64,000 nucleotides of DNA, from the NCBI GenBank assembly GCA_030428615.1, contig JAUIDN010000007.1, positions 1 through 64,000 on the forward strand, given 5' to 3'. Below are positions 1-64,000 of this stretch, one piece after another. The translations under genes were made by a program, and so were the position numbers. The notes below the pieces were generated by a model that was given only the letters and a program-made list of their open reading frames with translations, did no database searches and was not told the DNA's origin. The DNA comes from Alphaproteobacteria bacterium. Its GTDB lineage: Bacteria > Pseudomonadota > Alphaproteobacteria > Sphingomonadales > Emcibacteraceae. How positions within the stretch are numbered: position 1 is the first letter of the stretch; each line of letters opens with the position of its first letter.

Positions 1-1
1 G

Positions 2-61
2 GATTTCCTTAATTGGTATAAAGATTGGCGGGAACCTTATTTTGCACTCAATACAATTTAA
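2..61 (+). CDS. possible C-terminal end of a protein cut by the left edge
   Basis: One plus-strand frame is open from the first complete codon to a TAA at 59-61. It encodes 19 residues ending in WREPYFALNTI. The aromatic-rich composition looks protein-like, but a run this short can be open by chance. No family can be assigned. Confidence 0.2.
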   Translation, partial: DFLNWYKDWREPYFALNTI

Positions 62-331
62 AATGTATGTGCAATTTAGATCAGAAACAGAGATTAAAAA
101 AAATGGTTTTGTATCTATATCCAATTCATCACCTTCTCTAATTTGAATGTCCGCTTCGGGTCGGAGGCAGATACTCGAATAACGATTTGATTGTTCAAGA
201 TTGGTAGTCGGGTAGCTCTCTATTTTAACACGGTTTATAAGGTTTAGATGTTGGAAGTTTGGTTAAATTTAATATTTGATCCCATTTTTACTCAATCTTT
301 GTTATGCTTTTAGTATTCAAAAGGAAAAAAC
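62..331. other. AT-rich intergenic stretch
   Basis: I see no open frame of useful length on either strand here. The stretch contains one copy of the dispersed palindromic repeat (147-174). Its last 60 bases are very AT-rich and probably carry the promoter of the small gene at 332, but I cannot name a convincing -35/-10 pair. Confidence 0.4.
147..174 (+). repeat. dispersed palindromic repeat, copy 1
   Basis: The core reads GTCCGCTTCGGGTCGG followed by AGGCAGAT. The outer bases can pair as an imperfect hairpin (CCGCTT against a degenerate AAGCGG). Two further copies lie in the same orientation at 1659-1686 and 2268-2295. From memory, motifs of this kind are scattered through many proteobacterial genomes; no function is known to me. 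Confidence 0.6.
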
Positions 332-508
332 ATGATTGTTAAAATATTATATTATAAAGATAATAAACTGCAAGAAAGCGCATCTTATAATGGCGCTGGT
401 AATTTAATAAAAACTATAGCTAAGAACCGTAAAAATATTCATGGTTGTAATAGAGTAGATGTTGTTAATAATAACAACGATGTCACCATTTGGTGGACAG
501 GGACATAA
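332..508 (+). CDS. small AT-rich protein, 58 aa
   Basis: An ATG at 332 is preceded by AAAGGAAAAAAC, a good Shine-Dalgarno sequence (AAGGA, about 7 nt spacing), and the frame stops at TAA 506-508. The product begins MIVKILYYKDNKLQESA and ends TIWWTGT. It is rich in Asn and Lys and has no signal peptide or membrane segment. Codons are much more AT-rich than in the core genes further right, which suggests acquired DNA. I do not recognise a family. The ribosome site and the protein-like end make it more likely real than not. Confidence 0.5.
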   Translation: MIVKILYYKDNKLQESASYNGAGNLIKTIAKNRKNIHGCNRVDVVNNNNDVTIWWTGT

Positions 509-554
509 ACCCTACAATTGAAACTTAAGCCATTATACGGGTTTTACGCTGTCC

Positions 555-764
555 TTAACCAGAACGGGCTGCACCGCGTCTAGAAGCCGCCGAGTTGGGT
601 ATGTTTTTGCCCCCGTCACTTTTACCGCCTTTATTTAATTGTGTGTTAAATTTAGCCGTATTGTTTTTTTGCTCCGCGATAACTGCGGGAGTTGGATTTA
701 AGCCCGTCTCGTGCGCTCGGGCTAATCTTTTTTTCTTACGTTCACGTGCTCTGGCTTTACTCAT
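555..764 (-). CDS. small highly basic protein, 69 aa
   Basis: The N-terminus MSKARARERKKKRLARAHE is a dense Arg/Lys stretch, followed by a polar Asn/Gly/Ser-rich low-complexity tail ending AASRRGAARSG. There are no Cys residues and no hydrophobic segment. Short basic proteins of this style occur as unassigned conserved proteins in alphaproteobacteria and may bind nucleic acid, but that is inference. An AGAGAG sequence about 10 nt upstream could serve as the ribosome site. The opposite strand also has an open frame across this stretch, but its product is hydrophobic and Ser/Leu-rich with no ribosome site. Confidence 0.55.
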   Translation of the reverse strand: MSKARARERKKKRLARAHETGLNPTPAVIAEQKNNTAKFNTQLNKGGKSDGGKNIPNSAASRRGAARSG

Positions 765-900
765 CCGTCAGGTCTCTCTTTTTTGGTTAGTGCATACACT
801 ATCCTATATTCGCACAAAAGAGAAGAGAGGCATGTTTTGTTTTACTGAATGATTGCTTTTGACCCAATGCAGTCGTTGAAAACTGTCTTTATATCACTTA

Positions 901-1479
901 TTAAGTGCTATCCAGCAAAGCAGGTTTTGAAACGGGTTTGCCGTCCTTCTTAAAAAACGGCGAGGGATTATGTTTTCCCTGCAGGCGCCAAATAATTAAT
1001 TTCCAAAATACTCGAAGAGTCGTAAAGAACGGAAAACCTTTGTTATAACGCTCGGGAGGAAGCTCTTTTTTGGCATAATTACCTTGCACAAAGGTGCGAA
1101 TAGGGCCGAGGTTTTGATCGCGTAACCCTTGGTCGTCCATGATGTTATGAATAACGCCGATAAACGCAAATCCGGCGCCGAGGGTATTGCCGATCGGGGT
1201 GTTGCAACACCCAGTGTACCAGCGGTAGAGGCCTTTTTTCGTAAGTCTCACGCAGCGCAATTGATCGCTACCTTCGGTAAATTCCATCTGTGACGGTGTC
1301 ATTTGAAAAATATCGGTGCCACCATATTCATCGAGAATTGTTGCTTCCTGTCCAAGATATCTGGCGAAAGCCTGACAATCGTCGCAGTAGCACATTGCCC
1401 GAATACCGTTTTGCGGCGTTACATCATGTGCTACGCCTCTTACCTGACCGCAGCGACACTTAAGTGGAATATCTACCAT
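901..1479 (-). CDS. DUF6151 family protein (GFA/CENP-V-like zinc fold)
   Basis: The 192-residue product carries an N-terminal CRCGQVRG motif, then CYCDDCQAFARYLG, then RWYTGCCNTPIGNT. I recognise this pattern from DUF6151, a relative of the glutathione-dependent formaldehyde-activating (GFA) zinc fold. The paired Cys residues (CxC, CxxC and CC) are expected to bind zinc. The frame stays open to 1542, but the ATG at 1479 has a clean AAGGAAGAAC ribosome site, so I start there. The enzymatic role of DUF6151 is not established. It stands alone, with about 200 bases free upstream. Confidence 0.8.
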   Translation of the reverse strand: MVDIPLKCRCGQVRGVAHDVTPQNGIRAMCYCDDCQAFARYLGQEATILDEYGGTDIFQMTPSQMEFTEGSDQLRCVRLTKKGLYRWYTGCCNTPIGNTLGAGFAFIGVIHNIMDDQGLRDQNLGPIRTFVQGNYAKKELPPERYNKGFPFFTTLRVFWKLIIWRLQGKHNPSPFFKKDGKPVSKPALLDST

Positions 1480-1658
1480 AGTTCTTCCTTTGAAATTATG
1501 ATGCTGGCAAGTATCTCGGGTGAATTTAGTTTTCAAATCCACTGATCCAGATAGGTTTCAGATTTTTCATCGCTACCTCGTTATTTCCTGCTTAGCTGGC
1601 AGAAGTATATTTCCACTTTATCTAGTAGTCTAGATGAGAAATGACGCCTAACACGTGA

Positions 1659-1686
1659 ACGGCTGCTTCGGGTCGGATGCGGTCAT
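1659..1686 (+). repeat. dispersed palindromic repeat, copy 2
   Basis: The core GCTGCTTCGGGTCGGATGCGG matches copies 1 and 3 through TTCGGGTCGGA. It has the same orientation as the others. The stop codon of the minus-strand lipoprotein gene (TGA, read from 1683-1685) lies inside its right end. Confidence 0.65.
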
Positions 1687-2132
1687 CCTATATAGCGATT
1701 GGTTGAATAAACTGCTCTGTGGCAACTAGCGCAAGCCCCTGAGATGCGGCCAGCCATGTAATATCGGTACCGCTCGGCATCCCTTTTAGCCATTCTCACG
1801 TCAGAAAGTAATCTGTCCAGATGTTCTAACAAGAACGGATGCCTAGAGTTGAGATCGCTTGGTTGAAGTGTCTGCGCTATACGTTCGATATTGCGAAGAC
1901 TATCGACGATAGATTGCTGGGGAAGCGGTTCTTCAACATGTTCAGCAACAAGATAACTATCGAGCACCTGCAACTCAAATGCAAACTCGTGCATACGAGA
2001 GCGGAATTTCTGATCATCGGCGTAGTCGAAGGCGGGTGCATCGGTCACCTGAGCATAGTTGCCGATATTATTGCCGCAAGCAGTTGATAGTAGACACACA
2101 AAAATTCCAATCATTACAGATAAATACTTCAT
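1683..2132 (-). CDS. lipoprotein with C-terminal cytochrome-c-type haem motif
   Basis: The 149-residue product starts with a lipoprotein signal (MKYLSVMIGIFVCLLSTAC) whose lipobox LSTAC puts the lipidated Cys at residue 19. The middle is largely helical by composition. Near the C-terminus is CASCHRAVYSTNRYIG, a CxxCH covalent haem-c site. Helical domains with the haem site at the C-terminus are typical of cytochrome c' and cytochrome b562-like four-helix bundles, so a membrane-anchored periplasmic monohaem cytochrome is likely. The electron partner is unknown, and no oxidase or reductase genes lie nearby. The stop codon falls within a dispersed repeat. Confidence 0.65.
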   Translation of the reverse strand: MKYLSVMIGIFVCLLSTACGNNIGNYAQVTDAPAFDYADDQKFRSRMHEFAFELQVLDSYLVAEHVEEPLPQQSIVDSLRNIERIAQTLQPSDLNSRHPFLLEHLDRLLSDVRMAKRDAERYRYYMAGRISGACASCHRAVYSTNRYIG

Positions 2133-2267
2133 TTCAAACTTTCGTTTTGCAGATCGTAATAAGAGTTAAATTAGGCGAATTATACTGCTGTTTAGGGACT
2201 AGTGGAATGATTTGGGTCAAATATCGACTAAATATGTTAAAGGCAGTAATTATTCTAAATATCTGAA

Positions 2268-2295
2268 AACGTCCGCTTTGGGTCGGAAGCAGTCA
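2268..2295 (+). repeat. dispersed palindromic repeat, copy 3
   Basis: The core is GTCCGCTTTGGGTCGG followed by AAGCAGTC, giving the best arm pairing of the three copies (CCGCTT with AAGCAG). The TGA stop of xerC on the minus strand (2293-2295) overlaps its right end, just as copy 2 supplies the stop of the preceding gene. Confidence 0.65.
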
Positions 2296-3249
2296 TTTCT
2301 TCGCGGAGGGATGAGCATTATTATAAACGTCCAATAAATAGGCCGTATCCACATCTGTATAATGCTGGGTGGTGCTGAGATCCGCATGACCCAGAAGTTC
2401 CTGAATGGTCCTAAGGTCGCCGCCCGCCGTCAGCAAATGTGTGGCAAAGCTATGGCGTAGAGCGTGCGGCGTGGCGCTGGACGGAAGACCCAGAGCAATA
2501 CGAATTTTTTGCATGGCAAGTTGCACATTTCTGGCGTTCAGGCGTTTGCCGCGCACACCGATAAACAGTGCTTCCCCGCGTTCAAGCTTTTTGGGGCAGG
2601 CCCGGACATAATTATCAATTGCTTCAACGACCGCGGGCAGAAGCGGGACAAGCCGTTCTTTATTGCGTTTGCCGCGCACGGTCATGATATCCCCCTTATC
2701 CAGGTCGCCGACATTCAGGCTCAGGGCTTCCGCCACCCGAAGCCCGCATCCGTAAAGAAGCGTCAGCACCGCAATATCGCGAAGCGCCACCCAGTCATGT
2801 ACCGCAGGGGCGGAAAAATCCCCGACTTCATTAATGGTTCGTTTTGCGGCTTGCTCACTGATGGGTCTTGGCAGGCGTTTTTTAAGTTTCGGGCTGCTGA
2901 CTGCATCAATGGCGTCGTTTTTCACGCTGCCTGTTCGGCGCATAAATTTATAAAAAGCCCGTACCGCGCTAAAGGCGCGGGCCATACTTGCGGCGCTTAG
3001 CCCCTCTCGTCGTCTGGCGGCAAGATAGCTTCTGAAATCGGCGGGTTTTAATCCGGCGAGGTCGGATTTATCCGGCGATTTACCCAGATATTCCGACAAA
3101 AAAGACAAAAAGTAGGTGACATCACGAAGATAAGCTTCATGGGTGTGTTTTGAAACGCGCTTTTCGGAAATCAGGTGATCCTGCCACTGATTTAAAAGCG
3201 GGCGAATGTTCGGGTATAAGCTATCGTCTAATTTTCCCGTTTGAGCCAT
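2293..3249 (-). CDS. xerC: tyrosine recombinase XerC
   Basis: XerC with XerD resolves chromosome dimers at dif during division. Numbering from the GTG at 3261, the protein has an N-terminal SAM-like DNA-binding domain (about residues 18-110) and a C-terminal catalytic domain. The full active-site set is visible: R175 (GCGLRVAE), K198, H266 and R269 (HALRH), H292 (LLGHADLS) and nucleophile Y301 (TQHYTDV). Length is about 320 residues, normal for the family. Start choice is uncertain: ATG 3249 or GTG 3261, neither with a clear ribosome site. Both overlap the end of the upstream DUF484 gene, implying translational coupling. XerD remains an alternative, but DUF484 linkage favours XerC. Confidence 0.9.
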   Translation of the reverse strand: MAQTGKLDDSLYPNIRPLLNQWQDHLISEKRVSKHTHEAYLRDVTYFLSFLSEYLGKSPDKSDLAGLKPADFRSYLAARRREGLSAASMARAFSAVRAFYKFMRRTGSVKNDAIDAVSSPKLKKRLPRPISEQAAKRTINEVGDFSAPAVHDWVALRDIAVLTLLYGCGLRVAEALSLNVGDLDKGDIMTVRGKRNKERLVPLLPAVVEAIDNYVRACPKKLERGEALFIGVRGKRLNARNVQLAMQKIRIALGLPSSATPHALRHSFATHLLTAGGDLRTIQELLGHADLSTTQHYTDVDTAYLLDVYNNAHPSAKK

Positions 3250-3932
3250 TGGACCAGGCACTTATGAAATGATTTTCCAAGAAAACGCAGAAGTTCCGTC
3301 CCCTGACCCGGGTAGAACATATCCGCTTCACGGCTTCCAAACGCGAGGATTCCCGGCGAGTTAAGCTTGGTTTCGGGAATTTTGATCAGCGCTTCGGCCT
3401 TGATCAGGGGTTTTGCCGGGCCAAATATATCTTCCGACACTTCGACATCACCGCGAAGCTGGACAATATCATCTTTTCCCAAATAGCTATCAACGCACCC
3501 TTTTGGAATTTCCGATACCTCCCTCAGCGGCGGTACTTTTATAGTATGACCCGCTTCAAAACAGATACGGATGACGTCAATATGAAGATTATCGGCCCAG
3601 TCCTGCGTGACGATATGCCCAAGCTGCGATGCATCATGAATATCAAGCAAACCAAGCACCGCTTCGTGCACCTGAACCTGCGTGGTCAGATTGTTGCGTG
3701 ATGTATCAATCAAATGCCCCTGACTATATTTAAGATCTTCAAGATTACGTTTGATTTTTTCGATCATCATATTCTGAAAGTCGACAACCTCATCGTCGCT
3801 CGACCTGTTTGGTGGCGTCAGAACGTTGAATAGATCAGGATTCTCAATAAGGAAATCCGGGTGGCGCTTCAGAAAGTTTTTAACGGTCGAAGGGTCAATT
3901 TCATTTTCGGTCTTTTGTTTCTTTTCTGACAT
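3228..3932 (-). CDS. DUF484 family protein
   Basis: The 234-residue product has the typical DUF484 opening (VKNFLKRHPDFLIENPDLF), followed by a basic, helical linker and a GAF-like domain (about residues 85-225) ending in LGKSFHKCLVQWL. The family is commonly encoded directly upstream of xerC in proteobacteria, and that arrangement holds here with the reading frames overlapping. A role with XerC in chromosome handling is assumed from linkage only. It sits 3 bases after the aldolase gene, so all three genes probably share one transcript. Confidence 0.85.
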   Translation of the reverse strand: MSEKKQKTENEIDPSTVKNFLKRHPDFLIENPDLFNVLTPPNRSSDDEVVDFQNMMIEKIKRNLEDLKYSQGHLIDTSRNNLTTQVQVHEAVLGLLDIHDASQLGHIVTQDWADNLHIDVIRICFEAGHTIKVPPLREVSEIPKGCVDSYLGKDDIVQLRGDVEVSEDIFGPAKPLIKAEALIKIPETKLNSPGILAFGSREADMFYPGQGTELLRFLGKSFHKCLVQWLKREN

Positions 3933-3935
3933 TTT

Positions 3936-4592
3936 TTAGTCCGTGATGGATTGCCCGGTTTTATTCCAGTCTGCGATAAAAGCGGCCAGGCCGCTATCCG
4001 TAAGGGGATGTTTAAACAGCTGATGAACCACTTTCGGCGGGATTGTTGCGACGTCCGCGCCGATAAGCGCACTGTCCAGTATATGCAGATTATGACGGGT
4101 ACTGGCGACAAGAATTTCCGTGCTGAAATTATAATTATCATAAATAATTCGGATTTCTTCGATAAGCGCCATGCCGCTTTGCCCGACATCGTCGTGGCGG
4201 CCAACAAAGGGGGAAATGAACGAGGCGCCGGCCTTGGCGGCAAGCAGGGCTTGACTTGCTGAAAAACAAAGGGTGACATTGACCATTTTTCCCTGATCGG
4301 TGAAATGCTTACAGGCTTTAAGCCCGTCGGGTGTAAGCGGCACTTTCAGGCAAACATTATCAGCAATGTCATATAAAACGGCAGCTTCGCGAACCATCGT
4401 TTCATAATCGGTTGCGGCGACTTCAGCGCTGACCGGTCCATCGACAAGATCACAAATTTCCTTCGTCACTTCGATTATGTTGCGGCCAGACTTTAGAATA
4501 AGCGATGGGTTGGTGGTGACACCATCCACAAGCCCCAATTCAACAAGAGGTCTGATTTCGTCAATCTCTGCAGTGTCGATAAAAAACTTCAT
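3936..4592 (-). CDS. transaldolase / fructose-6-phosphate aldolase-like protein
   Basis: The 218-residue product is a short TIM-barrel of the TalC/FSA/MipB group, which makes or cleaves a dihydroxyacetone unit with sugar phosphates. [19 protein letters not shown] and LVASTRH are family hallmarks. The Schiff-base lysine is K83 in CLKVPLT. Alphaproteobacteria usually use this short form as their transaldolase in the pentose-phosphate pathway, so transaldolase activity is more likely than strict FSA activity; sequence alone does not settle it. It is divergent from priA and first in the run leading to DUF484 and xerC. Confidence 0.85.
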
Positions 4593-4732
4593 ATTTTGTA
4601 ATCCTTCGGTAGATAAATATTTAAAAAGCTGATTTTGTCTTTTGTGCCCCGATTTCAGCTTTTGTGCAAGGGTATATTACGATAATGTAGCCGCAACGAG
4701 CAACAGATTATAAATGAGCGAGGCCCGACCGG

Positions 4733-6931
4733 TTGTCAGAACTTTTTCCCAGCCACAGAATCCAAATATTGCTGCCACTCCCTTTAAGTGGTGTGTTTGA
4801 CTATCTGGTTTCGGATGATCTTGATCTTATGGTTGGTGATTTTGTGAAAGTGCCATTGTCAAACCGCGAAGTGCAGGGGGTTGTCTGGGATGTTGCCCCT
4901 GAAGACAGCGATGTACCGCTTGAAAAGCTGAAATATGTCATTGGAAAATCGGAACTGCCGCCGCTGCCGGAATCGCTGAAAATATTCATTGAATGGGTCG
5001 CGGGGTATACCCTTTCACCGCTTGGGTCCGTTCTTAAAATGGCGCTGAGTGTTCCGGCCCGGTTTGATAAACCGAAAACAAAAACTTTTTATAGAATATC
5101 ACCAACGCTTCCGGAAAAATTATCTCCCGCCCGGACACGGGTAGCGCAAGCAGCGCAAACTGATATCCCCACTGATTTGCCAATGTCAGTAAAATCCTGG
5201 TGCGAGATTGCCAATGTTGGGGAGGGCGTCGTCCGCGGTATGATAAAAGCAGGGCAGTTAATCGCATGCCAGGTAAGTGGGGAAGAAGCTTTTTTAAAGC
5301 CGGATATTGAGCTTCAGCGCGCGACGTTATCAAACGACCAGAAGGCGGCAGCCGATCACATTATCCTGCAGCAGAGAAGCGGTACATATAAAGCTATATT
5401 GCTTGAAGGGGTAACCGGAAGCGGAAAAACTGAAGTGTATTTTGAAGCCATAGCAGAAAGCCTGCGCAGTAAAACGGCACAGGTTCTTGTACTGGTGCCG
5501 GAAATTTCACTAACGGCTCAATGGCTTGATCGATTTAAGGAACGCTTCGGCACAGAGCCGATCATATGGCATTCTGAAATGACCCCGGCTCAACGCCGGC
5601 GGGCATGGTGGGCAACCATCCGCGGGGAAGCTCGTGTTATTGTGGGGGCGCGGTCGGCATTGTTTTTACCGCTTCAGGATTTGAAGCTCATTATCGTTGA
5701 CGAGGAGCATTCCACCACCTTCAAGCAGGAAGACGGGGTCATGTATAATGGGCGTGATATGGCTGTTGTCCGGGCAATGCAGGCACATTGCCCTGTTGTT
5801 CTGGCGTCGGCGACGCCGTCACTTGAAACCCTTATCAATGCAGAAAGCGGCAAGTATGACTGGCTTTATCTAGGAGAGCGGCATGGTCCGGCGGAACTTC
5901 CCGAAATGTCATGCATTAATCTGAAAACTCATCCTTTAAAGCCGGGGACCTGGATCAGTGAACCGCTTTATAAGGCGCTAAAGAATAATTATGAACGCGG
6001 CGAACAATCACTGCTTTATCTTAACCGGCGTGGGTATGCGCCCCTTACGCTTTGTCGGTCATGTGGACACAGATTTGAATGCCCGCATTGTTCCGCCTGG
6101 CTTGTCGAGCATCACAAATTCAATCGGCTTGAATGTCATCATTGCGGATTTAACCAGAGAAAACCGGAAAGTTGTCCACAATGTGACGCGAAAGACAGTC
6201 TCGTTGCTGTCGGGCCGGGGGTTGAAAGGGTGGCTGAAGAAATTAAGCTGTTATTTCCGGATGCCCGACTTGCTGTCATGTCCAGTGATGAGATTTCATC
6301 GCCCACAGCGCTGAAGCATATGATCGAACGAATAGAAAATCATGAGGTGGACTTTATCATCGGGACACAGATCGTCACCAAAGGGTATCATTTCCCGATG
6401 CTCACTTTGGTTGGTGTGATTGATGCCGACTTGGGTATGTCGGGCGCGGACCCGCGGGCAGCGGAGAGAACATGGCAGCAATTGGAACAGGTGGCCGGGC
6501 GCGCAGGGCGGGCGGAGCATGCCGGCAGGGTGATTTTTCAAACCTATCAGCCCGAACACCCGGTCCTGCAAGCGCTGGTTTGCGGCGATAAGGATCAGTT
6601 CCTTGAAAAGGAGGCAGCATCAAGGGAAGCCCAAAACCTGCCGCCATATGGCAAGCTCGCGTCAATAATTCTGTCAGGGCCGGACAAAAGCAAAGTTCTG
6701 AATGCATCTAAGGCTTTGGCGCGATTGGCCCCAAACCGTAAAGAAATTACGGTGCTTGGCCCTGTGCCTGCGCCGCTTTCTTACTTACGTGGAAACTACC
6801 GTTACCGTTTTCTGATAAAAGCAAAGTCAAAAGTTAATTTACAGAAAGAAATCAGCGTATGGCTTGAAACACTGCCGTCAAACCGGGGTGTTCGAATTCA
6901 GATCGACATAGATCCTTACAGTTTTTATTAG
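4733..6931 (+). CDS. priA: primosomal protein N' (replication restart helicase PriA)
   Basis: PriA recognises stalled forks and reloads the replisome. The 732-residue product has the N-terminal 3'-end binding domain (LLPLPLSGVFDYLV), Walker A GVTGSGKT at 226-233, a DEEH box, a zinc-binding insertion with four CxxC-type pairs (CRSCGH, CPHC, CHHC, CPQC) and a C-terminal helicase motif (QVAGRAGRAEH). The only in-frame start before the conserved domain is TTG at 4733, with GAGG 9 nt upstream. An ATG at 4714 opens a different frame that closes within 28 codons, so either a TTG start or a small frame error near 4740-4747 must be assumed. The 3' end overlaps the convergent gene by 4 bases. Confidence 0.93.
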   Translation: MSELFPSHRIQILLPLPLSGVFDYLVSDDLDLMVGDFVKVPLSNREVQGVVWDVAPEDSDVPLEKLKYVIGKSELPPLPESLKIFIEWVAGYTLSPLGSVLKMALSVPARFDKPKTKTFYRISPTLPEKLSPARTRVAQAAQTDIPTDLPMSVKSWCEIANVGEGVVRGMIKAGQLIACQVSGEEAFLKPDIELQRATLSNDQKAAADHIILQQRSGTYKAILLEGVTGSGKTEVYFEAIAESLRSKTAQVLVLVPEISLTAQWLDRFKERFGTEPIIWHSEMTPAQRRRAWWATIRGEARVIVGARSALFLPLQDLKLIIVDEEHSTTFKQEDGVMYNGRDMAVVRAMQAHCPVVLASATPSLETLINAESGKYDWLYLGERHGPAELPEMSCINLKTHPLKPGTWISEPLYKALKNNYERGEQSLLYLNRRGYAPLTLCRSCGHRFECPHCSAWLVEHHKFNRLECHHCGFNQRKPESCPQCDAKDSLVAVGPGVERVAEEIKLLFPDARLAVMSSDEISSPTALKHMIERIENHEVDFIIGTQIVTKGYHFPMLTLVGVIDADLGMSGADPRAAERTWQQLEQVAGRAGRAEHAGRVIFQTYQPEHPVLQALVCGDKDQFLEKEAASREAQNLPPYGKLASIILSGPDKSKVLNASKALARLAPNRKEITVLGPVPAPLSYLRGNYRYRFLIKAKSKVNLQKEISVWLETLPSNRGVRIQIDIDPYSFY

Positions 6932-8649
6932 ACCCCAAGATGGGAAAATAAATATTCAAGTGTTAGCACACGGCCAAGCAGGGCGGCATCTTTAATATCT
7001 GAAACCCTGAAAAACTGATCCATATATAAAGTACCGTTAGGCAGTATCGAAGGCAGGTAATGATCACCAATTGTTTCCGGTTTATTCAGCTTAGCTAATT
7101 TGTGTTGGATGGAATAACTTCTGCGACGCAGCCAGATGGGTCTGTAAATGCTCATATTGTTTTTAATTTTTTTGCTAAATGGTACGGGCTCGCTAAATTT
7201 ATATCCGTAATCCGATGGATACGCGGCAAGCTTTGGATTGATACGATTAATCAGATCACCCTGAAACCGGCCATGTGTTTTATAGTTAAGTGGCATCTTT
7301 AATGTTGCCATTATTGTTTCATAACAAATAAACGGTGTGAGAAAGGCGCCCAACCGGTTATTGTTGCTGTTATCTTTCGATGTCCAATAACGAAGCCTGA
7401 ATGCTGGATAGGCATATTCGAGTTGCCTTCGGCTCATTTTCTCACTGGTAAGGCCGATCGCTTTGATTATTTTCCGCTTTAGTGTATCCCGATAAATATT
7501 TTCCGAGAAACGTTCTGTGCAGAAACTTGTCGCATACCGGGAATAAAAAACATCCAACAGATTTTCAACGGTATAGGATCTGTTCGGCAGATAGAAAAAA
7601 TTTCGGTATATTTCACCGCCGCCGCCATTAAGAACAAGTGTTCCATTTTTCGCTCGTTCCCGGCGGGTCATCATGTTGGCGCCGAAATCGAATATGCCTT
7701 CGTTTGGATAACCGTCCAGTGCATAAAAGGTATCTTTCACAATATCTGCATATTGGTCCGGTTCTGGTTTTGGGTGTTTTGCTTTATTAATATGATTGAT
7801 TTTAAAGCCTTCTCCGGCGGCAATTCTTTTCGCGACGGTCACATCGGGGCTTGCGTCTGAACCATAGACATAGACATTGGGGGTTATTTCATTATTTAGA
7901 AGCAATGAAAGCATCAGCCGCGAATCGTATCCACCGGACAGGGCGGTTGCAATTTTGTCGCCGTAAGCGGCGACAACATGATTCATTTGGCTTTGGAGGA
8001 GAGTGGCATGTTCTTCAATGAGATCGTCATAAGTTTGTGTCGTTTGTTCAAAATTGACCGAAAGCTTTTTTGGTAATTTTCTGACGCTGTTTTTCTCAAA
8101 TTCAAAAATGCTAAAGCTGTCCGCCATTTTGATTTCATTAAAAGGGGTGCTTTCAACGTAATTGGTTTCCTGAAAACAATATTCGTAAATACCCTGCGCA
8201 TCGGCTGTCAGGCCGGGGATATTTTCAGCAATCGCGAGGAATGAAGAACTCCAGAGTGTCATTGTGGCATTGTGGAAAACGCGTGATGCGCCCATTGGAT
8301 CGGTAATTAGAAACAGTCGACCCGCCTTTTTAATTATAAGTGTAAAGACACCCATAACGTTTTCTGGGGCAAATTGATCATGATCAAAATCATCAAGATA
8401 CCGGTCAAGGGCATCTTTGCCATTTTTACCCTGATAAAAGAAGCAACCGGAAGATGCGCAGAAATCACCGAGTTTGTTTTCCGTATAATTCGTAACGGGT
8501 GAGAGGGCCTTTTCATAAAGCAGGATATTATAAGAATCATTTTCTATAACTTTTGGATTTTTTGAACCCTGCGCAGCCAGCGTTTTGAGGATCGCTTCAT
8601 GCGCCTCGCCGTTATACTTATCTTTCTGATAGATGACAAAATCACCCAT
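6928..8649 (-). CDS. asparagine-synthetase-like protein with degenerate glutaminase domain
   Basis: The 573-residue product resembles class-B asparagine synthetases: an N-terminal Ntn-type domain (containing GVFTLIIKK and FLITDPMGASRVF) and a C-terminal ATP-pyrophosphatase domain with the PP-loop ALSGGYDSRLM near residue 240. A working glutaminase needs Cys directly after the initiator Met; here the chosen start gives MGDFVIYQ, so glutamine hydrolysis is unlikely. The frame extends to 8688, but ATG 8649 has an AGGTG ribosome site at good spacing. Relatives with a dead glutaminase domain make amides or lactams (beta-lactam synthetase, lasso-peptide cyclase) or act in surface-polysaccharide clusters. 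No such partner genes lie nearby, so the substrate is unknown. Confidence 0.7.
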   Translation of the reverse strand: MGDFVIYQKDKYNGEAHEAILKTLAAQGSKNPKVIENDSYNILLYEKALSPVTNYTENKLGDFCASSGCFFYQGKNGKDALDRYLDDFDHDQFAPENVMGVFTLIIKKAGRLFLITDPMGASRVFHNATMTLWSSSFLAIAENIPGLTADAQGIYEYCFQETNYVESTPFNEIKMADSFSIFEFEKNSVRKLPKKLSVNFEQTTQTYDDLIEEHATLLQSQMNHVVAAYGDKIATALSGGYDSRLMLSLLLNNEITPNVYVYGSDASPDVTVAKRIAAGEGFKINHINKAKHPKPEPDQYADIVKDTFYALDGYPNEGIFDFGANMMTRRERAKNGTLVLNGGGGEIYRNFFYLPNRSYTVENLLDVFYSRYATSFCTERFSENIYRDTLKRKIIKAIGLTSEKMSRRQLEYAYPAFRLRYWTSKDNSNNNRLGAFLTPFICYETIMATLKMPLNYKTHGRFQGDLINRINPKLAAYPSDYGYKFSEPVPFSKKIKNNMSIYRPIWLRRRSYSIQHKLAKLNKPETIGDHYLPSILPNGTLYMDQFFRVSDIKDAALLGRVLTLEYLFSHLGV

Positions 8650-9032
8650 TATCAACACCTGTTTAGTTGCTGCCCACAGGCAGGTCAAAATTCTTCTTTT
8701 ATCTCAGAGCATTATAGCCTGTATCACGAGCACAATAGCCCGACTTTCTGTTACGAATATGACCGAAAATGATAAATTATCTATGAATAGGTGAATTAAA
8801 ATTTGCATAAAAAAAGAAAAAATTTAATTAGTGCAAATTGCCTTCTTGCAGTATAGGGAACACTGTGCTAGGTATCGCCCGACTATTGACGATTTATAAC
8901 GTATTTTTGTCCTTAAAATTTTTCAAAAACAGGGACTTTTCAAAGCAAAAATAGCCGTATAAATTGTTTGTTTTTTAGCTTAAGAATGATTCAGGGTGAG
9001 AGTTATTCGAAAACACAAAGGAAGACATCAAC
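8650..9032. other. divergent intergenic region upstream of the ATP synthase operon
   Basis: About 380 AT-rich bases between the start of the asparagine-synthetase-like gene and atpH. No open frame of note. It holds the promoter candidate at 8846-8874 and the AAGGAAG ribosome site of atpH at 9018-9024. Confidence 0.6.
8846..8874 (+). promoter_or_regulatory. candidate promoter of atpHAGDC
   Basis: TTGCAG (8846-8851), a 17-base spacer, then TAGGTA (8869-8874) resemble a housekeeping -35/-10 pair. It lies about 160 bases before atpH, so it would produce a long 5' untranslated region; other starts nearer the gene are possible. Confidence 0.4.
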
Positions 9033-9617
9033 GTGTCATCTGAAAAAACAGAGAATATTGCGACTGAAAACATATCGCTATCTGGCCTTGCGGGCCGTTA
9101 TGCTTTGGCGCTTTTTGAACTCGCGGTAGAAGAAAAAAAGCTGGATGCCGTTGCTGATGAACTTGCTGGATTAAAAGCGCTTCTTTCTGAAAATGACGAG
9201 CTTAAAATACTTACAACAAGCCCTGTTATTTCACGCGCTGATCAATCAGCAGCGATGAGCGAGGTGATGAGCGCAGCAGGCTTTTCAAAAACAGTTGAAA
9301 ACTTTATCGGCGTCGTTACCGCAAATCGTCGTCTTGATCAGCTGGAAAATATTATTAAAGAATTTGACAAGATGCTCAGCCACTATCGTGGTGAAGTGAA
9401 CGCATCCGTCACGACAGCCTTCAAACTTGACAAAAAGCAACTTGATGCATTGAGCGACAAGCTGAAGTCAATGGTAGGAAGCGATGTCAATGTGGAAACA
9501 GAAGTGGATAAAAATCTGCTGGGTGGCATGGTAGTTCGTGTCGGCTCCCGTATGATTGACAGTTCGCTTAAAACGAAACTTGCTAATCTTGAAGCAACAA
9601 TGAAAGAGGTTGGATAA
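9033..9617 (+). CDS. atpH: F0F1 ATP synthase subunit delta
   Basis: The delta subunit joins the F1 head to the F0 peripheral stalk. The 194-residue product has the OSCP/delta signature: an N-terminal helical domain starting [14 protein letters not shown] and a C-terminal segment [22 protein letters not shown]. It starts with GTG at 9033 behind AAGGAAG with 8 nt spacing. The stop TAA overlaps the ATG of atpA by one base, showing translational coupling. As in most alphaproteobacteria, the F1 genes form a separate operon from atpI-B-E-F, which are not in this window. Confidence 0.96.
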
Positions 9618-11146
9618 TGGACATCCGTGCAGCGGAAATTTCCAAAATTTTGAAAGAACAGATCGCTAATTTCGGTAACGAAGCAGAAGTATCTGAAGTC
9701 GGTAAAGTTCTTTCAGTTGGTGACGGTATTGCCCGTGTATATGGTCTGGACAACGTACAGGCTGGTGAAATGGTTGAATTTCCCGGTAATGTCCGCGGAA
9801 TGGCTTTGAACCTTGAAGCTGATAATGTCGGTGTTGTTATTTTCGGTTCCGACCGTGACATTAAAGAAGGTGATACGGTAAAACGTTTGGGTACCATTGT
9901 GGACGTGCCTGTTGGCCGGGGACTGCTTGGCCGTGTGGTGGATGCGTTGGGTAACCCGATTGACGGAAAAGGTCCTATTAAAGATGTAAAACGTGGCCGG
10001 GTGGAGGTTAAAGCCCCGGGCATTATCCCCCGTAAATCCGTTCACGAACCCGTGCAAACCGGCCTTAAGGCGATTGATGCGCTTGTGCCTGTTGGTCGTG
10101 GGCAGCGTGAACTGATCATTGGTGACCGTCAAACCGGGAAAACGGCTGTTGCGATTGACGCCTTCCTTAATCAGAAAGAAGTCAACGACGGTGATGACGA
10201 AAGTAAAAAACTATACTGTATTTATGTTGCTATTGGTCAAAAACGCTCAACGGTGGCGCAAATTGTTAAAACACTGGAAGACCGCGGTGCAATGGAATAT
10301 TCAATTGTTGTTGCTGCGACCGCTTCCGAACCTGCACCGATGCAGTTCCTTGCTCCTTATACCGGTACTGCGATGGGTGAATTTTTCCGTGATAACGGAA
10401 TGCATGCGGTTATCGTTCATGATGACCTTTCAAAACAGGCGGTAGCTTATCGCCAAATGTCACTTCTTCTTCGTCGTCCTCCTGGACGTGAAGCGTATCC
10501 GGGCGATGTTTTCTATCTTCATTCACGCCTTCTTGAACGTGCAGCGAAAATGGGCGATGAAGCCGGTAACGGTTCACTTACTGCGCTGCCGATTATTGAA
10601 ACTCAGGCGGGCGACGTGTCAGCTTATATTCCAACAAACGTGATTTCGATTACGGACGGTCAGATCTTCCTTGAAACCGAACTTTTCTATCAAGGTATCC
10701 GTCCGGCGATTAACGTTGGTCTTTCTGTTTCTCGTGTGGGATCTGCTGCGCAGGTCAAAGCGATGAAACAGGTTTCCGGTACTATTAAGCTTGAACTGGC
10801 GCAGTATCGTGAGATGGCGGCGTTTGCTCAGTTTGGTTCTGATCTTGATGCTTCAACACAGCAGCTTCTTAACCGCGGGGCACGCCTTACGGAACTTCTT
10901 AAACAAGCACAATATTCGCCGATGTCCGTTGCGGAGCAGGTTGTTTCCATCTTCTCCGGTGTGAACGGATATCTTGATAAAATTGCGGTCGGTGATGTAA
11001 ATCGCTTTGAAGAGGCGCTAATTGCGGAAATGCATGCAAATCACAGTGATGTACTTAAAACAATTACCAAAGAAGGCGCCGTTTCATCCGATACAACGGA
11101 GAAACTGAAAGATATTATCGGCAAATTTGCTGGCAACTTTGTTTAA
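9617..11146 (+). CDS. atpA: F0F1 ATP synthase subunit alpha
   Basis: The 509-residue alpha subunit is the non-catalytic nucleotide-binding partner of beta in F1. It shows the N-terminal beta-barrel ([21 protein letters not shown]), the P-loop GDRQTGKTA around residue 170, and the conserved C-terminal region ([21 protein letters not shown]). Length matches the family. Codon use is typical of a highly expressed gene, with frequent CTT and CGT. It is second in atpHAGDC. Confidence 0.98.
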
Positions 11147-11175
11147 GAAATTAGGATAATTTAGGATAAGTCAAT

Positions 11176-13523
<2,348 letters not shown>

Positions 13524-13542
13524 ATAAAGGAACGAAACGGTC

Positions 13543-13953
13543 ATGGCCGATAAGCTTCATTTTGAACTGGTATCACCGGAAAAGCTGCTTAAATCAGCGG
13601 ATGTGGACATGGTTGTTGTTCCGGGAACCGAAGGGGACTTTGGGGTGCTACCGCTTCATGCTCCGGTTGTTTCCACGTTGCGCACCGGGATAATCGAGGT
13701 GCACAACGACGATGAAACAGAAAGGCTTCTTGTCGCTGGTGGTTTTGCAGAAGTAAATTCAGAAGGTCTTACAATTTTGGCCGAAGTGGCAATGCCACTC
13801 GGGGCTGTTGACCGTTCTTCCTATGAAGCGAACCTTAAAGACCTGCAGGAAGATATCCAGGATGCCAAGGATGAGGAAACAAGGGCACGCGCCGAAAAGG
13901 CACGTGATCAGATTTTATCAATTTTGGAAGTGCTCGACCAAGAGGCGGCCTAA
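13543..13953 (+). CDS. atpC: F0F1 ATP synthase subunit epsilon
   Basis: The 136-residue epsilon subunit regulates the rotor. It has the N-terminal beta-sandwich (LHFELVSPEKLLKSADVDMVVVPGTEGDFGVLPLHAP, in family order) and a helical C-terminal part rich in Glu, Lys and Ala. AAGGAA precedes the ATG. It is the last gene of the operon and is followed by a terminator. Confidence 0.95.
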   Translation: MADKLHFELVSPEKLLKSADVDMVVVPGTEGDFGVLPLHAPVVSTLRTGIIEVHNDDETERLLVAGGFAEVNSEGLTILAEVAMPLGAVDRSSYEANLKDLQEDIQDAKDEETRARAEKARDQILSILEVLDQEAA

Positions 13954-13983
13954 TACTGCAAATTTATTCCGGTTTCTTATTTA

Positions 13984-14016
13984 AACCCCGTTATGTAGAT
14001 GCATGATGGGGTTTTA
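13984..14016 (+). terminator. terminator of atpHAGDC
   Basis: AACCCCGTTATG (13984-13995) pairs with CATGATGGGGTT (14002-14013) around a six-base loop, followed by TTATTTAT. It sits 30 bases after the atpC stop and slightly overlaps the 3' end of the convergent membrane-protein gene, so it may serve both directions. Confidence 0.75.
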
Positions 14017-14880
14017 TTTATCCTGATCGCAATCTTCCCCGCCACAATGGCGATAAAAAGTGGCACATTGGGAACACATCACCGATAGTGGCAGCGTAAT
14101 CACAGGTGCGAGAACTAAAATATGAAAATAGGACGACGCCCCGAGCAACTCGCCCGAATAGAATAAGTCTATACCCAACAAACGTTGGTAGAGATAAACA
14201 GATCCGAATGACAAGATGAGGATTGGTAAAAAAGTGATCATAAAGCTGAAGAACATACGCACCGTGTTTTTTTCTGTTAACTTCCAGGATGTCAGCAGGC
14301 CTATTCGCTTTCCGATTGTTCGAGCACAAATAGCCAGACTGAAGCGTAAGAAAACAAGATAGGTGATAATAACCGATAGTGAGACAATCAGAACATATCG
14401 GATAAATTCACTGTCGGTCAGTTCGATAAAGTTTGAAATACTATCGTTCAGATCAAAATAGGAAATCAAAAAAGCGAGCGCACCGACTGATATAATGACA
14501 AGTAGCGCACTAAGCCCGACGAGAAAAAGTACCTTGGTCATTATAACAAAGCTTCTGGTTAAAATTGGCCATATTTTTCTCCTTAGCAGGTGCTCCGGCC
14601 CTAAAAGATAAAGCCGATGCCACAAAATAATACAAGGTATCGCCCAAACATAAGTACTTAATATAAATAGGAAAAATGATAAATTATATCCATCCGGGAC
14701 TAATTCATGCGATGCCCGGGGTAGAAGAAAAGGGTCTAAAAGGCCCAGAAGTCCAAATAGGGTGAACGGAAGAAATGCGATAACGGAAATAAATAAATGG
14801 TTCCATTTATAATGCCACAGGCACTTATAAGCGTCGGTGAGGCTGGTGTTAATACAAAGTTTTGTGCATTCCTGTTCCAT
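14014..14880 (-). CDS. polytopic membrane protein with Cys-rich C-terminal tail
   Basis: The 288-residue product has a short N-terminal cytoplasmic stretch ending AYKCLWHYKWNH, then about six hydrophobic segments, beginning LFISVIAFLPFTLFGLLGLL and ending ILVLAPVITLPLSVM. The C-terminal tail contains four Cys (CSQC, then C and C in YRHCGGEDC), which could bind a metal or form disulfides. I do not recognise the family. The gene follows the next upstream gene with no gap (TAA directly followed by ATG), and both products share size and topology, so they may be paralogues forming one complex. They come at the end of the envelope-gene run after rppH. Confidence 0.7.
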   Translation of the reverse strand: MEQECTKLCINTSLTDAYKCLWHYKWNHLFISVIAFLPFTLFGLLGLLDPFLLPRASHELVPDGYNLSFFLFILSTYVWAIPCIILWHRLYLLGPEHLLRRKIWPILTRSFVIMTKVLFLVGLSALLVIISVGALAFLISYFDLNDSISNFIELTDSEFIRYVLIVSLSVIITYLVFLRFSLAICARTIGKRIGLLTSWKLTEKNTVRMFFSFMITFLPILILSFGSVYLYQRLLGIDLFYSGELLGASSYFHILVLAPVITLPLSVMCSQCATFYRHCGGEDCDQDK

Positions 14881-15699
14881 TTAAGCTGATATGTCCACCT
14901 TATGGTTTTGGTCCTTTGGTACAAGATATTTGAATATTTCGGCTCCTGCACTGAATATAAGGATATTTGGTAACATAAATAAAGGCAGGATCAGGACCAT
15001 CAAATATTCCGCCCCCGGTGCTGACTTCTCAAGTGTTACGATAGCAGTTGATAACAAACTGGATAGTAAGGCAACTGGGAAGTAGCTCGCAAATCCTATA
15101 ATCAGCAGATTCATGTTGTTATCCCTTGTGTAATAATAGGATGTTTTCATCGGTATCGCCTTTCTATTTAAAGCAATACTGATGAAAGTTGGCTGAACCC
15201 TTAAGCTGATTAATAGAACAAAGATAAGTATGAAGGAGCTGAAGATTGTCGTCGTAATGGGATTATTCTGGGTATTAAGCCCGGAGACAGCCTGAACGAT
15301 CATGACAATCAGTCCCATTAATAAGGCCAGAGTAACAACAGCGAGAAATAGCACAGCAAATAAAGCGATATAATAAAGCAGCAGTTTTCCCAACATCGAC
15401 AGCAACTGATTTATATTGATTTTATATAATTTTTCTCTTCCCAGAACGAAGAGCCGATAAGAAAAAACATTTAGAAATAATAGGACAGCTATAGAAACAC
15501 ATAAATACAGAAGAATACCTGCTATATTGATGTTATTTTCTTCAAAACTGCCTAAATTTAAAAGGCGGCTTGCAAAGAAAACAGGAATCATAACGATATA
15601 AGACAATATCAAAATATATTTTAAATTGTCGCGAACGTTCGAATATGCCTTTTTAACTATTTCATCAACCGGCAAACTTTTGTTCAAATCATCATCCAT
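14881..15699 (-). CDS. polytopic membrane protein, unknown function
   Basis: The 272-residue product starts MDDDLNKSLPVDEIVKKAYSN and has about six hydrophobic segments (for example YILILSYIVMIPVFFASRLL, IALFAVLFLAVVTLALLMGL and YLMVLILPLFMLPNILIFSA). The short amphipathic N-terminus that leads into the first membrane helix (KKAYSNVRDNLKYI) resembles that of the downstream neighbour (AYKCLWHYKWNHLF). No catalytic motif is evident. The gene follows rppH after a 3-base gap and abuts the next gene, so it is probably in the rppH transcript. I cannot name the family. Confidence 0.7.
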   Translation of the reverse strand: MDDDLNKSLPVDEIVKKAYSNVRDNLKYILILSYIVMIPVFFASRLLNLGSFEENNINIAGILLYLCVSIAVLLFLNVFSYRLFVLGREKLYKININQLLSMLGKLLLYYIALFAVLFLAVVTLALLMGLIVMIVQAVSGLNTQNNPITTTIFSSFILIFVLLISLRVQPTFISIALNRKAIPMKTSYYYTRDNNMNLLIIGFASYFPVALLSSLLSTAIVTLEKSAPGAEYLMVLILPLFMLPNILIFSAGAEIFKYLVPKDQNHKVDISA

Positions 15700-15702
15700 A
15701 TC

Positions 15703-16173
15703 TTAATCCACGAGATAAGAAAACTTTTCAGCCAGTTTTCTGTAAATCTCTTTTTTAAAAGGAACGATAATATCTTCCAGTTCGGACATGTGTGCCCAAC
15801 GCCATGTTGAAAATTCCGGATGTTCAGTTTCGATATCAATATCCTGATCGTTACCCAGAAAGCGCATCACAAACCATTTCATTGTTTGGCCACCGTAGCG
15901 GCCTTTCCACACCTTACCGTAAAGCTCATCCGGCAGGTCATATGAAAGCCAAGCGCCATACTCGTCTATCACAGATACATCCGATATCCCTGTTTCTTCT
16001 TCGAGTTCCCTTAATGCCGCCTCTTTCGGGTCTTCGCCCTCATCAATCCCTCCCTGTGGCATTTGCCATGCTTCAACATCGGTATCAATACGTTTGGCGA
16101 CAAATACTTTTCCTTCGTCATTCAAAAGCATAATTCCGGCGCAGGGTCGATGTGGAAGGTTTTTTTTAATCAT
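15703..16173 (-). CDS. rppH: RNA pyrophosphohydrolase (Nudix), RppH
   Basis: RppH converts 5'-triphosphate or diphosphate RNA ends to monophosphates and so starts mRNA decay. The 156-residue product has the complete Nudix box, beginning GGIDEGEDPKEAALRELEEE and continuing TGI (about residues 41-63), and the family opening PHRPCAGIMLLNDEGKVFVAKR. The QMPQGG and KWF motifs are typical of the RppH/IalA group. The gene lies 4 bases after the YibQ-type gene, which fits the usual alphaproteobacterial order. Confidence 0.9.
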   Translation of the reverse strand: MIKKNLPHRPCAGIMLLNDEGKVFVAKRIDTDVEAWQMPQGGIDEGEDPKEAALRELEEETGISDVSVIDEYGAWLSYDLPDELYGKVWKGRYGGQTMKWFVMRFLGNDQDIDIETEHPEFSTWRWAHMSELEDIIVPFKKEIYRKLAEKFSYLVD

Positions 16174-16177
16174 TTTT

Positions 16178-17362
16178 CTACTTTATCGGTTGCCGATTTG
16201 CGATCGCTGTCACGGGAACCAGACTGATCCCTTTGTCGTCCAATGTTTGTGCCCAAGCGGCCAGTTCATTAACCGTTAAGGGTGTGGCGCGGGCCATTCC
16301 GAGCGCGGCACCAAATGTTTTTGCGGTATTTTCAAGTTCGCTCAACTGTTTCCGGATTTCCTCCTTCGTCAGGACATTATCGATAAACCGGTCATTTAAT
16401 GCCCGCGGCATGTTAAGACGGCGCGCGACACGTGCGGCCATGCTGAACCGGGATGACCGTGCATCAACCAGCATTAAGCCACGGTTTTGAAGGTCAGCAA
16501 TTATCGGGTCCAGTGCTTCTTCCGATGCCGTAAATTTTGATCCCATATGGTTGACGACGCCCACATAGCCAGCCACTTGCGACAAAATCCAATCAAGCCG
16601 TAGAAGATTTTCCCGTTCGCTGAAATCTGTTATCAAGGTATGGGGGCCGGGATCGTTATCCGGGTAATTTAACGGCTCAGTCGGGATCATCAGAAATCCT
16701 TCGTGTCCCTTTGCGCGCGCTTTATCCATCCAATCCTGAAGATTACGGCCGTAAGGAGAAAACGCCATATCAATCTGACCAGGCAGATTATTAATAGCCA
16801 TGGTGCTGCTTCTTGTATTTAAGGCAATATCGGCAACCATTATTGCAATGCGGGGCGTTTCTTCCGGCCCTTCATAGGGCCGTGCATATTCTTTCCATGC
16901 AATAAGGCCATCGGGGCCAAGTGCTGGCTTAAGGCCGTTGTCACCCCTTACAAGCAGGTTTTCGTTCGGCGCCAGTTTGAGGGGTTGTTGTGATTGCACG
17001 AGCATTTCACGCTGTGGTTCAACTTCTGGCTCGGGAATTGTGGAAGCCGTTGATGTTGTTGGCGACGATGGCGCTGCATCTGTGGCGCGCTGTTGTGGGG
17101 CCTCGTCCGTTATTTCGGAATTCGCGGATGGCAGGTTAAGTTCAACAACGCTCGATGCTCCTGCAGTGGATTGCTCAGGTGCCTCAGGAGCAGCATCCTC
17201 TTGGTTATTTACCGCTTGATCACTGGTGGAGGACGTCTCATCAGATATAGCAATCCACGCAACGGTAAGACCAAGCAATATGATGACGACACCCCATGCC
17301 ACCATTAAGGGGCTGATGCTCCGTTTGCGCACCGCTGTTTTTAGTTCTGGTTCATCGACCAT
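16178..17362 (-). CDS. divergent polysaccharide deacetylase (YibQ/DUF610 family)
   Basis: The 394-residue product has a single N-terminal membrane anchor (SPLMVAWGVVIILLGLTVAWIAI, about residues 18-40), a long Ser/Thr/Ala/Glu-rich linker to about residue 140, and a C-terminal NodB-like barrel containing PRIAIMVADIALNTRSS, FLMIPTEPLNYP and VNHMGSKFTASEEAL. The family is placed between ctpA/envC and rppH in many alphaproteobacteria. Deacetylase activity is not proven for this divergent group. A role in envelope polysaccharide or septal peptidoglycan processing is inferred from the neighbouring envC and ctpA. Confidence 0.85.
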   Translation of the reverse strand: MVDEPELKTAVRKRSISPLMVAWGVVIILLGLTVAWIAISDETSSTSDQAVNNQEDAAPEAPEQSTAGASSVVELNLPSANSEITDEAPQQRATDAAPSSPTTSTASTIPEPEVEPQREMLVQSQQPLKLAPNENLLVRGDNGLKPALGPDGLIAWKEYARPYEGPEETPRIAIMVADIALNTRSSTMAINNLPGQIDMAFSPYGRNLQDWMDKARAKGHEGFLMIPTEPLNYPDNDPGPHTLITDFSERENLLRLDWILSQVAGYVGVVNHMGSKFTASEEALDPIIADLQNRGLMLVDARSSRFSMAARVARRLNMPRALNDRFIDNVLTKEEIRKQLSELENTAKTFGAALGMARATPLTVNELAAWAQTLDDKGISLVPVTAIANRQPIK

Positions 17363-17388
17363 ACAAAGTCACTCTAAACTTCAACTGT

Positions 17389-18741
17389 TTAGTTGTTTCG
17401 AGCAATTGACATCCCACGAATAAGATTAAGGGCAAAATTAAGCTGATAGTCATCCTGCGCAGTTGTCATCCGGTGTTTGTCGTCTTTTTCTTCTTCACCC
17501 TCATCGATAGAAGCAGCTGCGTCGTCATCTGATGCTTCTTCTTCGGGCGCATCTGCATTATTGTCTTCACCTTCGTCATCTGCATCTGCATTTGGATTGG
17601 CGAGACTGCCTCTAAGGCTGGCCTCAGTGCGACTGCTTCTGACCTCTTCGCTTTCATCCAGACGAAGTTGTTCAACAACAACATCAGGCACAATACCTTC
17701 GCCTTGAATTGAATTTCCTGAAGGTGTGAAATAGTAAGCCGTGGTAAGGCTCATAGCACCATCAGTTGACAGTGGGATAACTGTTTGCACGGAACCTTTA
17801 CCAAATGACTGTGTGCCGACAACAACGGCTCTTTCGTGGTCCTGTAGCGCGCCGGCGACAATCTCAGAAGCCGATGCAGAGCCCCCGTTTATCAACACTA
17901 CAAGGGATTTTCTTTCTATACTGTCGCCACTTTGCGCGTTGTATCTTTGAATGTTACTGTCATTTCTGGTTCTTGTGGAAACGATCTCACCGCGATCCAG
18001 AAATGTATCGGAAACATCGACGGCTTCATTAAGAAGTCCTCCGGGGTTATTGCGAAGGTCAAGGACGATACCCTGCAATTTATCACCGAGTTCCTCTTTG
18101 ATGTCACTAAGGGCATCCCGCAGCCCACTTGTGGTTTTATCATTGAAGGAGGATATTCTGATGTAGCCGATTTCATCTTCAATGTGATAGCGAACGGATT
18201 TTACTTCAATAATTGCACGGGTAAGTGTTAGCTCGATGACATCGGATTCGCCTTTTCTGATGATCGTAATGTCAATATCCGTTCCAACCTTGCCACGCAT
18301 TTTATCTACGGCTTCATTCAACGTAAGTCCGTTTATCTGTTCATCATTAATTTTGGTAATATAATCGCCCGCCTGTACACCGGCACGTGATGCAGGGGTG
18401 TCATCCATCGGTGCAACCACTAATATAACGCCCTTATCCATCGTAACTTCAATACCAAGGCCGCCAAACTCACCACTTGTCTGGACGCGCATGTTTTCAT
18501 AACGCTTAGAATTAAGGTAAGTTGAATGAGGGTCAAGTGAAGTCAACATGCCATTTATAGCGGCTTCTATAAGTTCTTCATCATCGACTTCTTTTACGTA
18601 ATTTGAACGGATACGCTCAAAAACATCGGCAAAAAGATTAAGCTGATTATACGTTTCCGTCTTCGCCGCGTAAGATGGCGCCGAAACTGCAACATATATC
18701 AGGCCAATTGCCAATATAGTTGATTTGAATAAATATCTCAT
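17389..18741 (-). CDS. ctpA: carboxyl-terminal processing protease CtpA (S41)
   Basis: The 450-residue product has a signal peptide (MRYLFKSTILAIGLIYVAVSA, ending SYAA), a PDZ domain (about residues 85-170, GGLGIEVTMDKGVILVVAP) and an S41 protease domain. The catalytic Ser lies in INGGSASASEI and the general-base Lys in SFGKGSVQT. It degrades periplasmic proteins and in several bacteria trims peptidoglycan-hydrolase partners. The last 80 residues form a low-complexity acidic tail (DDEGEDNNADAPEEEAS and similar), an unusual but not unique extension. AAAGGTGAAC precedes the start. The gene follows envC after 17 bases. Confidence 0.92.
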   Translation of the reverse strand: MRYLFKSTILAIGLIYVAVSAPSYAAKTETYNQLNLFADVFERIRSNYVKEVDDEELIEAAINGMLTSLDPHSTYLNSKRYENMRVQTSGEFGGLGIEVTMDKGVILVVAPMDDTPASRAGVQAGDYITKINDEQINGLTLNEAVDKMRGKVGTDIDITIIRKGESDVIELTLTRAIIEVKSVRYHIEDEIGYIRISSFNDKTTSGLRDALSDIKEELGDKLQGIVLDLRNNPGGLLNEAVDVSDTFLDRGEIVSTRTRNDSNIQRYNAQSGDSIERKSLVVLINGGSASASEIVAGALQDHERAVVVGTQSFGKGSVQTVIPLSTDGAMSLTTAYYFTPSGNSIQGEGIVPDVVVEQLRLDESEEVRSSRTEASLRGSLANPNADADDEGEDNNADAPEEEASDDDAAASIDEGEEEKDDKHRMTTAQDDYQLNFALNLIRGMSIARNN

Positions 18742-18758
18742 TACTGTTCACCTTTCTA

Positions 18759-19994
18759 TTACTGTCCACCACGATCCATGGCAATGATCCAGGGCAGTGG
18801 ATTTATCGGCTTTCCCTTTTGTCTTAATTCTACATATAGTTTCTGGCGAGAATTAGACGCATTCGACTCTGCGGACATTTGTCCTACAGGTTCCCCTTTT
18901 AATATCCATTGTCCTACAATACCATTAATATTTTCCATACCAGCCAAAAGCGTATGATACCCCTCTCCGTGGGCAATGATCAAGAGTTGACCATAAGAAC
19001 GAAATTTGCCAGCAAAAACAATCTGACCTTCATGGGGTGCGATCACTGTAGCACCTGGTCTGGTGTCGACCATTATGCCCTTTGATCTTTGTCCCGTGGA
19101 AAGTAGCTGGTTAAATTGCTGGTTAATGCTGCCGCGGGCAGGAAGCGGTAGATTTCCCTTCGCACCTGCGAAATTCAAGTTCTCTTGCGGCATCGGGATT
19201 GATGCGCTGGCAACGGCTTCTTCGGCGGTGCTCGGTTTGTCACGCAGAGCCTCAACGGCTCTTTTCGCGGCTTCGTCCCGCAAGGCTATTTCTTTCTCTA
19301 TTTTATCTATAAGGTCTTGTAAATCCTTGGCATTTTCGGCAAAACTTTTTAATTTCTGGCGCTCCTGTACCGTTGAATATTCAAGGTCTTTTTGGCGGGC
19401 CATTCTTTTTTTAAGAAGCACGTCAATTTCGTCATTGGCGATGACAAGTTTTGTGAGTTCCGCGCGAAGTTCCGTATTTTCCTGTAATATATCTTCACGA
19501 ACATTATTAAGTTCAGAAAGATCTCCCTGTAAAATATCTGCGCGGTCCCTTAAATCAGGTAAAATAACCTTCAGCAACGAAGTGGTACGCAGGGTGTTTA
19601 TCGCTTCATCGGGTTTAAAGGCCACAACGCTTGTTTTTTGAATACTCAGGCGCTGCATCGCACCAAGTGTTGACGCCATTTCAAATTTCTTAACCTGCAG
19701 ATTGTCTTCAAGTTCCAGCTCACGTTTTCTGAGCTCTTTCAAATTTTCTTCTTTATCTGAAATTTCAGTTTCTATTGATCTGATCTGCGCGGCTGATTTC
19801 ACCAAATCTTTTTGAATTTTTTCTATTTCCAGCCTGACGGCGCGGGCTTGTCCTTCCAGGCTTTCTGCTTTTTGTGAGGTTTCTTCGATCTGCTTTCTTA
19901 TCTCGTTAAGTTTTTCACTATTTGCCTGTTTGTTTTCCCTGATCTGCGCAGGAGCGGAAACAGACATTACAATATAAGGCACCATAACCGTCAA
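18759..19994 (-). CDS. envC: murein hydrolase activator EnvC (degenerate M23)
   Basis: The product has a long coiled coil (about residues 20-260, Glu/Lys/Leu-rich) and a C-terminal LytM/M23 fold (GIMVDTRPGATVIAPHEGQI to VGQM). The first metal ligand His is replaced (RSKGIMVD) and the HxH is reduced to HTLLAG, so it is probably inactive as a peptidase and works as an amidase activator under FtsEX, as EnvC does. The start is a problem. The only canonical in-frame start is TTG 19994, giving MTVMVPYIVMSVSAPAQ without a charged n-region. Further upstream the same frame encodes TSRKIINRLFVILTV, a proper signal-peptide beginning, reachable only from ATA 20033 (AGGAC upstream) or ATT 20054 (GAGGT upstream). 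Confidence 0.88.
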   Translation of the reverse strand: MTVMVPYIVMSVSAPAQIRENKQANSEKLNEIRKQIEETSQKAESLEGQARAVRLEIEKIQKDLVKSAAQIRSIETEISDKEENLKELRKRELELEDNLQVKKFEMASTLGAMQRLSIQKTSVVAFKPDEAINTLRTTSLLKVILPDLRDRADILQGDLSELNNVREDILQENTELRAELTKLVIANDEIDVLLKKRMARQKDLEYSTVQERQKLKSFAENAKDLQDLIDKIEKEIALRDEAAKRAVEALRDKPSTAEEAVASASIPMPQENLNFAGAKGNLPLPARGSINQQFNQLLSTGQRSKGIMVDTRPGATVIAPHEGQIVFAGKFRSYGQLLIIAHGEGYHTLLAGMENINGIVGQWILKGEPVGQMSAESNASNSRQKLYVELRQKGKPINPLPWIIAMDRGGQ

Positions 19995-20069
19995 TATGAC
20001 AAATAAACGGTTTATTATTTTCCGACTGGTTATGTTCTGTCCTATTTTGTAAATGTGTCTACCTCGTAT

Positions 20070-21638
20070 TTATAATACGTTTATCAGGCTTTTTCCCGTC
20101 ATAGCTTCCGGTTGATCAATCTTCATCAATTCAAGAATGGTTGGTGCGACATCGCAAAGCGCACCGTCATTTAGCGAAACTTTATCGTTTGACACCGCTT
20201 CACTTCCCACAAGAATAAAGGGTACCAGATTGGTGGTATGTGCCGTATGTGGACCACCGGTATTAGGGTCTTTCATAAGTTCAATATTACCGTGGTCTGC
20301 GGTGACCAGCATCGATCCGCCAACCTTTTCAATTGCGCTACGTAACCGACCCAGGCAAAGATCAATTGTTTCAACCGCTTTTAATGCGGCCTCAAGAACA
20401 CCCGTATGGCCAACCATGTCCGGATTGGCGTAATTGACAACAATCAGATCAAACCTGTTGGAGGTTATAGCGCCCACCAGTTTATCCGTTACTTCCGGTG
20501 CGGACATTTCCGGTTTTAAATCGTATGTAGCCACATCCGGTGACGGTATTAATATACGCTCTTCCCCTTCATACATTTCCTCACTGCCCCCATTGAAAAA
20601 GAAGGTTACATGGGCAAACTTCTCTGTTTCCGCGATGCGTAACTGTTTAAGGCCGTGACTGGACACGGTCTCACCCAGCGTGTCTTTCAACGATTCCGAC
20701 GGAAACAGGCAATCCATGTGTTTAATAAGGGCATCCGAATATTTCGTCATGCCAATGGCAGCACTTAGTTTAATCGTCACGGGTTTTTTGAAACCAGAAA
20801 AATCGGGGTCAACAAAGGTTGCTAAAATTTCTCTTGCGCGGTCGGCACGGAAATTTGCCATCACAATGGCATCACCATCCCGCATACCGCGATAGTTGCC
20901 AATTATACTTGGTTCAATAAATTCATCTGTCAGGCCTGCTTCATAAGCATCATTTACGGCCGCAAGGGCATCGGTGACGTTATTTCCTTTGGCTTGGCTG
21001 ATGGCATCATGGGCCTTAGTAACCCGGTCCCAGCGATTATCACGGTCCATTGCATAATATCTGCCACAAACGGTGGCAATTGAAACATCATTTAGACCAT
21101 TAATATCGTTTTCGAATTTAGTGATAAATTCAACGGCGCTTTTTGGGGGCACATCGCGCCCGTCAGTGAAGGCATGTATGACAACCGGTATGCCGTGGCT
21201 GTCATATTCACGGGCGAGTGCAACCATATGTTTTTGGTGACTGTGGACGCCGCCAGATGACAGAAGCCCCATTATATGACATGTCCCGCCATTTTTCTTC
21301 AGCGTAGTGATAGAATTTTTAAGACATTCGATATCTTTGATTTCATCTTTTTTTATGGCTTCATCAATACGTGGCAAGTCCTGCATTACAACGCGGCCAC
21401 CACCGATATTCATATGCCCCACCTCGGAATTTCCCATTTGACCGTCGGGAAGGCCCACTGCAAGTCCGGACGTCTGAAGGTGCGCTTTTGGAAATGTCGA
21501 ATGCATAACGTCATAGTTCGGGGTATCCGCCATCTTGATAGCATTGTTTTCGGTTGCTTCGCGCTCGCCCCATCCATCAAGGATACACAGGACAACGGGT
21601 TTCGTCTTTTTTATGGTCATTTTTGTCATGTTTCCCAT
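20070..21638 (-). CDS. gpmI: phosphoglycerate mutase, cofactor-independent
   Basis: GpmI interconverts 3- and 2-phosphoglycerate in glycolysis using a phospho-serine intermediate and two Mn ions. The 522-residue product has VVLCILDGWGEREATENNAI with metal ligand D21, the nucleophile S71 in GNSEVGHMNIGGGR, ADHGN near the C-terminus, and GGPHTAHTTNLVPF. Starts at residue 1, 4 or 7 (21638, 21629 or 21620) are all possible; none has a strong ribosome site. It lies between rlmH and envC in the long minus-strand run. Confidence 0.95.
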   Translation of the reverse strand: MGNMTKMTIKKTKPVVLCILDGWGEREATENNAIKMADTPNYDVMHSTFPKAHLQTSGLAVGLPDGQMGNSEVGHMNIGGGRVVMQDLPRIDEAIKKDEIKDIECLKNSITTLKKNGGTCHIMGLLSSGGVHSHQKHMVALAREYDSHGIPVVIHAFTDGRDVPPKSAVEFITKFENDINGLNDVSIATVCGRYYAMDRDNRWDRVTKAHDAISQAKGNNVTDALAAVNDAYEAGLTDEFIEPSIIGNYRGMRDGDAIVMANFRADRAREILATFVDPDFSGFKKPVTIKLSAAIGMTKYSDALIKHMDCLFPSESLKDTLGETVSSHGLKQLRIAETEKFAHVTFFFNGGSEEMYEGEERILIPSPDVATYDLKPEMSAPEVTDKLVGAITSNRFDLIVVNYANPDMVGHTGVLEAALKAVETIDLCLGRLRSAIEKVGGSMLVTADHGNIELMKDPNTGGPHTAHTTNLVPFILVGSEAVSNDKVSLNDGALCDVAPTILELMKIDQPEAMTGKSLINVL

Positions 21639-21701
21639 TATACAACCAATTAATTTTAAAGGAAAATATAAAGAAGGTTTGTTAATGCAGTATGAATATT
21701 T

Positions 21702-22160
21702 TCAGTCTTTGTGATACGGGTGTCCCTGCAGAATGGTCGATGCCCTGTATAATTGCTCAGACAGCATGGCCCGTATCATCATATGCGGCCACGTCATTGC
21801 CCCAAATGAAAGCAACATGTTGGCGCGCTCCTTAACTTTTGGGTCATAACCATCCGCACCACCAATCAGGATAACAAGTGAAGAAACGCCCTGATCCTGA
21901 AAATCACTGATTTTTTTGGCAAAGGAGGCGCTGCGCATCTCTTTACCCCGTTCGTCAAGGGCAATGATATAAGCCCCTTCGGGGATCGCAGAGAGGATCA
22001 GATCCGCCTCACGGGCCATCCGTTCCGCGCCTTTTATGGGGCGTTTTTCTTCAACTTCGGTGATTTTGATATCCCAGGGACACCGTTTTAAATAGGTGTC
22101 TATCAGTTCCTTTTCCGGGCTTTTCTTCAAATGACCGACAGCGACGATGGTTATATTCAT
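21702..22160 (-). CDS. rlmH: 23S rRNA pseudouridine-1915 methyltransferase RlmH
   Basis: RlmH methylates N3 of pseudouridine 1915 of 23S rRNA using SAM. The 152-residue product shows the SPOUT-type C-terminal knot: VILIGGADGYDPKVKERANM, then LSFGAMTWPHMMIRAMLSEQLYRA and a C-terminal GHPYHKD. The start overlaps the end of rsfS by 4 bases (ATGA). Co-occurrence with rsfS and nadD is the standard order. Confidence 0.95.
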   Translation of the reverse strand: MNITIVAVGHLKKSPEKELIDTYLKRCPWDIKITEVEEKRPIKGAERMAREADLILSAIPEGAYIIALDERGKEMRSASFAKKISDFQDQGVSSLVILIGGADGYDPKVKERANMLLSFGAMTWPHMMIRAMLSEQLYRASTILQGHPYHKD

Positions 22161-22603
22161 TCTTCTTCTGATGTTTCGGATGCAGCCATCATTTTCGCGG
22201 GCGTAAAGTCAGCAGCCCACATTTTTTCAAGATTATAAAAGCTGCGTACTTCCGGGCGGAAAATATGGACAATGATATTACCGGCATCCAAAAGAACCCA
22301 GTCGGCTTTTTCCATTCCCTCAAGTTTGCATCCGTAGGCCGTCGCGTGTTTCAGTTTCCGGTAAAGATGATCGGCAATCGCCGCGACCTGTCGTGTTGAG
22401 CGCCCCGATGCAATTACCATCGAATCGGCGATGCTGGTTTTCCCGGCCAGGTCAATTTTTATGATATCTTCTGCTTTATCATCTTCTAAAGAATTAATAA
22501 CTAATTCCTGAAGATCCGCCGATGATAACGGCGTTTTCGGACTTGAGCTGTCCTTTAACTCATTTGTGTTGTGCACTTTTAAGTCTGTAACCTCTTGATT
22601 CAC
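22157..22603 (-). CDS. rsfS: ribosome silencing factor RsfS
   Basis: RsfS binds ribosomal protein L14 and blocks subunit joining in poor conditions. The 148-residue product has an N-terminal low-complexity extension (about 28 residues) and then the DUF143 core: DKAEDIIKIDLAGKTSIADSM, ASGRSTRQVAAIADHL and EGMEKADWVLLDAGNIIVHIF in family order. It overlaps nadD and rlmH by 4 bases each, so the three are translationally coupled. Confidence 0.94.
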   Translation of the reverse strand: MNQEVTDLKVHNTNELKDSSSPKTPLSSADLQELVINSLEDDKAEDIIKIDLAGKTSIADSMVIASGRSTRQVAAIADHLYRKLKHATAYGCKLEGMEKADWVLLDAGNIIVHIFRPEVRSFYNLEKMWAADFTPAKMMAASETSEEE

Positions 22604-23184
22604 TTGTTGTTACTGCGTATTTCCGTTGAAGACACCGGGTTTTCAGTTAATTCGTAAAAAACCCATGCCGGTGGTTTTAATCGATGAAGCAGCCGCGCAT
22701 CTTCATCTTTAATCCTGTAATTCTTGAGCTCTATTGCTGCGACACTCTCTAAACTTGCATTAGAATAACTTGGACGATTGAAAATCGCAATCGGAACTAT
22801 TTCAGCGATCCTGCGCCATTCTTTCCATTGGTGAAATTGTACTAAGTTATCGGCACCCATGAGCCACACAAAATGATAGCTGGGAAGGTTCGCAATTAAC
22901 CGTTCGAGAGTATCAACCGTGTATGTCGTTTCAAAATTACGTTCCATGTCAGAAACAATAATGCGGGGGTCGTTGGCGATCTTTTTTGCCGATTTCAAAC
23001 GTTCCTCGAAAGGCGCAATTGTTGTTTCATCTTTTAAGGGATTTCCCGGCGAGACGAGCCACCAGACAAAATCCAGTTCAAGAAACTCAAGCGCGCGCAG
23101 ACTTATTTCAAGATGCCCTTCATGGGCAGGGTTAAAGGATCCGCCGAGCAGCCCGATTTTAGGATTATGGCCTTGTTTGTCCAT
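22600..23184 (-). CDS. nadD: nicotinate-nucleotide adenylyltransferase
   Basis: NadD adenylates nicotinate mononucleotide in NAD synthesis. The 194-residue product opens with the nucleotidyltransferase motif [18 protein letters not shown] (HxGH class), then [12 protein letters not shown] and [19 protein letters not shown], and ends with the SSTEIR motif. It overlaps the end of proA by 20 bases and the start of rsfS by 4. Confidence 0.95.
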
Positions 23185-24436
23185 TGCCTCTTACCAGATA
23201 TTTATAACTTGTGAGTTGTTCCAGACCGACAGGTCCGCGGGCGTGCATTTTCCCGGTTGAAATACCGATCTCTGCACCCATACCAAATTCACCGCCATCC
23301 GCGTATTGGGTGGAGGCGTTATGAAGTACAATGGCGCTGTCGACTTCATTCAAAAACTTCTCTGCCGTTGGGACGCTGTCTGTAACGATGGCGTCGGTAT
23401 GATTTGATCCATATTTTGCAATATGGTCAATTGCACCGTCTACACCATTTACAGCCCTTACCGAAACAATCGCGTCGAGATATTCGGTTCCCCAGTCTTC
23501 TTCGGTTGCATCAACAGCATCGGGAAATACAGATTTTATTTTTGCATCACCACGAATTTCACATCCCTTTTCATGAAGGGCGGCTAGAATTTTAGGTGCG
23601 AAACTTTGTACAACCTTACTATCTATCAGTAATGTTTCTGCGGAGCCACAAATGCCTGTTCGGCGCATTTTTGCATTGACGGCGATGGCGGTCGCCATAT
23701 CAATATTGGCGTCTTTATCGACATAAACATGACAGATACCATCCAAATGCGCCATGACCGGTACGCGGCTTTCGTTTTGAACCCGTTCTATCAGTGATTT
23801 TCCGCCGCGTGGCACGATTATATCGACATAATCGGAAAGCCGTAGTAATTCCCCCACGGCCGCCCGGTCCTGCGTTGGGATAAGCTGTATCGACGCTTCA
23901 GGCAGCTTTGCTGCTTTTAACCCTTTTACCAGACAGGCGTGGATAGCACGGCTTGAATGGGTACTTTCGCTTCCGCAGCGAAGGATTGACGCATTGCCGG
24001 ATTTAAGACAAAGTACGCCCGCATCAGCGGTAACATTTGGACGTGATTCAAAAATAATCCCAATAACGCCGAGTGGCACACGAACACGGGAAATTTTTAA
24101 CCCGTTTGGTCTTACCTGCTCATCTAGGATATCACCAATCGGATCTTTCAGTTTCATTATATCTTCAATGCTTTTTGCAATTGCTTTTATGCGTTCTTCA
24201 TTAAGCATAAGCCGGTCAACCATGGCTCCTGCGAGACCGCGGCCCTTCGCTATTTCCATGTCTTTTTTGTTGGCAGCGATAATGTCGGGAAGGGAGCTTT
24301 TTATTTCATCAGAAGCCGCTTTTAAGGCCGTGTTTTTCTGTTCTGTTGAGGCAAGGGCCAGTATTTCGGATGCTTTTTTTGCCTTCCGCCCAATATCCTT
24401 CATTAGAATTTTAATTTCATTTTCGTTATTCATCAT
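23165..24436 (-). CDS. proA: gamma-glutamyl phosphate reductase
   Basis: ProA reduces gamma-glutamyl phosphate to glutamate semialdehyde in proline synthesis. The 423-residue product has an aldehyde-dehydrogenase fold, with [17 protein letters not shown] and the catalytic C263 in [13 protein letters not shown], and ends [22 protein letters not shown]. The start lies 12 bases after the proB stop, and the 3' end overlaps nadD. Confidence 0.96.
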
Positions 24437-24448
24437 ATTTCCTACGCT

Positions 24449-25579
24449 CTAACTCATTACCATATCGCTGCGGTGGATTAATTCTTCCCGGCCACCATAC
24501 CCAAGAATTTTTTCGATATCGCTACTCTTGATGCCGATGATCTTTCTGGCATCTTCAGAGGTGTATGCGATCAAACCGCGGGCTATTTCCTTATTTTTGC
24601 TATCCGTTACTTTAACGGTATCTCCTCGACTGAATTTACCGGAAACCTTAATAACACCAGCAGGAAGAAGGCTTTTACCTGCAAATAAGGCTTTTTTTGC
24701 CCCTTCGTCAATCACCAGCGTGCCGACGGGAGCCAAGGTTCCCGCTATCCATTTTTTCTTTGATGCCAGTGGCGTTGTTGATGCCACAAACCATGTTCCA
24801 TGACCATTTCTGATATATTCTGCAATTGGGCTCTGTACCTTACCATTTACGATAATCATATGGCAGGCGCTGGTTGTTGCAATGCTGGCGGCGGCAATTT
24901 TGGTAATCATTCCCCCCTTGCCAAAACCGGTTGAAACCGGTTCACCGGCCATCTTTTCAATTTCCGGTGTAATTTTATCAACCCGATCAATGAATTTTGC
25001 GGTTTTGTCTGATTTTGGATCGGCTGTATACAGCCCATCAATATCAGAAAGCAGGAACAGACAATCTGCTTCGCACATGGATGCCACCCTTGCGGCGAGA
25101 CGATCATTATCGCCAAATCTTACTTCGTCGGTTGCGACGGTATCATTTTCATTGATTACCGGTACCACACCCAGCTCCAATAGCCGGTTTATTGTTCCGC
25201 GCGCATTGAGATACTGACTACGATCTTCCGTGTTGCTGTACGTTAGAAGCACCTGAGCAGCTGGTATCTCGTGTTTTGCCAGTTTCTCACGATATGTTGC
25301 TGCAAGCTCGATCTGTCCTATTGCGGCAGCGGCTTGATTTTCAACGAGCTTTTTACTCATTTTAAGACCAAGAATTTTGCGGCCCAGCGCGATAGAGCCG
25401 GAAGAAACGAGAATAACATCTTTGCCCTGCGATTTTAGCAGGGCGACGTCTTTAGCGATATTTGAAAGCCATTCGTTTCTTAATTTTCCCGTTTTTTCAT
25501 CGACGAGAAGGGCAGAACCGATTTTGATTACTACCCTGTTTATATTCTCAAGTAAGTTATTACTGCTTAAATCGCTCAT
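24449..25579 (-). CDS. proB: glutamate 5-kinase
   Basis: ProB phosphorylates glutamate in the first step of proline synthesis. The product has the amino-acid kinase domain (VVIKIGSALLVDEKTG, VSSGSIALG, NENDTVATDEVRFGDNDRLAA) and a C-terminal PUA domain (about the last 80 residues, including GDTVKVTDSKNKEIARGL). I use the ATG at 25579, two bases after the obgE stop; an in-frame GTG-free extension to ATG 25597 overlaps obgE and has AAGGA placed too close to it. Coupling to obgE is clear either way. Confidence 0.94.
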   Translation of the reverse strand: MSDLSSNNLLENINRVVIKIGSALLVDEKTGKLRNEWLSNIAKDVALLKSQGKDVILVSSGSIALGRKILGLKMSKKLVENQAAAAIGQIELAATYREKLAKHEIPAAQVLLTYSNTEDRSQYLNARGTINRLLELGVVPVINENDTVATDEVRFGDNDRLAARVASMCEADCLFLLSDIDGLYTADPKSDKTAKFIDRVDKITPEIEKMAGEPVSTGFGKGGMITKIAAASIATTSACHMIIVNGKVQSPIAEYIRNGHGTWFVASTTPLASKKKWIAGTLAPVGTLVIDEGAKKALFAGKSLLPAGVIKVSGKFSRGDTVKVTDSKNKEIARGLIAYTSEDARKIIGIKSSDIEKILGYGGREELIHRSDMVMS

Positions 25580-25581
25580 TT

Positions 25582-26655
25582 TTAAATCGGGGACCATTCC
25601 TTGGAAGAAGCAGGCTCATCATCTTCTTCTGCTTTTTCTGCTTCTTGCTCTTCCTTTTCTTTCATTCTGACGGCTTCAACATTTTCAAGAAGTGCTCTTA
25701 ATACTTCCGTGACACCTTGGCCGGTTACACCGGACATGGGGAGGATCGGAGCGTCCGTCACTGTTTTCAACTCATCAGTGAGCATTTTAACAAGCTCGTC
25801 ATCCAGTGCATCAATTTTATTCAAAGCAATTATTTCTTTTTTCTCCGACAACCCTTCTCCATATTCCTGAAGTTCGTGGCGAACGGTTTCATAAGCATCA
25901 ACCACATCATCACCAGTAGCATCAATCACATGGAGGATGGTTGCACAGCGCTCAATGTGACCAAGGAAGCGGTCACCAAGTCCCAGCCCTTCATGGGCGC
26001 CTTCAATTAATCCCGGAATATCGGCGATCACAAATTCCTTATTATCAACATATACGACACCCAGTTGCGGCTTTAAGGTCGTAAATGGATAATCAGCAAT
26101 TTTTGGTTTTGCCCGGCTTGCGGCAGAAAGAAAGGTAGATTTCCCCGCATTTGGTAGACCGACAAGTCCCGTGTCTGCCATTAGTTTAAGCTGCATCCAT
26201 ATCCACATTTCTTCAGCGGGGCCACCGCTTGTAGTTTGTCGCGGGGCCTGATTGACGGATGTTTTAAAGCTCGCGTTTCCACGTCCGCCTTTGCCGCCTT
26301 CCAGCATCAGAACGGATTGGCCAGCTTCCGTCAGATCGGCGAGCATCACGTCGTTATTCTCATCGAAAATCTGTGTTCCAACCGGGACTTTAAGGATTAC
26401 GTCATCACCTTTGGCGCCAGTACGGTTTTGTCCCATGCCGTGCATGCCGCGGCCCGCTTTAAAATGCTGTTTGTAGCGATAATCGATAAGTGTGTTTAAT
26501 CCTTCGACTGCCTCGATGATGATGTGACCACCGCGCCCGCCATTGCCGCCGTCGGGACCCCCGAATTCAACGCTTTTTTCACGCCGGAAGCTAAGGCACC
26601 CCACGCCGCCAGCGCCGGATTTAATATAGGTTTTGCATTGGTCAAGAAACTTCAT
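25582..26655 (-). CDS. obgE: GTPase ObgE/CgtA
   Basis: Obg acts in late 50S assembly and stress signalling. The 357-residue product has the glycine-rich Obg fold ([27 protein letters not shown]) in residues 1-160, then a GTPase domain with G1 [31 protein letters not shown] and NKID. The acidic, low-complexity tail (about the last 25 residues) is common in Obg. The gene begins about 60 bases after the rpmA terminator, so it is probably transcribed from its own promoter or by read-through. Confidence 0.96.
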
Positions 26656-26718
26656 AATATTCTCGAAACATTTCCATTAATTTTCAGGACTATAGCTTAT
26701 ATAATCTCATTTAGGCGT

Positions 26719-26752
26719 AAAAAAAAGGAGAGTGATCGATCATTCTCCTTTT
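26719..26752 (-). terminator. terminator of rplU-rpmA
   Basis: On the minus strand AAAGGAGAATGATCGATCAC pairs with itself as a long palindrome (TGATCGATCA at the centre, GGAGA/TCTCC arms) and is followed by eight T residues. It lies 30 bases beyond the rpmA stop. The stem contains two mismatched positions. Confidence 0.8.
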
Positions 26753-26780
26753 CAAGTCTTTTATGGCGATGAATTTTATT

Positions 26781-27038
26781 TTAGGCGTCTTCTTCGACAG
26801 AAACGAAATTACGTTTTAATTTACCTTTATAAAATTTTATCTTGCCTTCTGTAAGAGCGAAAAGTGTATGATCTTTACCCATACCAACATTGTCACCCGG
26901 GTAAAATTTTGTACCGCGCTGGCGGACAATGATATTTCCCGGCGCGACAGCCTCGCCACCAAATTTTTTAACACCAAGGCGACGACCTGCTGAATCGCGA
27001 CCATTTCGGGAACTACCACCAGCTTTCTTATGTGCCAT
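26781..27038 (-). CDS. rpmA: 50S ribosomal protein L27
   Basis: The 85-residue product begins [20 protein letters not shown], the invariant L27 N-terminus that reaches into the peptidyl-transferase centre, and continues [20 protein letters not shown]. No cleavable N-terminal extension is present, unlike in Firmicutes. It follows rplU by 2 bases and is closed by the terminator at 26719-26752. Confidence 0.98.
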
Positions 27039-27040
27039 CG

Positions 27041-27580
27041 TTATTTCTCCTTAGTTTTCGTTGTTGTCTTCTTTGCAGCGGGCTTTTTTGCGGCTGCTTT
27101 CTTCGGGGCGGCCTTTTTTGGGGCGGCTTTTTTAGTGTCGGCTTTAGTGTCGGCTTTTGCGGCAGGTTTTTTCACTGCTGCTTTTTTCGGAGCTGCCTTT
27201 TTGGGCGCTTCTTTCTTTTCTTCCGCTTTTGCCGCTACCTTTTTCGGTGCTGCTTTCTTTTCAGCAGTGCCTTTGCCAATATCTGTAATGCGCAGAACAG
27301 TCTGTTCTTGTCTGTGGCCCGCTTTCCTGCGGTAGTTTTGGCGGCGCTTTTTCTTAAACACGATTATTTTCGCGGCGCGCGCCTGTTCCAGAATTTCCGC
27401 TGTTACCACAGTTCCGGAAACGGCAGGTGTGCCCACCTTAACGCCTTTGTCGTCACCGACCATCAGCACGTTATCAAGAGAAACGGATGAACCGGCTTCT
27501 CCATCCAGTTTTTCAACTTTGATTACATCGCCAACAGCAACTTTATATTGCTTGGCGCCAGTTTTGATGACTGCAAACAT
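27041..27580 (-). CDS. rplU: 50S ribosomal protein L21 with Lys/Ala-rich C-terminal extension
   Basis: Residues 1-103 form a normal L21 ([20 protein letters not shown] to [11 protein letters not shown]). About 76 further residues follow, made of repeats such as KKAAPKKAA and AAKKPAAK ending in TKTKEK, resembling histone-H1-like tails. Extended L21 proteins are known in alphaproteobacteria, so the tail is likely genuine rather than a frameshift; its frame is continuous to a stop two bases before rpmA. AGGAAAAC precedes the ATG. Transcription and leader signals are described separately. Confidence 0.96.
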
Positions 27581-27606
27581 AATGTTTTCCTATTTTATCT
27601 TCTGGT

Positions 27607-27662
27607 CATAGCCGGTAATGGACGTTGTCCATATTTTCTGACCGGTTTATGACGAATGTCAT
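27607..27662 (-). promoter_or_regulatory. structured 5' leader of rplU-rpmA
   Basis: On the minus strand CATAAACCGGT (27641-27651) pairs with ACCGGCTATG (27607-27616), enclosing an inner perfect hairpin ATGGAC/GTCCAT (27618-27632). A further hairpin ATGAC-ATTC-GTCAT at 27649-27662 partly competes with the outer stem. The structure ends 27 bases before the rplU start. Ribosomal-protein leaders often bind the encoded protein; that is inference here. Confidence 0.5.
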
Positions 27663-27704
27663 CTTTAAAATGTGAGAATCTTTCCCACCATTAAAAGTGG
27701 CCGA

Positions 27705-27732
27705 AATATAGCGCTCAAACAGCTTGTGTCAA
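27705..27732 (-). promoter_or_regulatory. promoter of rplU-rpmA
   Basis: On the minus strand TTGACA (27727-27732), a 16-base spacer and TATATT (27705-27710) form a near-consensus housekeeping promoter. The expected start point near 27698 gives a leader of about 120 bases containing the hairpins at 27607-27662. Confidence 0.7.
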
Positions 27733-27749
27733 GGGTTTTTGTGAATAAT

Positions 27750-28508
27750 TCATGCGCAGGAAGCAATTAATCTCATACGGTCTTCGTCGATTATTTTGAT
27801 ATAGTGATTTTCCTCAAGCGAAATGATCTTTTCCTTGCTCAGTATTGTGAACTGCCGGCTTATGGTTTCTATGGTTAATCCCAAATAATCTGCGATATCT
27901 GACCGGCTCATCGGCAAATATATGAAACCATCGGGCACATGACTGATAGGGTTGGATTTATCGGACATGCTTAACAGAAAGGAGCATAATTTTTCTTTGG
28001 CACTTTTACGACCAAGAAGAAGCATTTGATCCTGACTTGCCTGAAGTTCCGTCCTCGTAATGTCCAGAACTTTTTGCCCCAATACGGGTAGTTCAATAAA
28101 TTTTTCAAATATCTGCGTTCTCGGCATTCTGCATAAATTAACGTCAGTTATGGTTTCTGCGGAACATGTATATCCATTTGCGCACGCCAATCCGAAAAAT
28201 TCGCCGGGAAATAAAAAGTCGATAATTTGACGCCTCCCGTCGGAAAGCATTTTGGAAAGCCGTATACAGCCGGTCTGTATAGTAAATAAATAGTTGGCCT
28301 GATCCCCTTCAGCACAAACCAGCTGTTTTGGGTGCAAACTGAAGCATTTTGATATTTCTGAAATGGTCGAAACCTCAGAATCTTTTAAAACGCTACACAT
28401 GGAAACATGTCTGGCAATGCACTGATTACATGACGTGGCACACAATTCCGATGATGAGTTGCTGCCCACATCATCGGGTGCACAACGTTGCTGCTTACCT
28501 AAAATCAT
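27750..28508 (-). CDS. Crp/Fnr family regulator with FNR-type cysteine cluster
   Basis: The 252-residue product has an N-terminal Cys group (CNQCIARHVSMC, a Cx2Cx7C pattern) typical of oxygen-sensing FnrN/FixK-type proteins, a cyclic-nucleotide-like beta-roll (about residues 55-160) with a further Cys in FFGLACANGYTC, and a C-terminal winged helix (MSRSDIADYLGLTIETISR). A [4Fe-4S] oxygen sensor is likely. It follows the zinc TonB receptor gene on the same strand, but a long inverted repeat separates them. Targets cannot be deduced from the window. Confidence 0.85.
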   Translation of the reverse strand: MILGKQQRCAPDDVGSNSSSELCATSCNQCIARHVSMCSVLKDSEVSTISEISKCFSLHPKQLVCAEGDQANYLFTIQTGCIRLSKMLSDGRRQIIDFLFPGEFFGLACANGYTCSAETITDVNLCRMPRTQIFEKFIELPVLGQKVLDITRTELQASQDQMLLLGRKSAKEKLCSFLLSMSDKSNPISHVPDGFIYLPMSRSDIADYLGLTIETISRQFTILSKEKIISLEENHYIKIIDEDRMRLIASCA

Positions 28509-28580
28509 ACTAAACCCTGCGTTTATATAACCCTTACCTTTTTCTAATCATATCTCATGGATTTTTGTAAGGCTACTGAA

Positions 28581-28619
28581 ATCAGGTATTTTTTAGTAAG
28601 CTTTTAAAAAATACCTGAT
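28581..28619. repeat. perfect 15-bp inverted repeat
   Basis: ATCAGGTATTTTTTA (28581-28595) and its exact complement at 28605-28619 flank a nine-base loop. It lies about 30 bases beyond the TonB receptor stop and 70 bases before the regulator start. It may terminate receptor transcription, although no clean T-tract follows on the minus strand. Confidence 0.7.
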
Positions 28620-28647
28620 AACGTATCGGTTAATGCAGGGGCTAAGG

Positions 28648-30744
28648 CTAAAAACCGTAATTGAGGGTCAATCTGAAATTGCGCCCCGGCATGGGAAGCA
28701 GGTCTTTTAAGAATGACGTATGTTGTCGCTGCTCCGAATTAGCGATGTTCAGGGCCTGAAGTCGAACATTCAGATCCCGTTCTTCACCGAACGGTCGCCA
28801 TGTGACCGATACATCAATATTTGTATAATCATCGGTGGGAAGAATGCCCGCGGCCGTATTTGTTTTGCTGCCGACAAATCGGACGTCGGCGCCCACATCA
28901 AACTTTTCAGTCATATAGTCAATGCCGATATTTGCGCTGGTAGCAGGCATGCGCGGTATAACGTCGCCATTGTTAAAACGGGCGTGGACAAAATCTCCGG
29001 ACGCGCTCAGCTGGACGGAGTAATCCTGTTCTTCAATCAGAAGGTACCCGAATTCAATTTCAGCGCCGTAGAATTTGGCATCCCTTCCTCTGAATTCAAG
29101 GGCACTTAATCCATCGATTTCGGCGCCGGTCTCATGCTCATAAATAAAATCTTTATACCAGGTATGATATATATTTAGGCTACCGTTAAAACGCCCCTGA
29201 TCCCTCTTGATCGTAAGCTCTGCACTCGTCGCCTTTTCAGTATCGAGGTTGATATTACCTATTTCATAAGCGCTGGTGGCCAAATGGGGTCCGTTTGAAA
29301 AAAGCTCTTCCGGTGTTGGGCTGCGTTCAGAACGACTGATACTGATACCGATCAGATCATTATCTGTTGGATGAATGGCGGCGCCGCCGGAGAAACTGAA
29401 CGTGTCAAATGATCTCTTGATGCCCAGTGATGGACTCTCGGTGGTTTGATGGTCATAACGACCGCCAATTTCGAAGGTAACCGGCTCAATTTCGATCTCT
29501 TCGACAACAAATGCCCCCCACTGGAAGGTATCGTTAGGCGATACAAAAGCCTCTTCACCAATAGCTGAAAATTCACGGTCTCTTAACTGAACACCCATTG
29601 ATCCGTGGACATTTCCCATCCGCTGCTGAATAAGTTCGAACCGTCCTTCCCAGCCTTTGTTTCTGAATTGGGTGCCGACTGCATCGCCTTCCAGTTCGTT
29701 ATGCTTATAATCTGCATAGCCAAACCGGATTCGGGCTTCTTCAAAGAACAGAAACTCTTCTTCAAGATTACCTTTCAGATCAAACCGTTTCTGGTCAAGG
29801 TTGATACGAACACTCTCCTCTTCGTGTTCTTCCTCTTCTCCGCCTTCTTCACCTTCTTCGTGGCTATGCCCCGGGACGCCATAGTTGCTATCATTCAAAT
29901 TAAAGGAAACACCGAAAGTAGCATTTTCACCAATCCAGCCGATTCCGACAGTACCCCCTTTATTATCGACATCTGAATTTTCAACTTCGCCAAATTGTTC
30001 TTCATGTTCTTCGTCAAGGTCTTCGATTTCGCCTTCTGCTTCCTCCGCTGCACGTAGTGCGGCGCTTTCAGCAAAACCTGGAATGCTGTAATTATCAGTA
30101 CGTCTGAAGTAACCATCCAGATGCATGACAATGCTGTCAGATGCAGCGAAATTGATGGCACCGCCGCCGGAGCGGTCGTTGGATACGCTGTCAACGGAAA
30201 GGCGTGCTTTTCCGGACGCACCATTTTCAGGAACATAGACCGGTATCCGGTTGTCAATAATATTGACAACACCACCAACGGCATTGTTTCCGTATAAAAG
30301 GGTGCTGGCGCCACGCATGATTTCAATGCGCTCCGCCGTTAGCGGATCGCCCGCAACGGCGTGGTCCGGACTTGTGCTGGCGGCGTCAATACTGCCTATT
30401 CCATTAATAAGGACGCGTATCCGGTCACCCCCTAGCCCCCTGATCACAGGGCGGCTTGCCCCGGCACCAAAAAAAGTGGAGGAAATACCGGGAAGACCGG
30501 ATAAAGTTTCTCCGATGGTGGCAGATAAGCTTTCCTGAAGTTTTTCATCAGCAAGCACATTACTTCCCTGCAAAACATCAAAACTGCCCCTGCCGTGGGG
30601 AGAGCCGGTTACAAATATAACGTCAACGTCATGTCCGTGGTCGTGAAGTTGCTGGTTTTCCGTTTCCTGCGCTCTTGCGCCCGCACTTACAGAGATACTG
30701 AAAGCAAGTGCAATGATGCTGGGTGTCGATAATAGTCGTTTCAT
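28648..30744 (-). CDS. TonB-dependent outer-membrane receptor, probably zinc (ZnuD-like)
   Basis: The 698-residue product has a signal peptide ending SAGARAQ, a TonB-box-like DVIFVTGSP, a plug domain (about residues 50-170, GLPGISSTFFGAGASRPVIRG split across the family motif) and a 22-strand-type barrel ending in NFRLTLNYGF with the terminal Phe. Two extracellular loops are rich in Glu, His and Asp (EEGGEEEEHEEES and DLDEEHEEQFGEVENSD), as in ZnuD. A perfect Zur-type operator lies 38-52 bases upstream, and a Fur-family regulator is encoded nearby. Zinc as substrate is therefore well supported by context, though not proven. Confidence 0.88.
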   Translation of the reverse strand: MKRLLSTPSIIALAFSISVSAGARAQETENQQLHDHGHDVDVIFVTGSPHGRGSFDVLQGSNVLADEKLQESLSATIGETLSGLPGISSTFFGAGASRPVIRGLGGDRIRVLINGIGSIDAASTSPDHAVAGDPLTAERIEIMRGASTLLYGNNAVGGVVNIIDNRIPVYVPENGASGKARLSVDSVSNDRSGGGAINFAASDSIVMHLDGYFRRTDNYSIPGFAESAALRAAEEAEGEIEDLDEEHEEQFGEVENSDVDNKGGTVGIGWIGENATFGVSFNLNDSNYGVPGHSHEEGEEGGEEEEHEEESVRINLDQKRFDLKGNLEEEFLFFEEARIRFGYADYKHNELEGDAVGTQFRNKGWEGRFELIQQRMGNVHGSMGVQLRDREFSAIGEEAFVSPNDTFQWGAFVVEEIEIEPVTFEIGGRYDHQTTESPSLGIKRSFDTFSFSGGAAIHPTDNDLIGISISRSERSPTPEELFSNGPHLATSAYEIGNINLDTEKATSAELTIKRDQGRFNGSLNIYHTWYKDFIYEHETGAEIDGLSALEFRGRDAKFYGAEIEFGYLLIEEQDYSVQLSASGDFVHARFNNGDVIPRMPATSANIGIDYMTEKFDVGADVRFVGSKTNTAAGILPTDDYTNIDVSVTWRPFGEERDLNVRLQALNIANSEQRQHTSFLKDLLPMPGRNFRLTLNYGF

Positions 30745-30781
30745 ATTCTTATCCTTATTAAACTCTGAAGGTAAAATAAGT

Positions 30782-30796
30782 TGTTATAATATAACA
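30782..30796. promoter_or_regulatory. Zur box
   Basis: TGTTATAATATAACA is a perfect 7-1-7 palindrome and matches the core of the well-known enterobacterial Zur operator (TGTTATANTATAACA). It lies 38-52 bases before the TonB receptor start on the minus strand, where it could block the promoter. The divergent small gene and zur lie on the other side. Confidence 0.8.
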
Positions 30797-30912
30797 TTCA
30801 AGGGGAAATGTGATATTTTTTTAATATTGAAAAGAACGGTGGAATTATTTAAAAAAACTTTTTTATTTAATAGCTTAAGTGCCCATCGGGTCAAATGACG
30901 TCGCACAAATTG

Positions 30913-30941
30913 TTGACAAAATAGGAATTGTTTCGTAACTA
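30913..30941 (+). promoter_or_regulatory. candidate promoter of the small membrane protein and zur
   Basis: TTGACA (30913-30918), a 17-base spacer and TAACTA (30936-30941) are placed 27 bases before the ATG at 30969. No second perfect Zur box overlaps it. Confidence 0.55.
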
Positions 30942-30968
30942 TATTCTACTGAATCATGGGGAGAATGC

Positions 30969-31253
30969 ATGGTCGCTTTGCGCCAACACTTCAAATATTT
31001 GCTGTTTATCGTATCTGCTGCCGTTATATGGGCTCAATACATTGCGGCGACGCATGACCAATTCAATCACCATGTATCGGATGACTGCGTTATTTGTAAA
31101 ATAGCGGCAAATGGGATTGATCACGCGAATATTGTTGATATATCGCTGTTCGACTATTTCCACTCTGAAGTCATAACATTTTTTGTTATCACTGTTCTAT
31201 TCAAGACCAGCCTCTGGAAAACTGCCTTATCACGGGCTCCCCCTGTTTCCTGA
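30969..31253 (+). CDS. small membrane protein with His/Cys motif, zinc-locus associated
   Basis: The 94-residue product has an N-terminal hydrophobic segment (LLFIVSAAVIWAQYIAAT), a short loop HDQFNHHVSDDCVICKIAANGIDH, which I split here as HDQFNHH and DDCVIC, and a second hydrophobic segment (SEVITFFVITVLF). The His/Asp/Cys loop between two membrane segments resembles the DUF2946-like small proteins found beside copper or zinc uptake genes. GGGGAG 6 nt before the ATG supports the start. Together with the divergent Zur-controlled receptor and the downstream zur gene it probably acts in zinc homeostasis; this is inference from context. Confidence 0.7.
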   Translation: MVALRQHFKYLLFIVSAAVIWAQYIAATHDQFNHHVSDDCVICKIAANGIDHANIVDISLFDYFHSEVITFFVITVLFKTSLWKTALSRAPPVS

Positions 31254-31384
31254 TATTACCGGAATTTCACCAAAATTTTTTGTCCGTCCTTCACAAATGC
31301 ACGGCGAAGAGTTCGTTTAACAGGGTTGGATATATTTGTCTTTTTACACGCGAATATTCCGGCCGGAGAATATAAGGAAATATC

Positions 31385-31852
31385 ATGATCAACAGATCAA
31401 TAGCCAGCAAGAATGGTGCTGCAAACAATATGTGTGCCAGTCAGTTGGTTGCAACAAACACTTTGAAACTGACGACCAATCAAAAAATGGTACATGAGGC
31501 TCTTCTCGCTTTGGGGCGGTCAGCCGGTGCCTATGAGATACTGGATATACTTAGGAAAAAAGGCGTTAACGCGGCAGCGACGGTTTATCGCGCACTTAAC
31601 GAACTTGCGCAAAAAGGACTGGTTCAGCGAATTGTAAGTACAAGGACATTCATTGCCCACCAGGAACCAAAACCGGAGGATGAAGAATCAATATTACTGA
31701 TCTGCCAACATTGCGGTGAGGTTTCATCAATTAAAGACAATCACATCGTCCGGGCGTTTGATAAAAACATAGAGCAAAGTGGGTATTGTGTGAATACATA
31801 TCATCTCGAACTGATGGTGTCATGCGATTCGTGCGCGAAAAAGACCTCTTAA
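31385..31852 (+). CDS. zur: Fur family transcriptional regulator, probably Zur
   Basis: The 155-residue product has the winged helix (TTNQKMVHEALLALG, AAATVYRALNELAQKGLVQRI) and a dimerisation domain with two Cys pairs (CQHC and CDSC) that form the structural zinc site. Typical Zur sensory-site residues are present as TYHLELMVSC. It is probably Zur rather than Fur because the adjacent TonB receptor carries a Zur box. AAGGAA lies 6 nt before the ATG. It may be co-transcribed with the small membrane protein, 131 bases upstream. Confidence 0.85.
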   Translation: MINRSIASKNGAANNMCASQLVATNTLKLTTNQKMVHEALLALGRSAGAYEILDILRKKGVNAAATVYRALNELAQKGLVQRIVSTRTFIAHQEPKPEDEESILLICQHCGEVSSIKDNHIVRAFDKNIEQSGYCVNTYHLELMVSCDSCAKKTS

Positions 31853-31870
31853 TCCAGAATGGAATCAGAT

Positions 31871-32446
31871 TTAATTACTTGATATAAAATAATTGATCAG
31901 CGCTTTGGCATCGCCGGAATTCCATTCGGCGGGCCCGATAAGTCGGCCAACTTCATAGCCATTGGCATCGATTAAAATACTTGTTGGTAATGCATTTGAT
32001 TTCAATGTTCTGGCGACATTTCTTTTGCTGTCGATAAATGTGTTTAAATTTGTGATGTTATTATTTTTTAAAAACGCCAATGAACTTTCTATGCCATCCT
32101 GATTTTCGGACAACAGAACCACCTGAAAATCGTCGCCTCCCATTGATGCCTGCAATGCATCCAGATCCGGCATCTCCTTGATACATGGCGCACACCATGT
32201 TGCCCACAAATTTACCAGTATGACCTTGCCTTTGAAATCAGCGAACGATTTTTCGGTACCCTCCTGGTCATGGAATACGGCTGTTGTTGCGGGTGCCGGT
32301 TTTTCATGGAATTCAAATCTTTTCATGGTCCCTGCGTTAAGGCCTTGCGGTACATCGTTATTTGGCGTATTCCCTAATTCATAGAACGAATATGCAGCAA
32401 CAATGAGTGCGATGAAGGACAGAATATAAATTGTTTTATTTTTCAT
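31871..32446 (-). CDS. TlpA-like thioredoxin-fold protein
   Basis: The 191-residue product has an N-terminal membrane anchor (TIYILSFIALIVAAYSFYEL) and a periplasmic thioredoxin fold with the redox pair C85/C88 in NLWATWCAPCIKEMP and the cis-Pro region ALPTSILID. TlpA/ResA-type proteins reduce disulfides for cytochrome assembly. The frame extends to 32512, but that would overlap argH, and ATG 32446 gives a proper signal anchor. The start lies 35 bases from the divergent argH start. TlpA is often located next to argH in alphaproteobacteria. Confidence 0.88.
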   Translation of the reverse strand: MKNKTIYILSFIALIVAAYSFYELGNTPNNDVPQGLNAGTMKRFEFHEKPAPATTAVFHDQEGTEKSFADFKGKVILVNLWATWCAPCIKEMPDLDALQASMGGDDFQVVLLSENQDGIESSLAFLKNNNITNLNTFIDSKRNVARTLKSNALPTSILIDANGYEVGRLIGPAEWNSGDAKALINYFISSN

Positions 32447-32481
32447 TAGTATCTCAGACCACAATGATAAAGATGTGAAGT

Positions 32482-33885
32482 ATGACCGATAAAAACCAGA
32501 AACCAGAAGCAAACAGTTTATGGGGCGGCCGTTTTGAAGGCGGTGTATCCGATATAATGGAAAAAATCAACGCCTCCATTGATTTTGACAAAATCTTATA
32601 CAGGCAAGATATAACAGGATCAATTGAACATTGTAAAATGTTGGTCGCCACGGACATCATTTCTGCCGATGATGGTGATGCTATTGTTAAAGGTCTTAAG
32701 CAGATTGAAGACGAAATTGAAGCAGGCGAATTCGAATTTTCAGCGGCATTGGAAGACATCCACATGAATGTGGAATCGCGTCTTACAGAAATTATTGGAG
32801 CGGCGGCAGGGCGTCTTCACACTGCGAGGTCGAGAAATGATCAGGTCGCAACAGATTTTAAGCTTTGGGTTCGTGACGCCTGCGATCAGGCGGATGACGC
32901 ATTAAAAGCACTGCAGATGGCGTTGGTTGAAAAGGCCGAAGAAAATGCACATGTCATTATGCCGGGCTTTACGCATCTGCAAAGCGCTCAGCCGGTAACG
33001 TTTGGCCATCACCTGCTTGCTTATTTCGAAATGTTTACAAGGGATCGTTCCCGGTTTCAGGATGCCCGAAAGCGGTTAAACGAATGTCCGCTTGGCGCTG
33101 CGGCTCTTGCCGGGACGTCGTTTCCGATTGATCGACACCAGACCGCAAAGGCACTTGGATTTGACAGACCGACGTCAAATTCCATGGACACGGTATCTGA
33201 TCGGGATTTTGCGCTTGAATTTATGTCGGCTGCGGCGATCAGTGCCGTTCATATTTCGCGCCTGGCCGAAGAAATGGTGACATGGTCATGCGCACAATTT
33301 AACTTTATTCAAATGTCAGACAGCTTCACGACAGGCTCGTCGATTATGCCGCAAAAAAGAAACCCGGATGCAGCAGAGCTTTGCCGCGGCAAGTCTGGAC
33401 GGATCATCGGTTCACTCAACAGTCTTCTGGTTACCATGAAGGGCTTGGCCCTTACATTTTCAAAAGATATGCAGGAAGACAAAGAAGCAACCTTTGATGC
33501 GGTGGAAACCTATTCACTGATCATTGCGGCGATGACGGGCATGGTCGAAGACATGAAAGTGAATGAAAATGAAATGAGAAAAGCAACCAATGTCGGTTTT
33601 ATCACGGCAACGGACCTCGCGGATTGGGTTGTGCGCGTTTTGGGATTGCCGTTTAGAACAGCGCATCACATAACCGGGTCGCTTGTTGCTATGGCTGAAA
33701 AAAAGGGCTGTGATCTTGATGGACTGACGCTTGAAGAAATGAAACAGGTTGAACCCGCGATAACGGATGATGTTTTCAATGTACTCAGCGTTGAAAAATC
33801 TGTCGCGAGCCGTGAAAGTTTTGGTGGAACCGCCCCTTCACAGGTGCTAAAACAGGTTTCTTTGGCTAAAGAGCGAATTGGATAA
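32482..33885 (+). CDS. argH: argininosuccinate lyase
   Basis: ArgH splits argininosuccinate into arginine and fumarate, the last step of arginine synthesis. The 467-residue product has the superfamily signature [15 protein letters not shown] around residue 290 and [17 protein letters not shown] near residue 113. It starts 35 bases from the divergent tlpA-like gene and is followed 2 bases later by lptM and then lysA, an order seen widely in proteobacteria. Confidence 0.96.
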
Positions 33886-33887
33886 TC

Positions 33888-34007
33888 ATGGCCCATTTTT
33901 TTCGTCTATTTCTGGCAGTATTGCTGTTTTTCGGATTAATATCCTGCGGGAAGAAAGGCGATCTTCTGCCACCCGATGGATATGAAGCACCAACAGAAAA
34001 TAACTGA
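33888..34007 (+). CDS. lptM: LptM-type small lipoprotein, 39 aa
   Basis: The tiny product has a signal segment FRLFLAVLLFFGLISC, with the lipidated Cys at residue 20, followed by GKKGDLLPPDGYEAP. The CGxKGxLxxP core is the hallmark of LptM (formerly YifL), which helps mature the LptD-LptE translocon. It lies 2 bases after argH and 13 bases before lysA, the usual position of this gene. It is too short for most ORF filters. Confidence 0.85.
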   Translation: MAHFFRLFLAVLLFFGLISCGKKGDLLPPDGYEAPTENN

Positions 34008-34020
34008 TAGCAGGTAACGT

Positions 34021-35283
34021 ATGAACTATTTTGAGTATCGTAATGGCGAAATGTTCGCCGAAGGTGTGCGGGTTGCGGATATTGCCGAAAAGGTGGGAAC
34101 CCCATTTTATTTATACTCCACCGCTTCTCTGGCCCATCAGTTTAATCAGTTTAAGGAAGCCTTTGGTGATGTTGATCTGCTTATTTGTTATGCAGTGAAG
34201 GCAAATACCAATCAGGCCGTTATAAAAACACTGGCTGAACTTGGCGCCGGCGCTGACGTTGTCTCCGAAGGGGAAATGCGGCGAGCATTAAAAGCAGGGG
34301 TTCCGGCAGAAAAAATTGTTTATTCGGGTGTTGCCAAAACTGTTTCGGAAATGACCTTTGCACTTAACCAGGGCATTTATCAATTCAATGTGGAAAGTGA
34401 ACCTGAACTTTATCAGCTAAGCAGTATCGCCGCGGAACTTGGCAAAACGGCTGATATCACCTTTAGAGTTAACCCGGATGTTGACGCCAAAACCCATGCC
34501 AAAATTTCAACCGGAAAATCCGAAAATAAATTTGGTGTGCCGTGGAAATCAATCCGGGAGCTCTGCACAAGGGCGGCGGCGCTACCGGGCATAAAGCTCG
34601 TTGGGCTTGATCTTCATATTGGGTCACAAATCACAGAACTGGATCCTTTTGAAGCCGCATTTACACGGATAAGCGGGTTGGTTGAAACGTTGCGTGAAGA
34701 TGGACATGACATCAGTCGCATTGACCTTGGCGGTGGCCTTGGAATTCCTTATGAGGGAGATGACTTCCCGCCGCTTCCACGCGAATATGCGGAAATGGTA
34801 ACACGGGTCACTGAGCATTTGAATTGCAAGATAATCATAGAGCCGGGCCGCTTTCTTGTCGGGAACGCGGGCATACTTGTGTCCAAGGTGGTTTATGTCA
34901 AAAAAGGCGAAGAACGGGAATTTCTTATCATTGACGCGGCAATGAACGATCTGGTGCGACCAAGTATGTACGACGCGTATCATGGTATCGTTCCTGTTGT
35001 TGAAAGCAGTGAAGAAAGTGTGCTTTATGATGTCGTTGGGCCGGTGTGTGAAACCGGTGATACATTTGCAACAAACAGGCTGATAACGCCAATGAAGAGC
35101 GGCGACTTATTGGCGATTCGCTCTGTTGGTGCTTACGGCGCCGTTATGTCGTCAACATATAACACCAGACCGCTTATACCGGAAGTGCTTGTAAAGAAAA
35201 ATGATTTCGCCGTCGTCAGACCACGGCCAACTTACGATGAAATAATTGGACTTGATCAACTTGCCCCTTGGCTGTCAGAATAG
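34021..35283 (+). CDS. lysA: diaminopimelate decarboxylase
   Basis: LysA makes lysine from meso-diaminopimelate with PLP. The 420-residue product has the PLP lysine K60 in CYAVKANTN, the glycine-rich GGGLGIPY that holds the phosphate, EPGRFLVGNAG, and the conserved GPVCETGD with the second-subunit Cys. CAGGTAAC precedes the ATG. It forms a tight group with argH and lptM. Confidence 0.96.
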   Translation: MNYFEYRNGEMFAEGVRVADIAEKVGTPFYLYSTASLAHQFNQFKEAFGDVDLLICYAVKANTNQAVIKTLAELGAGADVVSEGEMRRALKAGVPAEKIVYSGVAKTVSEMTFALNQGIYQFNVESEPELYQLSSIAAELGKTADITFRVNPDVDAKTHAKISTGKSENKFGVPWKSIRELCTRAAALPGIKLVGLDLHIGSQITELDPFEAAFTRISGLVETLREDGHDISRIDLGGGLGIPYEGDDFPPLPREYAEMVTRVTEHLNCKIIIEPGRFLVGNAGILVSKVVYVKKGEEREFLIIDAAMNDLVRPSMYDAYHGIVPVVESSEESVLYDVVGPVCETGDTFATNRLITPMKSGDLLAIRSVGAYGAVMSSTYNTRPLIPEVLVKKNDFAVVRPRPTYDEIIGLDQLAPWLSE

Positions 35284-35323
35284 GCCACACATAACTGGAA
35301 AAGGGTATATTTAGATACAGAAA

Positions 35324-37312
35324 ATGGCGGAAAATTCTAATCAATATTTGCAAGGCAGATTTAATTGGCAAAGGCTGTATAGGGCGTCCGTCCCCTCTCT
35401 TGTATTATTTTTCATATATTATGTGATTTCGTTACTTGAACTATGGGTTTTTGTCCCTGATTTTGTTCAGGTTATTTCATATTTCTTCGTTATTGTTTCT
35501 GGTCTGATATTCTTTTTCGCGGGCTTTTTAGGGAAAATAAGCGTTTCCGAACGGAAAATGAGATTGAGGCTCGGTGTTCTTGCAATTGGCGCGGTTATTG
35601 TCTCTCTTGTAAATGTTGGCGATTTGGCACGACTGAATAGTCTGGCTTTTATGCCGAGGGCATTATTTGGATACCCTGAGGCGATCATCACGGCCGAAAT
35701 GATCCCGCCCCACTATTTGGGCGAAGATCCTGTCCGGAAAGAAGTAGGCCGCGACGGAGATGGTATAAATCCGGTTTATGAAGGAAGTATGCTTGACGTT
35801 CGGGTTAGTGGACTAAGATGGCAACCGGATATAGAGTTGTCTGATGGCAGTCGGGTGCCATTTACCGATGTTGGGGAGGGGATTTATAAAGCGAGTGTGA
35901 TGATTGACCAGCAGACTCGTTGGTCAATTAAACAGGGTGCTTATATCATCGGCTCCTGGCCGATACAGGTTATAGATGACCGTAATCCAACCATTGAAAT
36001 TTTTTCGCTTGAAGAAGGCCACGAAAATGAGAAGGGTTATCTGGCGCTTAATGTGCATGTGAAAGATGACCGAAAAATCATGAAAGCGGTCATTGATATA
36101 ATCAATAAAGAGGGTGAAAAGAGCGATCAAAAAGAACTGTCGCTTCGTGAAGTCGGGGAATACGAAAATATTTTCTACCTAGATCTGACGGGATCCGATG
36201 TAGCGGGTTCAGCGGTCAATTTATTAATGTCTGTTGAGGATGAAGCCGGGCAGGTTTCCACACAAACCATTGAAAATGTTTTTATTCAGGAAAAGCAATA
36301 TAAAAATCCGCTGGCATATAATCTGATTTCACTTCATGAAGAATTGCGCGACACGAAAAGGGAATTAAAACCATTGGCGCGGCGCATAAAAGCACTGGGA
36401 TTGCTTCCTGATGCAGGGTTGCCTCCCGTATATTATATGGCGCTTCGTTCAGCTTATTGGCGGCTGGTTGATCCCACAAATCCAAATGACCGGGAAACAG
36501 CGCGCAATTTGCTTTGGGATGTGGCGCAAAAAATTGAAAATGGCGAGTTGGGTACAATTGAAAACGATCTTATTTATTCGCTGGAAGAATTGGCTCTGGG
36601 TATCAGGCAGCAAAAACCACTGGAAGATATAAGAGATTTGCTTAGAAATACCGACAATTTATTCAGAGAATACAGAAGGTCAGCGCGGTTAAGCACGTCT
36701 GAACAATACCCGCTTGACATTGATCTTCGTGCACTAAGGCGACTTTACAGTTATATTCTCGCCTTCAGCGATCAGGGGAAGCATCGCAACGCTTCTCTGA
36801 TTGTTGATTATATGCGCAAAGGGCTGGTTCAGAACGACGACCTTATTTTAAGCCGGGATGGATTGGGGAACTATTTTGCTTTGTTTGAGGGACGGCAGAT
36901 TCTTGATAATTTAATTGAAATTCAAAAGACGTTGCTCGCCAGTTCCTATAACGACCAGATGAAGATCAAAATGATTGAAAACACCAATCTTAAGTCATTT
37001 GGCGGAAAATCAGAAGAAGCGCGCAGCAATGAAATTATTCTACAGACCAAAGTCGGAGATGCTGTAGAAAGGCTCGGTGAGAAAATCTCGTTTACGGATG
37101 ATTATTCAGGACTTTTGATCGAAAATGCAAAAAACCTGATAAACGACATTCTAACCAACATGAAGAAAAGTGAGACCAATCGGGTCGCCCGCTCCCAGTC
37201 GGAGTTGCTCGCCGTGATGAGTAATTTAAAAAGAATATTGAACAAACCCGTTTCCGGCGCACCGGAGCTTAGAAATCTTTTGAAAGAAATAAGCGCTAAA
37301 CCTGTTTCGTAA
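35324..37312 (+). CDS. TIGR02302/DUF4175 family membrane protein
   Basis: The 662-residue product has two or three N-terminal membrane segments (SLVLFFIYYVISLLELWVFV, VISYFFVIVSGLIFFFAGFLG, then a third near residue 85), a beta-rich region (about residues 130-330) and a long helical C-terminus. This matches DUF4175 proteins, which alphaproteobacteria usually encode near lysA. Family members are commonly somewhat longer (about 800 residues from memory), so this is a short version lacking part of the C-terminal region. Function is unknown. No ribosome site is obvious. Confidence 0.75.
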   Translation: MAENSNQYLQGRFNWQRLYRASVPSLVLFFIYYVISLLELWVFVPDFVQVISYFFVIVSGLIFFFAGFLGKISVSERKMRLRLGVLAIGAVIVSLVNVGDLARLNSLAFMPRALFGYPEAIITAEMIPPHYLGEDPVRKEVGRDGDGINPVYEGSMLDVRVSGLRWQPDIELSDGSRVPFTDVGEGIYKASVMIDQQTRWSIKQGAYIIGSWPIQVIDDRNPTIEIFSLEEGHENEKGYLALNVHVKDDRKIMKAVIDIINKEGEKSDQKELSLREVGEYENIFYLDLTGSDVAGSAVNLLMSVEDEAGQVSTQTIENVFIQEKQYKNPLAYNLISLHEELRDTKRELKPLARRIKALGLLPDAGLPPVYYMALRSAYWRLVDPTNPNDRETARNLLWDVAQKIENGELGTIENDLIYSLEELALGIRQQKPLEDIRDLLRNTDNLFREYRRSARLSTSEQYPLDIDLRALRRLYSYILAFSDQGKHRNASLIVDYMRKGLVQNDDLILSRDGLGNYFALFEGRQILDNLIEIQKTLLASSYNDQMKIKMIENTNLKSFGGKSEEARSNEIILQTKVGDAVERLGEKISFTDDYSGLLIENAKNLINDILTNMKKSETNRVARSQSELLAVMSNLKRILNKPVSGAPELRNLLKEISAKPVS

Positions 37313-37687
37313 TTAATGAACATGCGCTTTAGCAGAAAGAACCTCTTCCACCGCCTGACAAATTTCATCAAGTGAAAATGGTTTGCTGATCACATTGTGT
37401 ATCAGACTTCCCATATTATGCGCCCGTTGTTTTTCGTGAACAAATCCGGTCATCATCAGGATTGGGAGCGCGGGATATTCGGCGGTTACCTTAAGGGCGA
37501 GCGATATACCGTCCATTACCGGCATGATAATGTCGGTCAGAAGCAAATCATAATCACTATGTTCCAGCTCCACAATTGCGGCTCCGCCATCGGCAACGCC
37601 GATTGTATCATGACCACGAAGCTTTAACGCCCGACATATAAAGGTTCGTACGGCTACTTCATCTTCCGCAATTAAAATTCTCGCCAT
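37313..37687 (-). CDS. single-domain response regulator, CpdR-like
   Basis: The 124-residue product is a bare receiver domain with no output domain. Acidic pocket DE in AEDEVAVR, phospho-acceptor D52 in LLLTDIIMPVMDG, and K102 in ISKPF are present. The pattern MARILIAEDE and MTGF resembles CpdR, which in Caulobacter guides ClpXP to cell-cycle substrates when unphosphorylated. I call it CpdR-like. It converges on the DUF4175 gene, with only a base or so between stops. Confidence 0.7.
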   Translation of the reverse strand: MARILIAEDEVAVRTFICRALKLRGHDTIGVADGGAAIVELEHSDYDLLLTDIIMPVMDGISLALKVTAEYPALPILMMTGFVHEKQRAHNMGSLIHNVISKPFSLDEICQAVEEVLSAKAHVH

Positions 37688-37756
37688 TTTGCGTCCATTT
37701 ATTTCTTTGATAAGAAATCAATACACGTAAAATCTTTATATTTTATTATTTTTTGA

Positions 37757-38611
37757 CTAATCGTCGGTCAAAATAACGCTTATATCGCGCGCTTCCGCCG
37801 GGGGATTGGGGAGTGCGGTTTCGAATTCAATTCTTGATTCGGGGTTAACCGTCGTTTTTTCTGGCGTAAAGCTCCAGTTTCGGACTTCGCCGCCGTTTGC
37901 GTCCTTTAAGACCACCTTTAGCGGCGGAATGGTCTGAATTTCATCCGATATATTCTCTACATATCCGGCGATGATCAGATGGGATATGTTATTTATCTGT
38001 TCCAGACGGGGGGCTAGGCCCCCTATCTTTAATCTTTCATCTATGGGAACGGATATTGGGAGTTGCGGTGCGGCTGTTGTTCCTGCATTATCCAGACCAA
38101 TAGCCCGGTAAAGTTTAGCAGTGGCCGGCCAACTTTCTTTGATGGTTTCTTCAAATATAAGAATAGAGCTGATAATTGCGGTGATAAATATAAGAAGAGA
38201 GGCCCAGCCTACTTTTCCATTTCCATATTTCTGATTTTGTAAGGCCGGAAGGTTTGACCCTTTCGGAACGGGCCGCTTTCTTTTTCGCGGCTTGTTGATC
38301 GGAAAATCAAAATTATCTCCGCTTCCGCCTTCCGTGTCCGTTGTGTCATCCTGATCTGCCTCACTGCTTGGTGTTGATGTCTCACCGTCCACGGGACCAG
38401 CATCATCGTTTTGACTTTCACCGGGCTCATCAGGTTGCGGATCTGTTGCCTCCGCTTGCGGTGCCGTCGGCACAACTTCGACATCATCATCAGGTTTATC
38501 TTCAAACCAGCTATGGCGACATTTTGCGCAGCGAACGGTTCGTCCGCGTGGAAGCAACGCGTTGGGATTAACAACGTATCTGGATTTACATTCAGGGCAT
38601 GTTAAGATCAT
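37757..38611 (-). CDS. zinc-ribbon (MJ0042) and DUF3426 membrane protein
   Basis: The 284-residue product begins with a MJ0042-type zinc ribbon (CPECKSRYVV and CAKCRHSWF), followed by an acidic low-complexity stretch, a basic segment (KPRKRKRPVPK), one membrane helix (VGWASLLIFITAIISSILIF, about residue 135-155) and a periplasmic DUF3426 domain (HLIIAGYVENISDEIQTIPP). These single-pass proteins lie next to ftsEX in many alphaproteobacteria. Function is unknown. It is divergent from ftsE. Confidence 0.82.
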   Translation of the reverse strand: MILTCPECKSRYVVNPNALLPRGRTVRCAKCRHSWFEDKPDDDVEVVPTAPQAEATDPQPDEPGESQNDDAGPVDGETSTPSSEADQDDTTDTEGGSGDNFDFPINKPRKRKRPVPKGSNLPALQNQKYGNGKVGWASLLIFITAIISSILIFEETIKESWPATAKLYRAIGLDNAGTTAAPQLPISVPIDERLKIGGLAPRLEQINNISHLIIAGYVENISDEIQTIPPLKVVLKDANGGEVRNWSFTPEKTTVNPESRIEFETALPNPPAEARDISVILTDD

Positions 38612-38899
38612 TTATGAAGCCCTCTTCCCGCCATATTTGTTTAAATTAAACACGTTATAGTATGCGCTACAATGATTATCAATAGGATAACATTTTGAAA
38701 AATAATATTTCTGAAGTCTATTTTAGTGTGTAATTTGAAACGAATTGTTAATTAAAATTTTGACAGCAGAAAATAACGGCCCCCTGATGACATTTGCATG
38801 CTTTGCTGTCGCCACAAAATGACCCAAATGCAATTGCATTATGTTTGCTACTATGGTCTAAACAGTAAAAATTACCTAATTCAAGAAAAGGGCCGTTCA

Positions 38900-39598
38900 G
38901 TGGTTGAATTCCGAAATGTCAGTATGAGCTACGATAATGGCTTTGACATCCTAAAGGATATTTCGTTTAAACTTGAGCCGGGGTCGATGCATTTTCTGAC
39001 TGGTCCAAGCGGTGCGGGTAAAACATCTTTACTGAAGTTGATGTATCTGGCGAAGAGACCTTCCCGAGGTGAAATCATGATGTTTGGCCGTGATGTTGTA
39101 AAAAGCCAGCGGGAAGAACTTCCAAAACTCAGGCGCAGAATTGGTGTTGTTTTTCAGGACTTCAGGTTATTGGATCATATGTCCGCCGTTGAAAATGTGG
39201 CTTTGCCGCTCCGTATCGCCGGAGGCACCGGCGCACATATCAACGAACATGTTGAAGAACTGCTCAGTTGGGTTGGCTTAGCGGATAAGATGTCATCCTT
39301 TCCTTCAACATTATCGGGTGGTGAAAAGCAGCGTGTTGCGATTGCCAGGGCGGTGATCAGGCGCCCGGATATACTTCTGGCCGATGAACCGACAGGTAAC
39401 GTGGACCCTGAAATGGCGGAACGGCTGATGTATCTTTTTGTTGAGCTTAACAAATTGGGAACCACGGTTGTAATTGCCACCCACGACAGCGGGCTTGTGG
39501 AAAAAATTGGCGCACCAAGGCTTCATTTAGTCGATGGTAAACTTCTGCATCTGGAAGGCAGTAAAAAAAGCCGGGATATGCATGGGGGGTCAGAATGA
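38900..39598 (+). CDS. ftsE: cell division ATP-binding protein FtsE
   Basis: FtsE powers the FtsEX complex, which activates septal peptidoglycan hydrolases through EnvC-type proteins. The 232-residue product has Walker A GPSGAGKT at 35-42, the signature STLSGGEKQRVAIARAV and Walker B ILLADEPTGNVDP. The open frame reaches back to 38798, but those residues are not FtsE-like; GTG 38900, with AAAAGGG about 9 nt upstream, gives the normal MVEFRNVSMSY start. It overlaps ftsX by 4 bases. Confidence 0.95.
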   Translation: MVEFRNVSMSYDNGFDILKDISFKLEPGSMHFLTGPSGAGKTSLLKLMYLAKRPSRGEIMMFGRDVVKSQREELPKLRRRIGVVFQDFRLLDHMSAVENVALPLRIAGGTGAHINEHVEELLSWVGLADKMSSFPSTLSGGEKQRVAIARAVIRRPDILLADEPTGNVDPEMAERLMYLFVELNKLGTTVVIATHDSGLVEKIGAPRLHLVDGKLLHLEGSKKSRDMHGGSE

Positions 39599-40476
39599 GA
39601 AATTCTTTTAATTTTCTCCCCAATGAAAAAAGCCGTGAAGCGACAAAGTTGCTGCCATGGGTTATGGCTATTATGGTTTATCTTAGTGCTTTGGCGGCGA
39701 CAGGCAGCCTTTTGCTGCATTCCGGCTTTGAAGATTGGGCAAGTTCACTACAGGGGAGAATCACCGTTCAGATTACGGGTGAAGACCGTGATCAGATTAC
39801 CGCTCAATCCCTTGAAATTCAGAAGGCATTAAGAGAGACGCCGGGTATCCGTTCGGTCAGAATTCTCAGTGACGAAGAAATTTCAGCGCTTTTGGAACCG
39901 TGGCTTGGCGCAGGGAACATAACGGATGATTTGCCGGTTCCCGTGATGATTGACGTGGAAACATCGGAAGACATGTATGTGAATCTGGAAGCACTAGAGA
40001 GCAAAATAAAACAATTAAGTGACAGTGTTTATCTTGATGACCATGCGAAATGGCTTACACATTTTTATGATCTGGCATATTCGATCGAATTTACGGCCAT
40101 CGGGATACTTTGCATGATTTTAATTGCGTCGGTAGGCATCGTTATTTTTGGCACCAAATCAAGTATGTCTGAGCATAAGGGGACGATTGCGATTATGCAT
40201 CTGATGGGAGCGCATGATCAGATGATCGCGAAAGCATACCAGAAAAGATTTATGATTTATGGGCTTAAGGGGGGCGTGATCGGTCTCTTGTTGGCATTTA
40301 TCACCGTATTTGGGTTTCTTAATCTTGTACAGGATCTGTCGGGGGGATTGGTGGAAACGCCGACATTACCAGTTTTGAAAATGTCAATGCTGCTGATTTT
40401 CCCGCTTTTATTTGCGGGACTCACCATGCTCACAGCTAGAATTACTGTTATGAGAGAACTGGGAAGAATGGTATAA
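39595..40476 (+). CDS. ftsX: cell division protein FtsX
   Basis: FtsX is the membrane partner of FtsE. The 293-residue product has four membrane segments: one after a short N-terminal tail (WVMAIMVYLSALAATGSLLL), then a periplasmic loop (about residues 45-155), then three near the C-terminus (EFTAIGILCMILIASVGIVIF; GLKGGVIGLLLAFITVFGFL; SMLLIFPLLFAGLTMLTARI). The order matches the family. It overlaps ftsE by 4 bases and precedes ydcF by 6. Confidence 0.93.
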   Translation: MRNSFNFLPNEKSREATKLLPWVMAIMVYLSALAATGSLLLHSGFEDWASSLQGRITVQITGEDRDQITAQSLEIQKALRETPGIRSVRILSDEEISALLEPWLGAGNITDDLPVPVMIDVETSEDMYVNLEALESKIKQLSDSVYLDDHAKWLTHFYDLAYSIEFTAIGILCMILIASVGIVIFGTKSSMSEHKGTIAIMHLMGAHDQMIAKAYQKRFMIYGLKGGVIGLLLAFITVFGFLNLVQDLSGGLVETPTLPVLKMSMLLIFPLLFAGLTMLTARITVMRELGRMV

Positions 40477-40482
40477 TCAGCT

Positions 40483-41055
40483 ATGCGAATTATTCTATCC
40501 CTATTATTTGCTCTTTTCCTTGTTTGGCTTGGTGGATACTTTTGGTATATCAACGAGCTTTCTTTGAAAAAAACTGATGGAACGCAGAAAACAGATGCCA
40601 TTGTTGTTCTGACGGGTGGACAAAACAGGTTGGACGTCGCAATAGATCTGCTGGAACAGGGATACGCGCAAAAGCTTTATATTTCCGGTGTTGATGAGAA
40701 AGTGACCCGTGAAGAGCTTCTTGGACTTCTAGGCAGCAGCCCTGATCTCGAAGAATGCTGTATTGAAAGCGGAAATCAGGCTGCTGATACGGTCGGCAAT
40801 GCCATAGAAACCATGCAATGGGTTGAACAAAATCATATAGAAAGCCTAAGAATTGTCACCTCGCTGGAACATATGCCGAGAGCGATGGTGGAATTTAAAC
40901 GATTTATGCCGGAATTATCAATCACCGAACATCCGGTAGGTAGATGGCGCCCGGAAAACATCAATTATTTCAACTTGTCACAAGAATATAGCAAATATAT
41001 TGTCAGTTTGCTTCGGGCACGGGCCTCGGATCAGATTTATAATGGCATTTCCTAA
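40483..41055 (+). CDS. YdcF/ElyC family protein (DUF218)
   Basis: The 190-residue product has one N-terminal membrane segment (LSLLFALFLVWLGGYFWYI) and a DUF218 domain starting DAIVVLTGGQNRLDVAIDLL and continuing LYISGVDEKVTREEL, ESGNQAADTVGNAIET and IRIVTS-type strands. ElyC-type proteins influence cell-envelope precursor metabolism. It sits in the ftsE-ftsX-ydcF-plsC unit, a widespread arrangement. Confidence 0.85.
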   Translation: MRIILSLLFALFLVWLGGYFWYINELSLKKTDGTQKTDAIVVLTGGQNRLDVAIDLLEQGYAQKLYISGVDEKVTREELLGLLGSSPDLEECCIESGNQAADTVGNAIETMQWVEQNHIESLRIVTSLEHMPRAMVEFKRFMPELSITEHPVGRWRPENINYFNLSQEYSKYIVSLLRARASDQIYNGIS

Positions 41056-41080
41056 AAATACCGGAGAAGGAGTTCAGCAC

Positions 41081-41791
41081 GTGCGCATGTTGCGATCAGG
41101 ATTGTTTAAGGTCATTTTCTATTTGTGGACGGCTCTCTTCTGCATTTTATATATTCCATTGTTCTGGTTACCCAGAAATGGCTTAATCGAATTTCAACGG
41201 ATTTGGTCCTATGGTGTTCGCGTGCTATTGCGCGTAATCATGAATATTAAAATTGAAATCAGAGGGCAAGACCATGTCCCTGTTGGTGGTGCACTCATCG
41301 CAATGAAACACCAATCTTCGCTGGACACATTTGTCATGCATACAATTGTTTCTCACCCGGCATTTGTGATGAAAAAAGAACTGCTAAAAATACCTCTTTA
41401 CGGACGCTTTTGTTTGAATACCGGTATGATACCGGTGGATCGGGACGGCGGCCTTAAAGCGCTCAAAGGATTAATGCAGGATTCTTCAAAAGCCATAGAG
41501 GATGAACGTCAGCTCATTATATTTCCCGAAGGGTCAAGAACGCTACCGGGGGATCATATCGAATATCAGTCAGGAATTTTCGGTATTTATAAATACACGA
41601 AACATCCTGTGATTCCGGTCGGTTTAAATTCCGGCGTATACTGGCCGAAAAAGGGTCATCTGGCCGCAGGTGGTACGATCATTTTTGATTTTCTCAAACC
41701 CATTGAAGCCGGGCTTGGCAAAGATGAATTTATGAATGCCCTTGAAAACAGCATTGAGACATCAAGCCGTGCGCTTCTAAGCAGCCCCTAA
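41081..41791 (+). CDS. plsC: 1-acyl-sn-glycerol-3-phosphate acyltransferase PlsC
   Basis: PlsC makes phosphatidic acid from lysophosphatidic acid. The 236-residue product has an N-terminal membrane segment (VIFYLWTALFCILYIPLFWL), the catalytic HX4D in KHQSSLDTF and the substrate motif FPEGSRT. The open frame starts at 41000 inside ydcF, but GGAGAAGGAG just before GTG 41081 marks the real start, 25 bases after the ydcF stop. ATG 41042 is the other option. Confidence 0.9.
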   Translation: MRMLRSGLFKVIFYLWTALFCILYIPLFWLPRNGLIEFQRIWSYGVRVLLRVIMNIKIEIRGQDHVPVGGALIAMKHQSSLDTFVMHTIVSHPAFVMKKELLKIPLYGRFCLNTGMIPVDRDGGLKALKGLMQDSSKAIEDERQLIIFPEGSRTLPGDHIEYQSGIFGIYKYTKHPVIPVGLNSGVYWPKKGHLAAGGTIIFDFLKPIEAGLGKDEFMNALENSIETSSRALLSSP

Positions 41792-41872
41792 AATTGTAAG
41801 GGTTTCTTAATCTAATCGAAATAAAGTGGTCGTAGACTATAGCCGCTTTTATAAAAATTCGAGAGGATTGCC

Positions 41873-42544
41873 ATGAAAAAAACAATTGTATCCGCGATAA
41901 TTGCAACGGCAGCTATTGCAAGTAACGCAAATGCAGCACCGGGCGATGTTGCTATTGGATTGAAGGCTGGTACCTTGGGGGCCGGTATCGAACTTACAAT
42001 GGAAGCCATTGAAAACGTGAATGTACGTTTTGGTGCCAACTATTTTAAATTTGGTACGGAAGTTGAAATTGAAAATAATGATTATGACCTTGATCTGAAG
42101 CTAAACAGTTTTACGGCGCTTGGTGACTGGTATGTCACCGATAGTTCATTTCGTGTGACCGCGGGTGCATTTATAAATGAAAATAGCCTTTCCGGTGTCG
42201 CCCTTCCAAGCAATACTTATGAAATTGATGATACGGTTTATACAAGTGCTGAAGTCGGCACTCTCTCTGCTAATGTGGGTTTTAATTCGGTGGCACCGTA
42301 TCTGGGTATTGGTTGGGGTAACCCGCTTTCAGATGACAGTGACTGGTCATTTATGTTTGACCTTGGAGTTGTGTTTGCCGGAAAGCCCAAACTGGATATC
42401 ATGACAACCGGCGGGACGCTTTCAGATAACCCGGCACTGTTGGCGGACATTGAGCAGGCGGAACAGGATTTTAGAGATACGGATGAGATTAAATATCTGA
42501 AATTTTATCCTGTGGTCTCAATAGGATTAAATTATCGTTTTTGA
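41873..42544 (+). CDS. outer-membrane beta-barrel protein
   Basis: The 223-residue product has a signal peptide (MKKTIVSAIIATAAIASNANA) and alternating polar and hydrophobic residues (VNVRFGANYFKFG, FRVTAGAFINEN), ending in VVSIGLNYRF with a C-terminal Phe, the assembly signal of outer-membrane barrels. Size and pattern fit an 8-stranded, OmpW/OmpA-like porin-type barrel. Exact function is unknown. A strong terminator follows. Confidence 0.8.
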   Translation: MKKTIVSAIIATAAIASNANAAPGDVAIGLKAGTLGAGIELTMEAIENVNVRFGANYFKFGTEVEIENNDYDLDLKLNSFTALGDWYVTDSSFRVTAGAFINENSLSGVALPSNTYEIDDTVYTSAEVGTLSANVGFNSVAPYLGIGWGNPLSDDSDWSFMFDLGVVFAGKPKLDIMTTGGTLSDNPALLADIEQAEQDFRDTDEIKYLKFYPVVSIGLNYRF

Positions 42545-42568
42545 TCATGGCCGATATGGGGTATTAAG

Positions 42569-42598
42569 AGAGTCTGATTTTTGTCAGGCTCTTTTTTT
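42569..42598 (+). terminator. terminator of the outer-membrane barrel gene
   Basis: AGAGTCTGA (42569-42577) pairs with TCAGGCTCT (42584-42592) around a six-base loop and is followed by seven T residues. It ends just before the start of the next gene. Confidence 0.85.
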
Positions 42599-42615
42599 AT
42601 GTGGGAACAGACTTG

Positions 42616-43659
42616 ATGCGGTTCAAATTTATTGTCATTTCAGTAATTCTGCTTATCGCCGCTTATAGCTTCTTTTGGTTTCAGATGGCGGATAAGGCCA
42701 AGCAGACTACACTCGACTGGATAGAAAATAGTGAAAGCAGGCTAGGTGGTATAAAAACATATGTGGGCGATATCGCGGTTTCAGGGTTTCCCTATAGAAT
42801 TGTTATTGAAGCCTCGTCGCTGAATGCGTTGGTGCCGGAGGGCCGTTTTGGTGCTGACCAAATGTCAATAAACATTCCGGAAGTCGCCGTTATTTATCAA
42901 CCCTGGGAGCCGACCCACGCTATCATCATAACAGATTATTTTGATGTTGTTGTTGGTTCGCTCCATTCGCCGATCAGAAATATCTCTCTGGATAAGGTGA
43001 AATCGTCAGTGATTCTTGATCCATCAACCATGCGGCTGAATAACCTTTCGATTGTCGCTGATAAGGTAAGCTGGTTTTCTGGTGCGCAAAAAGAGGCGGG
43101 CGAAGGTTCGCAAATTGAAATGGCTGAATTTCACATCCGGCGACCCGTGAGCGAGGCTGCGGAGCAAATGAGTTATGACCTGCCGGTTAATAGTGCGGTT
43201 TATTTCAAAGGGCAAAATGCCATTATAAAAGAACTGGCTTCAACGGTGCTGGGTGAGAGGGCGGATCAGTTCAAAGTTGAGGCATTACTACATGCGAATG
43301 AAAAACCGGACTTTACAAAACTAAGTTTGGCAAAATGGCGAGACGAAGGCGGAACATTAAGCATCAAATCATTTGAATATGGAACATCTTCAGCGGGCAT
43401 TAATCTGACTGGTGATGTAACACTTGATGAGAATTTAAAGCCGCTTGGTGCATTTGATGCCAATATTTTAGGGATCGCAGAATTGCTGGAGACGTTATCG
43501 GAGAATGAGGAATTGTCCGAAGCCACAAGGCTTATGTTAAAAGGGCAGGCACAAAATGAAACAATGCCGGGGGAAGTGCCGCTTTCAATTAGCATGCAAA
43601 ACGGAATGCTTTATTTAGGGCCCATAATGCTGATGGAATTACCCGCTATTGTGGAATGA
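42616..43659 (+). CDS. DUF2125 family protein
   Basis: The 347-residue product has an N-terminal membrane anchor (FIVISVILLIAAYSFFWFQM) and the DUF2125 opening, an early Trp (TLDWIENSES), then IAVSGFPYRIVIEASSL and IYQPWEPTHAIIITDY. The family is largely alphaproteobacterial, periplasmic and of unknown function. The frame can start at GTG 42601 or ATG 42616; I prefer the ATG, which gives the charged n-region MRFK. The gene lies directly after a terminator, so its promoter must be within or before that hairpin. Confidence 0.8.
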   Translation: MRFKFIVISVILLIAAYSFFWFQMADKAKQTTLDWIENSESRLGGIKTYVGDIAVSGFPYRIVIEASSLNALVPEGRFGADQMSINIPEVAVIYQPWEPTHAIIITDYFDVVVGSLHSPIRNISLDKVKSSVILDPSTMRLNNLSIVADKVSWFSGAQKEAGEGSQIEMAEFHIRRPVSEAAEQMSYDLPVNSAVYFKGQNAIIKELASTVLGERADQFKVEALLHANEKPDFTKLSLAKWRDEGGTLSIKSFEYGTSSAGINLTGDVTLDENLKPLGAFDANILGIAELLETLSENEELSEATRLMLKGQAQNETMPGEVPLSISMQNGMLYLGPIMLMELPAIVE

Positions 43660-43660
43660 C

Positions 43661-44575
43661 TTAATCGTCGTGGCGGCGGCCAAAGTTAATAACGTTTTCT
43701 TCCTGTCCGGCATCGATAATTTGTTTGCGAATACGGCGTGTTTTTACAAACATATCATAAAGGGCATCACCATCTTCCCATCGAATGGCTCTTTGTAAAG
43801 CGGTCAGGTCTTCGCTGAAGCGGCCCAGCATTTCCAGAACAGCTTCCTTGTTATTGAGAAATACATCCCTCCACATGGTAGGGTTTGACGCTGCAATCCG
43901 TGTAAAATCACGAAATCCACCGGCAGAAAATTTTATCACTTCCGATTTTGTGACCTCTTCGAGATCGCGTGCTGTACCGACAATATTATAGGCTATCAAA
44001 TGAGGAACATGACTGGTTATTGCAAGGACTTTATCATGGTGGTCGGGTTCCATTATTTCGACATCGCTACCCAGACTTGCCCAGAATTTGGATAGTTTTT
44101 CTACTGCAGCAGGGTCGGCATCCTCTTTTGGTGTAAGAATTGCCCATCGATCATGAAAAAGACTTGAATAACCCGCTCCGGGTCCTGATTGTTCTGTTCC
44201 GGCAACCGGGTGGGCCGGTATAAAATGAACGTCCGGCGAAAGGTGTGGCTCAAGCATCTCAAATACCGCCGATTTGACACTGCCGACATCCGTGACGGTG
44301 GCGCCTTTCTTGATATGGCTGCCGATGGTTTCGCCAATTGACGCGTAGGCCCCAACGGGTGTCGCCAATATAATAAGATCAGAATCTTCGACAGAAGCGG
44401 CGAGATCTTGTGAAAGCTCATCCACCAAATTCAATTCGTTGATCGTGGCGTGATAATCGGGATTGGAATCAAATCCGACAAGCTTTTCGGCAATCTTTTT
44501 TTCCTTGATCCCGCGGGCGATTGATGAACCGATCAAGCCTAGGCCAATAATTGTAATTTTATCGTATAACGCCAT
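43661..44575 (-). CDS. tyrA: prephenate/arogenate dehydrogenase
   Basis: The enzyme oxidises prephenate or arogenate on the way to tyrosine. The 304-residue product has an N-terminal Rossmann motif GLGLIGSSIARG and the family residues HPVAGTEQSGPG, DHHDKVLAITSHVPHL and FRDFTRIAASNPTMWRDVF. It follows hisC with no gap (43661-44575 against 44576), so they are one transcript; the hisC-type enzyme may supply the aromatic aminotransferase step as well. Whether prephenate or arogenate is the substrate cannot be decided here. Confidence 0.92.
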   Translation of the reverse strand: MALYDKITIIGLGLIGSSIARGIKEKKIAEKLVGFDSNPDYHATINELNLVDELSQDLAASVEDSDLIILATPVGAYASIGETIGSHIKKGATVTDVGSVKSAVFEMLEPHLSPDVHFIPAHPVAGTEQSGPGAGYSSLFHDRWAILTPKEDADPAAVEKLSKFWASLGSDVEIMEPDHHDKVLAITSHVPHLIAYNIVGTARDLEEVTKSEVIKFSAGGFRDFTRIAASNPTMWRDVFLNNKEAVLEMLGRFSEDLTALQRAIRWEDGDALYDMFVKTRRIRKQIIDAGQEENVINFGRRHDD

Positions 44576-45664
44576 TTATTCTTCCAGAAATTTTTTAAGT
44601 AATGTGATTACTTCTCTGTTTTCATTTTCTGTTCCAATGGTAAGGCGAAGAAAATTTCCAAGCCCCTGATCACTGTAGTAACGTAATATATAACCATGTT
44701 TGGTTAAGAAATTATTTGCGTCCAAAGCGGGCTTGGCCGGATCTTCAAATTTAAAAAGAATAAAATTAGTGGAACTCGGTATGACCTTGAGGCCCAGTTT
44801 GTTAAGTTCACTTTCCAGCCATTCGCGCCATTTTGTTGTGTGATCAAGCACTTTTTCCTGAAAATCAGTGTCCTTAAGTGCGGCAACACCGGCGATCTGT
44901 GCGCTACTTGGCACATTGAAAGGATCACGTATTTTATCGATCGTCTGTGCGATTTCCCTGCAGGCATATCCCCATCCGAGTCGTAAGGAAGCCAGCCCGT
45001 ATAATTTTGAAAATGTACGTGTCATAAGGACATTATTTGATTTTTTAACCAGATCAATTCCCGCGTCATAATCGTCCCGGTTCATAAACTCGGCATAAGC
45101 AGCGTCGACAATAAGCAATATATGATCAGGAATATTTTCCCATAATCGTTCAATTTCTGAAGATGGGATATAGGTCCCGGTCGGGTTGTTAGGGTTGGCA
45201 ACAAAAATAATCCGGGTCCTGTCATTAACCGCATTTAAAATATTATCGACATCCGCCCTATAATTTACATCATCCACTTCAACGGGTTTGGCGCCCACAG
45301 ATTTGATGGCAATAGGATACATTGAAAAACTGTGAGCGGGAAAAATCGCCTCATCACCCGGTTTCAGATAGGCGTGACAGGCCAGCCTCAACAATTCGTC
45401 GGAGCCGACACCACACACAATCTGGTCGGGTTCAATATTATATTTCTCTCCCAGCGCTGCCCGCAGATCGCTGTATGCCGGATCCGGGTAACGATGAAGG
45501 TTACTAGCCGCATCGGTATAGGCCTTTACTGCCATCGGGCTTGGACCCAAGGCACATTCATTTGCCGACAGTTTTACCGCCTTTGCAATGCCTTTGGTTT
45601 TGGCTTTGCCGGCGGTATAAACATTCAGGCCTTCTATCCAACTGTGTGTTTTCGGACCGCTCAT
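44576..45664 (-). CDS. hisC: histidinol-phosphate / aromatic aminotransferase HisC
   Basis: The 362-residue PLP enzyme has NPNNPTGTYIP, the Schiff-base K220 in TRTFSKLYGLASLRLGWGY, and ANECALGPSP near the N-terminus. It is class-II aminotransferase of the HisC type. In alphaproteobacteria a HisC encoded next to tyrA often also transaminates aromatic keto acids, so a double role in histidine and tyrosine/phenylalanine synthesis is likely but inferred. About 200 bases separate it from the divergent metX. Confidence 0.92.
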   Translation of the reverse strand: MSGPKTHSWIEGLNVYTAGKAKTKGIAKAVKLSANECALGPSPMAVKAYTDAASNLHRYPDPAYSDLRAALGEKYNIEPDQIVCGVGSDELLRLACHAYLKPGDEAIFPAHSFSMYPIAIKSVGAKPVEVDDVNYRADVDNILNAVNDRTRIIFVANPNNPTGTYIPSSEIERLWENIPDHILLIVDAAYAEFMNRDDYDAGIDLVKKSNNVLMTRTFSKLYGLASLRLGWGYACREIAQTIDKIRDPFNVPSSAQIAGVAALKDTDFQEKVLDHTTKWREWLESELNKLGLKVIPSSTNFILFKFEDPAKPALDANNFLTKHGYILRYYSDQGLGNFLRLTIGTENENREVITLLKKFLEE

Positions 45665-45865
45665 TGTGTGCTTTCATCTTCATGTTGGTTTCGTGCTTTT
45701 TGATCTACACGGATATTATCGCCATCACCACAAAAAAATGTATGTTTTGGCTGATTTTATGATGATTTTACCGGTTTTTAGCATTACCGACTAAAGATTA
45801 GTTGACTTCATATGGTTCGGGAGTAGAAAACAAGAAGAAAGATATTTTAAGTTCGTTGGTGTGAA

Positions 45866-47032
45866 ATGGCTGAAAGACAAGAAGATTTTGAACAAATTGA
45901 CAGCTTTGCCGAGGTGGTAACCCTTGGTGAAGATGAACCACTGCGTCTTTCTTCCGGTGAAACGCTTTCCCCGTTTAAAGTGGCTTATAAATGCTGGGGA
46001 ACGTTAAATGAACAACGCTCTAACGCTATTCTGGTTTGCCATGCCCTGACGGGCGATCAATATGCCCGCGGAAAGAACCCTATCACGGGACGGGAAGGCT
46101 GGTGGCCGAAATTAATTGGACCGGGTTTACCTATTGATACCAATAAATATTTTGTCATATGCAGTAACGTTCTGGGTTCCTGCAGCGGAAGTAGCGGGCC
46201 AAAAGAAATAAACCCAGCGACCGGTGAGCCTTATGGTCTTGATTTTCCGGTCATCACGATAGCGGATATGGTATCCGCGCAAGTAAGGTTGATTGATCAT
46301 CTGAAAATTGATCAGCTTTTTTCGGTGATCGGTGGATCAATGGGGGGAATGCAGGTCCTGCATTGGGCGGCAAATCATAAAACTCGTGTTAAGACGGCGA
46401 TCCCAATTGCATCCACATGGCGGCATTCTGCACAAAATATTGCCTTTCATGAAGTTGGGCGTCAGGCGATAATGGCTGATCCGAACTGGTGCGACGGCCG
46501 TTACTTTGAAACGGAAGCACGGCCACATGCAGGACTTTCGGTTGCGAGAATGGCGGCCCATATTACGTATATGTCAGAACGAAGTTTAACGTCAAAGTTT
46601 GGTCGTAACCTACAGGACCGCGAGAAACTTACCTTCGGATTTGATGCCGATTTTCAGGTGGAAAGCTATTTGCGTTATCAGGGTATATCGTTTGTTGATC
46701 GCTTTGATGCCAATAGCTACCTGTATATAACACGAGCGATGGATTATTATGATATATCTGCCGAGTTTGAAGGCAGTCTGACGGCGGTGTTTGAAAACAC
46801 ACCGGTCAAATTCTGTATTATGTCATTCACATCAGATTGGCTGTACACCACCCAGGAAAGCCGGGAAATTGTGCGTGCGCTCAATGCCGTCGGTGCGCAG
46901 GTCAGTTTTGTTGAGATCGAAATGGATAAAGGGCACGACAGTTTTCTTCTTGATTGCCCGGAAATGTTCAATATTATTTCCGGTTTTCTGGAGGCGGAAG
47001 CAGCTTTTGGCGGGGCCGATGAGCATGAATAG
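45866..47032 (+). CDS. metX: homoserine O-acetyltransferase (MetX)
   Basis: MetX acylates homoserine in methionine synthesis. The 388-residue alpha/beta-hydrolase has [17 protein letters not shown], the nucleophile S158 in GGSMGGMQ, the Asp in [12 protein letters not shown] and the His in [10 protein letters not shown]. Acetyl- versus succinyl-transferase activity depends on active-site detail and is not certain. The 3' end overlaps metW. I looked for a SAM-II riboswitch in the upstream 200 bases and did not recognise one. Confidence 0.92.
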
Positions 47033-47657
47033 AGAGATTAATATACACCGTGCCTCTGATATCCGTGTAGATTTATTGCTGATTGCAAATATGATCCCGA
47101 ATGGTGCACGAGTGCTTGATGTTGGCTGCGGCGACGGGGAATTGCTGGACTATTTACGTCGTGAAAAGAATGTCAATGGCCGTGGTATCGAACTAAGCCC
47201 AGAAGGCGTCAATAAAAGTGTCGCAAAGGGACTTTCCGTTATTCAGGGAAATGCGGAGGAAGAATTAAGCCATTTTCCGGACAACAGTTTTGACTATGTT
47301 ATTTTGAGCCAGACATTACAGGCGATGGGTCGCCCAGACCGTATACTGCAGGAACTGCTTCGTGTCGGAAAGAGGGCAATTGTTTCGTTTCCAAATTTTG
47401 GCAATTGGCGTGTTCGCATGCATCTGGCGTTGCGTGGAAGGATGCCGGTTACAAAATCACTGGATTATCCCTGGTACAGTACGCCCAATATCCATTTCTG
47501 CACGATCCGCGATTTTGTGGATCTGTGTAAAAAGCTTGATATTAAAATAGAAAAAGGCATGGCGGTAAGTGCCGCCGGAAGCAAAATGGCATTTAATTCC
47601 ATGGTGCTGACAAATATGTTTGCAACCCAGGGGCTTTATGTTTTAACGCGCGACTGA
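47019..47657 (+). CDS. metW: methionine biosynthesis protein MetW
   Basis: MetW is a small SAM-methyltransferase-fold protein that works with MetX. The 212-residue product has [26 protein letters not shown] (split here into its conserved parts), [26 protein letters not shown]-type core residues, and [10 protein letters not shown]. The frame is open further upstream inside metX, but those residues are not MetW-like. ATG 47019 (GGGG just upstream) or ATG 47025 is the start. It overlaps the end of metX by 14 bases, and its 3' end overlaps the convergent methyltransferase gene by 22. Confidence 0.92.
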
Positions 47658-48412
47658 TTTGCCCTCTGTGTTCCGATCATAATGGGTTTTGTCACCAGTT
47701 TCTTTTTCGCATCTGTCGGATTGGCCGCATAAATCTGTTTTTCTGCTTCAATAATGAGTACGCCGGCAAACCTGCTCCACCATCTTTGTCCGGTTGTTTC
47801 AAGCGTTGCAAGCGCCGTTAACATGGTTCGGCTTTTAAATGGTGGCAAAAAAAGCGCGGCAGTTGATCGGGTTGGACTTAACATATTATTTGAAAGCATT
47901 TGTCTTATCTGATTGGTCGAGAAGGGTTTGCCATGGCCAAAGGGCGTTGCTTCCGATCGGCACCACGGGCCAAGCCTGCTCGGCACGATAATCAGCACCC
48001 TTCCCCCCGGTGCCAGTATACGCCAAATTTCTCGCAGCATCTGTTTGCTGTGGTCCGTATGTTCCAGACAATGAACAAGAATTATCCTGTCCATGCGGGC
48101 ATCTTTCAGCGGGACATCAGTTTCGCGGGCAATAGTCGAAAGGTTTCCGTTATATCGGCCATGCCGGACCTTGTCATGATCTTTAAACCGTGGCCAGCGC
48201 ATTACCCCCTGTTGTGCGGGCATTATTGCTATTGTGTGATTAGCTTCTTCACGCAGAGTTTCAAGAAAGGGTGGTGCATAACCAAGCCCAAGAACATCCA
48301 TATTCCTAACCGATGGCCAAAGGCTTCGGATCTGCTTACGAATAAGTCTCGCACTAATTTTTCCCAATGGGGAGGTATAAAAACTTTTTAATTCTGATAC
48401 GTCCTGAAACAT
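47636..48412 (-). CDS. class I SAM-dependent methyltransferase
   Basis: The 258-residue product has a methyltransferase core: NMDVLGLGYAPPFLETL as an atypical motif I, then PLKDARMDRIILVHCLEHT and LREIWRILAPGGRVLIIVPSRLG, the post-motif strand typical of the UbiE/type-11 group. It often lies next to gloB or metW in alphaproteobacteria. The substrate is unknown. The glycine-rich SAM loop is weak (GLGYAP), so activity should not be assumed. Confidence 0.8.
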   Translation of the reverse strand: MFQDVSELKSFYTSPLGKISARLIRKQIRSLWPSVRNMDVLGLGYAPPFLETLREEANHTIAIMPAQQGVMRWPRFKDHDKVRHGRYNGNLSTIARETDVPLKDARMDRIILVHCLEHTDHSKQMLREIWRILAPGGRVLIIVPSRLGPWCRSEATPFGHGKPFSTNQIRQMLSNNMLSPTRSTAALFLPPFKSRTMLTALATLETTGQRWWSRFAGVLIIEAEKQIYAANPTDAKKKLVTKPIMIGTQRANQSRVKT

Positions 48413-48497
48413 TTGGCGTCCTAAGTCAGTACAGTAGGGGAATTATATCCTAAATTTATTATTAGCCAATAATTTTGATGTTGAAAATTTGTTGCTT

Positions 48498-48528
48498 AAA
48501 AAAATTCGACCCGCCTTATGAGGGCGGG
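48498..48528 (-). terminator. hairpin with T-tract on the minus strand
   Basis: CCCGCC (48510-48515) pairs with GGCGGG (48523-48528), extended by two weaker pairs round a three-base loop. On the minus strand seven T residues follow after a five-base gap. No annotated gene ends there: the stretch upstream on that strand (48530-48680) has no open frame. It may end a short RNA or form part of the methyltransferase leader. Confidence 0.35.
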
Positions 48529-48730
48529 CCGAAAAGAGAGGGGGAAGTTATTAAGGTCTCTATCAACACAATCATAAATAAGAGACGATATAACATAACA
48601 TCACAGTTGTGATAAATCAAGCCTTTTTTGCTTGAGCCTTGATGATAAATTTCCTTGTGAATTTTAACAAAATCATACAGACTTGGCCCCGATGAAAACT
48701 GGTATAAAGAAATTTCAAACAGGTGCTCTA
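48529..48730. other. upstream region of the M13 peptidase with palindromes
   Basis: No gene seen. It contains a palindrome ATCACA-GT-TGTGAT (48600-48613) and a hairpin TCAAGC/GCTTGA around CTTTTTT (48617-48635), with a second CTTGAT at 48638 that could pair with the same left arm. AGGTG at 48721 or so is the ribosome site of the M13 peptidase. Confidence 0.4.
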
Positions 48731-50785
48731 ATGGATATTAAGAAATATATCGCTCTGGCGGTAGTGGCGTTTATTTTACAGGGATGCGATGATAATTCCG
48801 GCATGAATTCAGAAACGGATGTATCCAGTCCGGGTAAGGTCTCCGGCATTAATCTGGATAATATGGATCAAACCGTTTCTCCAGGAGATGATTTTTTTAG
48901 GTATGTTAATGGAACCTGGCTTGAGAAAACAGAAATTCCAGCGGATAAAAGCAGATATGGAGGTTTCAATATTCTGCGTGATAACGCGGAAGAAGATGTC
49001 CGGGCAATAATTGAGGAAGCATCGTCATCGGGGGCTGCTGTCGGAAGCAGTGAGCAAAAGGTTGGTGATTTATATAAGTCCTATATGGATATGGAAACAC
49101 GTAATGCACTTGGGACGAAACCACTTGAAAAACACTTGGCACGAATAGATGCTATCAATGATTTGGGCGACTTGTCTTCGTATTTTGCCGAAGCGGGAAA
49201 GTATGCTTACGGTACGCCGATCGCAACATTCATCAGTGTTGATGCAAAAGTACCGACACAATATGCGTTGCAAATGTGGCAGGCGGGCTTGGGACTGCCT
49301 GACCGTGAATATTATTTTAATGATGATGAAAAATCGATTGAAATTAGAGAAAAATATGTTGAGCACATTTCGAAAATGCTCAATCTTGCCGGTATTGAGG
49401 CCGATGACAGTGCTGCGTCGGATATCATGGCGTTTGAAACAGCGTTGGCTGACCTGCACTGGCTTAAAGAAGACAATCGCGACGCCAATAAGCGCTATAA
49501 CAAATACGCTATTGATGATTTTAAAGCCATGATGTCAAACATGGATGTAGAAAGATATCTTGAAATTACGGGGGCGCCGGAAATAGGGGAACTGATTATC
49601 AACCAACCCAGTTTTATAGAAGGATTGAACGAGCTTCTCGCGTCAACAGATATTGACATGTGGAAGACCTATCTGAAATGGTCGATTGTCAACGATATGG
49701 CCAGCCGCCTTAATGAAGAAATGGACAAGCAAAATTTTGAATTCTATTCCAAAACATTAAGCGGGGTTGAGGAGCAGAGGCCCTTGTGGCGCCGTGCAGT
49801 GTCGTCTGTGAGTGGGAATTTAGGGGAAGTTGTTGGCGAAGTTTATGTCTCAAAGCATTTTAAACCGGATGCCAAGGCAAGAATGGTTGAACTGGTGGAT
49901 AATTTAATCAAATCATATGAAGCCAGTATCAAGGATCTTGACTGGATGGGCGAGGAGACTAAAACGAAAGCGCTTGCGAAACTTGCCAAATTCACCCCAA
50001 AAATTGGTTATCCTGACAAATGGAAGGATTATTCCGCGCTGGAGATAAAGGCAGATGATTATGCGGGGAATATAGAACGCTCCGCCCTTACCGTTCATAA
50101 TCGAGAGCTTGCAAAGCTCGGCGGGCCAATTGATAAAACGGAATGGTTCATGACGCCGCAAACGGTAAATGCCTATTATAATCCGACCATGAATGAAATT
50201 GTTTTCCCGGCTGCTATCCTGCAACCGCCTTTCTTTGACATGGCGGCGGATGATGCGGTGAATTACGGCGCTATTGGTGGCGTGATCGGCCACGAAATAG
50301 GCCATGGGTTTGATGACAGTGGTAGCCGTTATAATGGTGATGGCGCGCTCGAAAACTGGTGGACAGAAGAAGACCGTGCAAAATTTTCGGAACTCACCGA
50401 TGCTCTTGTGGCACAATATGATGGTTATGAACCGCTGGAAGGTGTAAACGTCAATGGTACATTTACTCTCGGTGAAAATATTGGTGATCTCAGCGGATTG
50501 AGCATCGCTTATAAGGCTTACAAAATATCGCTTGACGGTAGGCAGGCCCCTGTTATTGACGGACTGACCGGTGATCAGCGTTTCTTCATTGGCTGGGCAC
50601 AGGCATTCCGGTCGAAAATCCGTGATGAGGCGCTTGAAAATCAAATCAAAACCGATCCGCATTCGCCTGATGAGTATCGTGTTAACGGCATTGTTTACAA
50701 TGTAGATGCCTTTTATGACGCATTCGGTGTGACCAAAAACAATGAGCTTTATATCGTCCCGGAGAACAGGGTCAAAATCTGGTAG
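48731..50785 (+). CDS. M13 family metallopeptidase lipoprotein
   Basis: The 684-residue product has a lipoprotein signal (MDIKKYIALAVVAFILQGC, lipobox LQGC), a neprilysin-type N-terminal domain (QTVSPGDDFFRYVNGTWL), and a catalytic domain with the zinc motif GHEIGHGFDDSG and the third ligand in ENIGDLSGLS. It ends PENRVKIW, close to the family's usual CxxW ending with Cys replaced. M13 enzymes cut small peptides. The frame is open from 48683, but ATG 48731 has AGGTG at good spacing and starts the lipoprotein signal exactly. Confidence 0.92.
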   Translation: MDIKKYIALAVVAFILQGCDDNSGMNSETDVSSPGKVSGINLDNMDQTVSPGDDFFRYVNGTWLEKTEIPADKSRYGGFNILRDNAEEDVRAIIEEASSSGAAVGSSEQKVGDLYKSYMDMETRNALGTKPLEKHLARIDAINDLGDLSSYFAEAGKYAYGTPIATFISVDAKVPTQYALQMWQAGLGLPDREYYFNDDEKSIEIREKYVEHISKMLNLAGIEADDSAASDIMAFETALADLHWLKEDNRDANKRYNKYAIDDFKAMMSNMDVERYLEITGAPEIGELIINQPSFIEGLNELLASTDIDMWKTYLKWSIVNDMASRLNEEMDKQNFEFYSKTLSGVEEQRPLWRRAVSSVSGNLGEVVGEVYVSKHFKPDAKARMVELVDNLIKSYEASIKDLDWMGEETKTKALAKLAKFTPKIGYPDKWKDYSALEIKADDYAGNIERSALTVHNRELAKLGGPIDKTEWFMTPQTVNAYYNPTMNEIVFPAAILQPPFFDMAADDAVNYGAIGGVIGHEIGHGFDDSGSRYNGDGALENWWTEEDRAKFSELTDALVAQYDGYEPLEGVNVNGTFTLGENIGDLSGLSIAYKAYKISLDGRQAPVIDGLTGDQRFFIGWAQAFRSKIRDEALENQIKTDPHSPDEYRVNGIVYNVDAFYDAFGVTKNNELYIVPENRVKIW

Positions 50786-50791
50786 GAAAAG

Positions 50792-51295
50792 TTACTCGTT
50801 ATTTTGGATTGCCAACAGCTGGTCCCTTAAAAAGGCCCAGTTGCTGTTCGCAAGAACAAGGTTCGTGCTCCTGTCCATTTCCCAGTGTTCTCTGAACTCT
50901 TCGGAATAATGCAGGAAAAGCTGACCGGCTTTCAAACTGTAAATTTCTGGATCAGTCGGATTGGTATACCCGTTTGATATGCCCAGCGGATCATACCCGC
51001 CATATTGCGGTGCATAGTTGACGGGCTTGGCGACGAACAGATCACGGTTTTCAGCACTAGTAAAAAACCAGACCGAGCCGGCCCATTCGGCCTGATATTG
51101 CGGCTCGCCCCGAAGGGGTTTTTTTTGTACGTAATATGCCACGGTATCATAACCGTTGATGGCAATATTTTTGCTGGTATCAAAAATAACACTGTTTGCC
51201 GCGTAATCCTGCCGCGCCAGATAAAAAGAAAAAGCACCAAAAAATGAAATAACGACTGCTGATACAACAAGCAGGTTTCTCGCCAGATTATTCAT
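50792..51295 (-). CDS. YHS domain-containing exported protein
   Basis: The 167-residue product has an N-terminal hydrophobic signal or anchor (LLVVSAVVISFFGAFSFYLA) and a YHS-like domain: IAINGYDTVAYYVQKKPLRG, YQAEWAGSVWFFTSAENRDLF and YAPQYGGYDPLG. The family usually has GGYC; here the Cys is replaced by Asp. YHS domains are linked with metal binding, but the role is unknown. It lies 21 bases after hbd, so it may be the last gene of the etf operon. Confidence 0.8.
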   Translation of the reverse strand: MNNLARNLLVVSAVVISFFGAFSFYLARQDYAANSVIFDTSKNIAINGYDTVAYYVQKKPLRGEPQYQAEWAGSVWFFTSAENRDLFVAKPVNYAPQYGGYDPLGISNGYTNPTDPEIYSLKAGQLFLHYSEEFREHWEMDRSTNLVLANSNWAFLRDQLLAIQNNE

Positions 51296-51316
51296 TTGTC
51301 TCCTCAGTCAATTTTG

Positions 51317-52189
51317 CTATCGTGTTGGCAATGGTTCGTCACCGCTATAATCGTAAAACCCTTTACCGGTTTTTCGTCCAAGCCATCCGGCCTCAACATA
51401 TTTAACCAATAAGGGACAGGGCCTATATTTGGAATCCGCCAGTCCGTCATATAACACCTGCATAATAGCAAGGCATGTATCCAGCCCGATAAAATCAGCA
51501 AGCTGCAATGGCCCCATCGGATGGTTGGCGCCGAGCCGCATTGACATATCAATTGATGCAACATCCCCGACACCTTCATAAAGCGTATATACCGCCTCGT
51601 TAATCATTGGCATCAAAATCCGGTTGACAATAAATCCAGGAAAATCTTCCGAACAGGCACTTTCCTTGCCAAGCTTTTTGACAATGGCCTCAACGGTTTT
51701 AAAGGTTTCATCGCTCGTAGCGATGCCGCGAATTAATTCCACCAGTGACATTATCGGAACCGGGTTCATGAAATGCACACCGATGAATTTTTCGGGTCGG
51801 TCTGTAACCGATGCCAAACGTGTCACAGAAATTGAGGATGTATTTGTCGCCATAATGGCGTCTTCTTTCATTACACCACTTAGCTCTTTAAAGATCGCTT
51901 TTTTAACGTCTTCATTCTCAGTCGCGGCTTCAATTGCAAGATCAACGTTACCTAAATCAGCCAGCGTTTTTGTTGTGGTAATTCGGGCAATCGCCTCTTT
52001 ATATTCTTCAGCTGTAATTAATTCTTTTGTGATTTGCCGCTGCATGTTTTTTTCAATGATGCTTAAAGCATTTTCAAGGGCCTTGTCATCAACATCGCTT
52101 AAGATCACATCGTAACCGGACAAAGCAAGCACGTGGGAGATACCGTTACCCATTTGTCCTGCTCCTATTACGCCGACGGATTTAACCAT
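51317..52189 (-). CDS. 3-hydroxybutyryl-CoA dehydrogenase
   Basis: The 290-residue product has an N-terminal Rossmann motif [20 protein letters not shown], catalytic residues in [19 protein letters not shown] (His/Asn) and the C-terminal domain ending [14 protein letters not shown]. It oxidises 3-hydroxyacyl-CoA with NAD. It overlaps the etfA stop by one base, so etfB-etfA-hbd are coupled, a common alphaproteobacterial arrangement for passing electrons from acyl-CoA oxidation. Confidence 0.93.
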
Positions 52190-53121
52190 TATGAAAGTTC
52201 CTTATCAAGTTCGGGAAGCGCCTGAAAAAGGTCGGCAACCAGACCGTAGTCGGCTACTTGAAAAATCGGTGCTTCTTCGTCCTTGTTGATGGCGACGATT
52301 ACTTTGCTGTCTTTCATTCCTGCCAAATGCTGAATGGCGCCGGAAATGCCGACGGCGATATATAGTTCCGGGGCGACGATTTTACCCGTTTGGCCAACCT
52401 GATAATCATTGGGAACATAACCGGCATCAACGGCTGCGCGCGATGCGCCAATGGCTGCGCCAAGTTTATCCGCAACGCTTTCAATCAATGAGAAATTCTC
52501 ACCGCTTCCCATTCCGCGACCGCCGGAAATGATGATCTTCGCGCTGGTTAGTTCCGGCCGTTCCGATTTGCTGAGCTCTGCGCCAACAAAACTAGAAAGC
52601 TTAGGGTTTTCAACGCCATCTATTGTTTCAATAATTGCTGACCCGCCTTCTGTTCCGGCAGCGGCAAACGCGGTGGTCCTCACCGTAATCAGCTTCTTCG
52701 GATCAGATGACTGCACGGTGGCTATGGCGTTTCCGGCATATATTGGCCGTTTGAATGTATCATCGCTTTCGATTGAAATAATGTCTGAAATCTGCGCCAT
52801 ATCCAGCATGGCGGCAACACGCGGCATAAAATTTTTACCCGTTGTTGTGGCGGCAACCATGATCTGATCATACCCATCGGCGAGTTTCACAATTAATGGT
52901 GCAATCACTTCGGCAAGTGGGTGCTCATAATCCGCATTATCGGCGACAAGGACTTTGGACACGCCATCAATTTTAGCGGTTGCGTCTGATACCGCAGCAC
53001 AATCTGAGCCGGCAACAAGAACGTGAATTTCATTGTTAAATTTGCTGGCGGCGGTTACCGTATTAAGGGTACTTTCCTTCAGTGCGGCATTATCATGGTC
53101 AGCAATTACAAGAACAGTCAT
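52189..53121 (-). CDS. etfA: electron transfer flavoprotein subunit alpha
   Basis: The 310-residue product has the C-terminal FAD-binding signature ([20 protein letters not shown], then [20 protein letters not shown]) and an N-terminal domain shared with EtfB. ETF collects electrons from acyl-CoA and other dehydrogenases and gives them to ETF-quinone oxidoreductase. It overlaps etfB by one base and hbd by one base. Confidence 0.95.
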
Positions 53122-53870
53122 TAAATTACTCCCGCTTCATCGCGCAGTTTCGAGACAAGCTTCGATACGCTTTCTACCATTACACCGGCGCTGCGTCCGG
53201 CGGGTTCCTCAACCTTCAATATTTGAATGCGGGGACTTATATCCACGCCGTAATCATCCGGCGTTTTTTCATCAAGAGGTTTTTTCTTCGCTTTCATGAT
53301 GTTTGGCAGTGATGCATAGCGCGGCTCGTTAAGACGCAGATCAGTGGTAATCACAGCAGGAAGATTTAATTTTACCGTCTCAAGTCCGCCGTCAACTTCC
53401 CGCGTAACTTGGGCGGCACTACCGTCCATTTTCACTTCCGATGCGAATGTTCCCTGCCCCCATCCGAGAAGCGCTGCGAGCATCTGACCCGTCTGGTTGC
53501 TATCATCGTCAATGGCCTGTTTGCCCATCAGAACGATTTCGGGGTTTTCTTCCGCGACTACGGCTTTTAGGATTTTGGCGACAGCAAGCGGTTCCACATC
53601 CTGATCCGTTTTAATAAGGATTGCGCGGTCAGCACCCATGGCGAGCGCCGTGCGTAATGTTTCCTGTGCTTTTTCAGGCCCAATTGAAACGGCCACGATT
53701 TCTTCTGCGCTCCCCGCTTCTTTAAGGCGGATTGCTTCTTCCACGGCAATTTCATCAAACGGATTCATCGACATTTTAACGTTCGCAAGTTCAACGCCGC
53801 TGTTATCGGATTTGACGCGTACCTTGACATTGTAGTCAATCACGCGTTTTACCGGGACAAGTATTTTCAT
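53121..53870 (-). CDS. etfB: electron transfer flavoprotein subunit beta
   Basis: The 249-residue product has [20 protein letters not shown], the AMP-binding domain and the recognition loop [21 protein letters not shown]-type region that docks acyl-CoA dehydrogenases. It is first in etfB-etfA-hbd. Confidence 0.95.
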
Positions 53871-53973
53871 GTTATTTTTCCTCCGGATTTTATCCTGACG
53901 GTTTCAGTACACTATAATATCAATCGCAACATATTCAATGAGATTCAAGGCATAATATTCAAATCAAGTCACT

Positions 53974-54000
53974 TTGACATTCTATGAAGAAGGTACTACC
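53974..54000 (+). promoter_or_regulatory. candidate promoter of the tandem FAH genes
   Basis: TTGACA (53974-53979) is followed 15-18 bases later by weak -10 candidates near TACTACC. The TTG of this box also appears as an in-frame start of the downstream open frame, which is one reason to reject that early start. Confidence 0.35.
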
Positions 54001-54036
54001 ATCTTTGAATATAAAAATTTAAAAACGGGGCTCAAT

Positions 54037-54867
54037 ATGAAATATAATTTTAAGCGAATTTCGCTTGGCGTGCTTCTGTCGTTATTTGTTTCTACTGTGT
54101 CATTTGCGGCCAGTTTCGTCCGCTATGAACAGAATTGTATGGTGTCATGGGGGAAGCTTGATGGTGATACTATCCACCAGTTAAATGACGCCCCTTATCT
54201 TGGTGGAAAAGAGACAGGAAAAAATGTCAAGCGCGCGGATGTTAAGTTAATGGCGCCGGTTGATCCAAGGGATGTTTATATGACCGGCTTCAATTATGAA
54301 AACCATATTCCGGAAGGTCAGAAGACAACACCCTATCCGGGCCTTTTCATGGTTCCTGCCGGGTCACTGGTAGGGCCGGAGGACGATATTATTCATCCAT
54401 CGGACAGCAACAATATTGCGTATGAGGCGGAAACGGTAATTGTCATTGGCAAACGGGCAAAAGATGTGTCAGTTGAGGATGCGGCGGATTATATTTTCGG
54501 GGTAACCGCGGGTAATGATGTTTCAGCGCGCGACTGGCTTAATGCTGATATACAATGGATGCGGGGAAAAGGGGCTTATGGTTTTAATGCCATCGGGCCT
54601 GTTATTGCCACGGGACTTGATTATAAAAATCTAAACCTGACGGCGCGCCTTAATGGTGAAGTTCGCCAACAGGGCAATACATCCAGGATGATCCATAATT
54701 TTGAAGAAATGGTGAGCTACATTTCGCACTATTTTGTGCTTGAGCCGGGTGATCTGATTTGGTCCGGTACTGTCGGAACATCGGAACCGCTCAATGTCGG
54801 TGATACGTTTGAAGTTGAGATTGAAGGCGTTGGAATATTAAAAAACAAAGTTGTACAAGGAAATTAG
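54037..54867 (+). CDS. exported fumarylacetoacetate-hydrolase-family protein, copy A
   Basis: The 276-residue product has a signal peptide (KRISLGVLLSLFVSTVSFAA) followed by a whole FAH domain: MTGFNYENHIPEG, the metal-ligand motif YEAETVIVIGKRA, NDVSARDW, GFNAIGPVIATGLD and LEPGDLIWSGTVGTS. Most FAH proteins are cytoplasmic and hydrolyse or isomerise beta-diketo acids; export is unusual. The open frame starts at 53974, but residues before ATG 54037 are not FAH-like and begin inside a promoter-type box. It is followed after 4 bases by a paralogue of exactly the same length. Confidence 0.85.
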   Translation: MKYNFKRISLGVLLSLFVSTVSFAASFVRYEQNCMVSWGKLDGDTIHQLNDAPYLGGKETGKNVKRADVKLMAPVDPRDVYMTGFNYENHIPEGQKTTPYPGLFMVPAGSLVGPEDDIIHPSDSNNIAYEAETVIVIGKRAKDVSVEDAADYIFGVTAGNDVSARDWLNADIQWMRGKGAYGFNAIGPVIATGLDYKNLNLTARLNGEVRQQGNTSRMIHNFEEMVSYISHYFVLEPGDLIWSGTVGTSEPLNVGDTFEVEIEGVGILKNKVVQGN

Positions 54868-54871
54868 AAAC

Positions 54872-55702
54872 ATGAATTTTAAAGCTTTGATCGCCGGCGT
54901 GTTGGCGGCGTTATTTGTTACAGGCACTGCATCAGCGGAGCGATATGTGCGTTATGAACAAAATGGTGCGGTATCATGGGGAGAACTCGTGGATGGCACC
55001 ATATATCAGCTTTCTGATGCACCTTATCTGGGGGGAAGTCGCACGGGAGAAACCGCTATGGAAAGTGCGGTGAGACTTAAGGCGCCAGTGGATCCAAAGC
55101 TTTCCTTCATGACAGCGTTTAATTACCGCGACCATACATTGCCGGGATATGAACAGGACCCAACGAAAAAACCGGGGCTTTTTACTGTACCGGTAAGTTC
55201 AATCATCGGCCCGGGGGAAGACCTTGTCCGTCCGGCGGAAGCGAAGAATTTCCATTACGAAGCCGAAATGGTTGTTGTCATCGGGAAGCATGCAGAAAAT
55301 GTCCCACTTGAAGAAGCAGGTGATTATATCTTTGGGGTCACCATCGGTAATGATGGGTCGGAACGCGATTGGCAGGCAAGCGATATACAGTGGCTTCGTG
55401 CCAAGGGATCCAAAAACTTTAATGCAGTGGGGCCACATCTGGTGACCGGGCTTGATTATACGGATTTGGATATTGAGGGGCGCCATAACGGCGTTAAATC
55501 ACAGGGCGCCAATTCATCGGGGATGATTTTTAATTTTAATTACATGGTCCATTATATTTCCAAATATTTCACGCTGGAGCCCGGCGACATTATCTGGTCC
55601 GGCACTATGGGTGATACCGGACCGATGGAACCTGGTGATGTGTATGAGATCACAGTGGAAGGCGTTGGAACCCTTAAAAACAGGCTCATTCAGGGCGAAT
55701 AA
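54872..55702 (+). CDS. exported fumarylacetoacetate-hydrolase-family protein, copy B
   Basis: Again 276 residues, with a signal peptide (KALIAGVLAALFVTGTASA) and an FAH domain aligned along its whole length with copy A: RYVRYEQNGAVSWGEL, DAPYLGG, YEAEMVVVIGKHA, NDGSERDWQ, NAVGPHLVTGLD and LEPGDIIWSGTMGDTG. NYENHIPEG of copy A is NYRDHTLPG here, so the substrate pocket differs. GGAAATT provides the ribosome site in the 4-base gap region. A terminator follows. Confidence 0.85.
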   Translation: MNFKALIAGVLAALFVTGTASAERYVRYEQNGAVSWGELVDGTIYQLSDAPYLGGSRTGETAMESAVRLKAPVDPKLSFMTAFNYRDHTLPGYEQDPTKKPGLFTVPVSSIIGPGEDLVRPAEAKNFHYEAEMVVVIGKHAENVPLEEAGDYIFGVTIGNDGSERDWQASDIQWLRAKGSKNFNAVGPHLVTGLDYTDLDIEGRHNGVKSQGANSSGMIFNFNYMVHYISKYFTLEPGDIIWSGTMGDTGPMEPGDVYEITVEGVGTLKNRLIQGE

Positions 55703-55720
55703 AGTCGGACATATATTTTT

Positions 55721-55752
55721 AAAAAAGGTTCCCTTTCTCGGGAGCCTTTTTT
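55721..55752. terminator. bidirectional terminator between FAH copy B and feoB
   Basis: AAAAAAGG and TCCC pair with GGGA and CCTTTTTT around a short loop, giving an A-tract on one side and a T-tract on the other. It therefore can serve the plus-strand FAH pair and the minus-strand feoAB. Confidence 0.85.
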
Positions 55753-55765
55753 AATGGGAATTGGT

Positions 55766-57613
55766 TTATGCCATCAGGGCCGTTGCGGTGACATTTACAA
55801 TAAATGCGATCAGGTAAGCCAATCCAAACAGATATCCCGCCATGAAAGCGGTCCAGCCCCAGCTGTTGGTTTCGCGCCGCGCTGTCGCAAGTGTGGCCAG
55901 ACATTGGGGTGCATATATAAACCAGGCAAGAAATGCCAGTGCCGTCGGCAGCGGCCAGGCCGATTGTAGCACAGTGGCAAGGCTTTCGGCGACCTGATCT
56001 TCATCACCCTGAAGTGAATATACGGTTCCAAGCGCACTTACGGCAACTTCACGTGCGGCCATGCCCGGCACAAGTGCGATGGATATTTCCCAATTAAAAC
56101 CAAGTGGTGCAAACACGTGCTGTAAAGCCCGGCCAATCATCCCGGCGAAACTGTAATATATATCCGCCTCCGGCGCGTCTTCTGGTGCGTTGGGATAGAG
56201 CGTTAATGCCCAAAGGGCAATCGCCGCATATAGAATAATGGTACCCGCGCGACGCAGGAAAGCGCGAACCCGCTGCCACAACTCAAGAAGTACATGTTTC
56301 AGGCGCGGAAGTTGATATTTGGGGAGTTCCATTAAAAATGGCTGAAGCGCCCCTTTGGTGATGGTTTTTTTCATTACCGCTGCAACAATGACTGCACTAA
56401 CGATGCCCGCAAGATAAAGAGTAAAAAATACAACGCCCTGAAGCCCGAAATATCCCATTACTGTTGTATTGGGGATGAAAGCCGCAATCATTAACGTATA
56501 TACCGGCAGTCGCGCGGAGCACGTCATCAGCGGTGCAATCATGATCGTTGTGATCCGGTCGCGGTGATTGGCGATTGTTCGGGTTGCCATGATGCCCGGT
56601 ATTGCGCAGGCAAAGCTTGAAAGAAGCGGAATAAACGCACGACCATTAAGCCCGACCTTCGCCATCAACTTGTCCATAATAAAAGCGGCGCGCGCCATAT
56701 AGCCGCTTGCTTCCAGTACCAGAATGAAAGAAAATAATATTATTATCTGGGGCAGGAAAACAAGTACGCTTCCCACACCGGCGATAAGGCCATCCTGTAT
56801 AAAACTTCTGAACCAGTTATCTGACAGGTTATCACCGACAATTTCACCGAGCGCTGCAAAAGTGCCCTCCACAATGTCCATGGGCCCTTCCGCCCAGCTG
56901 AATACCGCCTGGAACATGAAAAAAAGCATGATAAAGAAAATGAGCGGCCCTAAAACCGGATGCAGGGCGACGCTATCCAATATACGGGTCATTTTATGAT
57001 GCCCGCCTTCGGACATCTGGACAATTTTGGTTATGCGACCGGCTTCTTTCTGCAAAGCGCGGGTTGATGTATCAGTGGGAATGTTGATCGGTTTTGCATA
57101 GGCGCTGGCATCGCGATTTAAAAATTCCGTCAGGGCTTTTACACCGATCTTTCTGACAGCTATGGTCGTCACAACAGGAAGCCCAAGTTCTTCTGAAAGC
57201 CGGTCGACATCTATTTCAATTCCGTCCCGGGTTGCCAGATCATGCATATTTAAAGCCACGACAATCGGCAGCCCCAGCGTTTTTAATTCCAGAACAAGAC
57301 GCAGGTGAACGCGGATGTTTGATGCGTTGATCACACATACGAGAACATCGGGTTGTTCCTCGGTCGGGTGGACGCCAGTAATAATTTCGCGGCTCACTTT
57401 TTCATCAAGGCTTCTGTCATGAAGGCTATAAATTCCCGGAAGATCAACCAGATTTACAACGTGGCCGCTTTCGGTGGTTAATATGCCGGACCGTTTTTCC
57501 ACGGTTACACCCGGATAGTTCGCGACTTTCTGATGGCTTCCGGTCAGGGTATTAAAAAGTGAACTTTTCCCAGAATTTGGGGCGCCGATAAGCGCTACTT
57601 TCAGAGCGGTCAT
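55766..57613 (-). CDS. feoB: ferrous iron transporter FeoB
   Basis: The 615-residue product has an N-terminal GTPase (G1 GAPNSGKS at 10-17, YPGVTVEKRSG, DLPGIYSL, NMHD) and a polytopic membrane core with the paired Gate motifs (MARAAFIMDKLMAKVGLNGR, and FACAIPGIMATRTI with its conserved Cys). It imports Fe(II) across the inner membrane. It is on the short side for the family, lacking much of the linker. It overlaps feoA by 4 bases. Confidence 0.94.
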   Translation of the reverse strand: MTALKVALIGAPNSGKSSLFNTLTGSHQKVANYPGVTVEKRSGILTTESGHVVNLVDLPGIYSLHDRSLDEKVSREIITGVHPTEEQPDVLVCVINASNIRVHLRLVLELKTLGLPIVVALNMHDLATRDGIEIDVDRLSEELGLPVVTTIAVRKIGVKALTEFLNRDASAYAKPINIPTDTSTRALQKEAGRITKIVQMSEGGHHKMTRILDSVALHPVLGPLIFFIMLFFMFQAVFSWAEGPMDIVEGTFAALGEIVGDNLSDNWFRSFIQDGLIAGVGSVLVFLPQIIILFSFILVLEASGYMARAAFIMDKLMAKVGLNGRAFIPLLSSFACAIPGIMATRTIANHRDRITTIMIAPLMTCSARLPVYTLMIAAFIPNTTVMGYFGLQGVVFFTLYLAGIVSAVIVAAVMKKTITKGALQPFLMELPKYQLPRLKHVLLELWQRVRAFLRRAGTIILYAAIALWALTLYPNAPEDAPEADIYYSFAGMIGRALQHVFAPLGFNWEISIALVPGMAAREVAVSALGTVYSLQGDEDQVAESLATVLQSAWPLPTALAFLAWFIYAPQCLATLATARRETNSWGWTAFMAGYLFGLAYLIAFIVNVTATALMA

Positions 57614-57870
57614 GACGTCTCCTCCACAATAATTGCCGCAGCTTCCATTTTACGAAGAGCCACTGTCATTGATCCGATTTTTACGGCGATAGGGTCTCCA
57701 CCGATAAACCCCTGATGCAGGACTTCGACTGCCAACCCTTCTTCAAAACCGATCTCAAGGAGGCGTTCTTCCAAATCTGCTGCAAATTCTTTGTCTTCTA
57801 CGCGGGACGTGTCAAAGCCACTGATCGTACTTTTATCACCGATTTTCAAATCACTCAGGTATCGTGTCAT
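57610..57870 (-). CDS. feoA: ferrous iron transport protein FeoA
   Basis: The 86-residue SH3-like protein begins MTRYLSDLKIGDKSTISGF and has the family core RLLEIGFEEGLAVEVLHQGF and DPIAVKIGSMTVALRK. It assists FeoB. It is the first gene of feoAB, with a candidate Fur operator just upstream. Confidence 0.92.
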   Translation of the reverse strand: MTRYLSDLKIGDKSTISGFDTSRVEDKEFAADLEERLLEIGFEEGLAVEVLHQGFIGGDPIAVKIGSMTVALRKMEAAAIIVEETS

Positions 57871-57881
57871 TACAACTCTTT

Positions 57882-57906
57882 ATTAATTATCATTATTAAT
57901 ATCATT
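57882..57906 (-). promoter_or_regulatory. candidate Fur operator upstream of feoAB
   Basis: On the minus strand three consecutive hexamers read GATATT-AATAAT-GATAAT, each within one base of the GATAAT unit from which Fur boxes are built. It lies 12-36 bases before the feoA start. AT-rich sequence makes chance similarity possible. Confidence 0.45.
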
Positions 57907-57958
57907 TAGTCATAGACGATTCTGAATACCAAGGAAACAAAATTATCATCAAACGAAT

Positions 57959-57989
57959 AAACCCGCCCATGGCAGCCATGGACGGGTTT
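57959..57989 (-). terminator. terminator of the aldehyde dehydrogenase gene
   Basis: AAACCCGcCCATGG pairs with CCATGGaCGGGTTT around CAG, with one internal mismatch. On the minus strand it lies 24 bases beyond the dehydrogenase stop and ends in TTT. It may also stop transcripts in the other direction. Confidence 0.75.
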
Positions 57990-58012
57990 AAAAATGAATA
58001 TGTATTTTTGAT

Positions 58013-59521
58013 TTAATCGGTTTCGAACTTGATGCCCTGCGCAAGCGGGAGTTCAGTTGAATAGTTGGTTGTGCTTGTCATTCTGCGCATGTAGGCTTTC
58101 CAGGCATCGGAGCCACTTTCGCGGCCGCCGCCTGTTTCTTTTTCGCCGCCAAAAGCACCGCCGATTTCGGCACCGCTTGTACCGATATTAACATTGGCAA
58201 TACCGCAGTCACTGCCGAATTCGGATGTGAAAAGCTCTGCTTCAAGCATATTTGTTGTAAAAATCGCAGACGATAGTCCCTGCGGGACATCATTTTGACG
58301 CGCAATCGCGCTTTCAAGATCGGTGTATTTAAATGCATAAAGAATCGGTGCGAATGTTTCCGTTTTTACGTTGGCATCGTCACCGTCCATTTCCACAAGG
58401 GCCGGGTTTACATAATATCCGCCGGGATATCTGTTTTCCAAAGTGCGGGTGCCACCGGTGATCTTTCCGCCGTTTGCTTCGGCGGTCTTAAGCGCATTCT
58501 GCATGTTGTTATAGGCGTCTTCATCAATCAACGGGCCCATAAGCGTGCTCTCATCAAGTGGGTCACCGATGGATACACCGGCGAATGCTTTTTTGATGCG
58601 GGGGACAATCTCGTCATACACATCTTCATGAATGAACAGACGACGTGTTGTTGTACAACGTTGTCCGCATGTTCCGACTGAACCGAAAACGATACCCTGA
58701 TAGGCCAGGTCGAGGTCCGCATGCGGTGAGACGATGATCGCATTATTTCCGCCCAGTTCAAGAATGGACTTACCGAAACGTTGAGCAACCTTAGCGCCGA
58801 CAATTTTACCCATTGCGGAACTACCCGTCGCACTGATAAGCGGAACGCGTTCGTCTGCAACAAGAATCTCACCGATGTCACGCTCACCGATTAGGATTTG
58901 TGAAAGTCCTGCTGGTGCGTCGTCGCCAAATTCAGCGCAGGCTTGTTCAAATAATTTCTGGCAGGCGAGAGCGGTTACAGGTGTTTTCTCGGAAGGTTTC
59001 CAAAGTAGGGAGTTGCCACAAACCAGCGCAAGTGCCGCGTTCCATGACCAAACGGCGACAGGGAAGTTGAACGCACTGATGATGCCGGTTGGACCAAGAG
59101 GCTGCCATATCTCGCGCATCTTATGCTGTGGGCGTTCTGAAACAATGGTCAGACCATGAAGCATGCGGCTTTGTCCAACTGCAAAATCGCAGATATCAAT
59201 CATTTCCTGAACTTCACCCAGGCCTTCCTGGTAAATCTTCCCACATTCAAGTGTCACCAGTGCGCCTAAGGCTTCTTTCTTATCGCGAAGGATATTGCCG
59301 AGAATGCGCACAAGCTCCCCGCGGCGGGGTGCGGTAACCTGACGCCATTCTTTAAAAGCTGCAACGGATTTCGCAATTTTAGCCTTCGCTTCGGCGGCTG
59401 AATCCATTTGAACGTTGGCAATTTCTGCACCATCTATTGGACTGTGAACTTTAAGGTTGCCACCTTCAACGTCCGTAGCGCTTAATCCGAGCGCGTTATA
59501 AATTTCCTGTTTATCCATCAT
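58013..59521 (-). CDS. aldehyde dehydrogenase, AmaB/ALDH7 type (alpha-aminoadipic semialdehyde)
   Basis: The 502-residue NAD-dependent dehydrogenase has the catalytic Glu in LELGGNNAI, the nucleophile Cys in VGTCGQRCTTTRR, and the ALDH7 C-terminal hallmark GTSGAEIGGAFGGEKETGGG with SDAWKAYMRR. This group (AmaB, antiquitin) oxidises alpha-aminoadipic semialdehyde or piperideine-6-carboxylate in lysine and pipecolate breakdown. No lysine aminotransferase, dehydrogenase or pipecolate oxidase lies in the window. An Lrp regulator and phased repeats lie upstream, so regulation by an amino acid is likely. Confidence 0.9.
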   Translation of the reverse strand: MMDKQEIYNALGLSATDVEGGNLKVHSPIDGAEIANVQMDSAAEAKAKIAKSVAAFKEWRQVTAPRRGELVRILGNILRDKKEALGALVTLECGKIYQEGLGEVQEMIDICDFAVGQSRMLHGLTIVSERPQHKMREIWQPLGPTGIISAFNFPVAVWSWNAALALVCGNSLLWKPSEKTPVTALACQKLFEQACAEFGDDAPAGLSQILIGERDIGEILVADERVPLISATGSSAMGKIVGAKVAQRFGKSILELGGNNAIIVSPHADLDLAYQGIVFGSVGTCGQRCTTTRRLFIHEDVYDEIVPRIKKAFAGVSIGDPLDESTLMGPLIDEDAYNNMQNALKTAEANGGKITGGTRTLENRYPGGYYVNPALVEMDGDDANVKTETFAPILYAFKYTDLESAIARQNDVPQGLSSAIFTTNMLEAELFTSEFGSDCGIANVNIGTSGAEIGGAFGGEKETGGGRESGSDAWKAYMRRMTSTTNYSTELPLAQGIKFETD

Positions 59522-59599
59522 TTGTAAGGTCCTTATTTATTTGGGTTGTACTTTAATTTTTTAATATCTGAGTCGTGCCATTTAACGAATGTAAAAAGT

Positions 59600-59605
59600 A
59601 TTATA
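59600..59605 (-). promoter_or_regulatory. candidate -10 element of the aldehyde dehydrogenase gene
   Basis: TATAAT on the minus strand, with no good -35 at 16-18 bases, predicts a start about 70 bases before the gene and dependence on an activator. The ATGAACAA repeats lie roughly 105-155 bases upstream of that start. Confidence 0.4.
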
Positions 59606-59698
59606 TGTTTTTGACGAATGTTCCGACTAAAAGACACAGGTCTGATTTATTCTCTATTTTCCCATTATAATATAAAATTTTTACTTATCATCTACTGT

Positions 59699-59750
59699 TA
59701 ATGAACAATATAGAAGAATAAATGAACAAAAATCAACTAAAAATGAACAA
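59699..59750. repeat. three ATGAACAA direct repeats at 21-bp spacing
   Basis: ATGAACAA begins at 59701, 59722 and 59743, exactly 21 bp apart (two helical turns), so all copies face the same side of the DNA. The first copy extends to TAATGAACAATATA, identical to a 14-mer just before the lrp gene. They lie between lrp and the aldehyde dehydrogenase gene and look like operator half-sites for the Lrp protein. Confidence 0.7.
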
Positions 59751-59782
59751 TTAGTGATAATATAAATACTTTGTAAGTAAAG

Positions 59783-60217
59783 CTATGGCATTCTATTGAA
59801 CTTTGATGATAATATGATGTGGCTTTCAGTATTAATCACACCATCAAGCATAGCGATTCGTGTCAGCACCGAATCCATCTGTTGGTTATTGTCTGTTCGG
59901 ACCAGTATCATAAAATCAATAGATCCCGCCACTGTGGCCAGGCAATCGACTTCAGGCATGTTATAGAGCGCATCTTCAATTTGCGCAGATTTCTTGGGGT
60001 CCCGGGTGATTGTAACATAACAGCGCGCATCATTTTCAAGCGCATCTGACTTTAACTTTACAGTGTAGCAATCAATCACCTTTTCCTCGAGACGTCTTAA
60101 CATCATATGAATTGTCGATCGGGCCAGATTTAACTTTCTGCCAAGCTCGGCAGCACTCATTCGGCTATCGATCTTCAGTAAATCAAGTAATTTTCGCTCT
60201 GTTTCCTGAAGTTCCAT
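59783..60217 (-). CDS. Lrp/AsnC family transcriptional regulator
   Basis: The 144-residue product has an N-terminal helix-turn-helix (DSRMSAAELGRKLNLARSTI, HMMLRRLEEK) and a C-terminal RAM effector domain (CYVTITRDPKK to INTESHIILSSKF). Its position directly before the AmaB-type gene suggests control of lysine or pipecolate catabolism (LysM, BkdR and similar act this way). An exact copy of a candidate site lies 22-35 bases before its own start, suggesting autoregulation. Confidence 0.9.
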   Translation of the reverse strand: MELQETERKLLDLLKIDSRMSAAELGRKLNLARSTIHMMLRRLEEKVIDCYTVKLKSDALENDARCYVTITRDPKKSAQIEDALYNMPEVDCLATVAGSIDFMILVRTDNNQQMDSVLTRIAMLDGVINTESHIILSSKFNRMP

Positions 60218-60238
60218 TTATTTATCCTATTTTACGAA

Positions 60239-60252
60239 TAATGAACAATATA
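60239..60252. promoter_or_regulatory. candidate Lrp operator at the lrp promoter
   Basis: TAATGAACAATATA here repeats the 14-mer at 59699-59712 without change. It lies 22-35 bases before the lrp start, and in the divergent region before the P1 peptidase gene. Looser copies (ATAAACAA at 60279) may extend the site. Confidence 0.6.
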
Positions 60253-60399
60253 CATTAAAAAAAGACATATGTACAAGAATAAACAAACAAATTAATATTA
60301 GTAAATGCAATAAGTAGGATAATAACAGAAAATATTATCATTTTACAAAGCAGGCGATTTGATTATAGTTCGAATAAGTAACCAAGGAGCCGCCAAATC

Positions 60400-61557
60400 A
60401 TGTTCAAGCCATTTTCCTCATTTCTCAACGTTTTCTTTTTATTTTACCTTATGTCCAATCTCTGTTCTGCGGAACAGGTCCGCGCCAGAGACATTGGCGT
60501 AAACCCGGGCATTTTAAAAACGGGGCCAAATAATGCCATTACCGATGTTGAGGGTGTATTGGTCGGTCATGTGACACTTGATCAGGGGGAAACAATAAGA
60601 ACCGGTGCAACGGCAATCCTGCCTCATGGCGGAAATATATACCAGAATAAGGTCCCTGCCGCCGCAGTTATCGGTAACGGGTTTGGCAAGATGATGGGAT
60701 ATTCCCAGATTCATGAGCTCGGTGAAATAGAAACACCAATCGTTTTAACCAATACATTGAATGTGCCGCGGGCGGCCGATGCAATTCTCGATTGGACATT
60801 GAGCCAGGAAGGAAATGAAACGGTCCGTTCCGTCAATACAGTGGTCGGTGAAACCAATGATGCGGGGCTTAATGATATACGTGGTCGTCATTTGACGCCG
60901 GAAATTATCGTAAAAGCTATTGAAGATGCCAAAACCGGTCCGGTCGCCGAGGGCGATATCGGTGCCGGAAAAGGAACGATCGCTTTTGGATGGAAAGGCG
61001 GCATTGGAACATCTTCACGAAAACTGCCGGACGATCTGGGTGGCTACACGGTTGGGGTTCTGGTTCAAAGCAACTATGGCGGTATTTTGATGATGGATGG
61101 TGTTCCGGTTGGTGAAGAACTCAACCAATATTATCTTCAGGATTACGTGGACAGCGATAAGGCAGATGGCTCCATTATGATGATTGTGGCGACAGATGCG
61201 CCGCTGTCGGATCGAAACCTTGAAAGACTGGCCAATCGTGCCTTAACCGGCTTGGCGAGAACCGGATCATCCATGACAAATGGCAGCGGTGATTATGTTA
61301 TCAGTTTTTCAACTGCCAAAAGCGTCCGCCGTACACCGGAACGAAGAAACAACAATGCCGACCTCGAAGATATTCCCAACAACGGTATGTCACCGTTGTT
61401 CCAAGCTGTTGCGGAAGCAACGGAGGAAGCGATCTATAATTCTTTGCTGATGGCCAGAACGGTGACAACCAAAGATGTCAAGACAGGACAAACAAAAACC
61501 ATTCAGGAATTACCGGTTGATAAGGTTCGCGAGATCTTAAAAAAATACGGTCGGTAA
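60400..61557 (+). CDS. P1 family peptidase, DmpA/BapA type, exported
   Basis: The 385-residue product has a signal peptide (FLNVFFLFYLMSNLCSA) and the P1 fold. These enzymes process themselves between Gly and Ser; the expected site is G257-S258 in DGSIMMIVATDAPL, and other conserved parts are TNDAGLNDIRGR, KGGIGTSSR and GSGDYVISFST. Members release N-terminal D-Ala, L-amino acids or beta-amino acids from peptides. Substrate cannot be deduced. AAGGAGCCGCC gives a strong ribosome site. It is divergent from lrp and may share its operator region. Confidence 0.88.
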   Translation: MFKPFSSFLNVFFLFYLMSNLCSAEQVRARDIGVNPGILKTGPNNAITDVEGVLVGHVTLDQGETIRTGATAILPHGGNIYQNKVPAAAVIGNGFGKMMGYSQIHELGEIETPIVLTNTLNVPRAADAILDWTLSQEGNETVRSVNTVVGETNDAGLNDIRGRHLTPEIIVKAIEDAKTGPVAEGDIGAGKGTIAFGWKGGIGTSSRKLPDDLGGYTVGVLVQSNYGGILMMDGVPVGEELNQYYLQDYVDSDKADGSIMMIVATDAPLSDRNLERLANRALTGLARTGSSMTNGSGDYVISFSTAKSVRRTPERRNNNADLEDIPNNGMSPLFQAVAEATEEAIYNSLLMARTVTTKDVKTGQTKTIQELPVDKVREILKKYGR

Positions 61558-61636
61558 TATTTTTGACCTTATAATATTCTTGGGTTTTAGGGAAGAATGT
61601 GTTAAGCCGCGCCCCTAGCAAAATCAAGAACCCGAA

Positions 61637-64000
61637 ATGAAACAGTTATCAAACAGAGCGGTTGAAACTAAAAGCCACATAAAAGCGGTACTCGGCCCAA
61701 CTAACACCGGCAAAACCCACTTGGCGGTGGAAAGAATGCTTGGCCATGCTTCGGGTATGATTGGATTGCCGCTTCGGCTTCTGGCGCGTGAAATTTATGA
61801 CAGGATTGTCGAGAAACAGGGCCAGTCGAATGTTGCGCTCATCACCGGCGAAGAAAAGATAGTCCCTAAAAATGCCCGGTATTTTGTGTGTACGGTTGAA
61901 TCGATGCCGATCGAAAAACCTGTCGAATTCCTGGCAATTGATGAGGTTCAGCTGGCGGCGGACTTTGACCGTGGTCATGTTTTTACCGACCGGATTCTTC
62001 GGGCGCGGGGCCGTCAGGAAACTATGTTTCTGGGCTCTGAAACCATTCGCCCGCTTATAAAACGTCTTGTGCCCGATGTGGAATTTATTACCCGACCCAG
62101 ATTTTCCGAATTGATTTATGTCGAACCGAAAAAATTGAGCCGTCTGCCCCGCCGCAGTGCGCTGATCACATTCAGCACAAATAATGTTTACGCATATGCG
62201 GAAATGCTGCGTCGAGCCAAGGGCGGAGTGGCTGTGGTAATGGGAGCACTAAGTCCAAGAACCAGAAACGCGCAGGTTGCGCTTTATCAGAACGGTGATG
62301 TGGATCATGTGGTGGCGACAGACGCAATCGGTATGGGGCTTAATATGGATATTGATCATGTCTCCTTTGCCGCAACGTCAAAATTTGACGGCAGGCAGAT
62401 GCGGGACTTGGTGCCGGCGGAGCTTTCCCAGATTGCCGGTCGTGCCGGGCGTTATATGAATAACGGTACTTTTGGGTGTCTGACGGAAGGGGCGGATTAC
62501 CAGACAGGGCTTGATCCGGAAATGGTTTACGCGGTGGAAAATCATCAATTCGCGCCGCTGACCGTTTTGCAGTGGCGAAATGCATTCATTGACTTCAGCC
62601 GTGCCGATGCTGTGATTCGTTCGCTTAACCACGTTCCGGACAGGTTCGGGCTAACGAGAACCATGGAAAAACTTGATATGGAAACCTTCCGAAAACTTTC
62701 GGAAAATAGTAATATAAAACCCCTGTTAAATGGTACAGCGGCAGTGAAAATGTTGTGGGAAGTCTGTCAAATTCCCGATTTCAGACAGGTGTCGGACGAT
62801 GAACATGCAAAGCTGTGTGCAGGCATTTATCGGCAGATTTCAGCGGATCACGGCGTGATCAAAGAAAGCTGGATTGCGGATATGATAAAGCCATATGACC
62901 GTGTTACCGGTGATATTGATACGCTGTCGGCAAGGATCGCCCATGTTCGCACACTAACCTATATTTCCAATCGAAATGGCTGGTGCGAAAATCAAAAATA
63001 TTGGCAGGAAACAACAAGAAATATTGAAGACAGGCTATCAGATGCGCTACATGAACGTTTGACAAAACGCTTTGTAAGCAGGCGAACGTCTGTATTAATG
63101 CGGGAATTACGCCAAAAAGGAAAATTAATGGCAAATATTGAAACAGATGGCAGTGTATATGTAGAAGACCATTTTATTGGCAATATTGAAGGGTTTCATT
63201 TTAAAGAAGATGAAGGCGCGTTTGGCGAGGACAGCAAATTACTCCGCAACGCTGCGAGCAAAGTTCTTGCGGAAGAAATAAAAAAACGTGCAGATGACTT
63301 CAATATGGCCGAAGAAGGTGAAATAAGCCTGATATATGGTGACCCACTGACAAAAAGTACCATCAACTGGCGCGGCGTTGTCGTTGGCAGAATAGTCAAA
63401 GGCGCTTCTATTCTTGCGCCAAAAGCGATCGTCGTGCCCACTCCTGTACTTCTGGGAGATGCACTGAATATTGTTCAGGCGAAACTGGACAGGTGGCTCG
63501 CCGCGCACATCTCAGAAATTCTTGCCCCGCTTTTTGTCCTGCAGGAAGCCGTAAATGGGGCTAAGGATGAAAATGGTGAAGAGCGGATCAGCGGTATGGC
63601 GCGCGGCATTGCATTTCAGATGGTGGAGAAACTGGGTACGATTCCCAGAAGACTTATCGCCAAGGATTTCAAAGAAGTTGATAGCGCGGGAAGATTTCAG
63701 CTTAAGAAACTTGGTGTCTGGCTTGGAGCAGCCAGTCTGTATGTACCGGCGTTGCTGAAACCCGCACCGGCACAATTGCGGTTGTTTCTCTGGGCTTTAT
63801 ATAACGATCAGGATAAATTGCCGGATATCCCGCCTGCGGGACTTTGCACGATCAAAGTGGATAAGGGGGCGTCCCGCGTTTTTTATGAAGTATCCGGTTA
63901 TCGCGTTGTCGGGAATAATGCGGTTCGACTGGATATGCTTGAAAGACTGGCAAATGCGGCCCGTGAGTTATCAATGAAGGGGCAGTTCCCGATGGCCCCT
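61637..64000 (+). CDS. SUV3-like superfamily 2 helicase, 3' end cut by the window
   Basis: An uninterrupted frame of 788 codons runs from ATG 61637 to the last base. It shows motif I GPTNTGKTH, motif II IDEVQ, and the second RecA domain with ATDAIGMGLNMD and QIAGRAGRY (motif VI). This is the pattern of mitochondrial SUV3-type RNA helicases, of which alphaproteobacteria carry a homologue of about 900-1100 residues. The C-terminal part is outside the window, so up to a few hundred residues may be missing. RNA turnover is likely but not shown. No clear ribosome site precedes the ATG. Confidence 0.88.
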   Translation, partial: MKQLSNRAVETKSHIKAVLGPTNTGKTHLAVERMLGHASGMIGLPLRLLAREIYDRIVEKQGQSNVALITGEEKIVPKNARYFVCTVESMPIEKPVEFLAIDEVQLAADFDRGHVFTDRILRARGRQETMFLGSETIRPLIKRLVPDVEFITRPRFSELIYVEPKKLSRLPRRSALITFSTNNVYAYAEMLRRAKGGVAVVMGALSPRTRNAQVALYQNGDVDHVVATDAIGMGLNMDIDHVSFAATSKFDGRQMRDLVPAELSQIAGRAGRYMNNGTFGCLTEGADYQTGLDPEMVYAVENHQFAPLTVLQWRNAFIDFSRADAVIRSLNHVPDRFGLTRTMEKLDMETFRKLSENSNIKPLLNGTAAVKMLWEVCQIPDFRQVSDDEHAKLCAGIYRQISADHGVIKESWIADMIKPYDRVTGDIDTLSARIAHVRTLTYISNRNGWCENQKYWQETTRNIEDRLSDALHERLTKRFVSRRTSVLMRELRQKGKLMANIETDGSVYVEDHFIGNIEGFHFKEDEGAFGEDSKLLRNAASKVLAEEIKKRADDFNMAEEGEISLIYGDPLTKSTINWRGVVVGRIVKGASILAPKAIVVPTPVLLGDALNIVQAKLDRWLAAHISEILAPLFVLQEAVNGAKDENGEERISGMARGIAFQMVEKLGTIPRRLIAKDFKEVDSAGRFQLKKLGVWLGAASLYVPALLKPAPAQLRLFLWALYNDQDKLPDIPPAGLCTIKVDKGASRVFYEVSGYRVVGNNAVRLDMLERLANAARELSMKGQFPMAP

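Follow-up and report, generated by a model that had tools for sequence, protein, structure and literature searches.

A tandem pair of probably exported FAH-family proteins in an Emcibacteraceae genome and its relatives in Vibrio and other Gammaproteobacteria

Enzymes of the fumarylacetoacetate hydrolase (FAH) family are regarded as residents of the cytoplasm or of mitochondria. In the window, the whole 64,000-nucleotide stretch of contig JAUIDN010000007.1 that was analysed here, two adjacent genes encode FAH-family proteins with predicted signal peptides, which raises the question of whether FAH chemistry also runs outside the cytoplasm and what the two copies would do there. The genes and their flanking signals are as follows.

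53974–54002, + strand: TTGACA-17-TACCAT element, a likely sigma-70 promoter for the array (10 of 12 consensus matches).
54037–54867, + strand: gene A, exported FAH-family protein of 276 aa (open reading frame, Pfam, clade, and AF2 model).
54872–55702, + strand: gene C, exported FAH-family protein of 276 aa (open reading frame, Pfam, clade, and AF2 model).
55719–55754, no strand assigned: hairpin with A/T-rich ends, likely a bidirectional terminator between the convergent genes C and feoB.

The two 276-residue reading frames of a preliminary description of this DNA were reproduced at exactly the same coordinates, as were its complete FAH domains: PF01557 was matched over almost the full domain by A (E = 3.7e-58, 197.2 bits) and C (E = 7.1e-54, 183.1 bits), against a gathering score of 23.9. 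Both proteins also matched PF10370, the Rv2993c-like N-terminal model. The 3.39-Mb assembly to which the window belongs contains seven FAH-family places.

A and C lie on the same strand with a gap of 4 nt and are probably co-transcribed. A promoter scan found 8 sites in the region compared with a mean of 4.4 in shuffled sequence, which is weak taken alone; CTTTGACATTC and TACCAT were unchanged across six aligned genomes of the genus (of the 12 with the array). Downstream of C, the hairpin folded on the + strand at −20.5 kcal/mol (z = −4.87), and it was not among the sites listed by the consensus scan.

Of 13 genomes of the genus (the window's genome counted), 12 had an array of two or three FAH genes, always at the same syntenic site, and the only genome lacking it, G011, was 53% complete. 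Nine genomes carried A and C, and three (G007, G009, and G010) carried A, B, and C, giving 27 copies in total, with A beside C in all 12 array genomes. The earlier term "pair" holds for the two genes of the window, but in 3 of the 12 genomes the array also includes a third gene, B. Across the order, matches at E ≤ 1e-60 were obtained in 12 of 296 genomes, every one within this genus, and the 283 genomes sampled from elsewhere in the order gave no match at this threshold. The named near relatives were seven MAGs of the Emcibacteraceae and Kordiimonadaceae, with 74–82% identity to A. In the phylogenetic tree, the A and C clades each comprised 12 rows with support of 100/99, and B grouped with C (99/94). 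The support for A and for B plus C indicates that the duplications predate the radiation of the genus. Tandem duplication, as had been proposed from the window alone, is well supported, with A and C now 54% identical at the protein level. Among C orthologues, identities ranged from 68 to 87%. Eight orthologue pairs gave dN values of 0.06–0.11 and dS values of 1.2–3.0 (saturated in two of the eight).

As far as the analysed stretches reach, the array is flanked by etfBA-hbd on one side and feoB on the other, both in the window and in the other 11 genomes that carry it. We considered whether this setting could reveal the function and rejected the idea because etfBA-hbd and feoB are housekeeping genes; the neighbours etfAB, feoAB, and an aldehyde dehydrogenase gene formed no coherent pathway. 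Outside the genus, eight genomes were compared (six of the family and two of the order). In two of them (G013 and G015), feoB was found next to etfB, and the site between the two held a gene for an MFS-like transporter but lacked any FAH gene (Pfam was run on the G013 gene), and in the remaining six, no feoB was present within the 14 kb taken around etfB. The transporter genes at the etfB-feoB site of these two sister genera (L108:7660–8964 and L110:4719–6011) indicate that the locus changed during the history of the genus. Going by the housekeeping neighbours and the sister-genus sites without FAH genes, the array marks the genus rather than a pathway. Also near the array, at positions 50792–51295 of the window, is a gene for a small protein with a hydrophobic N-terminus, and a similar one lies near the FAH gene of one gammaproteobacterium (L084:6585–7058). 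Neither had a Pfam match at 1e-8; their look is, we presume, YHS-like.

The case for export starts from the N-termini, where the following signal peptides were predicted.

54037–54108, + strand: signal peptide of A, residues 1–24, predicted cut between SFA and AS.
54872–54937, + strand: signal peptide of C, residues 1–22, predicted cut between ASA and ER.

The N-termini, MKYNFKRISLGVLLSLFVSTVSFA followed by A in gene A and MNFKALIAGVLAALFVTGTASA followed by E in gene C, show a basic n-region, a hydrophobic core, and a small-x-small cut site, with best nine-residue Kyte-Doolittle means of 2.80 and 2.79, respectively. Within the signals, the AF2 models contain a low-confidence helix (residues 5–17 in A and 3–15 in C). 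Using a simple rule that calls a signal from a hydrophobic nine-residue core and a small-x-small site, we found a signal in all 27 copies from the 12 genomes of the genus (one start, that of G007_C, was set by hand at the upstream ATG), with core means of at least 2.21 compared with 0.93 in the signal-less relative L057. Such consistent retention goes beyond chance. Orthologues without signal peptides, which the preliminary description had named as the observation that would speak against export, were thus not seen among the genus copies. None of 24 signal-less control relatives had a start that would give a signal-like N-terminus. The signal-less relatives L057, L068, and L093–L099 begin where the fold's first strand does, which corresponds to the predicted mature ends, so the signal is an addition ahead of the canonical start.

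Exported relatives were also found outside the genus. In a phylum sample of 398 genomes (E ≤ 1e-65), three matches lay outside the genus, of which G360 and G391 were exported and G336 (L068) was signal-less; a further phylum sample of 299 genomes (E ≤ 1e-48) yielded 10 matches, seven of them new and signal-less (L093–L099). Among 295 genomes from the order to which G391 belongs, 11 gave a match at E ≤ 1e-60, and all 11 proteins, from three genera, had a signal when judged by eye. One of these three genera, g183, is Vibrio (90.7% match to Vibrio sp. THAF190c), where the gene was present in 30 of 148 genomes (E ≤ 1e-60), with a signal in 29; the 30th copy, G1038, is a frame without the N-terminal part. 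The preliminary description had presented the exported pair as isolated, a view that is not supported, given the single-copy exported relatives in three gammaproteobacterial genera. Judged from these sequences, export of FAH proteins is not unique to this genus. In the tree, the exported alphaproteobacterial rows formed one clade (100/100), as did the exported gammaproteobacterial rows (98/97), with which the signal-less L068 grouped (90/86), although a long-branch warning was issued for the tree, covering L068 and the gammaproteobacterial rows among others. A single exported clade uniting both groups could not be rejected (AU test, p = 0.206). The tree, and with it the controls, deliberately omits 11 rows that were near-duplicates or very divergent (L005, L006, L007, L021, L027, L030, L059, L060, L064, L066, and L079, the last an exported gammaproteobacterial row).

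The composition of the mature proteins provided a second line of evidence. Cysteines numbered 1 in 6814 residues of the 27 mature genus proteins, compared with 61 in 5647 residues of the 24 controls, each of which had at least one, although rows related by descent are not independent events. Ten exported gammaproteobacterial mature proteins had 7 cysteines in 2446 residues, six of which occurred two by two in three proteins from one genus, with a single one in L069. The mature parts of 27 Vibrio proteins, counted from the mature start, had 4 in 6599 residues, all of them in two proteins with two apiece.

The earlier claim of signal peptides and export is upheld by the 27 signals and the cysteine-depleted mature parts, and export is the firm part of our reading: A and C are very probably exported, and the periplasm would be their location. 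It could be argued instead that the N-terminal segment stays uncleaved as a membrane anchor or belongs to a mis-called start and that A and C are cytoplasmic, as relatives of known function are generally known to be cytoplasmic or mitochondrial. We regard this as very improbable, given the small-x-small site that all 27 copies have just ahead of the canonical start, the ribosome-binding-like sequence 5' of the upstream ATG in the copies listed, an N-terminal segment that diverges fast (33, 48, and 43% identity within A, B, and C, compared with 81, 83, and 80% in the mature parts), and the scarcity of cysteine behind it.

If the proteins are exported, are they still enzymes? The AF2 models of A (pLDDT 90.6, pTM 0.86) and C (pLDDT 88.9, pTM 0.86) both showed the FAH fold, with Foldseek query TM scores of 0.84–0.85 to 3qdf and 4pfz chain A. 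The best PDB matches of both models also included Cg1458 (4dbh) and, lower, FAHD1 (6fog). We mapped the active-site positions on FAHD1, using the residue list of its centre in an excerpt of PMC7056447 and the mechanism, with the roles of the His-Glu dyad and the Gln, in an excerpt of PMC8398924.

54304–54315, + strand: His90-x-x-Glu93 dyad of A, intact, equivalent of FAHD1 H30-E33 (alignment).
54424–54570, + strand: metal ligands E130, E132, and D161 of A, with L168 replacing FAHD1 Q109, and K178 (alignment).
55133–55144, + strand: His88 of C, kept, with the dyad Glu changed to Pro91 (alignment).
55259–55405, + strand: metal ligands E130, E132, and D161 of C, with Q168 kept, and K178 (alignment).

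The pocket motifs noted earlier, NYENHIPEG and NYRDHTLPG, are present in the sequences, and the divergence they were taken to reflect can be made more specific: the C of the window is without the dyad Glu and A is without the Gln, while a comparison of metal ligands, proposed at the same time, found all three intact in both proteins. Across the genus, the metal ligands (E-x-E and D), the His, and the catalytic Lys were invariant in 27 of 27 copies. The dyad Glu was present in 11 of 12 A proteins, in none of three B proteins (Asp instead), and in 7 of 12 C proteins, the other five, including the C of the window, having Pro. At the FAHD1 Q109 position, Ile or Leu occupied 12 of 12 A proteins and Gln all 15 B and C proteins. 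The exported gammaproteobacterial rows had the dyad Glu in 0 of 37 and the Gln in 35 of 37 (L142 and L143 being the exceptions), compared with 22 and 18 of the 24 controls, in which the dyad His was kept in 19 (the truncated row L141 is left out of these counts).

The surroundings of the Vibrio genes offered a hint about substrates. Among the 30 FAH-bearing Vibrio genomes, the gene lay 329–987 bp downstream of a PL17-type alginate lyase gene on the same strand in 12 and away from the lyase in 13 (three of these at 16–22 kb on the same contig), as judged from the best lyase place of each genome, and no such lyase was found in the other five. The lyase occurred in 25 of 30 genomes with the FAH gene compared with 32 of 118 without it (Fisher p = 2.4e-8, kinship ignored). 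The Vibrio lyases matched PF07940 and in part PF05426, one of the two matching PF07940 but not PF05426 (1e-8); the PL17 label comes from a paper on Vibrio sp. C42, an excerpt of which gives a locus in the same gene order (PMC13390454). In three loci examined gene by gene (L085:2333–7844, L086:2467–8604, and L116:4668–10804), the exported FAH gene sits directly 3' of two PL17-type lyase genes, with eda, kdgK, and kdgF opposite the lyases; L086 is one of the 12 adjacency genomes, and L085 and L116 are outside the 148. Two exported Vibrio proteins, L142 and L143, encoded 16–22 kb from a lyase gene, kept the signal and lost the His and both Glu ligands, and are likely pseudoenzymes judging from these residues.

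Other contexts differed. G391 had no alginate-type neighbours beside its FAH gene and no such lyase in its genome. In genus g275 (L087–L090), the exported FAH gene follows a gene for a GAF/sigma-54 activator, which we take to be NorR-like, near nnrS (Pfam was run on L088), and its product contains two cysteines that might be joined by a disulfide bond. In g215, the neighbours of the FAH gene varied between genomes. Because no context is common to g275, g215, and Vibrio, we claim no single pathway. For the organism of the window, whose genome contained no PF05426 match, the Vibrio alginate hint is not directly transferable. Lyases of other families may still be present in that genome, since one of the two Vibrio lyases was itself missed by PF05426.

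These observations led us to favour, at somewhat better than even chances, a reading in which A and C are Sec-exported, signal peptidase I-processed periplasmic FAH enzymes, A hydrolase-like and C tautomerase/decarboxylase-like. The parts of this reading differ in strength. Following Sec export and cleavage by signal peptidase I, mature A and C would work in the periplasm, where Glu130, Glu132, and Asp161 would bind a divalent metal (Mg2+, Mn2+, or Ca2+) and a 2-oxo acid or its enol would be gripped via its 1,2-dicarbonyl, as in FAHD1. A and C are likely to be metal-dependent oxo-acid enzymes. Sugar-acid-derived 2-oxo acids are the favoured candidate substrate by analogy, since some Vibrio relatives are located in alginate loci; none of the results demonstrated a diketone or lactone substrate, as had been proposed earlier. 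The parent chemistry would be divided between the copies. A keeps the water-activating His-Glu dyad but has lost the Gln. Cg1458 needs this residue to decarboxylate oxaloacetate, and changing it there removed ~98% of decarboxylase activity (as cited in an excerpt of PMC8398924), which points to a hydrolase. The C of the window keeps the Gln and Lys and has lost the dyad Glu, which points to an enol-keto tautomerase or a decarboxylase. Tautomerisation is among the candidate reactions because oxaloacetate tautomerase activity has been reported for diverse FAHD proteins (excerpt of PMC10825186).

This division is only tentatively suggested, as HpcE is also without the Gln and C is still variable. 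The Leu at the Gln position of HpcE means that the Gln is not required by every decarboxylase of the family; the Gln and His, present in only 18 and 19 of the 24 controls, vary in the family at large; and the Glu kept by 7 of 12 C orthologues means that the division is not fixed. The lid of C also contains a later Glu (GYEQD) that could take over from the dyad Glu. The same facts lend themselves to a reading in which A and C are both exported and perform the same chemistry, differing in substrate range, with lid changes that are neutral or compensated. A dyad position of C that varies within the genus, as under weak constraint, and the compatibility of the HpcE Leu with decarboxylation (an activity known from annotation) would fit such a reading, but the Q109 position is fixed as Ile or Leu in A and as Gln in B and C, and the A and C genes were retained side by side in every array genome; we consider it rather unlikely. 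It is improbable that one or both proteins have lost enzymatic activity and now have a binding or structural role in the periplasm. The losses in L142 and L143 demonstrate that catalytic residues do disappear in exported copies, and the Bacillus subtilis FAH protein YisK is said in an excerpt of PMC10825186 to act in peptidoglycan envelope remodelling, but the metal ligands, His, and Lys of the genus proteins did not vary in any copy.

Retaining the reading of A and C as periplasmic enzymes, we suggest that FAH chemistry probably also runs outside the cytoplasm, as far as the sequences indicate. They may even represent an overlooked periplasmic FAH branch of marine Pseudomonadota with enol-keto or C-C-cleaving chemistry on 2-oxo acids, split here into a hydrolase and a tautomerase/decarboxylase, although this wider picture is speculative. 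In Vibrio, such a branch might, for example, condition keto-deoxy sugar acids from algal polysaccharides before uptake. If true, acylpyruvate or oxo-acid chemistry would also take place in the periplasm, and a function would be provided for an unstudied gene of Vibrio alginate loci. An exported branch in which none of the 37 gammaproteobacterial rows has the dyad Glu, and in which the paralogues of this genus differ in it, would offer a natural test of the residues that separate hydrolases from decarboxylases and tautomerases.

Known FAH enzymes act in the cytoplasm or mitochondria. No description of an exported FAH enzyme was found among the open-licence papers listed by our searches. A table of the Ruegeria exoproteome lists a low-abundance fumarylacetoacetate hydrolase (excerpt of PMC5839243). 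The nearest published counterpart of the Vibrio loci is that of Vibrio sp. C42, whose order of a PL17 pair, kdgF, kdgK, and eda is that of L085, L086, and L116. Its single-copy FAH gene JFJ08_17855 occupies the same place as theirs, by locus number rather than by sequence, and according to an excerpt of PMC13390454 the authors see no apparent link between it and alginate use and left it uninvestigated.

The best NCBIfam match was TIGR02303, the C-terminal domain of HpcE/HpaG, an aromatic meta-pathway decarboxylase/isomerase (E = 6.7e-49 for A and 3.1e-42 for C). The scores of 166.6 and 144.7 bits are below its cut-off of 276.4, so A and C are not members. The C-terminal domain of HpcE (1gtt) resembles A in its Leu at the Gln position, and compared with HpcE/HpaG the signal peptide is an addition in A and C. 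NF053535 (2,4-didehydro-3-deoxy-L-rhamnonate hydrolase) gave 124.3 and 116.8 bits, below its cut-off of 500. The mycobacterial Rv2993c-type proteins 3qdf, 4pfz, and 3rr6, known here as PDB chains alone and annotated as isomerases or uncharacterised, were the closest solved folds and among the top four by sequence, with 35–37% identity to A and C in the Foldseek rows; they keep both the dyad Glu and the Gln. Cg1458 (4dbf, 4dbh), FAHD1 (6fog; mitochondrial, according to the excerpted literature), and YisK (8sky), which are oxaloacetate decarboxylases, tautomerases, or acylpyruvases, have the fold, the metal triad, and the Lys in common with A and C. They share the His-Glu dyad with A and the Gln with C; unlike them, A is without the Gln and the C of the window is without the dyad Glu.
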